Part shown: in pieces, positions 1 to 40,667 of the stretch
Layout of the letters: each line of letters starts with the position of its first letter
How positions within the stretch are numbered: the first letter of the stretch is position 1
DNA from: a virus
Virus record (IMG/VR): IMGVR_UViG_3300046474_000605
Coordinates: 1-40,667 of that record
DNA length: 40,667 bases
Strand: one strand, 5' to 3'
Made by a program: the position numbers and the translations under genes
The notes under the pieces: model-generated
Database searches by the model: none
Told to the model about the DNA's origin: nothing
The model's input: the letters and a program-made list of their open reading frames with translations, nothing else

Positions 1-1179
1 TTGAGCACTCAAAAAAATAAGATAGCTTTCGCCAATACCCTCCGAGGGTTGGCGGCGCTATTCGTTGTGATTTCCCATTATTTCTACTTTTTCTGGCTAG
101 CTAGAAACACAGTATCAATAATGACGAACATGCCGGAACTGTCCGAGGATAAATTCCCCAAGCCTTGGTTTGTGGATCTGGTAAACATAGGCCACGGCTT
201 CACATGGGGGCCGTACGGTGTATCGATCTTTTTCCTGATTAGCGGATTTGTTATACCATTTTCGCTGAAATCCTATTCGGCAAAAGATTTCCTGATCAAC
301 CGCATACTCCGCATATACCCAACGTACATAGTCGGTTTCTCCCTTACTCTTCTCTCAATCTACATCGGTGGGTCGTACTTCGGAAATGAATGGAAACTCA
401 CCACATCAGAGTCGGTAATTCACCTTTTTCCAGGACTGCGAGACTTGCTTTGGCAGCGTAATCTCGACGGCATCATCTGGACATTGGAAGTAGAGCTTAA
501 GTTTTACTTAATCTGCCTTCTTGCTATACAGCTTTTCAAGAGACAGAGCTTGATGATATTTATCCTCCCATTCGCAATTGCTGCAATCAGCTACGTACTG
601 TATCCCATGCTTCCGGGCCTTTTCACGAACAACATTGAAGCATTCAAACAAGCTACTAACTTCATCAATGCCTCACCATACATTGCGTTTATGTTCATCG
701 GTGTTGTGTTCCACTATTTGCACACCGGCAGAATAAACAAGATCGAGGCTGCTGCGTTGATAGGTTCGATCTTCGGAGTCGCAGTCTTCACTGGCGTTGT
801 CCTCAGCTGGACGAACGATTACTACAGCGGCTTGATAAGCATCATCTACAGCTATGGATACGGACTGATTACTTTCTCCGTAGCCTTCATCTTTCCAAGA
901 TTCTTCCGAGGCAACAGAGTCCTAGATTTCTTTGCAAAGATAAGCTATCCGCTATACGTGGTTCACAGCCTCGCAGGCTACGTGATCATGACCATCCTTC
1001 TGGACAAGGGATTGGCACCAACCGTCTGTGTGGCGATCGCACTGGCATGCACCACGTTTTTATCGTACGCCCTGCACATCTTCATCGAGGCGCCAGCCAT
1101 GCGCTTCGAACGCTTCCTGCGAAAAGGCTCAACAGCGCCAGTGCTTCCAGTTCCACCCCATTCGCCCGCCCAGCCATAA
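1..1179 (+). CDS. Acyltransferase 3 (OafA/YrhL-like) membrane O-acyltransferase
   Basis: Multi-pass inner-membrane protein of the acyltransferase-3 family, which transfers acetyl or other acyl groups to surface sugars such as O-antigen. The N-terminus has the family signature: LRGLAAL at about residue 14 and the conserved His in VISHYFYF at about 26. A second block, FFLISGFVIPF followed by INRILRIYPTYIVG, comes near residues 77-111. Roughly ten hydrophobic segments follow, with a short Pro-rich cytoplasmic tail. It starts with TTG at the first base of the window, so no ribosome site can be examined and a longer N-terminus is possible, although the start fits the family well. Base composition is more AT-rich than the tail genes, which suggests acquired cargo. 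It converges on a second acyltransferase across a shared terminator. The acyl group and target sugar cannot be told. Confidence 0.85.
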   Translation: MSTQKNKIAFANTLRGLAALFVVISHYFYFFWLARNTVSIMTNMPELSEDKFPKPWFVDLVNIGHGFTWGPYGVSIFFLISGFVIPFSLKSYSAKDFLINRILRIYPTYIVGFSLTLLSIYIGGSYFGNEWKLTTSESVIHLFPGLRDLLWQRNLDGIIWTLEVELKFYLICLLAIQLFKRQSLMIFILPFAIAAISYVLYPMLPGLFTNNIEAFKQATNFINASPYIAFMFIGVVFHYLHTGRINKIEAAALIGSIFGVAVFTGVVLSWTNDYYSGLISIIYSYGYGLITFSVAFIFPRFFRGNRVLDFFAKISYPLYVVHSLAGYVIMTILLDKGLAPTVCVAIALACTTFLSYALHIFIEAPAMRFERFLRKGSTAPVLPVPPHSPAQP

Positions 1180-1190
1180 GAAAGCCAGAC

Positions 1191-1222
1191 AATAAAAAAC
1201 CCGCTGTCGCGGGTTTTTTATT
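1191..1222. terminator. Bidirectional intrinsic terminator between the acyltransferases
   Basis: A perfect 14-bp inverted repeat (1191-1204 and 1209-1222) has a 4-nt loop and a GC-rich inner stem (CCCGC/GCGGG). It is flanked by A6 on the left and T6 on the right, so it gives a U-tract in both directions. It lies between two converging genes and can serve both. Confidence 0.9.
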
Positions 1223-1231
1223 GACTCAATT

Positions 1232-2329
1232 TCAACTCTGCGCAGCCAATTTGTATCTCGCCTCTCGGGCCTTCCAACGGTTTCGGAGGAAGTCGTTGAG
1301 CGGCTTCTCGTAATACAGATACATCGCAACTGACCCCACAATCCCCAACACCACAGTCGAGCCAATGAACCAGTACACCTGGCGAGGTTGGTTGATATCG
1401 ACCGGCATATTGCTCAGCGCGACGGTGATGACAATCTGATGGATCATGTACAGACTGAACGATGCTTCGCCCAGGGTCACGAACAATCTACGGCTGATCA
1501 ACTTCGAGATTAGGCCCTGCCCTTGGGCAAATACCCACACGACGATAGCCATTGGCACGATGTAGAAAAGATCAAAGCGCCACAGCATCGAGACGCCGTT
1601 GAGGCCCAGATAGCCAAACACTCCCAGCAGCGCGAGCGAAGCGATCTCCACAAAGGTTCCCTGCCCTTCACTGATGCGAAATTTCCCGTTCATGTACAGA
1701 CGGAAGACCAGCATGCCGGCGATGAAGTCGATCACCCTGAAAGCTGGGTTGATGTAGAAAATCCAACTGTACGCAGGGTTGTAGCGCAACGGGCTGTTGA
1801 TCAAGCAGCCGATCAGCACGGCCATTGCCAAAGCTATTACCAAAAGCGTCCGAGTGCGAAGCTTCACCAACAAGGTGATGAACGCGACATAAAAGAACAG
1901 CTCTGCCGAGATGCTCCAGGCAACTCCATTAAAGGAAAAGAAGTAAGACGAGTCCGGGATATAGCTTTGGATCAACAGGGCGTTGGCCGCCAGCACCTTG
2001 CCGTCGATCAGGTTCAGATTGTTGAAGCCGACATAGGCCGCAATCGCGATGCCCAGCGTCAGCAGGTGGACCGGATACAGCCTGGCGAACCGGTTGAACA
2101 GAAACTCTCCCGCCGAGTACGGACGCTTCTTGGCCTGAGCGTGATAGCTGTAGCTGATGATGAAGCCGGACAGCACATAGAAGAAGGTCACACCGGCGAA
2201 CCCTTCGAAGAAGGCGCCATAAAGACCTTTCAGTTCCGCGCTGGTGGTGTGCTGGAAGAAATGGAAGTGGTGCAGAAACACCGCGAGCGCGGCAAAAAAC
2301 CGCAGCGAGGTCAGAGCGTTGAGTTTCAT
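1232..2329 (-). CDS. Acyltransferase 3 family membrane protein, second copy
   Basis: A 365-residue member of the acyltransferase-3 family. The N-terminal block is LTSLRFFAALAVFLHHFHFF, with the conserved His pair near residues 20-21. GVTFFYVLSGFIISYSY and the motif FNRFARLYPVH (about residues 83-93) follow, then about nine further membrane segments. It starts at an ATG overlapping the stop of the upstream lipoprotein gene (ATGA), so the two are probably translated together. It belongs to the same broad family as the gene at 1-1179 but is clearly divergent and in more host-like codon use, so a recent duplication is unlikely. By position just beyond the tail fibre it is a candidate lysogenic-conversion gene that modifies O-antigen. 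That role is inferred. Confidence 0.87.
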   Translation of the reverse strand: MKLNALTSLRFFAALAVFLHHFHFFQHTTSAELKGLYGAFFEGFAGVTFFYVLSGFIISYSYHAQAKKRPYSAGEFLFNRFARLYPVHLLTLGIAIAAYVGFNNLNLIDGKVLAANALLIQSYIPDSSYFFSFNGVAWSISAELFFYVAFITLLVKLRTRTLLVIALAMAVLIGCLINSPLRYNPAYSWIFYINPAFRVIDFIAGMLVFRLYMNGKFRISEGQGTFVEIASLALLGVFGYLGLNGVSMLWRFDLFYIVPMAIVVWVFAQGQGLISKLISRRLFVTLGEASFSLYMIHQIVITVALSNMPVDINQPRQVYWFIGSTVVLGIVGSVAMYLYYEKPLNDFLRNRWKAREARYKLAAQS

Positions 2330-2487
2330 TCGCCGCCCGCCCGCTCTCTCGGTGATTCACCTCTGAGAAGCTTACCGGCCAAATCCATTTGCTGGTCAAC
2401 AGGGGACGCCTGCTGTAAAGACTCGGCAGGGGATTGACCACAGCCGGACAACAAAAAAACAAAAACGCAGCAGATTAGGACACGCAT
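2326..2487 (-). CDS. Small predicted lipoprotein
   Basis: This 53-residue protein begins MRVLICCVFVFLLSGCG, a classic signal-peptidase II signal with lipobox LLSG-C and the acylated Cys near residue 16. The remainder is short, polar and rich in Gln, Ser and Glu. I chose the inner ATG because it places the basic residue directly before the hydrophobic stretch. A longer reading from 2517 would put ten polar residues in front of it. The stop overlaps the ATG of the downstream acyltransferase, so it is the first gene of a two-gene unit. Its function is unknown; small prophage lipoproteins sometimes act in superinfection exclusion, but nothing here shows that. Confidence 0.65.
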   Translation of the reverse strand: MRVLICCVFVFLLSGCGQSPAESLQQASPVDQQMDLAGKLLRGESPRERAGGE

Positions 2488-2582
2488 CTCGCGACTCCGT
2501 TCAAAAGATGCGCGCATGATATCGCTTTGTAGCCTTTTGTACCCAATCCTTTACGTCCGCATGATCAAATCAATGGGATTGG

Positions 2583-4511
2583 TCAGCCTATAGGCCATGA
2601 AAGGTTATCGAGGCAGGTCTCGGTTGCATCACCTGCGGACTGAAGAAAGACGTTACCGGCCGCATTGATGCCGATCCCAATGCCGCCGCCTGCACCGCGA
2701 TTCAAGGAGACATGGTCGGCGACTGGTCGAAATTCAGCTGGGACCGTGAACAGAAGTGTCCCGGCAGTGATGGTCCCGGACTTGATGGTTCCGCAGGCGT
2801 AGCCACGGCCATCGCTGCCTTTGTAATAACCCGCATTGCGGCGTGTGCTACCGAAGTTTACCCAGGAGTTCAAGAGCGTGGCATCTGTGATGACACCGCT
2901 AGATGCCGTCCAAGCTGCACCAGCAATGTTCCAGGTGCGCTCTACCTTCTTAGAGGTGGAGCCGAAGCCGAAGAGGATCTGCCAGCCGCCACCATCTGTA
3001 TGCCTGAAAGTAACTAGCTGTCCGCTAACTGGGCCATCCGTGCAGCGATAGATGCTCAGTCCGTAGTTAAAGCTGGTTAGCGGCGTTGCAAATGGGATTA
3101 CACCTGCGCTCGCGCCGGAGTTCTGAAAGTTGTTTTTGGCATAGATGCGCGTTTCGCTCTGACCGAAGGCGTAATCCAGGATGAAACCCCACAACCACGT
3201 TTGCATCACGTTTAGCGGGTGGATTGCTATCGTAGGGTTAGCCGGGAAAGGCGAGTCCATCGTGAAGTTGGCCATGCCCCAGCAATCGTTGAGGTAGGCG
3301 TACACGTCAATAAAGCAGCATTGATAGTCCCGTGCTGCCTGCACAAAGATGCCGCGCAGCTGCTCGTAAGCCTTCTCGTCTCGCCCGTTCGGTATATCGT
3401 TGGTCGCGTTAGGCCCCACAAGGATGATCGACAACTTATCCAGGCTGCCGTTGGTGCCATTGCGGATTCCGCTGAGAAGCGTGCGCAGCGCCGTGGTCAT
3501 GTCGTCGATGCGGGTCGGACTGCCGGTGCCCATGTCATTAATGCCGTCCTTGATAATCAGCAGGTCCGTCGAATTGCCCGCAGTCGCATCAATGTGCAGC
3601 TGAGCTGCGACGTCGTTGAATCGAGTGCCGCCCACTGCGTAGTTGATTACGTTGACGTTGCTGAGGCCCTTGTTAGCAAGGATCGTCCTGATGATCGAGG
3701 CAGTCGAAAAAGCCGCGCTCTCACCATTACCGCCCGCCATAGTGCTGTCACCGTGGAGGTGAATCGTCAACTGCCCATCGATCTCAAGGCGCTTGTAGAC
3801 CTTGCCCAGGTACTCATGCCCGATGGCGTATTTGTGCTTGTCGGCGTATTTGCTGATTTGACGAAGCCCGCCGAGTGCAGGAATTGCAATACCACCTTTC
3901 CCCTCAAACTCCACTCCTCGCGAGTTTGTTGGTTTTGCAGAGGCACGATAAATATCGGGTCCCAGCATAACCTTTCCGTCCTGGCTTGCAGCGATGGCTG
4001 CATTGATCTGAGTGAGGTTATCCGCAGTGTTGCTGTTGGGGATCACCCCGGCCTGATCAAGAAGGCTGGCGCGCTCAGCCAGGCGGGCGTCCACAGTTCG
4101 AGCTTTGTAGCCCACCTTCTTGCTCCCATCGGATGCCGCTAAAGCTGCTCGCACCGATGCATCGCCAATTGCTTTGAATTTGGCAGAGTCCGTGGCCCAG
4201 TTGGTTGTGGTGAATGGAATAGCGGCTACCAAGGGTGCGTACAGCTCACCAAGGTAAACAACGGTCTGCCCGTAGCGAGTCATGGATAGCCCGGCGGCGT
4301 AGTTCACCGGCGTCTCGTAACCGTTGTTCTGGAAGAACGCCAGCACGTCAGCTTCGAATCCGGACCAGGTCTTGCGGGCCTTGCCGAAGCGATCTTGCCA
4401 AAACGCTGTCAGGCTGTGCAGAGCCTCATCCATGTTCGAGGCATTGTTGTAGAGCACGCGCGGGTCAGAGGTGCCCACTGGCAGGGCAGTAGTGTCATAG
4501 GTATTGGTCAT
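2583..4511 (-). CDS. Tail fibre/spike with SGNH hydrolase domain
   Basis: A 642-residue receptor-binding protein. The first ~100 residues (YNNASNMDEALHS, WQDRFGKARKTWSGFE) look like the virion-anchoring part of phage tail fibres. The middle carries an SGNH/GDSL esterase domain: block I is HLHGDSTMAGG with the nucleophile Ser, block III is IKDGINDMG, and a late His sits in AIHPLN. Such domains deacetylate surface polysaccharide. The C-terminal ~150 residues look like a beta-rich tip. The start is the ATG behind GAGGAAA; an in-frame TTG four codons upstream would lie on the ribosome site itself. A terminator separates it from the TipJ gene, so it may be transcribed by read-through or from its own promoter. 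A deacetylating fibre next to two acyltransferases suggests linked receptor recognition and conversion, which is an inference. Confidence 0.8.
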   Translation of the reverse strand: MTNTYDTTALPVGTSDPRVLYNNASNMDEALHSLTAFWQDRFGKARKTWSGFEADVLAFFQNNGYETPVNYAAGLSMTRYGQTVVYLGELYAPLVAAIPFTTTNWATDSAKFKAIGDASVRAALAASDGSKKVGYKARTVDARLAERASLLDQAGVIPNSNTADNLTQINAAIAASQDGKVMLGPDIYRASAKPTNSRGVEFEGKGGIAIPALGGLRQISKYADKHKYAIGHEYLGKVYKRLEIDGQLTIHLHGDSTMAGGNGESAAFSTASIIRTILANKGLSNVNVINYAVGGTRFNDVAAQLHIDATAGNSTDLLIIKDGINDMGTGSPTRIDDMTTALRTLLSGIRNGTNGSLDKLSIILVGPNATNDIPNGRDEKAYEQLRGIFVQAARDYQCCFIDVYAYLNDCWGMANFTMDSPFPANPTIAIHPLNVMQTWLWGFILDYAFGQSETRIYAKNNFQNSGASAGVIPFATPLTSFNYGLSIYRCTDGPVSGQLVTFRHTDGGGWQILFGFGSTSKKVERTWNIAGAAWTASSGVITDATLLNSWVNFGSTRRNAGYYKGSDGRGYACGTIKSGTITAGTLLFTVPAEFRPVADHVSLNRGAGGGIGIGINAAGNVFLQSAGDATETCLDNLSWPIG

Positions 4512-4526
4512 GGGTTTCCTCAAGAC

Positions 4527-4553
4527 AAAAAAAAGCCCATCACTGATGGGCTT
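4527..4553 (-). terminator. Intrinsic terminator between the tail hub and fibre genes
   Basis: Read on the minus strand, AGCCCATC and GATGGGCT form an 8-bp stem with a 3-nt loop, followed by eight T residues. It lies just downstream of the TipJ-like gene and upstream of the fibre ribosome site. Confidence 0.8.
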
Positions 4554-4561
4554 GGGGAAAT

Positions 4562-7291
4562 CTATAAATCGACCGGCGCCGGACTGTCGTCGTCGGCATA
4601 CACCCGCTCGTCGTAGTTGAAGCCTTGTAGCGAAACGCTTTCGAGACCCTTTGGATTCACCTTGCTGATAACCACCTCGTGGGACCAGCGCTTAAGAGGT
4701 CCAAACAGCAGATGCGGCGGTTCCCTCTGCCAGCTTGTGTCAGGGTTGAAATCGAGGCTCGCAATGCTGAGGTGAAAGTCATCGATCCGTGTTGCCGGCC
4801 ATGGCCCGCTCATTGTTCCGTCCTGCCGGCGCAGCCCGACGACGTGGGAAACGCCGTCCGACCAAATGAACGGTTCCGAGCTCTCAAGGATGAAAGTCCC
4901 GGATACCGTCTCGAATGACATCAGCAAACCACTCTGGCCACGCTCGGGTATATCGTCGGAGACGGCGGCCAAGCTGCCGTATTCGCTGTTGTTACCGTCG
5001 AGTTCGGTATCAAAGCTGTATGTCCAACGCCGATACTTGGCCTCCCGACGGCGGCGCATTCCGAGCTGGTACGCTTTGTTCCTGTCGCTGACGCCGACTG
5101 CCTTCACCTTCTCAACCTTCAGTCCGAGGTCGCCCGGCAGCCTGCATCGGACGGTTTCCGTTTGCCTGGTGATCCGGTCCTTGTATTCAACGTCGACGCC
5201 GTCATGGTCGTCCGCTGGATCTGGCGGATTGAAAGCGATCTTGAGAGGGCCGATCAAGTTTTGGGCCGAATACCCTTGGGTGCCTTCGGGCAAGTATTTA
5301 TGATCGATGCCCTCCCGCTTCTGGTCACGAATCGGGCGAAGCCTCCCACGGCTGATAGTGAGCTCAGAAAATCCGGCCGCGAGTGCCGAGTTCAAAGCTT
5401 CCTTCACCGTAGTGAAGTCTTCAGTTGAGTAGTCGAAAGTGTCGCCCCGCGCCGTCCAAATCTGATGCAACGCAGAAAGCTCTTCCATGTCGATATCGGC
5501 ATCGGTGTAACCGGGCTTCTTCGTCACGTAATTGAACCAGGCGGAGATATCCCTGGTCGGGCGCTTATCCGTGGTCCACGCTCCGTTTTCCAGGACGGGC
5601 AGTTTGCGGGTCACGACGGCGCTGATACGGTTTTCGGACTGCGCCGCCAGCTTGCCGCCACCGGCGGCTGATATCGCCAGCAGCGTCCAGTTTGGATAGG
5701 ACTTCGGGCTTGGAAGCAGCGCGCGCATGTCATACCACTGGATGTTGTCCTGAATGCTGGTCGAAGTAGATTTAGCACCAATCCGGCGCATGCGACCTTC
5801 TGCCTCGATAGGCGCGGCTGCCGTGATTTCCCGCGTGTATCCCAATTGATCGAGTGTTGCCTCGGTGATCGTTTCCTTGTAAGAGACCCAGGCTCCGGCC
5901 GTCGTGCGGTCGCGGTACTGAAACTCATAGTCCACCGACCATTGAAACAAGGCGCCCTTCTTGTCCACACCGGCGAGGCCGGACGGAAACATCACCGTAA
6001 ATGCAAACTTGCTGGCCTTCATCCCCGGTGGGCAGAGTGCATAAGGTCCGGCCCAATCACCTTCCAGGGTCGAACTGTCGAGGGTTATCAAGGCCGAGTT
6101 GCTTTGCAGGAAATCGAAGCCTGTCCACGCGGCATCAACAGCACCGGCAGCGGTAAGGCGTTGCACGCTGAGCTGCGAGGAGCTTGCCGCAGTGATACGG
6201 TAACGAAGACTCCGGTATCCGATAGCGGCCCAGCCGACGTCGGACTGCAAACCCGATACGGGCGCTCCACCGACGGTATTGAGCGTCATCTGGGCTGGCG
6301 TGCTGCCCGCAGGCGGCGTGTAGCTGTTCACCAGGTAAAACCCTTGGTTGGCGCCGACTACCTCAATGGACATCCCGGGGAATGGCGCCAGCTGCGCGAG
6401 CGGACCGGATACTACGTCGCGCCCACCCACTCCAGCGCCAGACGTCACTATGTACTGGTAGGCAGCCTCGATCCGCACGATCATTCCCGCAGCCCAGCCG
6501 GTTGGGAAAGCGCCAGCACCAGAGGGAATGCTTACCAACGGACCGTTGAACTGATACGCCTGAGCTCCGGGGTTTTGCGGAACGGTGGTCGTTGTTTTCA
6601 AGTCGAGACCCGAGGTTCCCGTTGATGTCGACCCAACTTCCGGCGCCTGGTACCACCACTGCGCGGCAGGCTCTGCGCTCAGGTCCGCCCCAGGTTGATA
6701 GACCTGATATGTAGCGTTTGCGCCAAGTGAGATGATCGGCGTGTTGCCGATCTTGATGTCGCTGACCTTAACCTCATGTTCACCGACGCCGATGCACAGC
6801 AACATCTGCTGCCATTCGTCCCGCGCCGATTTGAACCAGCGCCGCGGCTCGACGATATAGTCTGGAAAAACCTGGTCCTCCCCCGCCACTTCTCGCACAG
6901 GATCACCGAACTTCACCTGATTCGCCTTGGCGTTCGCGCCAGCCAGGGTCGAGCCCTGATTTGGCGATCCGGTCTTGGGCATCTTGATGCGCGGGGTGAT
7001 GAGTTTCATCACCGCCTGCACGCCCTTGATCGCCGCGATAGTGATCGAGACAGGGTCTGTACCTTTCGGCTCAATCCAGATCTGAACCTTATCCTCAGGA
7101 CTAATAACGAATTCCGACCAAAGATTCGGAGGAACCAGCACCGCGTTGGCAGTGATGCTGATCGGAGGCAGTTCGCGGCGCTCATAATTTCTGGTGGCAG
7201 CCATCAGCCAAGCTTCGATAGTCACCGGGGCTTTCAGGCGATGCTCACGCAGAACCTGAGGATCAAGCTTGTTCGTCAGGATCTCGATCAC
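4562..7291 (-). CDS. TipJ/lambda J-like central tail tip protein
   Basis: A large (909-residue) tail hub protein of the host-specificity factor TipJ type, which forms the tail tip below the tape measure. The N-terminal stretch contains a hydrophobic helix around residues 100-125 (PVSITIAAIKGVQAVMKLI), then the repeat-like hub region (GDPVREVAGEDQVFPDYIVEP, then QMLLCIGVGEHEV, then IKIGNTPI), which is typical of J and TipJ proteins. It starts with GTG and overlaps the NlpC/P60 gene by 29 bases, as K/I/J-type genes often do. Tail-tip position, length and order behind the K-like gene all agree. The C-terminal ~150 residues probably bind the fibre. Confidence 0.85.
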   Translation of the reverse strand: MIEILTNKLDPQVLREHRLKAPVTIEAWLMAATRNYERRELPPISITANAVLVPPNLWSEFVISPEDKVQIWIEPKGTDPVSITIAAIKGVQAVMKLITPRIKMPKTGSPNQGSTLAGANAKANQVKFGDPVREVAGEDQVFPDYIVEPRRWFKSARDEWQQMLLCIGVGEHEVKVSDIKIGNTPIISLGANATYQVYQPGADLSAEPAAQWWYQAPEVGSTSTGTSGLDLKTTTTVPQNPGAQAYQFNGPLVSIPSGAGAFPTGWAAGMIVRIEAAYQYIVTSGAGVGGRDVVSGPLAQLAPFPGMSIEVVGANQGFYLVNSYTPPAGSTPAQMTLNTVGGAPVSGLQSDVGWAAIGYRSLRYRITAASSSQLSVQRLTAAGAVDAAWTGFDFLQSNSALITLDSSTLEGDWAGPYALCPPGMKASKFAFTVMFPSGLAGVDKKGALFQWSVDYEFQYRDRTTAGAWVSYKETITEATLDQLGYTREITAAAPIEAEGRMRRIGAKSTSTSIQDNIQWYDMRALLPSPKSYPNWTLLAISAAGGGKLAAQSENRISAVVTRKLPVLENGAWTTDKRPTRDISAWFNYVTKKPGYTDADIDMEELSALHQIWTARGDTFDYSTEDFTTVKEALNSALAAGFSELTISRGRLRPIRDQKREGIDHKYLPEGTQGYSAQNLIGPLKIAFNPPDPADDHDGVDVEYKDRITRQTETVRCRLPGDLGLKVEKVKAVGVSDRNKAYQLGMRRRREAKYRRWTYSFDTELDGNNSEYGSLAAVSDDIPERGQSGLLMSFETVSGTFILESSEPFIWSDGVSHVVGLRRQDGTMSGPWPATRIDDFHLSIASLDFNPDTSWQREPPHLLFGPLKRWSHEVVISKVNPKGLESVSLQGFNYDERVYADDDSPAPVDL

Positions 7292-7670
7292 GGTAAAAGA
7301 CCACCTTCATGTAACTGTCTTTGAATTCCTGCAGGCGCACTACGCGGGCGCCGCTGGCTGGATTTATTTCGAGGACCTGCAGCCGACCATCCTTCATGAC
7401 TACAAGGCCGACATGCGTGCAAACCGCTCCGCGCAGCACGGCGGCGATCGCACCGGGAAAGGGCGTACATTCTTCTAAGGCCCGACTAACCTCGCCCCTG
7501 TACGCCCGCTGGAACTCCAAGGTGTGCTGCCGATGCACTTCGCCGAAACTGGAAAGCATGGGCAGCCCGAACAACTCGTGACGGGCGAGAATGGTCATGC
7601 CCCAACAATCCAGGCACGGCAGTTCGCGGCCGCCATCGACATAGCGAGCGGAGAGGTATCGAGTCAGCAT
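7263..7670 (-). CDS. NlpC/P60-type tail protein (lambda K-like)
   Basis: A 135-residue cysteine peptidase-like protein. CLDCWGMT near residue 20 carries the catalytic Cys, and CTHVGLVV near residue 88 carries the His, matching the compact NlpC/P60 fold of phage tail assembly proteins. In virions such proteins sit at the tail tip and can cut peptidoglycan during DNA entry. ATG start; only two bases separate it from the DUF1833 gene. Because no dedicated endolysin is visible elsewhere, this is the only clear cell-wall hydrolase candidate in the window, but its context is structural. Confidence 0.8.
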   Translation of the reverse strand: MLTRYLSARYVDGGRELPCLDCWGMTILARHELFGLPMLSSFGEVHRQHTLEFQRAYRGEVSRALEECTPFPGAIAAVLRGAVCTHVGLVVMKDGRLQVLEINPASGARVVRLQEFKDSYMKVVFYRDRDPDEQA

Positions 7671-7672
7671 GG

Positions 7673-8155
7673 TCAGAGGTACTTGATGCAGGGGGCCGTA
7701 TTGGCGTTGTAGGTATCCCGGTTGAAATTGATGTCGACCAGGCTGAAGTAACCGCCTTGGACGGTCACCGTTTCCCCTTCCATGCTCCCGCCACGCACAA
7801 CCAGGTAGTACGGGCGTTGCGCTGGCTGGCTCAGATCAGTGCTGAGGTACAGCCTCAGCGTCAATCTGATGACCGCTTCGGCTTCCATGGCCTGAATGAT
7901 GAGGTTCTGAGCAATGCCCAAGACGCCATCGATAGCGAACGTTACCGACTGGCTGCCGGTGTTGTCCTTATTAGGAAGCGAGATATCGAGACCAGTGGCC
8001 TCGAAGGTGACAACACGCCCGTCTTCGGTGCCACATGTCTGATTCTCAAACCCTGCACAGATCAGATGCGTTACGGACGCCGCTGAGCTGATTTCAATTG
8101 TGGGAATAAGAACCTCAGACCCGGGAGAAGCATATGCAACGTCGAGTGGATTCAT
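7673..8155 (-). CDS. DUF1833 minor tail protein (lambda L-like position)
   Basis: A 160-residue protein beginning MNPLDVAYAS, with the family-like N-terminal pattern (EVLIPTIEI) and a run of beta strands (TFEATGLDISLP, YYLVVRGG). It resembles DUF1833 proteins found between tape measure and NlpC/P60 genes in Pseudomonas phages. I chose the ATG that overlaps the upstream stop (ATGA) with a GGGAG element 11 bases before it. An in-frame GTG four codons earlier sits against that element. It is probably a tail-tip adaptor equivalent to lambda L. Confidence 0.75.
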   Translation of the reverse strand: MNPLDVAYASPGSEVLIPTIEISSAASVTHLICAGFENQTCGTEDGRVVTFEATGLDISLPNKDNTGSQSVTFAIDGVLGIAQNLIIQAMEAEAVIRLTLRLYLSTDLSQPAQRPYYLVVRGGSMEGETVTVQGGYFSLVDINFNRDTYNANTAPCIKYL

Positions 8156-8604
8156 GGAACTGGCCACTCCCGGTTCAGCGCGATATCAATCAGTTTTGCG
8201 CCGAACCACAGATCAGGGAACATTTCCCAGCCCGGCTCAATCAATGGACGCTCCTTAAGCTCAAGGACCGCTGAGTAACGCCAGTGATCGACGCCGATAA
8301 GCTCAGGCCCTTCATAGATGTCGGTGAACCTGCATTCATAATCCCGCAGGCCCGTGGGCGTTTTCAGCGTGGCCTGAAACCACAGCGAGCCATCGAACAA
8401 GGTTCTGGCAAACCAGGCTTCGAAGAAAGCCGCCTGTTGATCGCTGAAAATCCATTTCACAGTGGGTTGAGTTGGGACGCTGGTGAATTTCCTGCGCTGG
8501 CGCGATCTGCCGCTGTTGAGTTGGGTCCTCATCAGCGGACTGACCGTGCTCAGCTTGTAACCGTCCAGCAACGGCAAGGGCAGCTGCGATGGGTAAACAA
8601 TCAT
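8152..8604 (-). CDS. Minor tail protein (lambda M-like position)
   Basis: A 150-residue protein between the tape measure and the DUF1833 gene, overlapping both by four bases. It has aromatic, strand-rich segments (AAFFEAWFARTLFDGSLWF, DHWRYSAVLELKERP) typical of distal tail or tail-tip adaptor proteins. There is no enzymatic motif. The role as the ring between tail tube and hub is inferred from gene order. Confidence 0.65.
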   Translation of the reverse strand: MIVYPSQLPLPLLDGYKLSTVSPLMRTQLNSGRSRQRRKFTSVPTQPTVKWIFSDQQAAFFEAWFARTLFDGSLWFQATLKTPTGLRDYECRFTDIYEGPELIGVDHWRYSAVLELKERPLIEPGWEMFPDLWFGAKLIDIALNREWPVP

Positions 8605-11174
8605 GATCCCACCGTTCCGAGTCCGTATTTCTGTTCCATGGCCTGGTGCGCAGCACCATCGTTCATGATGTTTGCAACCCAGAGTTCAACGACGTCTTGT
8701 CCGTTTTCCGTCCGTGTTCTGCTCTGCCCTGCTTTCGACGCATCCTCGAATAGATTGACCACAGTCCCGCCGCGCGATCCATTCGCGCTCTGCACGTCGT
8801 TCAGGGTCTTGTCCAGCTTGGCGCTGGTTTCGGCAGTGGTTACTCGCTCGCCCTTCTGGAGCAGCCAGGTACCCGTTTCCGGAACAGCATCGAGACCGTC
8901 GTGCGCCATACCGGCAAGGCTGGCCGTGGCCACGCCAGCAACCAACGGTGCTGCAAAGCTGGCGGCCGCCGCTGCTGCTGCCGGAGCGGCAATCGGGCCA
9001 ACGATTGGAATCGCCGCCGTGCTCGCGAACGCCGCGAGCGATGCCTGAAACGCTGTTGCCTGCGCGTTCGCCACCATCGCCACCGAGGCACTGGCCTGAG
9101 TCGCCTTGCCAGTCAGCAGTTGAATGCCCTGGTACACGATCCATTGAGCAGCCATACGCTCGAGCGCGGTGATCACCGACAGAGCGAGGTCAGACATCAC
9201 GTTCTTGGCAGCCTCGCCGGCATCTACCGTCCCTTGCCGGATTCCCTCAAGGTTGCTGGCGATTGATGAAGTGGTGTCCCCCAGAATGCTGGTGGTCGCA
9301 TCCTTCGCCTGCTGCTGGTAGTCGGTGGCGGTGTCCTTGTAGTTTTCCCAGGCACTGCTGACGCCATCCAGCCAATTCGATTGGGCATCGTCGATCTGGT
9401 TGTAGTAGTCCTGCTGTAGCACCAGCCGCTCTGCCAACGCCTCCTGCAGCATCTCGGTTTCGCTGTCGTACATCTCCTGGCTGATGTCGCCGCCGTTGTA
9501 CTGCTTCTGCAGATCGGCCTGCTGCTTGTCGAAGTCCTGCCTGATGGCAAGGTCCGCCTTCAGCCGGTCCTTGAGCTTGTCGCCGGAGCCACTGCCGGCC
9601 AGCTCGATCTGGAATCCTTCCTTCACGGTGCGATTGCCATCGCGGAGGGAATCGCCAAACGCGGCGAGTTTGGCGGCATCCTCGTTGGCTTTTTTAAGCT
9701 TGAGCTGTACGTCGAGCTCGGCCGCCAGTCCCTTCAAACGCTCCTGCTGGGCGGCGTTGATGCCGACCAACTTGCCCGACTCGATTTCGAATTGGAGCTT
9801 CGCGACTTCCGTGGCGTTTTTTCGAGCGTCGGTGCTGGTGTTGATGAGGTCGATCTGGCGCTTGTAATCAGTCTCGGTGCTGTTGAAGGTGTCCTGAATT
9901 TTCTTTGCAGCGGCCGCCGCATCGCTCGCGGCCTTTTTCTGCGCCGCTGCATTGGCGGCAATCGCCGCCGGGTCCACGCCGCTGCCAGTACCCTTCGTAA
10001 TCGCCTGGTTGGTAATGGCAATTTCAGAAGCGGCCTTTTTGGCGTTGGCCACATACTCCTTGAACCGGTCACCGGCCAAAGGCTTTTCCAGATCCTCTGT
10101 GATTTTTGCGGCTGCCTGGGCAGCCACTCCGAACTGGATCTGCGCGTCACTCGCGAAGCTCGCGGCATTCGCCTTGAATTGCTTCGAGGTGTCTCCGAAT
10201 GTGAGAGCTCCGAGCGCGGTGTTCGCCTGCGAGGAAAGATTGCTGATCCGCGCGGAAGCCGTGGCGAAAGACCCTACGATCACATTGGCAACGATGTCGA
10301 AGACGCGGGCAACGCCATCACCGGCATTGACGATGAATGCCGTGGTGGATACCAGATCTTCACCGAGACCTTTTACAACCTTCGAGAGGCCGCCTGAATC
10401 CTTGGCCGACTGGTTAACATCCTTGCTGAATTGCAGCAATACAGGCAAAAACTCAGCCGCCAGCGCGACTTGCGCCGACTTCACATACTGGCCGAGCCCC
10501 TGAAGCTCTAAGCCGAATTGCTTGGCGGCGGCAATTGTGCCCTCGCTCATGACAATGCCGGCGTCTTCCGCTGACGCGCCGAGCTCGTCAAAGCTTTTCG
10601 CGTTATCACGAAGAAGCGGGACCAGCGCCGTCGAGTCGTTCGCAATGGCCTCCATGTAGAAGGTCATTTCAGACTGGCTGACGTTGGCCTTTTCCAGACT
10701 GGTGACGTACAGCGCCAGCGCATCTTTGCTGTTCAGCTTTTTGAACTGATCAGCCGTCACGCCTACCATGGGCGCGATATTGGTGAAGAAATCCTTCAGC
10801 GCCCCGCCGCCGGTGTTAATGAAGTCCCCGAGCTTGTCGTTGGTGTCCTTGAAGATATCCGCCAGTTTGTCCTGGTCCACACCAACACTGCGAGCGCCGG
10901 CGGCCAGCTTTTGGAATTCAGTCGTGCCGAGTCCTGCCAGCGCGGACAGATTCGCGATTTCCTTCGCTGAGTTCGCCGAGGAGACCACCAAAGCGGTAAG
11001 GACGGCAGGAATGCTGCCAATCGCGGTGCCAATCCCTTTTGCCAGATTGTCGAAAGATTTCGCAATCTCAGCGTTGCGCTTCTTGGTTTCCTGGCTCGCC
11101 TTGTCCAGCGGGCCGGTATAACCGCCGATTTTGGCAATCAAGTCGAGCGTGAGTGTGCCGAGGGATCCAGCCAT
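8601..11174 (-). CDS. Tail tape measure protein
   Basis: An 857-residue protein with the standard tape-measure build. The N-terminal part (GTLTLDLIAKIGGYTGPLDKA) is followed by a hydrophobic helix (IGSIPAVLTALVVSSA) and a long Ala/Lys-rich coiled region at about residues 400-650. Near 700-770 there is a hydrophobic Ala/Gly-rich membrane-seeking segment (ASTAAIPIVGPIAAPAAAAAAASF). It sets tail length and helps DNA cross the inner membrane. It lies directly downstream of the G/T chaperone pair, as expected. The ATG start follows the chaperone stop by three bases. Confidence 0.92.
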   Translation of the reverse strand: MAGSLGTLTLDLIAKIGGYTGPLDKASQETKKRNAEIAKSFDNLAKGIGTAIGSIPAVLTALVVSSANSAKEIANLSALAGLGTTEFQKLAAGARSVGVDQDKLADIFKDTNDKLGDFINTGGGALKDFFTNIAPMVGVTADQFKKLNSKDALALYVTSLEKANVSQSEMTFYMEAIANDSTALVPLLRDNAKSFDELGASAEDAGIVMSEGTIAAAKQFGLELQGLGQYVKSAQVALAAEFLPVLLQFSKDVNQSAKDSGGLSKVVKGLGEDLVSTTAFIVNAGDGVARVFDIVANVIVGSFATASARISNLSSQANTALGALTFGDTSKQFKANAASFASDAQIQFGVAAQAAAKITEDLEKPLAGDRFKEYVANAKKAASEIAITNQAITKGTGSGVDPAAIAANAAAQKKAASDAAAAAKKIQDTFNSTETDYKRQIDLINTSTDARKNATEVAKLQFEIESGKLVGINAAQQERLKGLAAELDVQLKLKKANEDAAKLAAFGDSLRDGNRTVKEGFQIELAGSGSGDKLKDRLKADLAIRQDFDKQQADLQKQYNGGDISQEMYDSETEMLQEALAERLVLQQDYYNQIDDAQSNWLDGVSSAWENYKDTATDYQQQAKDATTSILGDTTSSIASNLEGIRQGTVDAGEAAKNVMSDLALSVITALERMAAQWIVYQGIQLLTGKATQASASVAMVANAQATAFQASLAAFASTAAIPIVGPIAAPAAAAAAASFAAPLVAGVATASLAGMAHDGLDAVPETGTWLLQKGERVTTAETSAKLDKTLNDVQSANGSRGGTVVNLFEDASKAGQSRTRTENGQDVVELWVANIMNDGAAHQAMEQKYGLGTVGS

Positions 11175-11177
11175 TAC

Positions 11178-11486
11178 CTAACTCCAGGTTTTCATCGCTT
11201 CATCAAGCGTCAACTCGCGCGGATCCATGTGCGGCGCAAAGTCCTGAATGAACAATTTCGCCGCGTCTTTGCCGGTTTTGCAGTTGGCGTAGAAGGCTTG
11301 CAACTGAGCTAAAGCCATCTCAACTCGCATGCCCTGATGCAGGGATCCACGCTTGTTGCGGAACTTGCACCACACAATAAATTCAGTGTGAGTCATGTTC
11401 TCCTGAGCTTCGGCGATGGTGCGGCCGCCGATTCCATTCATCACCAGCTCGCACCAAAACTCATCGACCGGATTTAGCTCGGCTTC
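11178..11486 (-). CDS. T part of the GT tail assembly chaperone (reached by -1 frameshift)
   Basis: This frame is open from the slippery heptamer at 11486-11492 down to 11178. After slippage it adds 102 residues, beginning EAELNPVDEFWCELV, to the first 124 residues of the upstream protein, giving a 226-residue fusion. The conserved core (MTHTEFIVWCKFRNKRGSL) resembles lambda T/DUF4035 proteins. An independent GTG or ATG start inside the frame (11444/11441) exists but has no good ribosome site. The fusion is expected to bind tape measure and tube protein during assembly and to be absent from the virion. Confidence 0.75.
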   Translation of the reverse strand, partial: EAELNPVDEFWCELVMNGIGGRTIAEAQENMTHTEFIVWCKFRNKRGSLHQGMRVEMALAQLQAFYANCKTGKDAAKLFIQDFAPHMDPRELTLDEAMKTWS

Positions 11487-11857
11487 TTTCCCACGTTCTG
11501 CACTTCGCCGATGGCGATCAGCAGCAGGTTTGTCAGATCGGGGTCAAGCGCCCCTTTGCTTTCTGGAATGGGATCCCCCTCTTTCCAGTCAGCTGGTAGC
11601 ACTACTTCCCCGGTCACATCTGACACTTTGAAAATTGCCTTCCCAGTAGCGTCGCAAATGCTTGCGGCAATGCGCGACGCCAGCGGATCAGCGCCACGAT
11701 GAGTAGCGATGTCACCTACAGCGGTTTGGTAAGAAAGAGGACGCACAAAGGTGGTGAAAATGTGCACCTCACCGTCTTTTTTCCACGTGATGGTCTTTTC
11801 CACCGGACGCGACGTGAAGGCCTTGGATTTCTTGAGGTTGTCGAGACTCAGGTCCAT
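11474..11857 (-). CDS. Tail assembly chaperone G (zero frame)
   Basis: A 127-residue protein just downstream of the tube gene and upstream of T and the tape measure, the standard place of lambda G. The sequence (YQTAVGDIATHRGADPLASRIAASICDATGK) resembles the phage tail assembly chaperone (TAC) families. It stops eleven codons after VQNVGKKPS begins to approach the T frame. Its in-frame GGA-AAG codons, preceded by G, form a slippery heptamer that moves some ribosomes into T. The start overlaps the tube gene stop region by one base. Confidence 0.8.
   Translation of the reverse strand: MDLSLDNLKKSKAFTSRPVEKTITWKKDGEVHIFTTFVRPLSYQTAVGDIATHRGADPLASRIAASICDATGKAIFKVSDVTGEVVLPADWKEGDPIPESKGALDPDLTNLLLIAIGEVQNVGKKPS
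11486..11492 (-). other. Programmed -1 frameshift site (G-GGA-AAG)
   Basis: On the minus strand the heptamer GGGAAAG is exactly in the X-XXY-YYZ phase of the G gene, and the -1 frame is open on both sides into T. From memory this is the same heptamer used by lambda between G and T. The zero-frame stop follows four codons later. Confidence 0.8.
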
Positions 11858-12588
11858 TACGCGGCCACCTTACGGATCCAGGCTGAGCCACCGGAACGCT
11901 GGATAGTTGCGGCGGTGCTTACGACAGCATTGGCGGTGAAGTCAAAGGGGAAGTCGGAGACGTAACCGTCAAAGAGGAACCAAGTGCGCGTCGGAGGCAG
12001 TACGAAGTCCACCTCATCAGAAACCACAACTGCAGCTGTTGCGCCGCTGCCCGCACCACCCGTGAGGGCTACTGTCGGCGCAGAGGTGTAACCCGTGCCA
12101 GGGCTTGTGATGGTAAAGCCGGTGACTTTGCCGTCGGCGATCTGAGCCGTGGCAGTCGCGCCAGTGCCGCCGCCACCGGTCAGAGCTACTGTCGGCGCTG
12201 AGGTGTATCCAGCTCCGCCATTGGTAAGGTTGATTGCCTGCAGCGCACCAGGCAGGCCAACTGTCGGAGCAATATCAGTGCCGTCAGACCAACCAACCGC
12301 CCAGTGGATAGTCTCGTCGGTATCGTCCTCGGACAACTGATGAAGACGGATATGGGAGTCGATGCGAGGGTCGGCGTTGATCGTCATCGATGCTTGGCCC
12401 GGTGTGCGAAGACCACGCATGTAAGTACGTACCTTCTGACTGAGGCAGGTTGTTTCAATCGGATCGGCAGGGTTACCGCCAGGACTGAAAGTCGTAGCGC
12501 ACTCGACTTCCATGATCTCGAACGCCGAAGGGTTGGCGAGGGATCGCACCAGGGCGTAAATCTGGGTTCCTTGGGACAGAATCGACAT
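11857..12588 (-). CDS. Major tail tube protein with internal Gly-rich repeats
   Basis: A 243-residue protein starting [14 protein letters not shown] behind TTGGAGATCACC. A longer reading from 12729 would run through the terminator hairpin, so I rejected it. The N-terminal half matches lambda V-like tube proteins in position and style ([25 protein letters not shown]). At about residues 122-190 it carries two copies of a Gly-rich unit with the core [13 protein letters not shown] (about 127-139 and 166-178, 39 residues apart). This unit is inserted before the final beta segment ([17 protein letters not shown]). Such insertions usually form a surface domain decorating the tail tube. Confidence 0.8.
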
Positions 12589-12610
12589 GGTGATCTCCAA
12601 ATGTCGGGCA

Positions 12611-12634
12611 TAAAAAACCCGCACATGGCGGGCT
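12611..12634 (-). terminator. Intrinsic terminator upstream of the tube gene
   Basis: On the minus strand CCCGC and GCGGG pair around a 5-nt loop and are followed by six T residues. It lies between the DUF3168 gene and the tube gene. Like other terminators inside the late operon it would need antitermination or leaky read-through, or it may help keep tube mRNA high as a processing boundary. Confidence 0.7.
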
Positions 12635-12650
12635 TGGGTTTTGGGTTTGG

Positions 12651-13019
12651 CTATCGAGGAACAAGCCAGTCGATATCGAAGCTCGACCGGTAGAGTTTTG
12701 TTTCGGTGTCCTTGCTCTCGCCGCCCCATCGGGTGACGTATGCCTTCAACTCAATGGCCGCGCTGATCGCCGCAGTAACTGCGCGGGCCGATGCGGCAGT
12801 GGCGCCGTAAACGTCAATCTGCAGCGTGTATCCGTCCATGTCTGGACGGCCTGCCAAGTAGTTCTCCGGGCTGCCCGTCACCAATTGCCAGACGGCATAC
12901 GGCTTCGCGACGCCCTCCGGTGCTTCACCGAAGGGGTACAGCCTGGTTGGAGACACGCCCAACAGCGTGGTAACGCCAGAATCGGCGGCGCATACGGCGA
13001 AGATCGGGGCTGAGTTCAC
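12651..13019 (-). CDS. DUF3168 tail completion protein
   Basis: A 122-residue protein with the DUF3168 pattern: an N-terminal helix with [15 protein letters not shown], then [22 protein letters not shown], then [16 protein letters not shown]. Proteins of this family terminate the tail tube at the head-proximal end. The start is a GTG that overlaps the upstream stop (GTGA). The order gp10-like, DUF3168, tube is standard for HK97-type phages. Confidence 0.85.
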
Positions 13020-13555
13020 GCTGTCGTTCCTTTCTTGGCCGCTCGCTTGATTGCTCGGTCGATGGCTTTTTCGTATTCGGATATAAAAACGGCCGTTGCC
13101 TCGGAGATGCTCTGCGCCAGTGCAGGCCGCATGAATGGGCGCGCAGCTACCCGAGAAGTACCAAACTCGACAAATCGCCAGTACCAGGTGTCTCCACCGG
13201 GGTTATCTTTGCTGCCCAAGGTTTCGTAGGTCTTCCCTGCTCTACCTTTGCGGACGTTCTCTTTGGTGTTGCCATACTGGCGGGCTCCGCCGAGAACCCC
13301 CACACGGAAACCCAAATCACCAGACGCTTTGAACAAGCGACCATTCCAGCGAATGGTGATGTTCTTGCTGATGTCCTCAGCCGTTTTCGAGTCATCCACG
13401 CGCTCGGCGCTTTCAGCTACTTTGGCGCTGATGAGGGATGCCGCTTTACGTAACGCTGCACGGCCGCCCTTGCGCTTGGCGTCGTAGCTGATCGCCTCAA
13501 GCTTGGAAACTAACGAGTCGATTCCCTCGAGCTTGAACTCGATGCTGTCAGCCAT
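13016..13555 (-). CDS. HK97 gp10 family head-tail joining protein
   Basis: A 179-residue protein with the HK97 gp10 layout. A basic helical N-terminus (EFKLEGIDSLVSKLEAISYDAKRKGG) is followed by WNGRLFKASGDLGFRVGVLGG, and then the conserved FVEFGTSRVAARPFMRPAL near residue 135. It takes part in joining tail to head. ATG start, overlapping the adaptor gene by eight bases. Confidence 0.88.
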   Translation of the reverse strand: MADSIEFKLEGIDSLVSKLEAISYDAKRKGGRAALRKAASLISAKVAESAERVDDSKTAEDISKNITIRWNGRLFKASGDLGFRVGVLGGARQYGNTKENVRKGRAGKTYETLGSKDNPGGDTWYWRFVEFGTSRVAARPFMRPALAQSISEATAVFISEYEKAIDRAIKRAAKKGTTA

Positions 13556-13886
13556 CGTTCACCCCTTTCGCCACCAGGATGGTGAGGTATTCCAAGCCAG
13601 AGTCAGGATCAGGGAGCGGCGGCCCCTTGATGTCATATACCTCAGCGCGAAAGATGATGCGCATGGTCGGCAGAACGCCGGCGCGGTAACGGATCATAAT
13701 GCGGGCCGATGCCTCGGACTGGGCTGACTGCGCAGCGATCAAGTCGCGCGCACTGAGCGGCGTCACCGAGGCTGGCACCTTGGACCAGATCGTCGCCCAG
13801 CCTGGCACCATCTCGCCGCTGCCCGGGTCCTGCACCTGGCCAAGCGTTTGGAAATCGATGCGGTGCCGCAGCTTACCGGCCAGCAT
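13548..13886 (-). CDS. Phage head-tail adaptor (head closure protein)
   Basis: A 112-residue protein with the head-closure adaptor pattern: AGKLRHRIDFQTLG at the N-terminus, a WATIWSKVPASVTPLSARDLIAAQ middle and an RAEVYDIKGPPLPDPDSGLEYLTILV end. This resembles SPP1 gp16/HK97 gp9-like proteins. The start is the ATG overlapping the connector stop by one base (TGATG); a TTG just before it is less likely. It seals the portal-connector after packaging. Confidence 0.83.
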   Translation of the reverse strand: MLAGKLRHRIDFQTLGQVQDPGSGEMVPGWATIWSKVPASVTPLSARDLIAAQSAQSEASARIMIRYRAGVLPTMRIIFRAEVYDIKGPPLPDPDSGLEYLTILVAKGVNDG

Positions 13887-14362
13887 CAAACACCCATCTT
13901 GATGCGGTAAGGCATCAGTAGGGATTTAGAGGAAAGCGGCAACTCGGTCGCGATGGTGCCAGTGACGACCTCTTCACGGTTCGCGAAGAGGTGCCCAAGC
14001 TTAAGCAAGCAAGCAGCCGTAATGGAGGCATTGATGACCATCCCCCGCTCATCCATGTCGATAATCTCGTAGGTTTCAGCCAGCGTGTTTCTGGCGTTCT
14101 CCAGGAGCTTGCAGCGGATATCCGCATTTTCTGGCAAATCAGCCTCGGAAATTGCAATGCCGCAGATACCGCGCGCATCACGTATGCGCTGGGTGGTGTC
14201 GGCCTTGGCTGAATCCATCGCTGCCTGATCGACAAAGAACCGGCGGTTCAAGAAGCGCATTGCCGCCTCCTCGGCCGCATCCAGCTGAGCCTGAATCAAT
14301 ACCTGATCCTCAGGCTCAGCCAGAAGGTGGGCCATGGCCAGTTCGATGGCGATCACGCTCAT
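13886..14362 (-). CDS. Head-tail connector protein (gp6-like)
   Basis: A 158-residue mainly helical protein of the gp6/Phage_connect type. It opens with an acidic helix (LAEPEDQVLIQAQLDAAEEAAMRFLNRRFF) and has ENARNTLAETYEIIDMDERGMVINASITAACLLKLGHLF in its second half. It docks below the portal. ATG start; the neighbours on both sides are head and joining genes. Confidence 0.75.
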   Translation of the reverse strand: MSVIAIELAMAHLLAEPEDQVLIQAQLDAAEEAAMRFLNRRFFVDQAAMDSAKADTTQRIRDARGICGIAISEADLPENADIRCKLLENARNTLAETYEIIDMDERGMVINASITAACLLKLGHLFANREEVVTGTIATELPLSSKSLLMPYRIKMGV

Positions 14363-14364
14363 GG

Positions 14365-14586
14365 TTATTCAGCCTTGTTTTTTGGCTTGGCCGCTGCCTT
14401 GTTGGTCGGGTCGGAAGCCTTCTTGTTGCTCGGCTCTTCGGCTTTCTTCATCTTGTAATCCTCGATGAGGCCGTTGGCGTGGAGGTCAGCAGCGCGAAAT
14501 TCGTCGACCGTGATGGTCGAACCACGCTTGGCGTATTCGCCTTGGTTGTCGAAGCCTTTTACGGTTTTCACTGTGATATCTGGCAT
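14365..14586 (-). CDS. Small head-region protein, Lys-rich tail
   Basis: A 73-residue protein between capsid and connector genes. It begins MPDITVKTVKGFDNQGEY, has a compact N-terminal half and ends in a Lys/Ala/Pro-rich tail. I chose the ATG at 14586 because the upstream extension overlaps the capsid reading frame and looks non-coding. Small proteins at this place in other phages can be head decoration or assembly factors, but I do not recognise this one. Confidence 0.6.
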   Translation of the reverse strand: MPDITVKTVKGFDNQGEYAKRGSTITVDEFRAADLHANGLIEDYKMKKAEEPSNKKASDPTNKAAAKPKNKAE

Positions 14587-14635
14587 GGCTGACACGCCCG
14601 GTCGCCCGGGCGCGCTCCTGTTGGTGGCGGGGGAC

Positions 14636-15889
14636 TTAGGCCGCGTCGAATTCGCCGTGGACGAAGGATTCCGGGCGGTACACAGCCAGAGCCAAGCGCT
14701 CTTCAGCGCGGATGGTGACCATGTTGGTGCGGAAGTTGTCGCCATCTTCGGTCGAAACCTCGACAGCAGCGTCTTCGCGGTCGAACACCTGGGCCGCGAT
14801 ATTCATCGCGCCGACGAGGAATTCACCTTCTGGAACAGCGTTGCTGTCCACAACCGGCAGCTTCCACAGGCGCTGAGCGCCGCCTTCCTGGACGTTGACC
14901 CAGATGTAGGAGCCGTTGGCGTCCTTGGTAAGCTCGATATCCGCCCAGTCGACCGGGTTTAGCGCGATAGCGGATGCGCGATATTCAGCGACGCGCACCT
15001 GCAGGATTGCACGGCGCAGGGTGTCGATCTTGGTGTCGCCAGCTTTGCGCAGCGACTCGTTGAAGGCGGTTGCCTGCGGGATCAGGCCCAGCAGGTTCTG
15101 GCCAGTGCCATCGCCAGCGAGCAACTGCTCTTCTTCTTTGTACTTCAAACCGTAGATCGCGCGACCGTTGATGTAGCTCTGCAGGAGCGGGATGTCTGAC
15201 AGCACCTGCTTGGAGGCCCGGAACCAGTGAGCGATGGTCTTGACGGTGGTGGTCACCATGCCGAAAGAAAGATCGGACTGAGCCTTTGCGGCACCCTCGC
15301 CTGCCTGCGGAGCAGCCATGTTCTGGAAGCCGGTCTCGCGGACATACTCGATCGCGTTCGAGGCGGTCCGACCAGGCATGATCAGGTCGCGAACAGTGAA
15401 CTCGCGATCAGGGCCAGCAACGATACCAGGGACGCGGGTCGCTTGAATGCCAGCACCAACACCACCGGTACCGGTAGTGGAGCTGGTGATATTGGTCACG
15501 GCCTTACGACCGATGCGGGCGATACCCCGGCCGCGGGTTTGCAATGCTTGGAAGTCTTCGGACTCGGAAAGCTCTTCGCCCGCGGACTTTTGCTCGGCAG
15601 GATCGTTGGCAGCGAAGCGGCGCGCCATTTTCTGCTCGATGTCCTGCAGGCGATCTTGCAGACCAAGACCATCTTTCACCAGACCGTCCAAAACGGTTTT
15701 GGTGTCCGCCAGGATGGTACCGTGCTCTTTGATTTCCTTGCTGGCCTTCTCGGCAAATGCCTTGATTTCCTGATCGCGCTGGTCGAGCAGGTCGTTGACC
15801 GCTTTCAGCTCGATCTTGTCGCCAGCGTGCTCTTTACGCTGCATCTGGCGGCTTTCGGCGCGCGCGCCGTTGCTCATGACGTTATGCAT
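14636..15889 (-). CDS. HK97-type major capsid protein
   Basis: A 417-residue capsid protein. Residues ~20-100 form a charged coiled-coil delta domain (QRDQEIKAFAEKASKEIKEHG), which acts as built-in scaffold and is normally removed by the protease. The mature part starts near residue 110-125, and the HK97-fold core is visible (GREFTVRDLI-like segment PDREFTVRDLIMPG, then EEEQLLAGDGTGQNLLGL, then NPVDWADIELTKDANGSYIW). ATG start with AAGGA seven bases upstream. It lies directly after the protease and portal genes, the canonical order. Confidence 0.92.
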   Translation of the reverse strand: MHNVMSNGARAESRQMQRKEHAGDKIELKAVNDLLDQRDQEIKAFAEKASKEIKEHGTILADTKTVLDGLVKDGLGLQDRLQDIEQKMARRFAANDPAEQKSAGEELSESEDFQALQTRGRGIARIGRKAVTNITSSTTGTGGVGAGIQATRVPGIVAGPDREFTVRDLIMPGRTASNAIEYVRETGFQNMAAPQAGEGAAKAQSDLSFGMVTTTVKTIAHWFRASKQVLSDIPLLQSYINGRAIYGLKYKEEEQLLAGDGTGQNLLGLIPQATAFNESLRKAGDTKIDTLRRAILQVRVAEYRASAIALNPVDWADIELTKDANGSYIWVNVQEGGAQRLWKLPVVDSNAVPEGEFLVGAMNIAAQVFDREDAAVEVSTEDGDNFRTNMVTIRAEERLALAVYRPESFVHGEFDAA

Positions 15890-15898
15890 GATGAATCC

Positions 15899-16600
15899 TT
15901 AAAATGAGGGGAGAGACAGTGCCGGGCGCGCTTTCAACGCCTCGACAATTTCGATTTCTGCCAGGTCGCCCTCGGACTCACTCCGGAGCAAATGCTTCAA
16001 TCCACGGTTGGCAATCACCGCAGACTGAGTTTTCGAGAAGCCTGCCTCGCGCAGGAGCAACTCAAATTCAGGGAGCGAAGGCAGGCCGCCGTGGGCCAGC
16101 TTCGACTTTATGGTGTCGGTGCGGGCCTCATCGTTAGCCGGCACGGTGACAATGGAAATCTCGACCAGGTCCAGCTTGGTCAGCGTGCGAATCCGGGTCT
16201 TCTCATCGAAACTGGAGTCGCGCACGTAGTAGCCGATGGAGAGTCCGGTGATCGAACGAGACTGCATTCCTCGGTTAGCGATTCGGGCATACGGCGCATC
16301 TTCGAGCCAGAGCTGGCCGGAGCCGAAAAGACCGCGGTCGTCCTCTTTCAGACTCTCAATATCCCAGCTACCGATCGGCTCGCCGGTACGGTGCTGCCAA
16401 AGAACCGGAAAGGTGCGTGACTTCGCCTTGGCATCCGCGATTGACTCCAGAAACGCGCCTGGCGCGACAACCTCGTTGTAGCTGTCGACGACCCCGAACA
16501 CGGAACCGTACCCAGAAAAAAGGCCGTCTTCGCCGACAGCCTTCACGTCATAGTCGAATGAGCGGTATTTCACCGCTACCGATTGGTCTTTGCGCTTCAT
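15899..16600 (-). CDS. HK97 family prohead protease
   Basis: A 233-residue serine protease that matures the capsid shell. The catalytic His lies in FPVLWQHRTGEPIG (about residue 70) and the Ser in SRSITGLSIGYYV (about residue 120). DLVEISIVTVPAN follows, matching the U35 pattern. The start overlaps the portal stop (ATGA), and the gene ends ten bases before the capsid start. The C-terminal ~60 residues are likely flexible and self-processed. Confidence 0.92.
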   Translation of the reverse strand: MKRKDQSVAVKYRSFDYDVKAVGEDGLFSGYGSVFGVVDSYNEVVAPGAFLESIADAKAKSRTFPVLWQHRTGEPIGSWDIESLKEDDRGLFGSGQLWLEDAPYARIANRGMQSRSITGLSIGYYVRDSSFDEKTRIRTLTKLDLVEISIVTVPANDEARTDTIKSKLAHGGLPSLPEFELLLREAGFSKTQSAVIANRGLKHLLRSESEGDLAEIEIVEALKARPALSLPSF

Positions 16601-17934
16601 TCCGTATCACCTTTCGGCTTGTCATTGAGCCAGTCCAGCAACGCCGAACGGGCTTTGATGGCATCACCACCATCGGCGCCGAGTTTGTCGATCGGCAGCA
16701 TGTTGGACTGGACGGTGAGCTTCGCGGCGTTACCGCCCATGGGCGCCAGGTTCTCTTTGATCCGGCAATCGTCACGGGTGTAGATGCCGTTCTGTGTCAT
16801 CGAGCTGTAGAACGCTGCGCGGGCAGCACTGTCAGCGCGTAGCAGGCCTTCAGGGTTGAACTTGGCGTAGAAACGACGCCGCTCATCTGGGCGCAGCAGT
16901 CGGCGATTGATGCTCTGCTCGATTCGTTTCATCCAAGGCAGCAAGGTGAAGCTGAGAAAGCCCAGCATCTGCTGCTCCATCCCGGTGCCCCAGCTGGTGC
17001 TGTTGGATGTGTGCCCCACCATCCAAGGCGGCACACGGAACCACCGACAGATTTCCTCAACGTTGAACGCCCTGGTCTGCAGCATCTGAGCATCCTCAGG
17101 TGTCATCGACACCTGCTGATACTTCATGCCCGCTTCCAGCACCATGGTCTTCCCGGTGTTCACGGCGCCAGCGAACTTGGCGGCCATGTCCTCGCGGATG
17201 TCTTCACGCTGCTGTTTGTTCAGGATCTGGTCGGTGGAAAGCACGCCGCCTAGCTTCATGCCGTTCGCGAACATTTTGCTGGCAGACTCATCAGCCGCCA
17301 TCGCGGCGCCGAAGACGTTGCGCCCCATCGACAATGGACTGAGCCCATAAAGCGGGTCAGTCCCAAAGCCGCGGGTGTGCATCATTTGCTCGTCGAGGAG
17401 GGTATGAGGCTTGCCCACGCTATCGATGAAGCGGTATTCGATCGCACCATTGCTGAGTCGCTTCGGCGGGGACACGCTCTGCGGCAGGATAAATTCCAAC
17501 GACGAAACATCGCGGCCCACCAGGTGCGGTTCGTTGAAGCTGTTCCCGCTGAGCAGCAAGCTTGCAACAACGCACTCCCAGAACTCCACAGGGGTCTGGT
17601 CAGCGTTCGGCTGCATGCTGATCACGCGGTGCACGGGGTGCGTCGAGGCGACGACGGGCACGCCGTTCTGATCCTCGTACAGCGCGATCGGCAGCGTGGC
17701 CAGAGTTTCCGCAATCAAACGCACGCATGCCCAGACAGTAGAGAGCTGCAGCGCCGTTTGCTGGCTAACTGTCTTGCCGGATGACGAGTCGGTACCGTAG
17801 AAGCTGTTCCAGAATGCGGAATCGCCAAGGCCGATTCGGCGCCCAACCCATCCCGCGAGCGACGACTTCACGAGCCCTGGCTCGGCAGACTTGAACAGCG
17901 CCTGCTGCAATACCGCCTTGAGGGGTTTACTCAC
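16597..17934 (-). CDS. HK97 family portal protein
   Basis: A 445-residue portal. The family features are visible in order: TVWACVRLIAETLATLPIALYE near residues 66-88, the RGFGTDPLYGLSPLSM block, and a C-terminal wing and stem with EEICRWFRVPPWMVGH and IEQSINRRLL. It forms the dodecameric DNA gate. The start is a GTG that overlaps the end of the small membrane gene by eight bases, which suggests coupled translation because the ribosome site is weak. Confidence 0.92.
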   Translation of the reverse strand: MSKPLKAVLQQALFKSAEPGLVKSSLAGWVGRRIGLGDSAFWNSFYGTDSSSGKTVSQQTALQLSTVWACVRLIAETLATLPIALYEDQNGVPVVASTHPVHRVISMQPNADQTPVEFWECVVASLLLSGNSFNEPHLVGRDVSSLEFILPQSVSPPKRLSNGAIEYRFIDSVGKPHTLLDEQMMHTRGFGTDPLYGLSPLSMGRNVFGAAMAADESASKMFANGMKLGGVLSTDQILNKQQREDIREDMAAKFAGAVNTGKTMVLEAGMKYQQVSMTPEDAQMLQTRAFNVEEICRWFRVPPWMVGHTSNSTSWGTGMEQQMLGFLSFTLLPWMKRIEQSINRRLLRPDERRRFYAKFNPEGLLRADSAARAAFYSSMTQNGIYTRDDCRIKENLAPMGGNAAKLTVQSNMLPIDKLGADGGDAIKARSALLDWLNDKPKGDTE

Positions 17935-18091
17935 CTGTCAGCCCCTTGCGAACGAAGCCAGCAGCGACCAGGCAAGCGGCGCCGCCGGCCACCAGTGCCC
18001 AGCCCAGGCCAGCCAGAACGAATACGCCGCCAACGAGCAGGCACAGGCCCGCCATGGCTGCCATAATAAATACGAGCAGGCCTGTATTCAT
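17927..18091 (-). CDS. Small membrane protein between TerL and portal
   Basis: This 54-codon gene encodes a very hydrophobic peptide, starting MNTGLLVFIMAAMAGLCLL and ending VRKGLTGE. It has two Gly/Ala-rich membrane segments and a positively charged tail. It starts at an ATG 11 bases after the TerL stop and ends inside the portal start (GTGAGTAA overlap), so it fills the gap exactly and probably feeds ribosomes to the portal gene. I do not recognise a family. It has no known place in HK97-type head assembly. Confidence 0.6.
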   Translation of the reverse strand: MNTGLLVFIMAAMAGLCLLVGGVFVLAGLGWALVAGGAACLVAAGFVRKGLTGE

Positions 18092-18102
18092 GGTCAGTCC
18101 AG

Positions 18103-19830
18103 TTATCCAACGATGATTGGTTTTGAGAAGAAGTCGCTGATGTTGCCGCTGCTGTCGTTGACCAAGATCAGGATCCGGCCTACCGCCATGATTGTTGCGA
18201 CCGCGCCGTCGATCTTGTTGTCTTCACCTTGTTTAATCGGGCGCACAACGTCGTCATTGCCCGGCAGGTTCTTGCCGATCACGTTTCCTATACACCAGGT
18301 CATGATCGGGTTTCCGTCATGGTGGAACCGCCCGGCCGTGATGGCAGCCTCGAGTTCTTTCATGCCGTCCGACATTTTCGTGTAGTTCTGAGTGATGGTG
18401 ATCGGGTTGAAACCCTCGTCGTCGAGGTCGTGGCTCAGACCCGTTGCGCCGTGAGGGTCAATTGGGGACTCACGCAGTGGTGCGAGGTGGTTGGCCTCTT
18501 TGGTGTCCTCCAGAATTTCTCGATAATCGATTTCGGCGCCGTCAGTCACATCCAGATGCTTTGAGTTGATCCACGCCTGAAACCGCTCCGACATCCGCTT
18601 GTTGTCAGTGTTGTAGGCAGTGTCGTATGGCACCCAGAACTTGGGGCCGACGCTGTAATAGTGAATTTTCCCGTCGATCACGCGCCAGAACAGGCGCGCC
18701 CGCGAGTTCATATCCAGCTTGCGCGCCAAGTCGAAGCCCGCAATCCACTCCTGGCCCTCGAACTGATCAAGCGTCAGCGTAGTGTCTTCGCATGATTTCC
18801 AGTCTTGCATGTTGAAGAAGCCGGATTTTGCGCTCACCCAAAGGTTCAGGTGCTTGGTTTTGAACGTGTTGGTGAATCGCGCGGAGCGAATCGCCCGGGC
18901 CTGCTGGCTCTCCAGGTATTCCTGGAATACCGAAACGCCGTGATTCGGGTTGGCCTTGGCCAGCATCTTCGGGTCGGTCCAGTCGTCTCCGTCGTCGAGC
19001 GTCCAGATGAAACCGAACAGTTCGTCGTCGGGCACTGTGCCTTCGAGCATCTCGATGACCTGGCGGCGCTTGTCGTAACACGGCCCCTCGATGTCCGCGC
19101 CGGCGGTCGTGATGATGAACATGAGCGGCTGCCGGCGGGCACCCATACCGGTGAGCATGGTGTCGTACTGGGCCGAGGTGCGGTGTTCGTGGTACTCGTC
19201 CACGATCGCGCAGCTTGGCGAAGCTCCGTCGCCGGGGTCGCCGATCAGCGGCTCAAAGCGGCTGAAGTCGGACGGAATGTTCATGTTCGAGGCGTTGACC
19301 TCGATTCCCGCGGCCTGAACCAGCATCGGCGATTTAGCAACCATCAACTTGGCCGGCCTGAAAACCTCCCACGCCTGCTTCTCTGTGGTGGCACCTGAGT
19401 ACACCTCGGCGCCGAACTCGCCGTCGGCCACGAACATGCTGATGCCGACGCCCGCCGCAATTACGGACTTGCCGTTCTTGCGAGGCACCTCCCAGTAGCT
19501 CTCGCGGAACCGCCGGTGCCCGCCCTTCTTCTTGACCCAACCGAAGGTGACGGCCATGCCAAAAAGCTGCCATGGCTCCAGGCTGATCAGCTGACGCTTG
19601 AACGCCCATTCGCCTTTAGTGTGCGGCAACAGCTGGATCAGCTTCAGCTTTTTCTCGGCCTTGGCCGGGTCGAATTTGAAGCGGTACCCGCGTTTGCGGC
19701 TGGCGGCGAAGTCGTCGAAGTGACGCTGGATTGCCTGGTGGATATAGCGGCAGGCCGGTACCTTCCCTCGGAGCACGGACCGACCCCACGCCATCGCCTT
19801 GTCGACGTTTGGGTGCAAGGCTTTGGTCAT
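18103..19830 (-). CDS. terL: Terminase large subunit
   Basis: A 575-residue packaging motor. The N-terminal ATPase has a Walker A variant VPRKNGKS (residues 115-122) and Walker [11 protein letters not shown] (D211/E212), then a coupling motif in FIITTAGAD. The C-terminal nuclease begins with the acidic residue in [13 protein letters not shown] (D357). It belongs to the HK97/Terminase_1 type, which usually cuts at cos sites. The ATG follows the small subunit's TAA directly. Confidence 0.93.
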
Positions 19831-20316
19831 TTATGAGCTCAGTAACTGGGCGAATTCGTTGGTTTCTTTCTCCTTATTGCCACCGATCAGGCGCGTGCGA
19901 CTCGCAGGGTCAAGGCCGAGCATCGAGCCGAAAGTAACCATCTGCCGCATCGTTTCATTCGCCGCCGTTAGCGCGGGGTTCTTCATCGGGCCACCGGTTG
20001 CGCCCGTCACGATAATCCCGTGCTCGCGTATTGATTCCTGCGCCATGCGCCAGTTGTCATAGGCGCTGCAGAAGGCTTCGACGTTATGCAGATCGGTGAT
20101 CGCGACCACGTTCTCGCGGAGCAACTCGGGAACAATCATGTTCCACATAGTGGCCGCCCTTTCGCTGAACCACTCGGGCGGGTCGATCTGTCTGATCTTT
20201 GAAAACTGGGGCTCGGCGGTGTTCAGCGCCCGCTTGCCAGGGTTACCGGCCAGCTGTTTCTTGGCCGTCGGCTTGGGTTTGCGACCACGGCCGGCGACCG
20301 TGGCGGTGCCTCCCAT
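19831..20316 (-). CDS. terS: Terminase small subunit (P27 family)
   Basis: A 161-residue protein with the P27-type pattern. The basic N-terminus is GRGRKPKPTAKKQLAGNPGKRALN, followed by PPEWFSERAATMWNMIVPELL and the helical core ITDLHNVEAFCSAYDNWRMAQE. The conserved tail is NPALTAANETMRQMVTFGSMLGLDPASRTRL. It binds the phage packaging site. Abutting TerL and preceded by an HNH gene, this arrangement is typical of HK97-like cos phages. Confidence 0.92.
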   Translation of the reverse strand: MGGTATVAGRGRKPKPTAKKQLAGNPGKRALNTAEPQFSKIRQIDPPEWFSERAATMWNMIVPELLRENVVAITDLHNVEAFCSAYDNWRMAQESIREHGIIVTGATGGPMKNPALTAANETMRQMVTFGSMLGLDPASRTRLIGGNKEKETNEFAQLLSS

Positions 20317-20476
20317 CGCGCAACTCCTGGATTTTTAATTTCGCGGGTGTGTAAGAAAGGCTGAGGGCGCGGTCTAGAAGCCAAAGGCCCTGGACTTTTG
20401 ACCCTCCCCCACCCCTGAAACGAGAATTCGTCTCATTTCAAGCATTTTTTCTGTTTTTTCGACCTTTTTTTGCATT
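20317..20476. other. Non-coding gap, candidate cos/packaging region
   Basis: A 160-base gap lies between the HNH and TerS genes. It has a C-rich patch with strong strand asymmetry (CCCTCCCCCACCCC near 20402) next to a quasi-palindrome around an EcoRI-like GAATTC at 20424, then several T runs. In phages with HNH-TerS-TerL order the cos site is usually close by, so this is the best place to look. No cohesive-end sequence can be proved by eye. Confidence 0.3.
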
Positions 20477-20851
20477 TCAGCGCCGTGCGTTGCCGAATCC
20501 ACCATCCTCAGCAGCTGTTTTGGCTGAGTGGCAAGGGCCGCATAGGCTTTGCCAGTTGGTGCGGTCCCAAAACAGCGTCATGTCACCTTTGTGAGGAATG
20601 ATGTGGTCGACATCACTGGCCTCGGTAACTCGACCACGCTGGTCGCAGTGAACACACAGCGGATGCTTGACCAGCCAGCCTGCCCGAGCCTGCTGCCACT
20701 TGTAGTTGTAGTGGCGTTTGGTGCTGCTCTCGCGAGGCTTGGCACGCGCTGCACTCTTGAGCAGATGCGCATGAGCATCGCAGTACCGAGGGTTGCGGGT
20801 GAGCACGTTACAACCCTGAGCATTGCACGGCTTCTGCGGTCTCAGCGGCAC
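20477..20851 (-). CDS. HNH endonuclease next to terminase
   Basis: A 124-residue HNH nuclease. Zinc-ligand Cys pairs lie near the N-terminus (CNAQGCN) and in CVHCDQRG and CGPCHSAKT. The active motif is DVDHIIPHKGD, followed by WQSLCGPCHSAKT. Such proteins associate with the terminase and are needed for cos cleavage in several HK97-like phages. It starts with GTG inside the end of the preceding small gene. Confidence 0.88.
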   Translation of the reverse strand: MPLRPQKPCNAQGCNVLTRNPRYCDAHAHLLKSAARAKPRESSTKRHYNYKWQQARAGWLVKHPLCVHCDQRGRVTEASDVDHIIPHKGDMTLFWDRTNWQSLCGPCHSAKTAAEDGGFGNARR

Positions 20852-21030
20852 GGTGACCCGTCCATATATGTGAGAGGCTGCGCGTCAGGGTCTTCAGGCT
20901 CACCCTCTGCCATCGCCTGAATCAGAAGGTCGAGGCGTTCGGCTATCAGTTGCATCGCCTTGGCCTGGGCTTCCTGTGCTGCCACTACCCTTTCCAACAA
21001 AGAGGTCGCGTGCTCGCTCGTAACTAACAT
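20842..21030 (-). CDS. Small helical protein upstream of HNH
   Basis: A 62-residue protein, mostly one amphipathic helix (ATSLLERVVAAQEAQAKAMQLIAERLDLLIQAM), with an acidic, Pro-containing end. It has a strong ribosome site, GAGGTGG, six bases before the ATG. It overlaps the HNH start by ten bases. I do not recognise a family; it is perhaps a coiled-coil partner. Confidence 0.6.
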   Translation of the reverse strand: MLVTSEHATSLLERVVAAQEAQAKAMQLIAERLDLLIQAMAEGEPEDPDAQPLTYMDGSPCR

Positions 21031-21084
21031 TCATCCACCTCTTCATTCGTTCGCGCCGCGCAGCGCATGCGCTACATGTCATGA

Positions 21085-21356
21085 CTATTTGCTCTTGCTG
21101 CGAAGGATCTGGGCGTCGACCTGATCAGCGCAGGTATCGAGCAGGTTCACAGCGCGATCCTTCAATGCCCACAGGTCACCGTTCAGTGCCAGGTCATCAT
21201 CGCTTTCGCTGATGCGCTCGCAAGGGACCAGCTCAGGGGGTTCGAGCCTTACCGTTGTTGTTTTTACCGTGCTGGCTGGTTTGCCCCGCAGGCCGTCAGG
21301 CAAAGGCTGATCAGCCCACTTACGAACAGCCGGGCTCTTACGCTTGAGGTCTTCAA
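21085..21356 (-). pseudogene. Rz1-like outer-membrane spanin, split by frameshift
   Basis: In the +1 frame inside Rz, a TTG at 21356 with GAGG seven bases upstream opens a 30-codon frame. Its product begins MKTSSVRARLFVSGLISL and runs into a lipobox ending LTAC, a clear lipoprotein signal. The frame closes at 21264, but the Rz frame from there onward (TVKTTTVRLEPPELVPCERIS ... NGDLWALKDRAVNLLDTCADQ) looks like an Rz1 C-terminus, not an Rz one. Adding one base to the C4 run at 21284-21287 would join them into a ~90-residue o-spanin and would end Rz shortly after LPDGLRG. So this looks like an Rz1 gene broken by a one-base loss, a sequencing error, or recoding. Confidence 0.55.
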
Positions 21357-21627
21357 AGTCTTTCCTCGCCTGTTGTGCTTTCTGCTCGCTGGCCTTAAGA
21401 CGCTTATCCAGATCGAATTGGTAAGCCTTGTTGCGCTCTATCTCGGCGCGAAGCGTGGTGATGGTTGCCTGGCTCTCCACGTTGGCAGCCAGCGCATCGG
21501 CCTTCGCTTTTGTCTCGATGGCTACCTCACCGCGCAGCGCGATCACGCGGTATTGCTGGATGCCAACCAGAAGCGCGCCGATCAAGAAGATGATGATGGC
21601 AAGCGCGATTGCTTTAAGTGCGGTCAT
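21085..21627 (-). CDS. Rz: Rz-like inner-membrane spanin (apparently fused to Rz1 tail)
   Basis: A 180-residue protein starting MTALKAIALAIIIFLIGALLVG, a signal anchor, followed by a long periplasmic coiled coil (ALRGEVAIETKAKADALAANVESQ...KASEQKAQQARKDFEDLKRK). Spanins fuse the inner and outer membranes at the last step of lysis. The start overlaps the holin stop (ATGA). The last ~60 residues after LPDGLRG are unusual for Rz and look like Rz1 sequence read in the same frame (see the Rz1 entry), so the natural Rz may be shorter. Confidence 0.8.
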   Translation of the reverse strand: MTALKAIALAIIIFLIGALLVGIQQYRVIALRGEVAIETKAKADALAANVESQATITTLRAEIERNKAYQFDLDKRLKASEQKAQQARKDFEDLKRKSPAVRKWADQPLPDGLRGKPASTVKTTTVRLEPPELVPCERISESDDDLALNGDLWALKDRAVNLLDTCADQVDAQILRSKSK

Positions 21628-21950
21628 GCTGAGTCCGCCTTGCGTCCGAGGAATTTGATGATCAGCTCTCGAATCGCGGTAACACCGATAAATCCGATGG
21701 TGCCGCCGGCCGCTACCGACAAGCTGGAGGGCCAGGCCATCCACTCGATAACGCTACTTGCAGACAGGCTGAGGGCGCCGCAAATCAATGCTTCAAGCAC
21801 GACTCGCCATTTGTTGGCTTCCTTGCCTTCATACAGCACGCGAAGCAGAGATATGGTTGCGGCCATGATCGCTCCTTGCCAGAGCGGGTTCGAAAGGACT
21901 AGCCAGACCTGCGCCCAGAAGTCAGGTGATTTTTCAGGCATCGTCGACAT
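21624..21950 (-). CDS. Phage holin (lambda/HP1-type family)
   Basis: A 108-residue membrane protein. An N-terminal segment with DFWAQVWLVLSNPLWQGAIMAATISLLRVLYEG is followed by WRVVLEALICGALSLSAS and SSLSVAAGGTIGFIGVTAIRELI, so three membrane segments, with a basic C-terminus. This matches class I holins of Pseudomonas phages. I chose the ATG at 21950, about 10 bases after GGGTGG; a GTG upstream is against that element. It controls lysis timing and is directly coupled to Rz, with no endolysin between. Confidence 0.8.
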   Translation of the reverse strand: MSTMPEKSPDFWAQVWLVLSNPLWQGAIMAATISLLRVLYEGKEANKWRVVLEALICGALSLSASSVIEWMAWPSSLSVAAGGTIGFIGVTAIRELIIKFLGRKADSA

Positions 21951-22035
21951 CCGACAGTCCACCCTTTCGGGATCGGAAATGAATCAGCCCCGCAGCACTC
22001 CCAGCTCGGAGCGATGGGTGTGGCGGGGCTGAAAA

Positions 22036-22063
22036 CGAAAAAGCCCCGGCAAATGCCGAGGCT
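22036..22063 (-). terminator. Intrinsic terminator upstream of the holin
   Basis: On the minus strand AGCCTCGGCA pairs with TGCCGGGGCT (one mismatch) around a 2-nt loop, followed by TTTTTCGTTTTC. It may act like lambda tR', a block that a late antiterminator overcomes before the lysis genes. Confidence 0.65.
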
Positions 22064-22224
22064 CAGGAATGTGTGCGTGTCTTCCCACGCTGCCCGTCAA
22101 TGCCGCCCGGAGCATCAGAGGTATCCGGCGCAATGACTGCCGGTGTTCTTGCGTACCACGTGATTACCGGCAATACCGTGTCCAGGTAATCCCGAAGGCC
22201 ACCCTGGCTGTGAATCTTCGCAAA

Positions 22225-22252
22225 CAAAAAAGCCCGGCACGTTGGCCGGGCT
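22225..22252 (-). terminator. Intrinsic terminator of the Rel-like gene
   Basis: On the minus strand AGCCCGGC and GCCGGGCT form a perfect 8-bp stem with a 6-nt loop, followed by six T residues. It ends transcripts coming from the Rel-like gene 70 bases upstream. Confidence 0.85.
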
Positions 22253-22321
22253 TCTGGGTCAGTCCTCTACACACACAGGACTGGCAGGATGGAGATAATT
22301 TCGCTCAATCGCTCGACAAAG

Positions 22322-23362
22322 TCAAGGTGTGTCCTTTTCTTGATTGAGCTTATCCGTCCAAATCTTGATCAAGGCATCTTGTCCAAACTCCTGGCTAAGT
22401 GCTTGTCTGGCTAATCCGACATGTCGAAAATACACCCCAGGTCGACGTGTCTTAGCATTATCCGGAGGGGACCTTACGTAACCGCCCTCTTTTCGCATAA
22501 CTTCCTCATAGTGCTTATGAAGGATGTCCCGGAATTCCTTCAACCGAATTACACCCAACTTATCGATATCATCCAAAAGGTCAGAATAGTCTTCAAAGTC
22601 CGATTTGTTTTTTGCGGGAAAGACGCTACTCAACGTCGCGGCCAAATTATCAACATTGATAGTCTCGTCTTGCCCTTCAAGAGGTTGTGATTTATCCAAC
22701 ACTCCATCGTTGTAACTTTCTCTCTCATCCAAAACCCTTTGCAGCTCTAAATCAACAGTTTCTAGCAATGCTGAAACTCTATTAATTGATCTACGGATTG
22801 GCGGCGGAACGCCCTTTTCTTGCTTGTACTGTAGCTTATGTGATGCTGCCGCCCATATGTGTTGTGCCAGAGTTCTAACCTGTAACTCTATCGTAAATCC
22901 GCCTAGTCCTGCCCATGTAGGTACAGAGAGCCACGCCTCCGGGATATTCACTGAATAATGATGTGAATGGTATCCAAACTCAGAATCTCCCAGCCGTGCA
23001 CTCGTATCTTCCGAGGAAATCAAATTGAAATTATCAGAAATAATTTTTTTGACCCGATCCAGGTCCTTCCTAAACAATAGTACAACTCGCACGCCAATAA
23101 AGTCAGGCAAATCGTAGACGGTGGTCAAGGCAATACCTTTGCGCTCCATTTTCTCAGCTATGGAACTCCATGCTTTAACTCGACTCTCAACAGGAAATCC
23201 GAGTGCAACATCCTCTGCATCCAATAGTTCGTTAAGCTCTGTCACCACGAAGGATCTTAATCTATCGGCTCGTGGAAAATGCTCATGATAGTCAGCGTTT
23301 AGATCGTTAAGCACACTCACAGACACCCCGCGGGAAATATGTTTTAGGCTAGAATTTATCAA
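22322..23362 (-). CDS. RelA/SpoT-domain nucleotide synthetase (prophage cargo)
   Basis: A 346-residue protein with an intact-looking RelA/SpoT synthetase domain at residues ~50-185. RVKAWSSIAEKMERKG gives the R61/K63 substrate-binding pair, then DLPDFIGVRVV, GYHSHHYSV (Y131) for the G-loop, ELQVRT with E159, and WAAASHKLQYK. The C-terminal ~150 residues are charged and mostly helical, with no Cys zinc motif, ACT or TGS domain. Members of this superfamily make (p)ppGpp or (p)ppApp, or pyrophosphorylate tRNA (toxSAS); phage-borne ones can block superinfection. The TTG start overlaps the upstream stop (TTGA). The gene is visibly AT-richer than its neighbours, and its position between the late regulator and lysis genes marks it as a moron. 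Which substrate it uses cannot be told. Confidence 0.85.
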   Translation of the reverse strand: MINSSLKHISRGVSVSVLNDLNADYHEHFPRADRLRSFVVTELNELLDAEDVALGFPVESRVKAWSSIAEKMERKGIALTTVYDLPDFIGVRVVLLFRKDLDRVKKIISDNFNLISSEDTSARLGDSEFGYHSHHYSVNIPEAWLSVPTWAGLGGFTIELQVRTLAQHIWAAASHKLQYKQEKGVPPPIRRSINRVSALLETVDLELQRVLDERESYNDGVLDKSQPLEGQDETINVDNLAATLSSVFPAKNKSDFEDYSDLLDDIDKLGVIRLKEFRDILHKHYEEVMRKEGGYVRSPPDNAKTRRPGVYFRHVGLARQALSQEFGQDALIKIWTDKLNQEKDTP

Positions 23363-24042
23363 ACTTCAAGCTTAATCAAAACTCCTTCATGCACCAAAAT
23401 CATCTCGGTCGCTGCCAATGCGTCGTCTATCATGCAGTCCAGTTTCTCATTGATATCCCGTCTCCAACGACGACGGGTCGACTCCGGGGCGCCATTCAAG
23501 TCCCAAGTGTTCATGTCGTAGAAGGCATCTGGCAGCACAATCATGTCTGCCGAGCGTGAACTGGCTTTCTTTTGTGCAGCCAGACCAGCAGCAAGGGCTG
23601 CTTTCACAGCTGCGTCACGACGCCATTCCGGGGCATTCAGCGGCAGTTCAACGGTCACCGATGGCGTCTGTTTAAGGCGCGCACCAGGCAGCTTGGGAAT
23701 GGCCCAGGCAGTCACAGCTTTGAACAAGAACAGAGCAGGCGCGCTGGTGGCGACCACGGCCTTGAGTTGCGCGATTGCCTCGACCTTGCGCTGCTTGTGG
23801 GTTGAATATTTCGCGGCCAAGGCATTCCAGTGCCGCGGGATAAGCAGGTGATGAAGGCGAGCGGCGATCCAGTCGTCTACTAGGCCGCGATCAACGGATT
23901 CACCGCCGCCACGCACCAAACTTGCCAGGTCGCCCGGCTCATGGGGGTTGTACAGCTTTTGCCAAGCCTGGCCCGCCGTTCGGGAGTTTGCTTCGGCCGC
24001 CATGGCCGAGACGACTGCGCTCGAAACGCTGGAATAGATCAT
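23359..24042 (-). CDS. Possible late-gene regulator at the Q position
   Basis: A 227-residue protein between the replication/recombination genes and lysis genes, where lambda has Q. The segment PRHWNALAAKYSTHKQRKVEAIAQL resembles phage antitermination proteins. The basic C-terminal part (STRRRWRRDINEKLDCMIDDALAATEMILVHEGVL) looks like a DNA-binding helical end. I see no zinc motif in it. ATG start, two bases after the zinc protein's stop region. The Q role rests mainly on position, and an unknown function is possible. Confidence 0.45.
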   Translation of the reverse strand: MIYSSVSSAVVSAMAAEANSRTAGQAWQKLYNPHEPGDLASLVRGGGESVDRGLVDDWIAARLHHLLIPRHWNALAAKYSTHKQRKVEAIAQLKAVVATSAPALFLFKAVTAWAIPKLPGARLKQTPSVTVELPLNAPEWRRDAAVKAALAAGLAAQKKASSRSADMIVLPDAFYDMNTWDLNGAPESTRRRWRRDINEKLDCMIDDALAATEMILVHEGVLIKLEV

Positions 24043-24044
24043 GG

Positions 24045-24359
24045 TCAGTCCCCTGTGAAATTCGATCTACCGGCGCCCCGGCAGTTGTTCTGTTCGTACT
24101 GCTCGTGAGCGCCGCCAATCTGATGGCGGGCCCGGCTCAGCTCTGCGGCCATGTTGCGCAGCTTCAGGTTCAGTTGCGGCACCAGTTCCTCAAGCGGCAA
24201 CGCATCGCCGGTCGCCTGGCAGACCCAGCCGGATCCGTGGCAGTTGGTGCAGTCGAGCTGGTGGAAAACACCCCTGATGACGCCGGTGCCACGGCAGGCA
24301 CCGCACTCCATCAGCGGCTTCAGTTCCTTCCGGAAGGCAGGGCCGTGGCTCTTTTTCAT
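24045..24359 (-). CDS. Small zinc-finger protein with DnaJ-like CxxCxGxG motifs
   Basis: A 104-residue protein with two DnaJ-type motifs, CGACRGTG near residue 18 and CTNCHGSGWV near 37, forming one zinc site. A helical end follows (LNLKLRNMAAELSRARHQIGG). I chose the inner ATG at 24359, which has GAGG upstream; the longer frame crosses the end of the recombinase gene. In Pseudomonas prophages such proteins sit next to the late regulator and may work with it. Function is not known. Confidence 0.6.
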   Translation of the reverse strand: MKKSHGPAFRKELKPLMECGACRGTGVIRGVFHQLDCTNCHGSGWVCQATGDALPLEELVPQLNLKLRNMAAELSRARHQIGGAHEQYEQNNCRGAGRSNFTGD

Positions 24360-24378
24360 GCTTTTGAAACCTCGCCTT

Positions 24379-25659
24379 TTACGGATTCTGAATAACGCTG
24401 GAGCCAGCGTGATTGCTGGCCTGTGCAGGGATATGCGAATTTCCGCTTCTGTCGTCTTTCCACCCATGAATCAGGGCAAAGCCGCATTCGTCCAATCGCT
24501 GATGCCACTTCTCCAACGCTTCACGCTTGAGCTGTTCGGCATGGGTGTGGATGTAGGTCTGCACGTTGCGAGTGAGCGTGTGGTTCACCAGCATCTCGCC
24601 GATGAGGTAGTCGACGCCCAGGTCAGTCCAAGCCGTGCGCGCCAGCTTGCGCAGGTCGTGGCTCGTCCACTCGCCCTGCCCCAGTCTGGTAAACACGGCG
24701 CAGGCTTGGCCCTCGGTCATCGGGCGACCACCCTTGCTCGGGAACAGGTAGGTGCCCTGATAGCCTCTCGATGTCTGCCACTCGCGGTAGCGCTTCAACA
24801 GGCCCACCACCTGTCCGGTCAGCGGCAGACTATGCTCGCACCGGGTCTTCGTGTTCTCGGCGGGCAGAAACCACTCACCACCATCGACGATCGTGATGTG
24901 CGACCAGCGGGCCTGCCTGGTCTCGCCCACACGCGTGCCATGGCAGAGCATCATCAGCGCCAGCATGTTGTCGGCCGGTTCATGATCGAAGCCGCCGGCG
25001 AACGATTCGACCAGCGCCTCGATTTGCACGCCGCGCAGCCTGGATGTCTTCGGCTTTATTTTCGCCTTGGTGAAGTCGGTGAACCTGAATCCAGCAATGG
25101 GGTTGCTGGCGATCAGCTTGAGCTTCTCCGCCTGCTTGAACGCCACCACCAGCACGCCCCACATGAGACGCACGTAGGACAGAGACAGCTCCTCCTGCAT
25201 GGGCCACATTGCCTCTCGGTCGATGGTTGCGCGCGAAACGTCGGCGATCTGCATATCAGCGAGCCGAGGCTTGAGGTGGCAGTGGATCGCAGACTTGGCC
25301 GACGTCCGGCGCTTATCCGAAAGGCTACGGTCGCGGGATTGCCGTTCTGAGTACCAGTCGAGCAGCTCACCGACCGTTTGCAGGGTGCCGGCGGCAGCGG
25401 AGGCAGCAGGATCGGCGGCCAGTCGCGCATGGATCTGAGGCATGACGCCCGCCAGCGCCTTGAAGCTCAAGGCCGGGTATCCGCCGACCTTGTTCCATTT
25501 CTTCTTGGTCACCAGATACCAGGTGGCGCGCTCGCGGTTTAGACTGAAGCGCAGGTACAGCCCTGGGTGGCGAGGGTCGCGAAGGGATTCGAACTCGCCG
25601 GTCGCGGCTTGCCGGCGGATCTCGGCGTCAGAGAATGAAACGATGCCTGTCTTGCTCAT
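24379..25659 (-). CDS. Second tyrosine recombinase (in the early leftward region)
   Basis: A 426-residue phage-integrase family protein. The catalytic residues are visible: Arg in MLCHGTRVGETRQARW, HxxR in SHDLRKLART, the second His in EMLVNHT, and Tyr in VQTYIHTHAEQ. The N-terminal DUF4102-like arm is LYLRFSLNRERATWYLV, with a core-binding domain in between. Start ATG at 25659, overlapping the VRR-NUC stop (ATGA). It lies amid nin-like genes, far from the att-proximal integrase at the window end, so it is probably not the main prophage integrase. Genome dimer resolution or a DNA-inversion or recombination role are alternatives. Confidence 0.85.
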   Translation of the reverse strand: MSKTGIVSFSDAEIRRQAATGEFESLRDPRHPGLYLRFSLNRERATWYLVTKKKWNKVGGYPALSFKALAGVMPQIHARLAADPAASAAAGTLQTVGELLDWYSERQSRDRSLSDKRRTSAKSAIHCHLKPRLADMQIADVSRATIDREAMWPMQEELSLSYVRLMWGVLVVAFKQAEKLKLIASNPIAGFRFTDFTKAKIKPKTSRLRGVQIEALVESFAGGFDHEPADNMLALMMLCHGTRVGETRQARWSHITIVDGGEWFLPAENTKTRCEHSLPLTGQVVGLLKRYREWQTSRGYQGTYLFPSKGGRPMTEGQACAVFTRLGQGEWTSHDLRKLARTAWTDLGVDYLIGEMLVNHTLTRNVQTYIHTHAEQLKREALEKWHQRLDECGFALIHGWKDDRSGNSHIPAQASNHAGSSVIQNP

Positions 25660-26087
25660 GCGGCCACCACGGTTTTCGGAAGTAGGAGGTATGCCCGGAT
25701 GTGCTCCATGGCGTCGAAGTGGCCACGGCACACGATGGCGAGATAGCCCTGCTCATTCAGGCGACGAATGCAGGCGTGCTGGCTGGGGGATACCGGGGCA
25801 TCGTTGGGCGGTGTGGCCTTGAATTCCAGGTACAGGCCGAAATACCCGCCACGGGCCATGGTCAGCACCAGATCAGGGATACCCGCCTTCACGCCTTGGG
25901 CCTTGAGCTTCGCAGCGACAGCCTTGTGCCGCTGGCCGCCGTTCGGCACATGATGGATGTGCTCCCACGCTTCGGGATGACGCACCTTGAGCTCAGCGAG
26001 CAAAGCGGTCTGCTCCAGACCCTCACGGTCAATGCGTGGGGCGCGTGCGGGCCTTGGCTTGTAGGCCTTCAGCTTCAGGCCAGTCAC
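25656..26087 (-). CDS. VRR-NUC domain nuclease
   Basis: A 143-residue protein with the VRR-NUC (PD-(D/E)xK-like) layout. It runs HVPNGGQRHKAVAAKLKAQGVKAGIPDLVL, then LYLEFKATP as the ExK core, then SPSQHACIRRLNEQGYLAIVCRG. Phage forms process recombination or replication intermediates. The GTG start overlaps the DUF1364 stop (GTGA). Confidence 0.88.
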   Translation of the reverse strand: MTGLKLKAYKPRPARAPRIDREGLEQTALLAELKVRHPEAWEHIHHVPNGGQRHKAVAAKLKAQGVKAGIPDLVLTMARGGYFGLYLEFKATPPNDAPVSPSQHACIRRLNEQGYLAIVCRGHFDAMEHIRAYLLLPKTVVAA

Positions 26088-26386
26088 GCCGCCACCTTGC
26101 CTTCGGCTACCAAGATATCGAGCGTTCGAATGATGCCTTCGAGATGCATACGGCGAAGTTCGTCATGGCTGAACTCGGTCTTTCTGCGCGCGTCGACGGC
26201 GTCGTGGCAGGCTGAGCACGCCCAGGCCGCCTGCAGGTCGTTCGGCTTGATACCCATGCCGCTGCGCGTGCCGGACAGCCGGAAGTGCGCCAGAACGGTA
26301 GTCTCCGGGTTGCCATTGCACACGCCTGGCACGCGGATCTGGCAATCACGCCCACGCGCGGCCTTGGTCAGCTTGGTCTGCTTCAA
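26084..26386 (-). CDS. DUF1364 nuclease-like protein
   Basis: A 100-residue protein of the DUF1364 type found in nin regions. It has the conserved GRDCQIRVPGVCNGNPETTVLAH and AWACSACHDAVDARRKTEFSHDELR, with Cys/His residues for a metal site (possible HNH-like nuclease). I chose the TTG start overlapping the stop of the small upstream gene, 9 bases after GGGGGTGG. A longer ATG reading from 26527 runs out of phase through two real small genes. Confidence 0.78.
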   Translation of the reverse strand: MKQTKLTKAARGRDCQIRVPGVCNGNPETTVLAHFRLSGTRSGMGIKPNDLQAAWACSACHDAVDARRKTEFSHDELRRMHLEGIIRTLDILVAEGKVAA

Positions 26387-26496
26387 AGGCCACCCCCGAA
26401 CTGGAATTCCACCGGCACCACCTGGTGCGAATACGCGCACTGCATCAGTGAGCAGGCGCAACGGGCCACGGCGAATAGCGCGAGCAGGGTCTTCAT
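26383..26496 (-). CDS. 37-residue peptide with signal-like N-terminus
   Basis: A short gene encoding MKTLLALFAVARCACSLM and a polar end, SHQVVPVEFQFGGGL. It has GGGAG nine bases before the ATG, which overlaps the stop of the previous gene (ATGA). Its own TGA overlaps the TTG of the DUF1364 gene. The tight chaining argues it is translated. The Cys residues follow a hydrophobic stretch, so an exported or lipoprotein-like peptide is possible. Confidence 0.5.
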   Translation of the reverse strand: MKTLLALFAVARCACSLMQCAYSHQVVPVEFQFGGGL

Positions 26497-26693
26497 GGGT
26501 AAGGCTCCCAGAGGTCAACGATTTCATGTGTGGTCGGCCACTTCGCGCGGGCGTAGCCGGCGGCGATCTCGCGGTCAGCGAACAGTGCCTGTGGCTGCTC
26601 CGGCTCGGCGGTGAGGTCGAGCTTGTAGGCGCCGCTGTATACGGCGAATTGGTAATTGCTGGTGACCGGTGCGGCCAGCATCGGGTTACGCAT
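26493..26693 (-). CDS. Small hypothetical early protein
   Basis: A 66-residue protein starting MRNPMLAAPVTSNYQFAVYSG. It contains ALFADREIAAGYARAKWPTTHEIVDLWEPYP, which reads like a compact globular protein. The ATG lies eight bases inside the end of the P-like gene, and the stop overlaps the next start. No recognised function. Confidence 0.55.
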   Translation of the reverse strand: MRNPMLAAPVTSNYQFAVYSGAYKLDLTAEPEQPQALFADREIAAGYARAKWPTTHEIVDLWEPYP

Positions 26694-27378
26694 GCTGGAC
26701 GCCAGCACGCATGGCGCGGATTTTGGCCAGAGCGTTGTTGCCGACCGCGGGGGTGCGCCGGGCCTCTACCTCGGCAGGCAGTGCCAATGGCATCTTCTGG
26801 AGGGGCAGGCCCTCGATGAGACGGCGAACGGTGATCGCGTAGTTACGCTCGAAAAGCTTCAGGCTTAGCGATGTCTCGAGCTTGTTCAGGCTTTCGAAGC
26901 CGCACTCTTTCGCGGTGTGCCAAACAGCGTCGTGGCTCCACTTCGCCCGCCCTGCCATGCACGGATGGGCATTGCGGCAGGCCTCACGGTGCGCGGCCTG
27001 AAGCGTTGGCAGGCCAAGCATCTCTGCCGTTGGAGTGCACCAGCCGATGAACACGCCTGGGGCTGGAATGAAATCCCTGCCGGACTGCCGCGCGCCCATG
27101 AGCCCGAACTGCAACTGGTCAAGGCTGCGCAGTCCCGCTTCAAGAAATGCCTGAAGCCATTCCTTCTTCGCCGCTTTGTACGCGGGCATATCGGGCCAAG
27201 CCTGCTTCCAGGCCGGGAATATCGCCCGAAGCTGGCGGAATAGGCCATTGATCACCACGGCTGTCTCGCGGTTGAGCTCAGCCTGTACGTCAGCTGGAAG
27301 CGGCTCATCCTTGGCGATGAACTGCCCGGACTGAACCTTGGCCCACAGTCCCGAGGTAACGGTCGCAACGGATTTCAT
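26686..27378 (-). CDS. Replication protein P-like (helicase loader)
   Basis: A 230-residue protein in the lambda P position. The pattern AVVINGLFRQLRAIFPAWKQAWPDMPAYKAAKKEWLQAF is characteristic of phage replication P proteins that recruit host DnaB helicase. A Cys/His-rich middle follows (HREACRNAHPCMAGRAKWSHDAVWHTAKECG). The ATG lies behind GGGGGTGGG and overlaps the DnaT-like gene's stop. Confidence 0.8.
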   Translation of the reverse strand: MKSVATVTSGLWAKVQSGQFIAKDEPLPADVQAELNRETAVVINGLFRQLRAIFPAWKQAWPDMPAYKAAKKEWLQAFLEAGLRSLDQLQFGLMGARQSGRDFIPAPGVFIGWCTPTAEMLGLPTLQAAHREACRNAHPCMAGRAKWSHDAVWHTAKECGFESLNKLETSLSLKLFERNYAITVRRLIEGLPLQKMPLALPAEVEARRTPAVGNNALAKIRAMRAGVQHA

Positions 27379-28118
27379 TGGCCCACCCCCTGATCGTTCC
27401 AGTCGGTGCTGTCGTCGTCGAAATCTTGGGTCGACTGGCGGGGGGCGAATGGCTTGACGTTTGAAGCGCGGTTCAGGTCGTTGCGGACCCACTTCACGAG
27501 CATGCTCACCCACTCTGCCTCGGTGTTGACCTGGCCCTTAGGTTCGTAATGGCCGGTGAACGCCTTCAGGACGTTGTCAGTGAACTGATCCATGGCCACA
27601 CCCTGATGCAGCGCGTAGGTCTTCAGGATCATCGGGTCAGGCGTCCAAGCGAGGGTCATTTCGCTGGGCATGCGAGGGTCTGTCGCAGCACGCGCAGAGA
27701 GAGGTTCTTTATTCTTCTCTACATCTTCTTTAGGTAACGCATCGCTAACGGTCGTAGCGTTACCTTTTGCGTTAGCAGACTTGTGGTTTGCTACACGCTT
27801 GGCCGTGAGAAGCCTGTTTTTGGCGGTCTTGCCGTTATGTCGATCGAAGTGAGGCAGGCTGATCACGCCGTCGGCCTCCTCCATCCAACCCACCGATTTC
27901 ATGTGATCGCAGAAACCGGTAACGCCTACCATGCGGTCGAGTAACTTTTTGCTAACGCTAGGAGCGTTACCTTTTTCGGTCTGCTGATCGAACCATCCCC
28001 ATACGCGCATCAGTTTGCCGACGGCTGCATCTGGATCGATGTCGGCCGCGTCTGCGATCTGGCAGACCTCAGGCTTGTCCAGGGTGGTGAGTTCGAATTT
28101 GATCCAATCGCCAGCCAT
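27375..28118 (-). CDS. DnaT-like replication initiator (O-like position)
   Basis: A 247-residue protein. The N-terminal part (WIKFELTTLDKPEVCQIADAADIDPDAAVGKLMRVWGWFDQQ) reads like a winged-helix primosome domain. A Lys/Asn-rich linker follows, and the C-terminus matches DnaT-type ssDNA-binding segments (AWTPDPMILKTYALHQGVAMD, FTGHYEPKGQ, WVSMLVKWVRNDL). It probably recruits the P-like loader to the phage origin, as lambda O does. Start ATG at 28118, with GGAG six bases upstream. An origin may lie within the linker-coding part, but no iteron array is obvious. Confidence 0.75.
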   Translation of the reverse strand: MAGDWIKFELTTLDKPEVCQIADAADIDPDAAVGKLMRVWGWFDQQTEKGNAPSVSKKLLDRMVGVTGFCDHMKSVGWMEEADGVISLPHFDRHNGKTAKNRLLTAKRVANHKSANAKGNATTVSDALPKEDVEKNKEPLSARAATDPRMPSEMTLAWTPDPMILKTYALHQGVAMDQFTDNVLKAFTGHYEPKGQVNTEAEWVSMLVKWVRNDLNRASNVKPFAPRQSTQDFDDDSTDWNDQGVGQ

Positions 28119-28858
28119 CACGCGCGCTCCTGGAAGATTTCAGCAAGGCGGGTCAGACCCTTGGGAGTTACCAGCGGCTGCATCGCGGCGCGTTCGATAC
28201 CGGTTTCGATGTCGGGCTTGAGAGCGGTCACCTTGTGTTTGAGGTATCCCGATTGAATGCGAGGCTGCATGGCGATCCAGCGCTTCGACCCGCCACGACG
28301 GAAGATCCAGCGGTTCTGCTCCATCCAGTCAAAGAGCTTGTGTGGTGGCATGCCGAGGTGCTTGGCGGCGTCGGTGATGCAGATCGCGCCCTCGGCCGCC
28401 GCCAGGCGCTTGATTGCGGCTACTTTGGGGGCCTGCAACTCAATCACACCGATCAGACGACTGTTCTCTCGAGCTTGGTCGGCGGCGAGCTGCAGGGCCT
28501 CGGCGTAGTTGGCAGGGATGCGCGGGGCGGCCTGCTCTTCCAGCTCTCTCCAGCGACGGACGACAGCCAGGCGCATCTTTGCGCTGTAGCCAGTCAGCAG
28601 CGTGTCGGTCAGTTCCCGATCAAGGTTGAAGCATGGAAGGCTGCGGCCAGTGCCGTCTTTGTACTGGGCTGAAAATCCAGCCCAGTCGATTTCCAACTCA
28701 GTCAGCATGGCGCGGATGTCCGCAAGAACGTTTTTATGCGCTTTCCCGGTCAAGTCGGCGATCTCACGCGACGACATAACCTGACGCGTCATGGTTTGCT
28801 GCGTGTGGAAAACTGACGAATCAGGCGGGCTATTGCTCTGGGTGGTCGTGGTGTGCAT
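28118..28858 (-). CDS. Rha family regulator with KilA-C (antirepressor) domain
   Basis: A 246-residue two-domain protein. The N-terminal Rha domain is MSSREIADLTGKAHKNVLADIRAML, then FNLDRELTDTLLTGYSAKMRLAVVRRWRELE. The C-terminal KilAC/ANT domain is VAAIKRLAAAEGAICITDAAKHLGMPPHKLFDWMEQNRWIFRR. Such proteins counter repressors or tune early phage gene use. The first ~20 residues are low-complexity, so the true start could be a later ATG near residue 23. It overlaps the DnaT-like start by one base. Confidence 0.87.
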   Translation of the reverse strand: MHTTTTQSNSPPDSSVFHTQQTMTRQVMSSREIADLTGKAHKNVLADIRAMLTELEIDWAGFSAQYKDGTGRSLPCFNLDRELTDTLLTGYSAKMRLAVVRRWRELEEQAAPRIPANYAEALQLAADQARENSRLIGVIELQAPKVAAIKRLAAAEGAICITDAAKHLGMPPHKLFDWMEQNRWIFRRGGSKRWIAMQPRIQSGYLKHKVTALKPDIETGIERAAMQPLVTPKGLTRLAEIFQERA

Positions 28859-28886
28859 AATCGGACCTCACAAGTGTTGTTGAAGA

Positions 28887-28906
28887 AGCCGGTCTAGCCA
28901 CCGGCT
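28887..28906 (+). terminator. Hairpin with a plus-strand U-tract between Rha and CII genes
   Basis: AGCCGGT and ACCGGCT pair around a 6-nt loop, and the plus strand continues with six T residues through 28911. The U-tract points opposite to the flanking genes. On the minus strand it is followed only by TCTTC. It could stop an antisense RNA or act as a weak leftward attenuator like lambda tR1. Confidence 0.5.
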
Positions 28907-28923
28907 TTTTTATTGCCTGCGAT

Positions 28924-29352
28924 TCAGGCAGCCGCTTTTACCGAGGACTTGAGCAAAGCCAGAGCCTTCTCGGCGTGGTCGATCTCTTTTAAGATTCGCG
29001 CGCGCTCAACCTGGTCAACACGCCCGTCGGCCATGGCGGCGTGTGTCTCCACCGTCACCTCGGCAAACTCAAACGCAGCACGGCTCAGTGCTTGGTGCAC
29101 GTCGATAGCTACCGGCTGCACCTTCTTTTCCAGCGCGAAACCGTACTTCTCTGCCCATGCGTGCAAAGGTCGGAAGTCCTGGGTGAACATCAGGATGCGA
29201 TCCAGCTCTTCCACGTTCATCTTGTGGGTGCCGTAGTCTGGGTTCGCTTTTTGGGAAAGCAGCGTCCGGGAAGAGAAACTCGCACCCTCGGCGATTTTTC
29301 TGGTCCCGTGATCGTCGACTACGTCGTAAATCGCTCTCATCAATTCCTGCAT
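28924..29352 (-). CDS. cII: CII-like phage regulatory protein (CP76 family)
   Basis: A 142-residue regulator with the layout of the phage regulatory protein CII/CP76 family: VDDHGTRKIAEGASFSSRTLLSQKANPDYGTHKMNVEELDRILMFTQD, a helix-turn-helix-like start followed by a helical body. In P2-like and many Pseudomonas phages this family promotes repressor synthesis. The ATG at 29352 is preceded by GAGGTG. It follows cro and precedes the Rha gene, matching the lambda order. Confidence 0.75.
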   Translation of the reverse strand: MQELMRAIYDVVDDHGTRKIAEGASFSSRTLLSQKANPDYGTHKMNVEELDRILMFTQDFRPLHAWAEKYGFALEKKVQPVAIDVHQALSRAAFEFAEVTVETHAAMADGRVDQVERARILKEIDHAEKALALLKSSVKAAA

Positions 29353-29374
29353 GTAACACCTCAAAATTTGTTAC

Positions 29375-29389
29375 GTGGCTTCGTGCCAC
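29375..29389 (-). promoter_or_regulatory. Hairpin between cro and cII (nut-like position)
   Basis: A perfect GTGGC/GCCAC stem with a 5-nt loop lies between cro and cII, where lambda has nutR with a boxB hairpin. The loop (ACGAA) is not the lambda boxB loop, and no good boxA precedes it, so an antitermination role is only positional. Confidence 0.3.
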
Positions 29390-29421
29390 CACGCATTGCA
29401 AAATGTTTCCGTAGAAAGCAA

Positions 29422-29598
29422 TCAGGCAGCGAGGTTTGGGGATGCTTTGAATTTCCCCTTCGAAAGAACCTCGATCTGGTACTGGCGGGAAACGGGGATG
29501 GTTTCGCCCCACATGGTCACAGCACTCGGCTGGATACCCAGGGCTTCAGCCAATTTCTTCTTGTTGCCGAAAAATTCAGCGACTTGTTGGGTCTTCAT
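29422..29598 (-). CDS. cro: Cro-like repressor
   Basis: A 58-residue protein starting MKTQQVAEFFGNKKKLAEALGIQPSAVTMWG, a short helix-turn-helix of the Cro type, with a basic end. GAGG sits seven bases before the ATG. It is divergent from the cI gene across an operator region, so it should repress cI and early promoters on the way to lysis. A longer reading from 29619 adds seven unlikely residues. Confidence 0.8.
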   Translation of the reverse strand: MKTQQVAEFFGNKKKLAEALGIQPSAVTMWGETIPVSRQYQIEVLSKGKFKASPNLAA

Positions 29599-29621
29599 CT
29601 CGCATCCTCGTTGGAGCATGC

Positions 29622-29705
29622 CTCAATTTCAGCATGCTTAAGTTGAGCAGGTCAAGAAATCCTTCAGCAAGCTGCATACTTAAATTCAGCTAGCTTAATA
29701 TTGAG
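29622..29705. promoter_or_regulatory. OR-like region: three repressor-type sites and divergent promoters
   Basis: Three copies of a 14-bp motif close to TTCAGCWWGCTTAA lie between cro and cI: 29628-29641 (inside a 26-bp near-perfect palindrome, 29622-29647), 29663-29676 (TTCAGCAAGCTGCA) and 29685-29698 (TTCAGCTAGCTTAA). The cro promoter reads leftward with -35 TTGACC at 29655-29650 and a -10-like TGAAAT at 29631-29626 under the first site. For cI, TAATAT at 29696-29701 overlaps the third site and puts the start of RNA close to the cI ATG. CI and Cro binding is inferred from position. Confidence 0.75.
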
Positions 29706-29708
29706 CCC

Positions 29709-30365
29709 ATGGATAGACACGAACGTATCGCCAAAGCCATCGCGGCCAGCGGCAAAAAGAAAGGCGAAATTGCCACCGAGTGCGGTGTGGCCAATTCTGC
29801 GGTTACGCAATGGATTTCCGGCGAGAGCAAAAGCCTGAGGCCTGAGAATCTTTATGCGCTTGCGAAAGCCACCGGATTCAATGCGCAGTGGCTCGCGATA
29901 GGAGAAGGGCCAGAGCGAGAATTGGCCGAAGAGTCGAACGTGGCCATGGTGGACCAGCCGAACGCAATGTTCCGATACCCGGTCATCAGTTGGGTGTCTG
30001 CGGGATCATGGGAGGAGGCAGTACAGCCCTACCCCGATGGCTTCTCTGATCGATACGAGCTGTCGGACTATGACTCCAAAGGACCTGCATTTTGGCTTGA
30101 AGTGAAAGGTGATTCGATGACCGCACCATCAGGCGTCAGCGTTCCGGAAGGGATGATGATCCTTGTCGACACCGAGGCCGATGTGAAGCCTGGCAAGCTG
30201 GTGATAGCGAAGCTTCCGGCAAGCAATGAAGCGACCTTCAAGAAATTGGTAGAGGACGGTGGCGTCCGCTATCTAAAGCCCCTCAACCCGGATTACAAGA
30301 TGGTTGAGTGCGACGAGAATTGCCGAATTATCGGCGTCGCCGTTCGTATGACAGGTAAACTTTAA
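29709..30365 (+). CDS. cI: CI-like repressor with S24 autopeptidase domain
   Basis: A 218-residue repressor. The N-terminal helix-turn-helix is KGEIATECGVANSAVTQWISGES (about residues 18-40). The C-terminal LexA/S24 domain has a cleavable Ala98-Gly99 in SWVSAGSW, the nucleophile Ser136 in KGDSMTAP and the general-base Lys near 178 in ATFKKL. It should maintain lysogeny and cut itself when RecA is activated. There is no good ribosome site before the ATG, and the likely -10 ends eight bases upstream, so the mRNA may be leaderless as for lambda PRM. Confidence 0.93.
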   Translation: MDRHERIAKAIAASGKKKGEIATECGVANSAVTQWISGESKSLRPENLYALAKATGFNAQWLAIGEGPERELAEESNVAMVDQPNAMFRYPVISWVSAGSWEEAVQPYPDGFSDRYELSDYDSKGPAFWLEVKGDSMTAPSGVSVPEGMMILVDTEADVKPGKLVIAKLPASNEATFKKLVEDGGVRYLKPLNPDYKMVECDENCRIIGVAVRMTGKL

Positions 30366-30395
30366 GGGCAGATCGATCTTCCGCCTCCGAAAGAC

Positions 30396-30420
30396 AGCCC
30401 GCTTCTCAGCGGGCTTTTTT
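30396..30420 (+). terminator. Intrinsic terminator after cI
   Basis: AGCCCGC and GCGGGCT pair around a 6-nt loop and are followed by six T residues, 30 bases after the cI stop. It separates cI transcription from the DUF1654 gene. Confidence 0.9.
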
Positions 30421-30506
30421 GTGTCTCGTCAAAAATACATGTACTGAAAGTTTACATATTTGGCGCGATTAGGCGTCGGCCCGTTGCCGTTTTTCTTTGG
30501 ATCAAA

Positions 30507-30526
30507 TACTGTACATTCATACAGTA
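30507..30526 (+). promoter_or_regulatory. LexA (SOS) box before the DUF1654 gene
   Basis: TACTGTACATTCATACAGTA is a near-ideal LexA site (CTGT-N8-ACAG with TA flanks). It overlaps a likely promoter (TTGGAT at 30497-30502, 17-bp spacer, TACAGT at 30520-30525). LexA bound here would block the promoter until DNA damage. Confidence 0.88.
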
Positions 30527-30543
30527 ATACCAAGGAGGACGAC

Positions 30544-30795
30544 ATGACTCAGAACTCAGCAGCTACCGCCTTCGCGCCAAATTCCTACGAGCAGGTAGGG
30601 CGTCGCATCCAGCGAATGGTTTCAGACCCTAAGGTTCAAAAACACCAAGCCGTAACCATCACCAGGCGAGACGATGAGGATCCGATTGCCTGGGAGTGTG
30701 TGCTGCGGGAGCTCGACGAAACTGAAGGTGTAACTGTCGAGCGACTAGAGGAAGGCGCGGTGCGAGTTGGCTGGCAAAAGTACATCGACTTCTAA
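30544..30795 (+). CDS. DUF1654-type protein under SOS control
   Basis: An 83-residue protein with the DUF1654 pattern: SYEQVGRRIQRMVSDPKVQKHQAVTITRRDDEDPIAWECVLRELDETEGVTVERLEEGAVRVGW. I recall this family as restricted to Pseudomonas and relatives, with unknown function. It has an excellent ribosome site, AAGGAGG, six bases before the ATG. It occupies the place of lambda rex, between cI and the OL-like cluster, but with its own LexA-controlled promoter and its own terminator. So it should be expressed in the lysogen on DNA damage, independently of CI. Confidence 0.8.
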   Translation: MTQNSAATAFAPNSYEQVGRRIQRMVSDPKVQKHQAVTITRRDDEDPIAWECVLRELDETEGVTVERLEEGAVRVGWQKYIDF

Positions 30796-30799
30796 ACGA

Positions 30800-30822
30800 A
30801 GCCCGCGCAACGCGGGCTTTTT
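30800..30822 (+). terminator. Intrinsic terminator after the DUF1654 gene
   Basis: A perfect 8-bp stem (AGCCCGCG/CGCGGGCT) with a 3-nt loop is followed by TTTTT. It insulates the downstream early promoter. Confidence 0.92.
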
Positions 30823-30835
30823 AACGCCCGTAAAT

Positions 30836-30896
30836 TTCAGCATTCTGAATTTATTTTTTCAGATTGCTTGACTCCTTTATTTCAGCTTGCTTAAAT
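30836..30896 (+). promoter_or_regulatory. OL-like operator cluster over a strong rightward promoter
   Basis: Three further copies of the 14-bp motif seen between cro and cI, all in the same orientation, are evenly spaced by 22-23 bp: 30836-30849 (TTCAGCATTCTGAA), 30858-30871 (TTCAGATTGCTTGA) and 30881-30894 (TTCAGCTTGCTTAA). They overlap a sigma70-type promoter with -35 TTGACT (30868-30873), a 17-bp spacer and -10 TTAAAT (30891-30896). This is the mirrored equivalent of lambda OL/PL driving genes towards xis and int. About 1.2 kb separates it from the OR-like region, so repressor looping is possible. Confidence 0.8.
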
Positions 30897-30902
30897 TCAA
30901 TC

Positions 30903-31452
30903 CAAGCCGAGACATCACCGGCCAGCAGCGAAAGCCGCGCCGCTCTTTAAAAACCAGCGCAACAAATAAACAGACCGCAGTGCCTCTACCGGCGACCGGT
31001 GATCAGACAGGCGAACGAGGAAAGCCTGCCAACGACAGGGAAAACCCTGGACGGCTGATCAAGGGCGAAATGCCCGAACCGCGTGAATGACCCGGCAAGC
31101 GATGCGCCCCGCCACTCCGGCGGTAATGGAGAAGATTTGAAGAATTAGCGCACCCGATAGCTTCGGCTGGGAGCGCCGGACCTCATGCACCCTGCCCCAC
31201 TCAGTCGGGCACATCGCGCTGCAGCGTGCATGTTGTACGGACCTGTGATCCGCCACCTACAGATGCTGATTGAGGTGACGAGGAGGAAGCGCAACGCCCA
31301 AACCAACGATGACTCAGAGCCTGCAATTAGCAGCGGGTAACGAGCGGCGCCAGTGCCGAGCCTCTGGATGACGGCCGGGAAAAGACCGGCACCCGATTTC
31401 ACTGGCTGGCCTTGGAGACAGGGCCAGACGGGAAATCAAAGGAGCAAAGGTT
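30903..31452 (+). ncRNA. Long untranslated early leader with boxA and many hairpins
   Basis: About 550 bases follow the predicted start of the rightward early RNA without a convincing gene. It holds boxA (30941-30950) and a boxB-like hairpin (30988-31000, ACCGG-CGA-CCGGT). Further compact hairpins follow, such as CAGGG-AAAA-CCCTG near 31036 and GGGC-GAAAT-GCCC near 31065, then a GC-rich structured part to 31450. The density of small stems suggests a functional RNA: either a nut-type antitermination site for a protein, or a self-acting antiterminator like HK022 put. The exact role is inferred. Confidence 0.5.
30941..30950 (+). promoter_or_regulatory. boxA antitermination element
   Basis: CGCTCTTTAA (followed by AAA) matches the NusB/NusE-binding boxA of rrn and lambdoid nut sites. 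It lies about 40 bases into the predicted early RNA, the expected distance. Confidence 0.7.
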
Positions 31453-31653
31453 ATGGCGACTAAACGCGGAAGCGAAATTGAAGTTGGCGATGTGATTTAC
31501 GTAGGCCTTGGTTCGAAAACTGGACGGGTAATTCGATTCGAAGCGCACCCGCAGCTTGCGGCTCGCACACCAGGGATCACAGGACGGGTTGCGATTACCG
31601 ATCGCGGCTCGATCACGGTTGTGGATCAACAACCGATTCGAATCCCAGCTTGA
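31453..31653 (+). CDS. Small hypothetical, first gene of the rightward early operon
   Basis: A 66-residue protein, MATKRGSEIEVGDVIYVG onwards, rich in short beta segments (DVIYVGLGSKTGRVIRFEAHP, GRVAITDRGSITVVD). This is suggestive of a small SH3-like barrel. It has AAGGAG upstream of the ATG. It is the first coding region after the long leader, the place lambda gives to N, but it is not an Arg-rich N-like peptide at its start. Function unknown. Confidence 0.6.
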   Translation: MATKRGSEIEVGDVIYVGLGSKTGRVIRFEAHPQLAARTPGITGRVAITDRGSITVVDQQPIRIPA

Positions 31654-31717
31654 GCATTTCACTGATGCAGCTTGGCGACAGGCTGCATTGGGAAATCCCC
31701 CAACCTGAGGCATCACC

Positions 31718-32152
31718 ATGTTAGGCAAATTGTTTGGAAAGAAATCTGGCCAGGCCCGCGCAGCTGTCTCCAAGCTGGCGAACCGCGATCTGATGGAAGC
31801 TGTCGTCTACGGCGCGATCTACGTGGCCGCCGCCGACGGCGATCTCGAAGACGTTGAGCTGCAGAAGGTTGAAACAATCCTCAGCAACAACCCGGCGCTC
31901 CAAGGCTTCGGCGCCGAGCTTTCGAACACCATCGACCGAGCGAAGACCGACTTCAAATCCGGTCCGCGCATCCTCCGCCAGAACGCCGAGAAAGAATTGA
32001 GTGACCTCGCTCACAGCCCGCAAGAAGCGCTGACCGTGCTCAACGTGATGCTGACCGTGGCCGAAGCCGACGGCGAAATCGAAGACGCTGAGCTGAAAGC
32101 CCTGGAGCGCAGCGCCAAGCTGTTGGGCCTAAACCTGAAAGACCATCTGTAA
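31718..32152 (+). CDS. TerB-like protein
   Basis: A 144-residue helical protein with the TerB pattern repeated twice: ANRDLMEAVVYGAIYVAAADGDLEDVELQKVETIL at about 22-56 and LTVLNVMLTVAEADGEIEDAELKALERSAKLLG at about 104-136. The acidic metal-binding DGDLEDVE and DGEIEDAE motifs are conserved. TerB-type domains occur in tellurite-resistance and anti-phage membrane-linked systems. GAGG precedes the ATG. It is followed at once by two small membrane proteins, forming a trio. Confidence 0.8.
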   Translation: MLGKLFGKKSGQARAAVSKLANRDLMEAVVYGAIYVAAADGDLEDVELQKVETILSNNPALQGFGAELSNTIDRAKTDFKSGPRILRQNAEKELSDLAHSPQEALTVLNVMLTVAEADGEIEDAELKALERSAKLLGLNLKDHL

Positions 32153-32323
32153 ATGTACCTGGTCCGGGAAATGGTGGAACGCCTTCGGGCGTTTCTCATC
32201 GTCGTCCTGCTCATCGGCGTGGTGGTGATCGATTCGGTATCTCGAATCATCAGCATGTGCGCCGATGGATTCCTTGCGGTGCTGATCCTGCTGCTGATCT
32301 GGCCGCTCATCAAGTCCAAGTAG
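32153..32323 (+). CDS. Small two-helix membrane protein (TerB-linked)
   Basis: A 56-residue protein starting directly after the TerB stop (TAAATG). A basic N-terminus (MYLVREMVERLR) is followed by membrane segment FLIVVLLIGVVVI, a short loop with Cys, and a second segment FLAVLILLLIWPLI ending in Lys. The ribosome site is poor, so translation probably depends on coupling to the TerB gene. No family recognised. Confidence 0.65.
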   Translation: MYLVREMVERLRAFLIVVLLIGVVVIDSVSRIISMCADGFLAVLILLLIWPLIKSK

Positions 32324-32333
32324 AGGGCTTTTC

Positions 32334-32546
32334 ATGGCTACAAAAAACAGTTCAACCAGCGGTGGCGTGAGCGTTCTGGGTCTGCTCGGTGTTGCCTTCG
32401 TCGTTCTCAAGCTGACCGGTTACATCGCATGGTCATGGTGGTGGGTAACCGCGCCCTTCTGGGCCCCGCTTGCCATCTTCATGGTGTTTATGACTTTCGT
32501 GGGCATCGGTTGGGTGCTCGCCCGCGTGCTGAGCGGCAATCGCTGA
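32334..32546 (+). CDS. Small Trp-rich membrane protein
   Basis: A 70-residue protein with a polar Ser/Thr start (MATKNSSTSGG) and two hydrophobic segments, VLGLLGVAFVVLKLTGYIAW and WAPLAIFMVFMTFVGIGWVLA, with a Trp cluster (WSWWWV) between them. GAGGG lies seven bases before the ATG. It is the third gene of the TerB trio. A role in membrane-based exclusion is conceivable but unproven. Confidence 0.7.
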   Translation: MATKNSSTSGGVSVLGLLGVAFVVLKLTGYIAWSWWWVTAPFWAPLAIFMVFMTFVGIGWVLARVLSGNR

Positions 32547-32929
32547 ATCATCACTTCTGCCCATTCAACGAGTGGGCAGCGGGATGCGGACGTAACTGCG
32601 GCCCATAACCGCCCACCAGCATCAGGTGAAGAATGGTCAGCTTGGAGAAATTGACCCGCACCTAGGCGAGCGCCCGCCATCCCAACGGCGCGCATCACAC
32701 GGAGGATTTGCAGCCATGTAAACGACAGCCTGCCGGCCTTGCCTCATGCAACGCCGAGCGAAGAGGTTCACGTACAGAGGTGTATTGAACCAGCAACACG
32801 AAAAGCCCGGGCACGACCGGGCTTTTTTTCACCCAGCGTTTACCCGCCAGCATTCTCCCCTGCGCCCAACGGCAAGCACCAGGCGATCAGAGTGCTGACG
32901 AATACACGCAACCATCTGAGGGAAAGGAC
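32547..32929 (+). other. 383-base gene-free stretch
   Basis: I see no normal gene here. It contains a 7-bp hairpin (32557-32579, CTGCCCA/TGGGCAG) and a terminator at 32804. There is also a striking start-stop: GGAGG at 32701-32705, then ATG immediately followed by TAA at 32716-32721, a two-codon minigene-like element. The rest resembles untranslated early RNA like the leader at 30903-31452. Confidence 0.5.
32804..32829 (+). terminator. Intrinsic terminator in the early rightward operon
   Basis: AGCCCGG and CCGGGCT pair around a 6-nt loop and are followed by seven T residues. Genes beyond it, including xis and int, would need antitermination from the upstream boxA region or their own promoters. 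Confidence 0.9.
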
Positions 32930-33292
32930 ATGAACCAAACCATCCGGCAAATGCGCATCGTCCAGGATGCTTTGCGCCAGCGAGTCACCTTGGCCACGGC
33001 TGAGTTTTATGCCAAGACCAGCATCACGGCCGAGGCGCTTTCGCCGCGCTTCAATGTGGTTCCGCACGGGAACAACCTGTTCGGCGTCGTCGATAGCCAA
33101 ACCGGCGTCGAGCGCGCAGAGGTCGTCGGCCATAACAACGCCTGCCAAGCCGCGCAGAGCTTCGAGAACGTGGCGGACTTCACCCAGACGGCGCAGGTAA
33201 CCGTCGGCAACTTCGCACGCTTGATGCTGCGCTGGACGGCCGCACTCACCGCGATCCTTGCTTGCTTCGTTGCGCTGGGGAATGTGTCGTGA
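32930..33292 (+). CDS. Hypothetical early protein with C-terminal membrane helix
   Basis: A 120-residue protein. The N-terminal part is polar and helical (IRQMRIVQDALRQRVTLATAEFYAK), the middle has NVVPHGNNLFGVVDSQTGV, and it ends in one hydrophobic segment (LMLRWTAALTAILACFVALG). AAGGAC precedes the ATG. It overlaps the next start (GTGA). No family recognised. Confidence 0.65.
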   Translation: MNQTIRQMRIVQDALRQRVTLATAEFYAKTSITAEALSPRFNVVPHGNNLFGVVDSQTGVERAEVVGHNNACQAAQSFENVADFTQTAQVTVGNFARLMLRWTAALTAILACFVALGNVS

Positions 33293-33603
33293 ACTTCGCG
33301 CCGCAGGCCGATCCCCGGCAACAGATCATCGCCAGCCTGAGCGCCCAGATTGAACACTACCTGGCTACCGGCAAGCGCGTTCAGGACATACCGGCAGGCG
33401 TAAGCGGCGAGATTCCATTTACCGCGATCGGCAACCACCCGAAGAACCTCAAGGCAAAACGCGACAGGCACGAACCTCGCGTTCGTGAATTGGCAGCCAA
33501 GGGCAACACCGCATCGGCAATCGCCACAGCCATTGGCATCGATAGCCGCACCGTCCGGCGAATCGCCAAAGAGCACGGCATCACCCTGGCCGAACCAGCC
33601 TGA
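33289..33603 (+). CDS. Small helix-turn-helix protein
   Basis: A 104-residue protein started by a GTG overlapping the previous stop. The C-terminal half holds a homeodomain/Hin-like HTH: RVRELAAKGNTASAIATAIGIDSRTVRRIAKEHGI. The N-terminal half carries DPRQQIIASLSAQIEHYLATGKRV. It probably binds DNA in the early region; the target is unknown. Confidence 0.7.
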   Translation: MNFAPQADPRQQIIASLSAQIEHYLATGKRVQDIPAGVSGEIPFTAIGNHPKNLKAKRDRHEPRVRELAAKGNTASAIATAIGIDSRTVRRIAKEHGITLAEPA

Positions 33604-33687
33604 TGCGCAAGATCAATAACCGAGTGCACCAGCGCCGCCGGCAAGCCTGGCTGGACTTGCCGGGGCAGCAGATTAAAGAGGCTTCCG

Positions 33688-34044
33688 ATGGAAAAGACAG
33701 CAGCCGCGAAACACTCGGCGGCGTATCGCGAACGGCAGAATGCCGCGAAGGAGAAGCTGGGAATCGAAACGCTGAAGATCGAAGCACCTGCAGGCACACG
33801 ATCAGGCATGAACACTGCGATGAAGGATCACGGCTACAGCCAGATTCAAGAGCTGTGGCAAGACTTGGCGCTGTCGTTCCTGTCGATGCCCCTTGAGGAA
33901 CAAGCGCGTCGACTGAGAAAGCCTGGCGCGCCAGCTTTTGTCATAACTCAAAGACTGTCGCGTCAGATGGATTTTGAGTCGTGCAGGGAAATCGCTCGCG
34001 ATTTGGGCGATGAGGTTTTATCGCCGCAGGGTCAGCCCCTCTGA
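33688..34044 (+). CDS. Hypothetical early protein
   Basis: A 118-residue protein, basic and helical at the N-terminus (KHSAAYRERQNAAKEKLGIETLKIEAPAGTRSG). The second part (YSQIQELWQDLALSFLSMPLEEQARRL) reads like a small DNA-binding or ribbon-type regulator. GAGG precedes the ATG. Its end overlaps a minus-strand gene by 27 bases. No function assigned. Confidence 0.65.
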   Translation: MEKTAAAKHSAAYRERQNAAKEKLGIETLKIEAPAGTRSGMNTAMKDHGYSQIQELWQDLALSFLSMPLEEQARRLRKPGAPAFVITQRLSRQMDFESCREIARDLGDEVLSPQGQPL

Positions 34045-34233
34045 TTCCGCGTATGCCTTGGCGCGCTCAAGAGCAGCGTCTTTAGCTTGTTGCTCAGTAA
34101 CAAACTCGCCTTTGCGCGTTGGCGGAACTTCACGGCCCTTAACTCTTAACCCCTGAATGTCCCAACCACCAGCGGGTGCGGTAGCCAGATAGACATCAAT
34201 CTCACCTTCAGTGTAGTTGCTGCTTTTCATCAT
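34018..34233 (-). CDS. Small minus-strand hypothetical
   Basis: A 71-residue protein (MMKSSNYTEGEIDVYLATAP start) with the compact segment WDIQGLRVKGREVPPTRKGEF and a helix TEQQAKDAALERAKAYAESEG. AAGGG precedes the ATG pair. It runs against the early operon and converges on the gene at 33688-34044. It could be a small regulator or moron; unknown. Confidence 0.5.
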   Translation of the reverse strand: MMKSSNYTEGEIDVYLATAPAGGWDIQGLRVKGREVPPTRKGEFVTEQQAKDAALERAKAYAESEGLTLRR

Positions 34234-34396
34234 TTTCGAACCCTTGACCCGGCCCCATGCCGGTCACCACGTATAGCCCACCACCAACCTATTCGCCACC
34301 GATCTTTCGGAGGGTGGTACCTGCGCTGGAGAACCCCACGAGCAAGATAATAGGAATGCATCACGGCTTACCCGGGGATACTTGGGGATCAATTTT

Positions 34397-34837
34397 TTAG
34401 CTAGTCTTTTGAGTCTTAGTCATTGATCTATTACGTTTCGCATTAGCTACAGGAAGCTCTGCATCTACAACCTCATGTTTTTTCAACCGCTGAGCTTTGT
34501 TTTTCAATGTACTCATTTTTGCGTTATTTCTAGTCTCTAGCGCTAGTGCTTTATGCTCTTCCCCGACCGTATCATCTTTTAAGATACTCTCGCACTCCTG
34601 AACAATAAATTCAACGTCGGATTTTTCTGATTTATTAGCCCACCACTCTCTTATTATAGTCTCGATGAAATTAGTGATGGTATACGTCACCAAAGTTAAT
34701 GGCGGGATCAGATACATTACTCCGTGCCAGAACTTGTCGTCCGGATACTCGCCAACGATGTAGGTAAAAAGTGAACCTACAGCCCCTGCAAAACAAGTTG
34801 AAAAACTTAACTTCGCATAAGATTCGTCCTTACTCAT
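34397..34837 (-). CDS. AT-rich cassette gene 2: membrane protein with charged tail
   Basis: A 146-residue protein starting MSKDESYAKLSFSTCFAG. It has two membrane segments (AGAVGSLFTYIVGEYP and WHGVMYLIPPLTLVTYTITNFIETII), then a cytoplasmic helical tail rich in Lys and Glu (ETRNNAKMSTLKNKAQRLKKHEVVD). It lies seven bases after the stop of its partner. Base composition is clearly AT-richer than the flanks. No family recognised. Confidence 0.65.
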   Translation of the reverse strand: MSKDESYAKLSFSTCFAGAVGSLFTYIVGEYPDDKFWHGVMYLIPPLTLVTYTITNFIETIIREWWANKSEKSDVEFIVQECESILKDDTVGEEHKALALETRNNAKMSTLKNKAQRLKKHEVVDAELPVANAKRNRSMTKTQKTS

Positions 34838-34842
34838 GCGAA

Positions 34843-35247
34843 TCACACTCCATCTGGATACTTATCGGCCACGTCTTCGTATGCAATATGAAGACTGGAC
34901 AGACAATACTTTAGAAACTTCTTAAAGTCAGAAGAGTTTCGCACAAACGCTTCTGCAGACACAATGAAGCCACTGCCTACATAAAAACATTTTACAATTT
35001 TATACGTTCGCGCAATGTGATTGCACACCTCATAACGCTTCGAAGCCTCAGGATTTCCGTCCAATTCATACGGAACCGAAATTTCGACAAACCCGTCGTC
35101 ATCTTTATCTACACTGAGAAGGTAATTCAAACCGCCATCATCAAACCAAATATGATTACTATCACCCGGAAACTCCTCATCAATTTCACATCCTGCCTCT
35201 CGAAGATATTCCTTATACATATCAAGATTGATTTTTCTTACTGACAT
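34843..35247 (-). CDS. AT-rich cassette gene 1: small acidic soluble protein
   Basis: A 134-residue acidic protein, with IDEEFPGDSNHIWFDDGGLNYLLSVDKDDDGFVEISVPYEL followed by SKRYEVCNHIARTYKIVKCFYVGSGFIVSAEAFV. The alternating strand-helix pattern recalls YbjN or type III chaperone-like folds. This is only a resemblance. It is the first gene of a two-gene unit read against the surrounding early operon, and it shares the same AT-rich composition as its membrane partner. Confidence 0.65.
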   Translation of the reverse strand: MSVRKINLDMYKEYLREAGCEIDEEFPGDSNHIWFDDGGLNYLLSVDKDDDGFVEISVPYELDGNPEASKRYEVCNHIARTYKIVKCFYVGSGFIVSAEAFVRNSSDFKKFLKYCLSSLHIAYEDVADKYPDGV

Positions 35248-35440
35248 AAATCCTCTATGGGCTTAGCGCCATTAAACGTGAAACTGGTTAGAGACTAAAA
35301 ATTATCCTCACGACTCATGATACATGAATCAAGAACAGAATTTGTACGTCACTGCCCACTTAGCAGCTCCCCCATGCCGCCGCGTTTTGCGATTTCTAAG
35401 ACCACAGATGTCGGTAGCGTCACAATGAGTGAAGACTTTC

Positions 35441-36358
35441 ATGGCTACAGCAATCGATTTGTTCGCCGGACTCGGCGGATGGTCTACCGGTGCCCGCGCG
35501 GCGGGTGTCGAAGTACTTTGGGCGGCCAACCACTGGCCTGTCGCGGTCGAGTGGCACAGCGCGAACCACCCGGACACCCAGCATATTTGCCAAGACCTGC
35601 ACCAGGCGGACTGGACCAAGGTTCCGAGTCACGACATCTTGCTGGCTTCGCCCTGCTGCCAAGGCCACTCCAAGGCGCGCGGCAAGTCCTCAGGCAATCC
35701 GAAGCACGACTCAAGCCGATCGACGGCCTAGGCGGTTGTCTCTGCACTGGAGTTTCACAGGCCCGAAGCGGCCATCGTAGAGAACGTTCCTGAGTTCATG
35801 GACTGGGCGCTGTATCCGGCGTGGTTGTCGGCCATGCGCTCGCTTGGATATCAGGTCGCGCCTCACATCGTCGATTGCGCGGATCTGGGCGTACCTCAGA
35901 ACCGGGTCCGTATGTTCCTCGTCTGCACACTAAGCGCGGCACCCCTAATGCTGAACCTCAGGCCGGATCGTCACACTGCGGCTAACTCGTTCATCGATCT
36001 GGAAGCCGGTCGTTGGGCTGATATCGAACGCCCAGGGCGAGCCACGGCAACGCTGGAACGGGTGAAGGCAGGTCGCGCAGCGTACGGCGACCAGTTCCTG
36101 TTCAGCTACTACGGCAATACCCGCAGCGGCCGCGCACTCACCCGCCCGATCGGCACCATCACGACCCGGGATCGCTGGGCGATCGTGAACGGCGACAAGA
36201 TGCGGATGCTAACTGCGGACGAGAACCTGCTGGCCATGTCGTTCCCCGCCCACACCAAGCGCCCGGTCAGCCACCGTTTGACGGTGCACATGGCCGGCAA
36301 CGCAGTTCCGCCTCTCGCTGGTCAGCGCGTGATCGAAGCGCTGCTCGCCGCTGCCTGA
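35441..36358 (+). pseudogene. DNA cytosine-C5 methyltransferase interrupted by in-frame amber codon
   Basis: The same frame continues through one TAG codon (codon 97, 35729-35731). Before it: motif I DLFAGLGGWSTGA, and motif IV ASPCCQGHSKARG with the catalytic Cys near 72. After it: AVVSALEFHRPEAAIVENVPEF with motif VI ENV, then VDCADLGVPQNRVRMFLV (motif VIII) and a C-terminus with HMAGNAVPPLAG (motifs IX-X). So a complete ~305-codon Dcm-like enzyme is present apart from the stop; a Trp codon at that place is the natural reading. It is either recently inactivated, a sequencing error, or rescued by amber suppression. The shorter downstream start at 35798 would lack motifs I-IV. Confidence 0.85.
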
Positions 36359-36369
36359 CCAACCCCACA

Positions 36370-36415
36370 GTAACCTCCAGAGGTTACATCTCGAAAAGTA
36401 ACCCAAATGGGTTAC
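36370..36415. repeat. Two tandem palindromes GTAACC-N-GGTTAC
   Basis: GTAACCTCCAGAGGTTAC (36370-36387) and GTAACCCAAATGGGTTAC (36398-36415) are two perfect inverted repeats of the same length sharing GTAACC...GGTTAC, with centres 28 bp apart. They end 13 bases before the DUF4406 gene and its ribosome site. They could be operator sites or RNA hairpins controlling that gene. Confidence 0.8.
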
Positions 36416-36428
36416 AGGGAATCAATCC

Positions 36429-36794
36429 ATGCGGATCTATCTCAGCGGGCCTATGACAGGCCTGCCCGATTATAACTACCCGGCATTCAACGCCGAGGCC
36501 GTCCGCCTCCGCGCGCTTGGCTACACCGTCGAGAATCCCGCAGAGAATCCGTTGCCTGCCGACTCACCCTGGCACCTGTGCATGCGTGACGCCATCCGCC
36601 AGATGCTGACCTGCGACATGGTGGCGTATCTGCCCGGCTGGCAAACCTCTCGGGGTGCCAATGTCGAAATCGAACTGGCTTTGCATCTGCGGATGATCGT
36701 CAGCCAAGCAAGCGTTATTCAGAGCAACATTTTTCACTTTCCCAACGCCGCCGACCAAGGCGAAGTGGGCACGTATCCGCAGGAGGGGTTATGA
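36429..36794 (+). CDS. DUF4406 nucleoside deoxyribosyltransferase-like protein
   Basis: A 121-residue protein: MRIYLSGPMTGLPDYNYPAFNAEAVRLRALGYTVENPAEN and DMVAYLPGWQTSRGANVEIELAL. This is the Rossmann-like layout of DUF4406/nucleoside 2-deoxyribosyltransferase families, with the acidic residue in NVEIE. Phage forms may process nucleotides or modified bases. It starts right after the tandem palindromes and overlaps the next gene (ATGA). Confidence 0.85.
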   Translation: MRIYLSGPMTGLPDYNYPAFNAEAVRLRALGYTVENPAENPLPADSPWHLCMRDAIRQMLTCDMVAYLPGWQTSRGANVEIELALHLRMIVSQASVIQSNIFHFPNAADQGEVGTYPQEGL

Positions 36795-37024
36795 GAAAGC
36801 CGGTCGTACGAACGACAACGGGCGCAAAGGTCACGCTGACCATTGAGCTGACGAACCTCGGATCGTGGGGACCTGATTGCAAGCTCGACCAGGTTTACAA
36901 ACAGGCACTTGACGCCGCCGAAGGGCGAATCAATCGAGCATTCAAAGACGACAAGTTGAATATTCGCCTCCTCGGCCCGGTGGTCGTTCAGGCAATCACC
37001 ACTGACGTGGAGCAACGGCGATGA
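36791..37024 (+). CDS. Small hypothetical early protein
   Basis: A 77-residue protein overlapping both neighbours (ATGA at its start and at its end). It has TGAKVTLTIELTNLGSWGPDCKLDQVYKQALDAAEGRINRAF and an end with IRLLGPVVVQAITTDVE, reading as a small alpha/beta protein. No family recognised. Confidence 0.6.
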   Translation: MRKPVVRTTTGAKVTLTIELTNLGSWGPDCKLDQVYKQALDAAEGRINRAFKDDKLNIRLLGPVVVQAITTDVEQRR

Positions 37025-37506
37025 ATCAGAATTGGAAATTGGTACCGGTTGAGCCGACTCAACCGATCCTCGACGGCATGACCACCGAACGCAAGAAAGG
37101 CAATGGCGTTTTGCAGATGTGGTTTGAAGCGCTTGCCGCCGCACCTGTACCGCCTGCTGGCGTAGAGGTGGAGGTTTTCAACGGTTGGGTTAACGGTTGT
37201 CCGGAACAGATTGAGCTGGTTCGCGAGCACGATCACCGCGTTCATATCACCCGCCTGCAGGCCGAGAACGCCGCACTCCAGCAGCGCTTGAACGTGGCGG
37301 ATCAGCGGGTTGATGATCTGGAAACCGAACTGACCAAAACCAAGCGCGGCTATGAGTGGGAAAGCCAGCGAGCCGCCGCCCTCCTCGAAGAGCTGCAGGA
37401 GTACGAAGGAAGCTCAGGCTCGTTGCAGCCATCGCTGAAAGAAAATCACGGCATCCCAGGCACATCCTTTCAGCGCCTGAATCAGCTCGCCAACGAGGGC
37501 GAGTAA
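37021..37506 (+). CDS. Coiled-coil early protein
   Basis: A 161-residue protein. The N-terminal part (NWKLVPVEPTQPILDGM, MWFEALAAAPVPP) is a pattern common in phage early proteins. A coiled coil follows (ITRLQAENAALQQRLNVADQRVDDLETELTKTKR). It overlaps the previous gene by four bases. Proteins of this build are common in the lambda Ea region. Function unknown. Confidence 0.65.
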   Translation: MNQNWKLVPVEPTQPILDGMTTERKKGNGVLQMWFEALAAAPVPPAGVEVEVFNGWVNGCPEQIELVREHDHRVHITRLQAENAALQQRLNVADQRVDDLETELTKTKRGYEWESQRAAALLEELQEYEGSSGSLQPSLKENHGIPGTSFQRLNQLANEGE

Positions 37507-37575
37507 CCCCGCCGCCCGTTCGGCCCCACCCTATCCCTATTGCCTGCTGCGTATGCGGCGAGGAGTCGTGTGCTC

Positions 37576-38007
37576 ATGGAAAACACAAAGCTTGGCCCGG
37601 ACCATTACCGCTACGTTGACGAACTGGTCCCGACCGGCCTGGGATTGAAGTGCAAAAAGTATGTGGTGATTGGCGAGACCGATCAGTGCTGGTACATCGT
37701 GGATGAATTCCACAACAACCTCTTCGGAGGATCGCAGCGCGAATCTCTGCTGAAGCAGTACCGCAAGCGCGTCTTAAAGGATGGCGGCGAGCACGGCCGG
37801 CGCGTTGCCTACACCGATAAGGCCTTGGCGCTTCGATCCTACAAGCAGCGCAAGTCCTGGCAAATCCGCCATGCACAGTTATCGCTTGAGCGCGCCAAGG
37901 CTGCCATCGCGTATTTCGGCGATACCAATGTCGAGAGCAGCGTTCCTCCTGACAGCTTGGTCGTGCCGTGCGAATACATCCAGGACATGAACTGGAGCGA
38001 GTGCTGA
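37576..38007 (+). CDS. Hypothetical early protein
   Basis: A 143-residue protein from the ATG at 37576: LGPDHYRYVDELVPTGLGLKCKKYVVIGETDQCWYIVDEFHNNLF, then a basic middle (QYRKRVLKDGGEHGRRVAYTDKALALRSYKQRKSWQIRHAQLSLERAKAAI). The GAGG at 37560 is 12 bases from this start. The C-terminus overlaps a truncated gene start (TGATG). No family recognised. Confidence 0.6.
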   Translation: MENTKLGPDHYRYVDELVPTGLGLKCKKYVVIGETDQCWYIVDEFHNNLFGGSQRESLLKQYRKRVLKDGGEHGRRVAYTDKALALRSYKQRKSWQIRHAQLSLERAKAAIAYFGDTNVESSVPPDSLVVPCEYIQDMNWSEC

Positions 38008-38057
38008 TGACCAGCCGAGACCAATTCGAACAGGCCTACGCCGAGGAACCAGGTTAG
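38007..38057 (+). pseudogene. 16-codon remnant of an early gene
   Basis: A start overlapping the previous stop opens MTSRDQFEQAYAEEPG and then stops at TAG. The start MTSRDQFE is typical of a common family of phage early proteins that are normally much longer. The ~250 bases that follow contain no clear gene, so this looks like the leftover 5' end after a deletion. Confidence 0.5.
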
Positions 38058-38304
38058 TTAACGACCAAAGCGCACGCAATCAAGGACAAGCCTAAACCCG
38101 TGCAGACTGGAATGCTGTACATCAGCCCGGCCGCCAATATCGGCGCGCCAATCAAAAGCGTCGGATCGCGAAAAAATGCGAATGCTTTCAAATCCCCAGC
38201 CCCGGGTTGAGTAGCTGAGCAGCATAGCACTGAGATTTCTCACGCAGCCACCGATTTATTCCCCATCTATCCACATGCCTGCCTGTGTAAGGCAGAGACA
38301 GTGC

Positions 38305-38619
38305 TCACAGGAAAAACCGGATGTTGATGGCGATGATGGATATCGTTGTGATCAGGCCTGGAGCGCCTGATAGGCCCATGAAAACGAAGATGAATAGGTT
38401 CAACAGGCAGGCCAAAGCCGACAGTAAAACGAAGGCCAATCCCTGCCAGTCGCCTATCAGCCACTGCCAAACTGGCCGAAGAAGCCAGGCAGCAATGAAC
38501 ACGTACATCGTCACACCGTCTACGCGGCGAAATGCGCGCCGGAGCACTGGCCCAAGATGATCGTCTTCCCTTAGCAAAATACGGCTCCCTTTTCGAAAGC
38601 CGAACCTTACCACTTCCAT
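38305..38619 (-). CDS. Small membrane protein on the opposite strand
   Basis: A 104-residue protein starting MEVVRFGFRKGS. It has a basic N-terminal part and then hydrophobic segments: MYVFIAAWLLRPVWQWL, GLAFVLLSALACLLNLFIFVFMGL and LITTISIIAINIRFFL. A shorter start at the Met before YVFIAAW is also possible. It is read against the early operon, between small early genes and xis. Such isolated opposite-strand membrane genes often are morons. Function unknown. Confidence 0.55.
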   Translation of the reverse strand: MEVVRFGFRKGSRILLREDDHLGPVLRRAFRRVDGVTMYVFIAAWLLRPVWQWLIGDWQGLAFVLLSALACLLNLFIFVFMGLSGAPGLITTISIIAINIRFFL

Positions 38620-38664
38620 TATCAATCCATCAGGCTGCCGGTGTACGGCGGTCGGGAGATATGC

Positions 38665-39318
38665 ATGTCCAAAGAAAACCCGATCCACCACCAAGACCAG
38701 GCCCTAATTGAAGCCATTCACTCGCAGCACCTTGAGCGCATCGGCGTATTGGGCGACGAAGCAATCCAGTTTCAGGACGCCTCATACGCCGTCGGCAGGC
38801 AGCGCGGCGCCAAGGAAGCAAACGAAACTCTGCTGGCCGATCTGATTGAGGCAGCTGCAACCCTGCGCCGCTATGAGGCATTGCATCGCTCAAAATGCAC
38901 CGACGAGAGCACCGCGAAGGCCGAAGTTAACGCGGCGCTCGCCACGCGCTTCGAGGCGACAGTTGCCAATTTTGGTCAGCCACCAACCACAGGCGCAGAG
39001 GATGCCGCGCACCGCGTGTCTGCCTGCATTGCTGCCTGTAAGAACATCAGTACCAAGGCCCTGGAATCCGGCGACCTGAACAACTTCGATCTCCAGCGTA
39101 ATCGGATGGTTCTGACGCAGCAGCGCGACGAGCTATTAGCGGCGCTGGAAAATCTTGAGCGTGCAAACGAAAGGCGCACCGAACTGACCACCAGCGAGGC
39201 CTACCTTCAAGCCGATCAGAAACATGGAATGGCGGATGCGTTGATTGATCTCGACCGCGCTCGCTCTTCTGCCCGCACAGCCATTGCTAACGCGAAACAG
39301 GCACTCAACCCCGCATAG
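38665..39318 (+). CDS. Ead/Ea22-like helical early protein
   Basis: A 217-residue, almost wholly helical protein (DQALIEAIHSQHLERIGVLGDE, ANETLLADLIEAAATLRRYEALHRS, LTQQRDELLAALENLERANERR). GGGAG stands before the ATG at 38665. The YEALHR and ERANERRTEL patterns recall Ead/Ea22-type early proteins of lambdoid phages. Precise function unknown. Confidence 0.65.
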   Translation: MSKENPIHHQDQALIEAIHSQHLERIGVLGDEAIQFQDASYAVGRQRGAKEANETLLADLIEAAATLRRYEALHRSKCTDESTAKAEVNAALATRFEATVANFGQPPTTGAEDAAHRVSACIAACKNISTKALESGDLNNFDLQRNRMVLTQQRDELLAALENLERANERRTELTTSEAYLQADQKHGMADALIDLDRARSSARTAIANAKQALNPA

Positions 39319-39340
39319 ACCCCGGACGGAGATAGCCAAC

Positions 39341-39583
39341 ATGTCCAAGATGACCCTTGAAGAATGGGCGACCGACCAGTTCAAGACGCCTCCCAGCCTA
39401 GATACGCTGCGCAAGTGGGCCCGCGAGGGTCGCATCGCGCCGGCGCCAGTCAAGCACGGGCGCAGCTACTATGTGGAAGCTGACGCCCACTACAACGAAC
39501 CAGAGAAGCCGCCAGCTCGCGTCACGGGCGGTAGCCTTATCAGCCGCATAGAGACCGCACGTTATGGCACCAAGGCCGCGTAA
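39341..39583 (+). CDS. xis: Excisionase
   Basis: An 80-residue protein with the phage excisionase pattern: MTLEEWATDQFKTPPSLDTLRKWAREGRIAPAPVKHGRSYYVEADAHY, a winged-helix MerR-like DNA binder. GGAG lies upstream of the ATG. It overlaps the integrase start by 20 bases, as in lambda xis-int. It directs excision together with the integrase. Confidence 0.9.
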   Translation: MSKMTLEEWATDQFKTPPSLDTLRKWAREGRIAPAPVKHGRSYYVEADAHYNEPEKPPARVTGGSLISRIETARYGTKAA

Positions 39584-40667
39584 CCCAGGATCAAAGGATC
39601 TGCCGCCGAACCTTTACCGCAAGACAGACAGCCGCAACGGGATCACGTATTACACATACCGTGATCCCGTGACCGGTCGGATGTTTGGGTTAGGGAAAGA
39701 TAAAGACTCAGCGATTCGCGAGGCGGTGGCCGCCAACTGCGCGGAAGTTCTCAAACCCGCGCTCACCGTACGCTTGGCCGCGCCGGTGGTCGAGAAAGGG
39801 AAAACGTTCTCCGAGTGGCTGGTTGACTACAAGGTCGAGTATGCGGAGAAAGAACTTTCCCTGCACACCACCCGCAACTTCAGCAGTCGCTCAAAGCGTC
39901 TCGAAGCTCACTTCGGTGACATGCCGATGCGGGATATCAAAACGATGGATATCGCATCGTATCTGACTGGTCTGGCAAAAGAAGGAAAGGCCAACATGTC
40001 GAAGGCGATGCGGTCCATCTTGCGGGATATTTTCGCGGAGGGAATTGCGGCGGGCGTGTGCGACGTCAACCCGGTAGATGCAACCAAAGCAGCACGGGCT
40101 AAAGTCACTCGGGAACGGCTCAGCCTTGAACTCTGGAAGGCGATTTACGAAACCACCAATCGTTCTTGGCTCAAGCGCGCGATGGAACTAGCCCTGCTGA
40201 CGGGACAGCGGAGGGATGATATCCGGTCGATGTTGTTCAAACATGATCAGGATGGTTTTCTGCACATCGTGCAGTCCAAAACTGGCGCTCGCTTGCGCAT
40301 CAGCACCGCGATCCGTCTTGAAGTTATCGGGCTCGACCTGGCGGCTGTGATCAAGCGCTGCCGCGATCACGCACTGTCGCAGCACCTGGTTCACTACTCG
40401 AAGCCAAACGCTCAAGTCAAAGCCGGTTATCCGGTTACCTTGGAGGTACTGACTCGGCAGTTCGCCAAAGAGCGAGACAAGGCAGCGGCAGCCTACGGAA
40501 TCACGCTGAGCGATCACCCGCCGAGCTTCCACGAAATGCGATCGCTGTCGGCGCGACTGCATGCAGCTGAGGGTCGCGACCCTCAGAAACTGCTCGGGCA
40601 TAAAACGGCGGCCATGACGGACCTGTATCGCGACAGCCGTGGCACTGAATGGATCGACGTCGCTTGA
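39564..40667 (+). CDS. int: Integrase (lambda-type tyrosine recombinase)
   Basis: A 367-residue integrase with a lambda Int-like arm-binding N-terminus (NLYRKTDSRNGITYYTYRDPVTGRMFGLGKDKDSAI). A core-binding domain follows at about 85-180. The catalytic domain has Arg in LALLTGQRRDDIRSM, Lys in VQSKTGARLRI, HxxR in SFHEMRSLSARL, His in LLGHK and the Tyr nucleophile in MTDLYRDSRG. It ends at the window's last base, so the attachment site must lie just outside. Confidence 0.93.
   Translation: MAPRPRNPGSKDLPPNLYRKTDSRNGITYYTYRDPVTGRMFGLGKDKDSAIREAVAANCAEVLKPALTVRLAAPVVEKGKTFSEWLVDYKVEYAEKELSLHTTRNFSSRSKRLEAHFGDMPMRDIKTMDIASYLTGLAKEGKANMSKAMRSILRDIFAEGIAAGVCDVNPVDATKAARAKVTRERLSLELWKAIYETTNRSWLKRAMELALLTGQRRDDIRSMLFKHDQDGFLHIVQSKTGARLRISTAIRLEVIGLDLAAVIKRCRDHALSQHLVHYSKPNAQVKAGYPVTLEVLTRQFAKERDKAAAAYGITLSDHPPSFHEMRSLSARLHAAEGRDPQKLLGHKTAAMTDLYRDSRGTEWIDVA

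Follow-up and report, generated by a model that had tools for sequence, protein, structure and literature searches.

A mobile small alarmone synthetase with a predicted helical C-terminal domain in a lambdoid Pseudomonas prophage

Why would a lambdoid phage carry a RelA/SpoT-type synthetase between its late regulator and its holin? The question is raised by a gene in a 40,667-base virus record of IMG/VR, called the window below, along whose whole length all coordinates are counted. The window has a lambdoid gene order, and the closest phages are Pseudomonas phages. The original prediction placed the synthetase where an endolysin or a late promoter would be expected, likened it to proteins of the toxSAS group, suggested a role in excluding other phages, and considered the 227-residue upstream gene as a possible partner. 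The sequence comparisons described here indicate that the gene encodes a real, intact, and mobile alarmone synthetase with a family-specific, predicted helical tail, which belongs neither to CapRel nor to a two-gene toxin-antitoxin module.

The synthetase gene and its catalytic residues

The plus-strand frame over positions 22322-23362 is full of stop codons, and the coding strand is the minus strand, read from 23362 to 22322 (Table 1). In a Pfam search of the 346-residue protein, PF04607 (RelA_SpoT) was the only family above its cut-off (73.9 bits, 1.6e-20; cut-off 27), and no HD hydrolase, TGS, or ACT domain was found. The protein thus fits the definition of a small alarmone synthetase (SAS), which has a SYNTH domain without HD hydrolase, TGS, and ACT domains. 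It contains the sole RSH synthetase domain within the record. Full-length relatives reach 68% identity in the nearest of them, L161/L172. The gene has a GC content of 0.445, compared to 0.58 in its surroundings; across the family, GC is below that of the flanks in 39 of 44 loci, the mean difference being -10.5 points. The reality of the reading frame, its AT-rich composition, and its location between the 227-residue gene and the holin therefore agree with the original prediction.

Table 1. Features of the window around the synthetase gene.
Feature	Position	Strand	Remarks
Lambda-type holin	21624..21962	-	PF05106 3e-31; TIGR01594
Intrinsic terminator 2, before holin	22041..22064	-	
Intrinsic terminator 1, tR'-like, after synthetase	22228..22255	-	
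Conserved putative late promoter, leader, and terminator	22228..22325	-	Intact in window, ~1 kb from P0002
GAGCG-n3-GAGCG direct repeat after -35	22302..22314	-	Candidate P0002-protein binding element
-35 hexamer TTGACT	22320..22325	-	Synthetase stop TGA (22324-22322) inside hexamer
Small alarmone synthetase gene, longest ORF	22322..23362	-	346 aa, TTG start
Family-specific helical C-terminal domain	22322..22717	-	Residues 216-346 (helices predicted)
SYNTH catalytic domain	22814..23191	-	Residues 58-183 (Pfam match 60-183)
Q-position gene P0002, phrog_3412	23359..24042	-	227 aa; position suggests a late antiterminator
Small CxxC zinc-finger-like protein, phrog_5085	24045..24467	-	Upstream of P0002; phage operon member

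The synthetase domain is intact, and all the motifs on which its identification had been based are present: R61/K63, GYHSHHY (130-136), ELQVRT (159-164), and WAAASHK (170-176), together with D87. In an alignment of 47 family sequences, which are 33-57% identical to the query, residues R61, K63, S67, D87, Y131, S133, H135, E159, Q161, R163, T164, W170, and H175 are invariant, K71 and R74 are kept in at least 90% of the sequences, and the stretch QHIWA...H.LQYK is mostly invariant. The protein thus has the ATP-binding residues R, K, S, K, and R, the metal-binding D, the acceptor Y, and the catalytic E. These residues argue for an active pyrophosphotransferase. The closeness of the catalytic domain to RelQ and RelP favours (p)ppGpp as the predicted product.

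The longest reading frame starts with TTG and would overlap the upstream gene by four nucleotides (TTGA), which had been read as coupling of the two genes. This start and overlap are doubtful, because in the loci L002-L004 a short gap without overlap separates the upstream stop from the synthetase, the starts of family members align with residues 15-17 of the 346-residue frame, residues 1-5 are a low-confidence part of the predicted model, and the GTG codons at 23320 and 23314 come after GGGGTG. One of these two codons is the probable true start, giving a protein of 332 or 330 residues.

A second AT-rich island, with a GC content of 0.41-0.45, is located at positions 34397-35247 of the window. 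It contains two minus-strand reading frames (149 and 134 aa) with a 4-nt overlap, for which no convincing match was found in PHROGs, NCBIfam, or PADLOC, and it is another cargo candidate.

Fold of the catalytic and C-terminal domains

The AlphaFold2 model of the full-length protein, calculated on the family alignment, has a pLDDT of 90.3. The best structural match of the catalytic fold is RelQ (5dec_B; Z 18.3, rmsd 3.1 Å, 186 residues aligned), closely followed by RelP (6ewz_A; Z 18.2, rmsd 3.0, 192 aligned), whereas the values are Z 12.9 for CapRel (9erv_A; 3.9 Å, 185 aligned), 10.7 for Tas1, and 7.5 for FaRel2. The matches of the full model in the BFVD were of the catalytic-domain kind. By sequence, too, RelQ and RelP are the solved proteins nearest to the catalytic domain (64 bits), and blastp gave 72 bits to a RelQ as opposed to 32 bits to CapRel. 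The score against the RelQ family NF053588 of NCBIfam was 68.6 bits, below the cut-off of 320. The CapRel profile PDC-S33 matched with 48 bits over profile positions 63-177 of 349, which correspond to the SYNTH half only, while CapRel-SJ46, used as a control, scored 290 bits over positions 4-342. Membership of the CapRel family was rejected because of this partial coverage and because the tail lacks YXXY and is all helical in the model. Membership of a described toxSAS group was not supported, with both sequence and fold nearer to RelQ and RelP. The family could, however, coincide with one of the 30 SAS subfamilies that the tree of Jimmy et al. (2020) reportedly contains.

The C-terminal domain is conserved in the family. 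Residues Y217, P249, G316, and R319 are invariant in the 47 sequences, and the motif GVYFxHVGLxRxAL is conserved. The tail nevertheless varies more than the catalytic part, with an entropy per alignment block of ~1.9-2.8 bits as opposed to 0.3-2.2 bits. When modelled alone, the tail forms six helices with a pLDDT of 89.6. A Foldseek search with the tail alone gave a best E value of 3.1 and nothing below 3, and a VIA search gave Z scores of at most 5.3 (a piece of an AAA+ protein, 6.9 Å), which is in the noise range for helical models; this lack of a fold match does not prove that the fold is new. The Y-x-x-Y motif is absent from residues 216-346, and TPR repeats were found neither by Pfam nor as a TPR chain among the weak fold matches of the tail-only search. 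The tail is thus, as had been anticipated, a predicted helical and non-RelA domain, and it could serve as a sensor or a built-in brake. Further Pseudomonas synthetases (L164-L171) of 343-364 residues match the family over the catalytic part and the first part of the tail only. They seem to end in C-termini of another kind, as would be expected if sensor domains had been exchanged.

Insertion site, predicted expression, and distribution

The gene P0002 takes the place that Q has in phage lambda, downstream of the nin genes and just ahead of a putative promoter with terminator, the holin being next in order. A search for its relatives gave 62 phage records, nearly all of Pseudomonas phages and with D3 orf84 among them, and 436 stretches of IMG/VR. 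P0002 comes after NinG in PseuP_222 and phiAH14a, and in D3 with one gene between them. The P0002 protein has no significant match in Pfam, NCBIfam, or the PDB and no detectable homology to solved or named Q proteins; the label "Q-like" rests on position. The integrase gene of the window (24379-25731) lies within the early operon, before the zinc-finger gene and P0002, and the same arrangement is found in L002 and L004.

Comparison of the P0002 relatives revealed a strongly conserved element with the layout TTGACA, then GAGCG..TGAGCGAAATT, CCCATCCTG, and lastly a hairpin rich in GC that carries a run of T. The element starts exactly 13 nt past the P0002 stop in 60 of 84 loci, and 9-15 nt past it in 72 of them. 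In lambda, TTGACT, the -35 hexamer of PR', is located 43 nt past the Q stop. It is possible that the GAGCG repeat is the binding element of the P0002 protein. In the window, the synthetase occupies the gap between P0002 and the element, so precisely that its TGA stop falls within the -35 TTGACT, and its sequence context shows it to be inserted there; it does not take the place of the late promoter, since the conserved promoter, repeat, and terminator are positioned directly 3' of the gene. The same layout is found in L002, L003, and L004, which encode proteins 58-59% identical to the synthetase and in which the longest reading frame begins 1-29 nt past the P0002 stop. Synthetase carriers aside, a gene-sized insert is present at this point in only four of ~82 distinct loci. 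Inserts other than the synthetase are a 133-aa reading frame in L029 and L030, one comparable to it in length in L042, and in L086 an HNH gene. The conserved unit of P0002, promoter, and terminator offers a simple yardstick by which cargo can be recognised in Pseudomonas prophages, of which there are hundreds.

The whole interval from P0002 to the holin is a hotspot of very diverse, mostly unannotated cargo in ~80 Pseudomonas-type phages (L011-L090). Nine of ten cargo proteins tested from other phages had no Pfam match, and phage D3 (L159) has a tRNA cluster there. In the window, the holin is directly followed by an Rz-like spanin (21085-21962). The endolysin must be encoded elsewhere or be missing from the record, because no gene for it lies between the two.

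The best sigma-70 score of a promoter of the synthetase's own was 7 of 12 in the window, the family mean was not above that of shuffled sequences, and there is little room for a promoter ahead of the gene in this phage. Because the gene lies between P0002 and the late promoter, with two terminators before the holin, it is most simply read as transcribed with P0002 in the delayed-early transcript, upstream of the late promoter. Activity during the lytic programme is more probable than expression in the quiet lysogen, against which the lack of a visible promoter of its own, and of space for one, argues. However, in L172 the synthetase relative is positioned beyond the late promoter element and tandem terminators. 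Delayed-early timing is therefore not a trait of the family, and the timing of expression is weaker as evidence for a lytic role.

Successive scans identified 9 and then 28 viral loci of the family, and 26 loci in genomes. The hosts include Pseudomonas, Duganella, Massilia, Polaromonas, Halomonas, Psychrobacter, Alphaproteobacteria, and Verrucomicrobia, among others. Four of 299 Pseudomonas genomes contain the full-length family (427-429 bits), and nine more contain a synthetase of similar length that is matched over its N-terminal two thirds with at most 217 bits. In each of five host genomes checked, the family member coexists with one or two long RSH genes and is therefore accessory, and the comparisons did not place it firmly among non-toxic housekeeping synthetases.

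No gene is common to the neighbourhoods of the 35 family loci. The slots used include the gap between P0002 and the late promoter (window, L002-L004) and a different regulator-to-holin slot (L172). An integrase adjoins the synthetase relative in L007, L094, L123, and L124, L094 being included because of a C-terminus near-identical to that of L007. In the P2-like prophages L130-L137, the relative is located beside the portal gene and convergent to it, and the order in L134 is gpA, synthetase, portal gpQ, and terminase gpP. This cos-proximal A-to-Q region of P2 is a hotspot that carries old, tin, and other anti-phage genes, and the systems from it that were tested block phages (PMC9122126). Defence genes found beside relatives are of the GmrSD type (L130/L131; PDC-M55C in L130), an AbiLi-type ATPase (L122), a PDC-S21 gene (L129), and an RT-TIR gene (L116). 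In a crude test of enrichment, strong PADLOC matches were not clearly commoner among 127 near proteins than among 123 farther ones. The gene has a foreign composition, is absent from sister phages, and is flanked by intact genes on either side, as is characteristic of morons; these sequence traits show it to be horizontally acquired single-gene cargo in a Pseudomonas lambdoid prophage.

Some distant loci are of separate interest. The Vibrio filamentous phage PQ189320 encodes a relative with 33% identity (L093:6571-7581), and thus spends more than 1 kb of its 8.1 kb genome, a very large share, on this gene. In several Alphaproteobacteria (L114, L116, L118, L119), members of a divergent branch follow a long conserved gene (854-1106 aa) at a short distance, and in L119 the location is next to greA; this branch may be a settled chromosomal form. 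In the Pantoea sp. S18 plasmid NZ_CP142690 (L157:3846-6882), a gene for a NACHT protein lies 1 nt upstream of one for a RelA/SpoT-domain protein, and the pair is flanked by recombinase genes. It is possibly an NLR-type defence operon with an alarmone-synthetase-like effector.

Possible roles and relation to known systems

The preferred reading is that of a mobile, tail-gated, single-gene alarmone synthetase for inter-phage competition, to which we assign a probability of roughly 0.48. In this mechanism, the C-terminal domain would restrain the catalytic domain until a cue from infection releases it. The released enzyme would move pyrophosphate from ATP to a 3'-OH acceptor, with (p)ppGpp as the likeliest product, and the product would arrest host growth and translation, to the detriment of the competing phage. 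The synthetase would thus act like a self-regulated exclusion protein of the CapRel type while standing outside the CapRel family. Gating by the tail is made plausible by the precedents of CapRel and Tde-SAS. Exclusion of competing phages, which the original prediction had raised, is the best-supported role because of the sites that the family occupies, including the P2 old/tin hotspot, and stands at about even odds. The nearness of the catalytic domain to RelQ and RelP, which are non-toxic housekeeping enzymes, speaks against it. So does the lack of a visible promoter of its own in this phage, because the quiet lysogen is where exclusion genes usually act, and so does the crude test, in which defence families were not clearly enriched around the gene.

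The main rival reading, which is rather unlikely, is that the enzyme instead serves its own phage, with delayed-early (p)ppGpp shifting host transcription off ribosome synthesis and thereby raising the yield or biasing the decision between lysis and lysogeny, with no part in exclusion. The position within the lytic operon, between P0002 and the late promoter, and the RelQ/RelP-like catalytic domain would suit such a role. It also has a precedent in Orf73 of lambda, an early TraR/DksA homologue that inhibits rRNA promoters, slows host growth, and increases yield 3-4 fold (PMC9239242), and host (p)ppGpp acts on phages of Pseudomonas putida in either direction (PMC12814882). However, the family behaves as cargo, moving between unrelated phage types and chromosomes while being rare in each; several relatives are located in the P2 exclusion hotspot, outside lytic operons; and the nearest relative, L172, does not share the delayed-early position.

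CapRel, FaRel2, and PhRel2 pyrophosphorylate the 3'-CCA end of tRNA, and FaRel makes (p)ppApp. A true toxSAS mechanism of either kind is improbable for this synthetase, despite its CapRel-like size and fused layout, the invariance of Y131, which stacks the acceptor, and of R61, K63, and S67, which bind ATP, and its carriage by the same kind of host element. The PDC-S33 match to the SYNTH half only (48 bits, as opposed to 290 for CapRel), the blastp scores, and the fold scores (Z 12.9 for CapRel and 7.5 for FaRel2, against 18 for RelQ and RelP) all point away from it, although none of these scores directly reads the acceptor substrate.

A passenger gene with no natural effect on phage or host would be rare, foreign by composition, and without a visible promoter of its own, as this gene is, but such a passenger is very improbable here: the catalytic residues and C-terminal motifs are invariant down to ~33-35% identity and across phyla, indicating purifying selection on the protein. 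A toxin-antitoxin pair formed with P0002 as the antitoxin, suggested by the adjacency of the genes on one strand and by their apparent 4-nt overlap if the TTG start is used, is barely credible and is refuted by distribution, as hundreds of phages have P0002 without the synthetase (among the best 80 P0002 relatives only two, the phages of L002 and L004, carry it), the synthetase lacks P0002 in 32 of 35 family loci, and P0002 is located where Q would be, immediately ahead of the late promoter.

Tail-gated exclusion by a single gene, if correct, would have a wider meaning. The synthetase could represent a new family of alarmone synthetases that gate themselves, with a helical domain, unrelated to the pseudo-zinc-finger of CapRel, in its place as brake and phage sensor, a tentative proposal that we regard as somewhat doubtful. 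The same kind of enzyme would then have an independent second domain architecture, one that travels by itself among prophages of the lambdoid, P2-like, and other types and is present in a proven anti-phage hotspot, and gating would have evolved more than once. The synthetases L164-L171, matched at the N-terminus only, would fit a general plan of one synthetase core with exchangeable C-terminal sensors.

CapRel is the best-studied alarmone-synthetase-like enzyme with its own phage sensor. Like the synthetase described here, CapRel (PDC-S33; 7ztb, 9erv) is encoded by a single prophage gene of ~350 aa, combines SYNTH with an extra C-terminal domain, and has no separate antitoxin. In CapRel, the YXXY motif blocks the adenine site, and the pseudo-zinc-finger is released by a phage capsid protein (PMC9712102). 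In contrast, the tail of the present synthetase is all helical in the model, without YXXY or the beta-strands of the pseudo-zinc-finger, and the similarity in profile and blast comparisons is restricted to the SYNTH half. RelQ/YjbM and RelP/YwaC (5dec, 6ewz) share the type of catalytic domain and are closest to it by sequence and fold, but they are ~210-240 aa long and lack the 130-residue tail. The DsRel-type SAS-TPR of Treponema denticola (Tde-SAS) likewise joins SYNTH to a helical C-terminal domain. Its TPR tail has been proven to restrain ppGpp synthesis, and removal of the tail increases the catalytic efficiency ~12-fold for pppGpp and ~26-fold for pGpp synthesis (PMC10434055). However, Tde-SAS is its host's sole RSH synthetase, whereas the present protein is phage cargo without a TPR match. 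PhRel of the mycobacteriophage Phrann is also borne by a temperate phage and blocks superinfection (PMC7591505). It is set apart, as are the other bicistronic toxSAS FaRel, FaRel2, and PhRel2, by gene layout, since the present family has no conserved adjacent antitoxin gene. Relatives of the synthetase are found in the P2 old/tin hotspot, and the gene itself is held in the lambdoid Q-to-holin cargo slot, whose occupant differs from phage to phage and within which this copy, preceding the late promoter, has an uncommon position.
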